From an uncultured Lutibacter sp. (GTDB taxonomy: Bacteria > Bacteroidota > Bacteroidia > Flavobacteriales > Flavobacteriaceae): a stretch of DNA of 5,145 nt. This document shows, piece by piece, positions 1 through 5,145 of this stretch. A program made the translations under genes and the position numbers. Where the stretch lies: contig CAJXUO010000126.1 of assembly GCA_913061425.1 (NCBI GenBank), forward strand, positions 1 to 5,145, in the 5' to 3' direction. Within the stretch, counting starts at the first letter, position 1. Every line of letters starts with the position of its first letter. A model generated the notes under the pieces. It was given only the letters and a program-made list of their open reading frames with translations. It had not been told where the DNA came from and searched no databases.

Positions 1-1
1 T

Positions 2-445
2 GTTTCCTTCATCAGATCTATATAAATCTATTTTTTCAAGAGCGCTATCTATAGCATTTTCAATTAATCCCCATTCATCTTCATCTAGAGATTCTCTTTT
101 GCTTTGAAGCGTGTCTGGTAATTTAATCGCCATTTGAAGTAATTCTAAATCAGAAGCACTTGAAATTCCTTTCAACTGATTCATATATGCTTTAATTGAT
201 TCTTGGTTTATTTGAGTAGATAAGTTATCTCCAATATTTTCAACATAAATAGAGAAATCAACCTTACCTCTAACCAATTTAGCAGCTATTTTTTTTCGAA
301 TTAAAAGTTCTTTTTCTTTATAAGAAGAAGGCATCCTAACGTTCAAATCGATGTTTTTACTATTTAAAGATTTTAACTCAATGGTTATTTTCTTTGTTGG
401 TAATTGAATTTCGGTTTTACCGTAACCTGTCATTGATAATATCAT
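2..445 (-). CDS. yicC: YicC/YloC family endoribonuclease, N-terminal part (cut off by the window edge)
   Basis: The reverse-strand frame opens with ATG at 445 and stays open to the left edge, giving 148 residues with no stop. It begins MILSMTGYGKTE, the hallmark start of YicC proteins (MI.SMT.YG), followed by IELKSLNSKNIDLNVRMP at about residues 22-39, the family's second conserved block (S.N.R.LD...R.P), and RKKIAAKLVRGKVD at about 54-67. Family members are usually near 290 residues, so roughly the C-terminal half, including its conserved acidic and histidine residues, lies outside. Known for the family: E. coli YicC and B. subtilis YloC are endoribonucleases acting on RNA. The start at 445 is preferred over the in-frame ATG at 433 because MI.SMT is conserved. 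A TAnnTTTG box lies 20 bp upstream. In many Bacteroidetes gmk follows yicC, but that position is not in view. Confidence 0.93.
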   Translation of the reverse strand, partial: MILSMTGYGKTEIQLPTKKITIELKSLNSKNIDLNVRMPSSYKEKELLIRKKIAAKLVRGKVDFSIYVENIGDNLSTQINQESIKAYMNQLKGISSASDLELLQMAIKLPDTLQSKRESLDEDEWGLIENAIDSALEKIDLYRSDEGN

Positions 446-465
446 GTGCTGAAAATAAAATTACG

Positions 466-473
466 CAAAGGTA
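466..473 (-). promoter_or_regulatory. Bacteroidetes -7 box for the yicC-like gene
   Basis: On the minus strand the bases read TACCTTTG, a perfect match to the Bacteroidetes -7 consensus TAnnTTTG. The box ends 20 bp before the ATG at 445, which would give a leader of about 14 nt. I do not see a clear TTG element about 20 bp further upstream, so only the -7 half is supported. Confidence 0.5.
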
Positions 474-587
474 CGTTTTTTGATTTATTTGAATAAAAAT
501 ACGCGCTACTTGTTTTGATACATTTTATCAGCATCAGAAAGCATTGGCCCGTTTACAAAGGCAAAATACACCCTTTTTATACATATT

Positions 588-1493
588 TTAAACAAAATAT
601 GCGTTAATAGAAAGAAATAACAAACCAACAATTATTAATTCTCTAATTAACATTTTATTAAATAGCTGAACACAATTTGAAATAATTATAGTGAGTGGGA
701 AAAATAAAAATAGTTCATCCTTTTCAGGTGTAATTACAATCAAATATACGGCTACTAGCAAATGAATTATAATTAATAGCCAAGATGCTTTAATGTCATT
801 TAATAATGAATGAATTTTTAAACTCACAAATACGATAGAAAAAATCACCAGTACCGTTAAACATATAAGTGGAAATAATTCTGAAAATTTAGCATATGAA
901 AAGCTATAATAAAGGGTTAATTTATCATTAAAAGCGCCAGTATTGTCTGTGAAAAAATAATATGTAAACACTACAAAAAATGGAATTATTAAACCAACAA
1001 TAGGAATAATTAGGTTTCTAATTTCTTGTCTTTTTCTAATAATTATAGCCGCGTAAATTAAAATTAAAAACAAGATGCTCCAACTATAAACAAGCGTTGA
1101 AACTCCAATACACAAACCGCTGTCAAAGAGTTTTTCTTTGATATTTGTATTTGTTTTTAAACTATAAATTCGTCTAAAAGCTAACAACAAAAAAAAGTGA
1201 GCGTAAAAAATATTTTGAACTTCCAGAGTCTTTGGAAATATTCCAAAAAGAATTGTTAAAACTAATAATACATACGAGTTTTGTCCAGACAATTGGTTTT
1301 TTCTATTTATAAATCTGACTAAAAAAAACAGCAGTAAAAATAAAATTAGTTGCCCAATTTTTTCTACCACAATTCCTAAGGAATATAGTGGCTTTTCTAT
1401 TAAAAGAATTGCTGACAAATAATAACCTAAAAATAATGCACTAATAAATATTGCATGTATTGGTTTTGTTTTTCTAAAAAAATTGGCAATCAT
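588..1493 (-). CDS. DUF6427 family polytopic membrane protein, function unknown
   Basis: This 301-residue protein is extremely hydrophobic. It starts MIANFFRKTKPIHA, which resembles the short FF.KSKPI motif that opens flavobacterial DUF6427 proteins, and then shows about nine or ten hydrophobic segments (roughly residues 12-32, 41-61, 74-87, 95-106, 124-150, 160-181, 206-228, 238-255, 261-277 and 284-300). A conserved-looking N-IFYAHFFLLLAFRRIYSL stretch sits at about residues 94-112 between membrane segments. There is no signal peptide beyond the first membrane segment and no enzymatic motif that I recognise. The gene is divergent from the DUF6341 gene, with a shared 40-bp region between the starts. 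The length appears full and the start is the first ATG. The family assignment comes from recognising the N-terminus and membrane pattern; a function cannot be stated. Confidence 0.82.
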   Translation of the reverse strand: MIANFFRKTKPIHAIFISALFLGYYLSAILLIEKPLYSLGIVVEKIGQLILFLLLFFLVRFINRKNQLSGQNSYVLLVLTILFGIFPKTLEVQNIFYAHFFLLLAFRRIYSLKTNTNIKEKLFDSGLCIGVSTLVYSWSILFLILIYAAIIIRKRQEIRNLIIPIVGLIIPFFVVFTYYFFTDNTGAFNDKLTLYYSFSYAKFSELFPLICLTVLVIFSIVFVSLKIHSLLNDIKASWLLIIIHLLVAVYLIVITPEKDELFLFFPLTIIISNCVQLFNKMLIRELIIVGLLFLSINAYFV

Positions 1494-1513
1494 CTTGAGT
1501 TTTTATACATTTG
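1483..1513 (+). promoter_or_regulatory. Bacteroidetes promoter for the DUF6341 gene (and possibly trmB)
   Basis: TACATTTG at 1506-1513 is a perfect TAnnTTTG -7 box, with TTG at 1483-1485 separated by 20 bp, a standard Bacteroidetes spacing. The box ends 20 bp before the ATG at 1534, the same distance as at the yicC-like gene. The -33 element lies inside the start of the divergent DUF6427 gene. Confidence 0.6.
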
Positions 1514-1543
1514 CAAAGTAAATATATTAAACAATGATTGCAA
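1514..1543 (-). promoter_or_regulatory. Candidate promoter for the DUF6427 gene
   Basis: On the minus strand TTACTTTG (1521-1514) matches TAnnTTTG except for the second base. A TTG (1543-1541) lies 19 bp upstream, within the range seen for Bacteroidetes -33/-7 pairs. The box ends 20 bp before the ATG at 1493. The mismatch at a conserved A makes this only a moderate candidate. It abuts the plus-strand box directly, so the two promoters would overlap. Confidence 0.4.
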
Positions 1544-1734
1544 ACAATATTTTTAGAGTTATCGGTGATTTTTTCACAAATGTTGTATTCGCCCCTCTAA
1601 ATTGGGTAAGAAACGACGTTTCTAACTGGTGGGTTCAAAACACAATTAGTTGGATTTTAATGATTATCTGTATGGTAGCGTTTGTTTATTGGATGGGTCA
1701 ATTGAAAAAATTCAAAAAAGAAGGAACAGAATAG
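1534..1734 (+). CDS. DUF6341 family small membrane protein, function unknown
   Basis: The 66-residue product has an amphipathic, tryptophan-rich N-terminal half (FAPLNWVRNDVSNWW, about residues 19-33), one strongly hydrophobic segment at about 38-54 (SWILMIICMVAFVYWMG), and a lysine-rich tail (KKFKKEGTE) that should lie in the cytoplasm by the positive-inside rule. I recognise it as the small flavobacterial DUF6341 family, whose members are near this length, so the gene appears complete. It has its own -7/-33 promoter and lies 42 bp ahead of trmB on the same strand, which suggests co-transcription. Its first four residues, MIAN, are the same as those of the divergent DUF6427 protein, although the rest is unrelated. 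No function is known to me; a small accessory subunit of a membrane complex is possible but only a guess. Confidence 0.8.
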   Translation: MIANNIFRVIGDFFTNVVFAPLNWVRNDVSNWWVQNTISWILMIICMVAFVYWMGQLKKFKKEGTE

Positions 1735-1776
1735 CTCCTTTATTTCTCTTATTATATTTATTAAACATCTTTTTTC

Positions 1777-2454
1777 TTGGGAAGCAAAAATAAATTAAAA
1801 CGATTTCGAGAGAATGACACTTTTTCTAATGTTGAACAACCAACTCGTGAAGAGGTATTATCCGAAAAATTTTCTTTAAAAGGTAAATGGAACACTTTTT
1901 TTAAAAACAATAATCCTATTGTTTTAGAATTAGGTTGTGGCAAAGGTGAATATACGTTAGCCCTTGCGGAGAAAAACCCTGAAAAAAATTTTATTGGTGT
2001 AGATATTAAAGGTGCTCGTTTTTGGAGAGGCGCTAAAACTGCTCTTGAAAATAACATGAATAATGTTGGGTTTCTTAGAACCCAAATTGAACTTATTAAT
2101 CAATGTTTTGACATCAATGAAGTTGATGAAATTTGGATTACTTTTCCTGACCCTCAAATAAAATATACAAGAACAAAGCATCGATTAACAAATCAAGATT
2201 TCTTAAAAAAGTATCATGAAATCTTAAAACCTAATGGTATAGTTCATTTAAAAACTGATAGTGAATTTATGCATGGATACACTCTTGGATTGTTACATGG
2301 AGAAAATCATGAAATTCTGTATGCACATCATGATGTCTATAACAACAAACAACATTCTCCAGCAGAAGTTCTTGAAACGCAAACTTTTTACGAAAGTCAG
2401 TATTTAGAAAAAGGAAAAGCGATAACTTACATCAAATTCAGAATCAACTATTAA
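1777..2454 (+). CDS. trmB: tRNA (guanine(46)-N7)-methyltransferase TrmB, TTG start
   Basis: TrmB transfers a methyl group from S-adenosylmethionine to N7 of G46 in the variable loop of tRNA, in the cytoplasm. The 225-residue product has the Rossmann-type SAM-binding motif LELGCGKGEYT (about 50-60), the acidic end of strand 2 in FIGVDIKGARFWRGAK (72-87, D76), the family signature ITFPDPQIKYTRTKHRL (121-137) in place of the FPDPW.K..H.KRR seen in proteobacteria, and ETQTFYE near the C-terminus, matching the conserved T.YE motif. The start is TTG at 1777: an in-frame stop lies at 1762-1764, no ATG or GTG falls between, and the first internal ATG (residue 94) would remove the SAM site. Reading from TTG gives MGSKNKLKRF, the conserved start of flavobacterial TrmB. 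There is no Shine-Dalgarno. The LysE-type gene follows after 11 bp, so the two are probably in one transcript. Confidence 0.96.
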   Translation: MGSKNKLKRFRENDTFSNVEQPTREEVLSEKFSLKGKWNTFFKNNNPIVLELGCGKGEYTLALAEKNPEKNFIGVDIKGARFWRGAKTALENNMNNVGFLRTQIELINQCFDINEVDEIWITFPDPQIKYTRTKHRLTNQDFLKKYHEILKPNGIVHLKTDSEFMHGYTLGLLHGENHEILYAHHDVYNNKQHSPAEVLETQTFYESQYLEKGKAITYIKFRINY

Positions 2455-2465
2455 TTAATATTTAA

Positions 2466-3077
2466 ATGATTTTTTCTCATTTAATACTTGGAATTCTAAC
2501 CGCATACATTGGCTCGATTCCTCCAAGTATGTTAAATATGACTGCCATAAAAATCAGTCTTGAAAAAGGCAAAAAAACAGCTTTACAATTTGCAATTGGA
2601 GTCTCTACTGTCGTTTTCATTCAAGCTATTCTTGCATTATTATTTTTAAAAGCAATTCATTCTAATCCAATAATACTAGATTCAATTCAAATCATTTCAA
2701 TAGTGATTTTTATGATTTTATCAATCGTTTTTTTAAAAAAAGCATTGAATGAGCAAAAAGCGATTATTCCTAAAAAGAGTTTGAAAAGTGGTTTTTTAAC
2801 AGGCATTGGACTGTCTTCCATGAACATGTTTTCAATCCCGTTTTATTGTGGTATGGGTGCTGTATTTAACATGTACGGATGGCTTTCATTAGAACCGTCA
2901 AAGGTGCTATTTTTTGTAATTGGATCGGTAATTGGAACTTATTTAATACTGAACCATTATGTGTTATTAGCAGAAAAAATAAAGCCTAAAATTGCGAAGT
3001 TTACAAAATACTTAAACTTCATATTAGCAGCAATAACTGGCTTTGTAGCCGTTTTTTCATTGATTAAAATGTTATAA
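2466..3077 (+). CDS. LysE family transporter (small-molecule or amino-acid exporter)
   Basis: The 203-residue inner-membrane protein has about six hydrophobic segments (roughly 4-26, 40-63, 70-91, 108-130, 138-164 and 183-202), the size and layout of the LysE/RhtB superfamily. The N-terminal block LGILTAYIGSIPPSMLNMTAIKISLEKGKKTAL (about 8-40) corresponds to the family signature G...PGP......  .....G...G, with the usual PGP replaced by PPS. LysE-type proteins export amino acids or related molecules; the substrate here cannot be told from sequence. A second half-repeat begins near KSLKSGFLTGIGLSSMNMFSIPFY (about 104-127), echoing the first block with another proline after a polar stretch. It starts 11 bp behind trmB. 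No terminator is visible in the 99 bp after it. Confidence 0.82.
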   Translation: MIFSHLILGILTAYIGSIPPSMLNMTAIKISLEKGKKTALQFAIGVSTVVFIQAILALLFLKAIHSNPIILDSIQIISIVIFMILSIVFLKKALNEQKAIIPKKSLKSGFLTGIGLSSMNMFSIPFYCGMGAVFNMYGWLSLEPSKVLFFVIGSVIGTYLILNHYVLLAEKIKPKIAKFTKYLNFILAAITGFVAVFSLIKML

Positions 3078-3176
3078 CTTAGAAGCATGAAACGAGCATG
3101 TTAAAATTATTAATCAACTAAAAGAATTATTGACAGCGAACACATGTGACCGTTAAAAAATAATAAATATAGACAC

Positions 3177-3509
3177 ATGAAATCTAATGACAATTTCTTT
3201 GAAAAATCGTATCAAGTAGCACGTCAAATTCCCTTTGGAAGAGTTACAAGTTATGGAGCAATAGCAAAATATTTAGGAGTAGCACGTTCGGCAAGAATGG
3301 TTGGTTGGGCAATGAACGCCTCTCATAATAATGATACTATTCCAGCGCATAGAGTTGTGAACAGAAAAGGATTGCTTACAGGAAAGCAACATTTTGACGG
3401 CACAAACTTAATGCAACAGTTACTAGAAAGCGAAGGGATAAAAGTTATTGAAAATCAAATTCAAAATTTTGACACTGTTTTTTGGGATCCTACAATCGAA
3501 TTAATCTAA
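3177..3509 (+). CDS. Alkyltransferase-like (ATL) DNA-damage protein, MGMT family, acceptor Cys replaced by Ala
   Basis: The 110-residue protein is the DNA-binding domain of the Ogt/MGMT family: FFEKSYQVARQIPFGRVTSYGAIAKYLG (about 7-34) contains the conserved IP.G.V.SYG.IA block with the Tyr (Y26) that contacts the damaged nucleotide, SARMVGWAMN (38-47) is the helix carrying the arginine finger (R40), and IPAHRVVNRKG (55-65) is the active-site loop. In true methyltransferases that loop reads PCHRV with the alkyl-accepting Cys; here residue 57 is Ala. Known for such ATL proteins (for example TTHA1564 of Thermus with Ala, YbaZ of E. coli with Trp): they bind O6-alkylguanine without removing the alkyl group and can direct nucleotide excision repair to it. 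The size, lacking the N-terminal Ogt domain, fits an ATL. It lies 99 bp after the LysE-type gene and 91 bp before mrp, so it may be transcribed separately. Confidence 0.92.
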   Translation: MKSNDNFFEKSYQVARQIPFGRVTSYGAIAKYLGVARSARMVGWAMNASHNNDTIPAHRVVNRKGLLTGKQHFDGTNLMQQLLESEGIKVIENQIQNFDTVFWDPTIELI

Positions 3510-3564
3510 CAATTTATTGTTTTTAAATAATTATCCCCTATCATATAATATCCATCTAAAACTG

Positions 3565-3572
3565 TATCTTTG
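3565..3572 (+). promoter_or_regulatory. Bacteroidetes -7 box for the mrp-nifU pair
   Basis: TATCTTTG matches TAnnTTTG perfectly and ends 28 bp before the GTG start at 3601, giving a predicted leader of about 20 nt. No TTG is present at the -33 distance, so the upstream half is not supported. The box sits in the loop between two arms of an imperfect inverted repeat (3555-3562 and 3575-3581). Confidence 0.5.
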
Positions 3573-3600
3573 TTGTTTAGAATCATTATAATTTAGATCT

Positions 3601-4737
3601 GTGAATATCCTCAAAAAAGATATATTAGACGCTTTAGAAAGCATTACCGCTCCAGGAGAAGGTAAAAATTTAATTGAAAGTAACTCAGTTAAAAACATTG
3701 TAATTTTCGACAAAGAAGTTGTTCTTGATGTTGAGATTAGCAATCCTTCTTTACAAGCAAAAAAACGTGTAGAAGTTGATATCATGAAAATAATTCATGA
3801 AAAAGTACACCCAAAAGCTGACATTAGAGTAAATGTGAAAGCTGCAGTTGCTACTGAAAAGCCAACAAACGAAATTAAAGGGAAAGAAATTCCTGGAATA
3901 AAAAATATTATTGCTGTCGCTTCTGGAAAAGGTGGCGTTGGGAAATCTACAATCACTTCTAATATTGCCGTTTCATTAGCAAAAATGGGCTTCAGTGTTG
4001 GAATTTTAGATGCCGATATTTATGGTCCATCAACGCACTTAATGTTTGATGTTGCCAACAAAAAACCACTTTCTGTTACTGTAGATGGAAGATCAAAAAT
4101 GAAACCTGTAGAAAACTACGGTGTCAAAATTTTATCTCTTGGTTTTTTCACACAACCAAATCAAGCAGTTATTTGGAGAGGGCCTATGGCTTCAAAAGCA
4201 TTAAAACAAATGATTTTTGATGGCGCTTGGGGAGAATTAGATTTTTTAATTGTTGATTTACCTCCTGGAACTGGCGATGTACACTTATCTATTGTTCAAG
4301 CATTACCAATAACTGGTGCTGTAATAGTAAGCACACCTCAAAATATTGCTTTGGCAGATGCTAGAAAAGGTGTTGCAATGTTTCAACAATCAAGTATTAA
4401 TGTACCGGTTTTAGGAATAGTTGAAAATATGAGTTACTTTACTCCTCCTGAATTACCAGAAAATAAATACTATATCTTTGGGAAAGATGGTGCTAAAAAT
4501 TTAGCCAAAGATATTAATACTGTTTTCTTAGGAGAAGTGCCGTTAATTCAAAGCATTAGAGAATCTGGAGATTTTGGGAGCCCTATTGCTTTACAAAATG
4601 GAACTGAAATAGAAAATACATTTATCGATATTACCAAAAATGTAGTTTCTGAATTAGTTAAAAGAAATAAAAATTTACCTCCAACAGAAATTGTTAGAAT
4701 TACAACAATGAGTGGTTGTAGTGCTATAAAAAAATAA
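3601..4737 (+). CDS. mrp: Mrp/NBP35 family iron-sulfur cluster carrier ATPase, GTG start
   Basis: This 378-residue cytoplasmic protein has an N-terminal MIP18/DUF59-type domain (about 1-90) and a SIMIBI-class P-loop ATPase domain. Visible motifs are the deviant Walker A GKGGVGKST (109-117, with the signature lysine K110 and K115), switch I LDADIYGPS (136-144, D137 and D139) and Walker B/switch II IVDLPPGTGD (217-226, D219). Family members carry or deliver [4Fe-4S] clusters. The usual C-terminal CxxC is missing: the equivalent stretch reads ENMSYFTPPELPENKYYIFG, and the only cysteine in the protein is C373 in the tail TTMSGCSAIKK. As I recall, this form is common in Bacteroidetes. GTG at 3601 is the start because an in-frame stop lies at 3589-3591 and the next Met is residue 62. 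A nifU-like gene follows after 3 bp, supporting a role in Fe-S assembly. Confidence 0.95.
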   Translation: MNILKKDILDALESITAPGEGKNLIESNSVKNIVIFDKEVVLDVEISNPSLQAKKRVEVDIMKIIHEKVHPKADIRVNVKAAVATEKPTNEIKGKEIPGIKNIIAVASGKGGVGKSTITSNIAVSLAKMGFSVGILDADIYGPSTHLMFDVANKKPLSVTVDGRSKMKPVENYGVKILSLGFFTQPNQAVIWRGPMASKALKQMIFDGAWGELDFLIVDLPPGTGDVHLSIVQALPITGAVIVSTPQNIALADARKGVAMFQQSSINVPVLGIVENMSYFTPPELPENKYYIFGKDGAKNLAKDINTVFLGEVPLIQSIRESGDFGSPIALQNGTEIENTFIDITKNVVSELVKRNKNLPPTEIVRITTMSGCSAIKK

Positions 4738-4740
4738 AAC

Positions 4741-4992
4741 ATGTCAATACAAGAATTAAAAGAAAATATTGAAAAAGCATTAGAAGAAATTAGACCTTTT
4801 TTGATGGCTGATGGTGGAAATATTTCTCTTGTAAGTATTGATAATAATGTTGTTAAAGTTAAATTAGAGGGTGCTTGTATCAGTTGTTCTGTCAATCAGA
4901 TGACTTTAACAAACGGTGTTGAAGCAACAATTAAACGTTATGCCCCTCAAATTGAAAAAGTAATTGAGGTGAGCCAAGAACTTACTAATTAA
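4741..4992 (+). CDS. NifU family protein (Nfu-type Fe-S scaffold or carrier domain)
   Basis: The 83-residue protein consists only of the NifU C-terminal (Nfu) domain. It shows EEIRPFLMADGGNISLVSI (about 15-33), matching the family's IRP.L..DGG....V, and then VKLEGACISCSVNQMTL (40-56) with the CxxC pair C46 and C49. In Nfu proteins two monomers use this pair to hold one [4Fe-4S] cluster, which is passed on to target apoproteins. The length is normal for a stand-alone Nfu domain, with no N-terminal A-type or IscU-like domain. The ATG lies 3 bp after the mrp stop, so the two are almost certainly co-translated from one mRNA. Because Mrp here has a single cysteine, this protein supplies the only classical cluster-binding motif of the pair. 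I leave the symbol blank since nfuA and nifU both imply larger proteins. Confidence 0.93.
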   Translation: MSIQELKENIEKALEEIRPFLMADGGNISLVSIDNNVVKVKLEGACISCSVNQMTLTNGVEATIKRYAPQIEKVIEVSQELTN

Positions 4993-5015
4993 GTATAATA
5001 CTTCACAAAATTCCT

Positions 5016-5023
5016 TATATTTG
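5016..5023 (+). promoter_or_regulatory. Perfect -7 box upstream of the contig end
   Basis: TATATTTG matches TAnnTTTG exactly, 23 bp after the nifU-like stop. Transcription would start near 5030, next to an ATG at 5031, so a leaderless or nearly leaderless message would result if that ATG were used. No TTG is seen at the -33 distance. It may drive the next gene, most of which would lie beyond the contig end. Confidence 0.35.
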
Positions 5024-5030
5024 TTTCATT

Positions 5031-5096
5031 ATGAAAACATCGTGGACAGAATTACTACTACTTTTAAAATTTCTAATTATTAGAAATCCCGAATAG
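5031..5096 (+). CDS. Possible tiny ORF, 21 codons, unrecognised
   Basis: An ATG at 5031 opens a 21-codon frame ending in TAG at 5094-5096. The peptide starts MKTSWTE, has a leucine- and isoleucine-rich core (about residues 8-17) and ends RNPE. It follows a perfect -7 box by only 7 bp. I do not recognise it. It may be a short membrane peptide, the start of a longer gene broken by a sequence error near the contig end, or chance. A perfect inverted repeat (5069-5087) lies inside it. Confidence 0.2.
   Translation: MKTSWTELLLLLKFLIIRNPE
5069..5087. repeat. Perfect 9-bp inverted repeat with a 1-base centre
   Basis: ATTTCTAAT and ATTAGAAAT flank a single T. As RNA the innermost pairs would open into a loop, leaving a weak AT-rich stem with no U-tract after it, so it is a poor terminator. 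A protein-binding site or chance in AT-rich DNA are the alternatives. Confidence 0.5.
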
Positions 5097-5103
5097 TTTG
5101 TGC

Positions 5104-5145
5104 CTGTCTCTTATACACATCTGACGCTGCCGACGAATAGAGAGG
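5104..5145. other. Untrimmed Illumina Nextera (Tn5) adapter with i5 index; not genomic DNA
   Basis: Positions 5104-5122 read CTGTCTCTTATACACATCT, the 19-bp Tn5 mosaic end used in Nextera libraries. Positions 5123-5136 read GACGCTGCCGACGA, the read-1 side adapter in reverse complement. Positions 5137-5144 read ATAGAGAG, the reverse complement of the i5 index CTCTCTAT (the 502 index of the Nextera sets), and base 5145 (G) is the first base of the outer primer that follows. The exact order of all four parts cannot be chance. The biological sequence therefore ends at about 5103. Confidence 0.98.

What the first reader, a model, noticed from the sequence alone, without database searches (positions are those of the whole stretch)
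5104..5145. Contig ends in sequencing adapter with a readable library index
The last 42 bases match, in order, the Tn5 mosaic end, the Nextera read-1 adapter, an i5 index (CTCTCTAT in reverse) and the first base of the flow-cell primer. This is contamination carried into the assembly. Any gene, repeat or transposon end called here would be false, and database matches to this stretch would only link other untrimmed assemblies.
Basis: partly seen in the sequence, partly recalled or inferred. Interest (0 to 1): 0.75.

Follow-up and report, generated by a model that had tools for sequence, protein, structure and literature searches.

The report
Untrimmed Nextera adapter at contig end
The last 42 bases of this bacterial contig match a commercial sequencing adapter and its sample tag exactly, and the same kind of adapter ends many other contigs of this assembly, so the tail is almost certainly laboratory DNA, likely read past the end of a short fragment, and should be cut off at base 5103.

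Summary
Bases 5104-5145 are, base for base and reverse-complemented, the Tn5 mosaic end (19), the rest of the Nextera read-1 adapter (14), i5 index S502 (8) and one P5 base, as expected when read 2 runs through a short insert. The window is a whole contig of a 381-contig, 78%-complete draft genome that holds 147 mosaic-end matches. I examined 139: each lies at a contig end and points outward, 70 P5-side, 69 P7-side. Every readable index gives one pair, S502 (43 of 43) and N707 (45 of 45). The 9 genomic bases before the junctions show the palindromic Tn5 target bias. The mosaic end is absent from the 298 other family genomes searched, and relatives continue with ordinary DNA. It is an artefact, not biology.

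In passing: the last intact frame, 5031-5096, has 21 codons and is found in 69 of 149 family genomes; in 67 of the 69 it lies 51-246 bases before a homogentisate-dioxygenase-like gene. It may be an undescribed leader peptide; the adapter break cuts it off from that gene.

The parts
5104..5122 (+). Tn5 mosaic end, reverse complement as seen in read-through
   Evidence: exact match; printed in PMC3906532
5123..5136 (+). rest of Nextera read-1 (P5-side) adapter, reverse complement
   Evidence: exact match; sequence printed in PMC3906532
5137..5144 (+). i5 index S502 (CTCTCTAT) as reverse complement ATAGAGAG
   Evidence: 43 of 43 readable P5-side ends in the assembly, the window's included, carry the same index; index table in PMC7589761
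5145..5145 (+). first base of the P5 flow-cell primer (reverse complement)
   Evidence: one base in the window; longer P5-side ends of the assembly go on matching the P5 primer without mismatch, up to 50 adapter bases (primer also shown)
5095..5103 (.). last 9 genomic bases, the presumed Tn5 target site (AGTTTGTGC); 5 of 7 informative positions fit GNTYWRANC
   Evidence: weak for one site, strong across 139 junctions
5031..5096 (+). 21-codon micro-ORF, last intact feature before the adapter; not part of the artefact

Best explanation
Bases 5104-5145 are Nextera library adapter that was not trimmed and was likely carried into the assembly by read-2 reads running off the end of short inserts. 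Shown: the 42 bases match adapter, index and primer in the right order and orientation; both adapter sides sit at outward-facing contig ends of the same assembly; one index pair is present; the junctions carry the Tn5 target bias. Inferred: Tn5 tagmentation cut the genome after 5103; the insert was shorter than the read; the assembler joined genomic and adapter k-mers and stopped where adapter paths from many fragments merge. The cap on adapter length fits a de Bruijn graph with k near 55. The true sequence ends at 5103.
For: 42-base match. Own assembly: 147 mosaic-end matches (up to 2 mismatches; 146 exact), 0 for the reversed control pattern; 70 P5-side and 69 P7-side; 139 of 139 examined are terminal, adapter length 24-52, 137 of 139 without mismatch to the full adapter (the first 24 bases were exact by selection). 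i5 ATAGAGAG 43 of 43; i7 CTCTCTAC 45 of 45. Junction 9-mer: palindrome r 0.89 against at most 0.69 at 45 control offsets; consensus score 3.69 of 7 against 2.72, p 4e-21. 1 of 299 family genomes has the exact mosaic end, the window's own. No mosaic end in the 13 same-genus loci around this place; 7 of 12 readable ones share sequence through the micro-ORF and go on with ordinary DNA. Shared genomic bases plus adapter bases never exceed 55 between junctions of one side. Read-through is described in PMC3906532.
Against: None found against adapter origin. Read-through rather than, say, a chimera is not proven, because no reads are held. The k-mer account rests on lengths only; 42 of 139 ends carry 24-40 adapter bases, shorter than it simply predicts. 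Two P7-side ends depart from the adapter by what looks like one extra base. 8 of the 147 matches were not examined one by one.
Confidence: 0.99

Rival explanations
1. A natural Tn5/IS50-type transposon end or other native repeat lies here.
For: The first 19 bases are a Tn5 transposase recognition sequence, and it is highly repeated in the assembly.
Against: The mosaic end is a laboratory hybrid of the natural outside and inside ends (recalled). What follows is adapter, index and primer, not transposon. Two different tails with one index each fit no element I know. No exact copy in 298 other family genomes. PF02281 gave no match in the assembly, but that search also rang in none of its 14 controls, so it says nothing.
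Confidence: 0.003
2. The DNA really carries an engineered Tn5 insertion, for example from a mutant library.
For: Engineered transposons also use the mosaic end (recalled).
Against: 139 of 139 examined copies are at contig ends, and those long enough have sequencing index and primer behind the mosaic end. A marker gene was not searched for.
Confidence: 0.002
3. Adapter, but joined to the genome by a ligation or PCR chimera rather than by read-through.
For: Without reads the two cannot be told apart at one junction.
Against: The Tn5 target bias at the junctions says that the genomic side ends at tagmentation cuts, as read-through predicts; both sides are equally common (70 and 69).
Confidence: 0.03

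Closest known systems
Nextera XT adapter read-through (PMC3906532; abstract and passages seen)
   Same: The same 33 bases at the 3' end of read 2, followed by index and primer, when the insert is shorter than the read.
   Different: There it is described in raw reads; here it survived into an assembled contig.
Untrimmed public assemblies, e.g. the SRR3933xxx MetaBAT MAGs
   Same: The identical 42-mer, index included, at contig ends; contigs of runs SRR3933248 and SRR3933389 also show i7 CTCTCTAC, the window's own pair (runs read from titles).
   Different: Other organisms; whether the window comes from that project is not known.
TnaC-type leader peptides (for the neighbouring micro-ORF only; recalled)
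   Same: Very short frame with a tryptophan and a conserved end next to the stop, before a gene that looks like aromatic catabolism.
   Different: No sequence match was sought or found; no stalling or regulation tested; another phylum.

Membership tests
Nextera/Tn5 adapter read-through artefact | Mosaic end followed by read-1 adapter, i5 and P5 in order | tested here: met
Nextera/Tn5 adapter read-through artefact | Lies at a contig end and points outward | tested here: met
   the window is contig G000:C126, 1-5145 (length 5145); 139 of 139 examined ends
Nextera/Tn5 adapter read-through artefact | Both adapter sides, one index pair per library | tested here: met
   70 and 69; 43 of 43 and 45 of 45
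Nextera/Tn5 adapter read-through artefact | Tn5 target bias in the 9 bases before the junction | tested here: met
   preference AGNTYWRANCT in PMC3046479 (passage)
Nextera/Tn5 adapter read-through artefact | Absent from related genomes | tested here: met
   0 of 298 others, exact match; 0 of 13 same-genus loci at this place
Nextera/Tn5 adapter read-through artefact | Only read tails cover the contig past the junction | not testable with these tools
   no reads held
Natural Tn5/IS50 element | Native outside or inside end, with transposase | tested here: inconclusive
   exact hybrid mosaic end, not a native end (native ends recalled); PF02281 search had no working control
Leader peptide (micro-ORF 5031-5096) | Short translated frame conserved just upstream of one gene, same strand | tested here: met
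   67 of 69 micro-ORF genomes, exceptions G000 and G064; codon position 3 most variable, stop codon varies. But 52 genomes have the gene without a detected micro-ORF
Leader peptide (micro-ORF 5031-5096) | Its translation changes expression of the downstream gene | not testable with these tools
   needs an experiment

The most novel reading that the evidence does not exclude
The adapter itself admits no novel reading. The novel thing lies just before it: the 21-codon frame 5031-5096 (family consensus roughly MKPFWxDLLxxLxFLIKRNPE) is a ribosome-sensing leader peptide that controls the homogentisate-dioxygenase-like gene behind it in much of this bacterial family, a Bacteroidota counterpart of TnaC-type control for tyrosine/phenylalanine breakdown. 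A small membrane protein made together with that enzyme is the main alternative.
Probability: 0.4. Interest if true: 0.55.

Novelty: not a real feature. Interest (0 to 1): 0.12.

Why it matters
As biology the 42 bases do not matter; as data quality they do. This draft genome has 147 mosaic-end matches for 762 contig ends; the 139 ends examined hold 5,809 bases of adapter. The same 42-mer with its index occurs in at least 113 stretches of public genomes, and in phage records adapter lies inside or across annotated features. Here it also marks a break between a conserved micro-ORF and its probable partner gene.

Tried and rejected
Natural Tn5 end, engineered insertion and chance were considered and rejected (see rivals). 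The PF02281 search gave no match but also rang in none of its 14 control genomes, so I do not use it. E. coli complete genomes gave no match to the 42-mer. I looked for another contig of the assembly overlapping 4904-5103: only the window itself, so the assembly offers no true continuation. A paper search by run numbers found 129 papers for any one of five terms; the 20 listed all matched only the loose term SRP078, so the project was not identified. Searches for published surveys of adapter in assemblies were seen as listings only and I cite none of them. That adapter length is set by the assembler's k-mer is suggestive only. For the micro-ORF, Rfam on 6 sources at gathering scores, NCBIfam and Pfam gave no match to it; folding the micro-ORF with the DNA up to 30 bases into the next gene gave a mean z of -0.81 over 25 cases against mononucleotide shuffles, no clear sign of a terminator. 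Paper searches: 'homogentisate' with 'leader peptide' and 'flavobacteri' 0 papers, 'LIKRNPE' 0 papers; this does not prove that it is unpublished. A search for peptides read from the adapter's minus strand found 4 papers, listing only, not used.

Full report
What was checked. The last 42 bases of the window are CTGTCTCTTATACACATCT (mosaic end), GACGCTGCCGACGA (rest of the read-1 adapter), ATAGAGAG (index) and G. PMC3906532 (abstract; passages) gives the first 33 bases as the sequence to trim from read 2 of Nextera XT libraries and explains that, when the insert is shorter than the read, the 3' end of each read holds the reverse complement of the opposite adapter, followed by index and primer. 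PMC7589761 (appendix passages) lists S502 = CTCTCTAT and N707 = CTCTCTAC. The 19-mer with up to 3 mismatches is expected 0.01 times in the window by chance and occurs once, exactly.

The same assembly. The window is all of contig C126 in a 381-contig, 1.85 Mb, 78%-complete genome. That genome holds 147 mosaic-end matches (71 forward, 76 reverse, up to 2 mismatches) and 0 for the reversed control pattern; 146 are exact. With the first five bases of either tail added, 70 are P5-side and 69 P7-side; the other 8 of 147 were not examined one by one. I fetched 138 ends and took the window's own, 139 in all. Each has one mosaic end on the outward strand, and from it to the contig end 24 to 52 bases (median 44); 137 of 139 match the full adapter without mismatch (the first 24 bases were exact by selection), and two P7-side ends depart from it by what looks like one extra base. 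Where the index and the base behind it are present, the i5 is ATAGAGAG in 43 of 43 and the i7 CTCTCTAC in 45 of 45. One dual-indexed library, S502/N707, explains all of these.

A further sign of tagmentation. The genomic bases before the 139 junctions are biased mainly within 11 bases of the junction. Taken as a 9-base block they form a palindrome: the correlation of column deviations with their own reverse complement is 0.89, against a mean of -0.03 and a maximum of 0.69 at 45 internal control offsets; the score against GNTYWRANC is 3.69 of 7 at junctions and 2.72 inside contigs (Mann-Whitney p 4e-21; the 6,255 control 9-mers overlap, so the p value is only indicative). PMC3046479 (passage) reports AGNTYWRANCT as the preference of native Tn5 and says that sites of transposase-made libraries weakly resemble it. 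The window's own 9-mer AGTTTGTGC scores 5 of 7. The test uses the adapter only to place the junction.

Relatives. The exact mosaic end occurs in 1 of 299 genomes of the family, the window's own. In the genus, 14 of 14 genomes searched, the window's own included, have the upstream Mrp-like gene; in 13 loci from the other 13 genomes there is no mosaic end. I aligned the region behind the gene in 11 of them and read G007 later; in G008 the contig ends inside the gene. In 7 of these 12 the homology runs through the micro-ORF at 5031-5096 and then into a gene whose copy in G013 matches Pfam HgmA_N (NCBIfam hmgA far below its cut-off); the other 5 have other sequence there. In the window's own assembly only 39 residues of that gene are found, at the end of contig C226 with 90% identity, so most of it seems to be missing. 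No other contig overlaps 4904-5103.

How it got there (inferred). Tn5 cut behind 5103, the insert was shorter than the read, reads kept the adapter, and the assembler followed genomic k-mers into adapter k-mers until paths from many fragments merged. In support, adapter tails stop at 52 bases in this genome and in 86 copies from the SRR3933xxx MAGs, while two other runs reach 72 and 74 (the pattern needed at least 42 bases); and for junctions of one side in this genome, shared genomic bases plus adapter bases reach at most 55. Graphs with k near 55 and 77 would do that; the k values are recalled and no assembler log is held. Tails of 24-40 bases in 42 of 139 ends are not explained by this alone.

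Other records. It occurs in 10 stretches of viral contigs. Similar matches: 30 phage records, 8 plasmids, none in 20,395 E. coli records. Contigs of runs SRR3933248 and SRR3933389 also show the i7 CTCTCTAC, those of SRR3933385 and SRR3933253 show GGACTCCT (runs from the titles), so the window may come from the same project; this is a guess. In three phage records looked at, the adapter lies inside an annotated terminase gene, overlaps the start of a hypothetical protein and lies inside a recombinase-like feature.

Noticed beside it. In a search of 149 family genomes drawn the same way 119 have the dioxygenase-like gene. 67 of the 69 have that gene 51-246 bases downstream on the same strand. 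The two exceptions are the window's own broken assembly and G064, whose micro-ORF match is weak and which has no match to the gene. 52 genomes have the gene without a detected micro-ORF, which speaks against a universal role; the association is still far from chance (Fisher p 2.8e-7, not corrected for kinship). Among 23 micro-ORFs of exactly 21 codons, column entropy is 0.66, 0.45 and 1.09 for codon positions 1, 2 and 3, and the stop codon varies, as expected of a translated peptide. A (T/G)AT(A/T)TTTG box lies within 45 bases upstream in 25 of the 26 micro-ORFs that the script picked up (it missed 1 of 27). Regulation by this peptide is a hypothesis.

Verdict.

Noticed in passing
window 5031-5096 (+): 21-codon micro-ORF MKTSWTELLLLLKFLIIRNPE, found in 69 of 149 family genomes and in 67 of those 69 lying 51-246 bases before a homogentisate-dioxygenase-like gene; no Pfam, NCBIfam or Rfam match. 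Possibly a leader peptide.
   Followed up: partly
window 5016-5023 (+) and the same place in relatives: A (T/G)AT(A/T)TTTG box shortly before the micro-ORF start, in 25 of 26 sequences checked; resembles the Bacteroidota promoter -7 element (recalled).
   Followed up: partly
G000 contig C226, 3331-3447 (L300): Only 39 residues of the expected next gene were found in the assembly, at a contig end that shows no adapter.
   Followed up: partly
LR595870.1 1297-1329; LR597643.1 50020-50060; MZ092003.1 27885-27918: Nextera adapter inside or overlapping annotated phage features: terminase gene, start of a hypothetical protein, recombinase-like feature.
   Followed up: partly
window 5073-5145 (-): Open frames read out of the adapter on the minus strand (LSIRRQRQMCIRDR..., PLYSSAASDVYKRQ...) could be called as partial genes.
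   Followed up: no
window 588-1493 (-) and 1534-1734 (+): Two genes of unknown-function families DUF6427 and DUF6341, next to a YicC-like gene.
   Followed up: no
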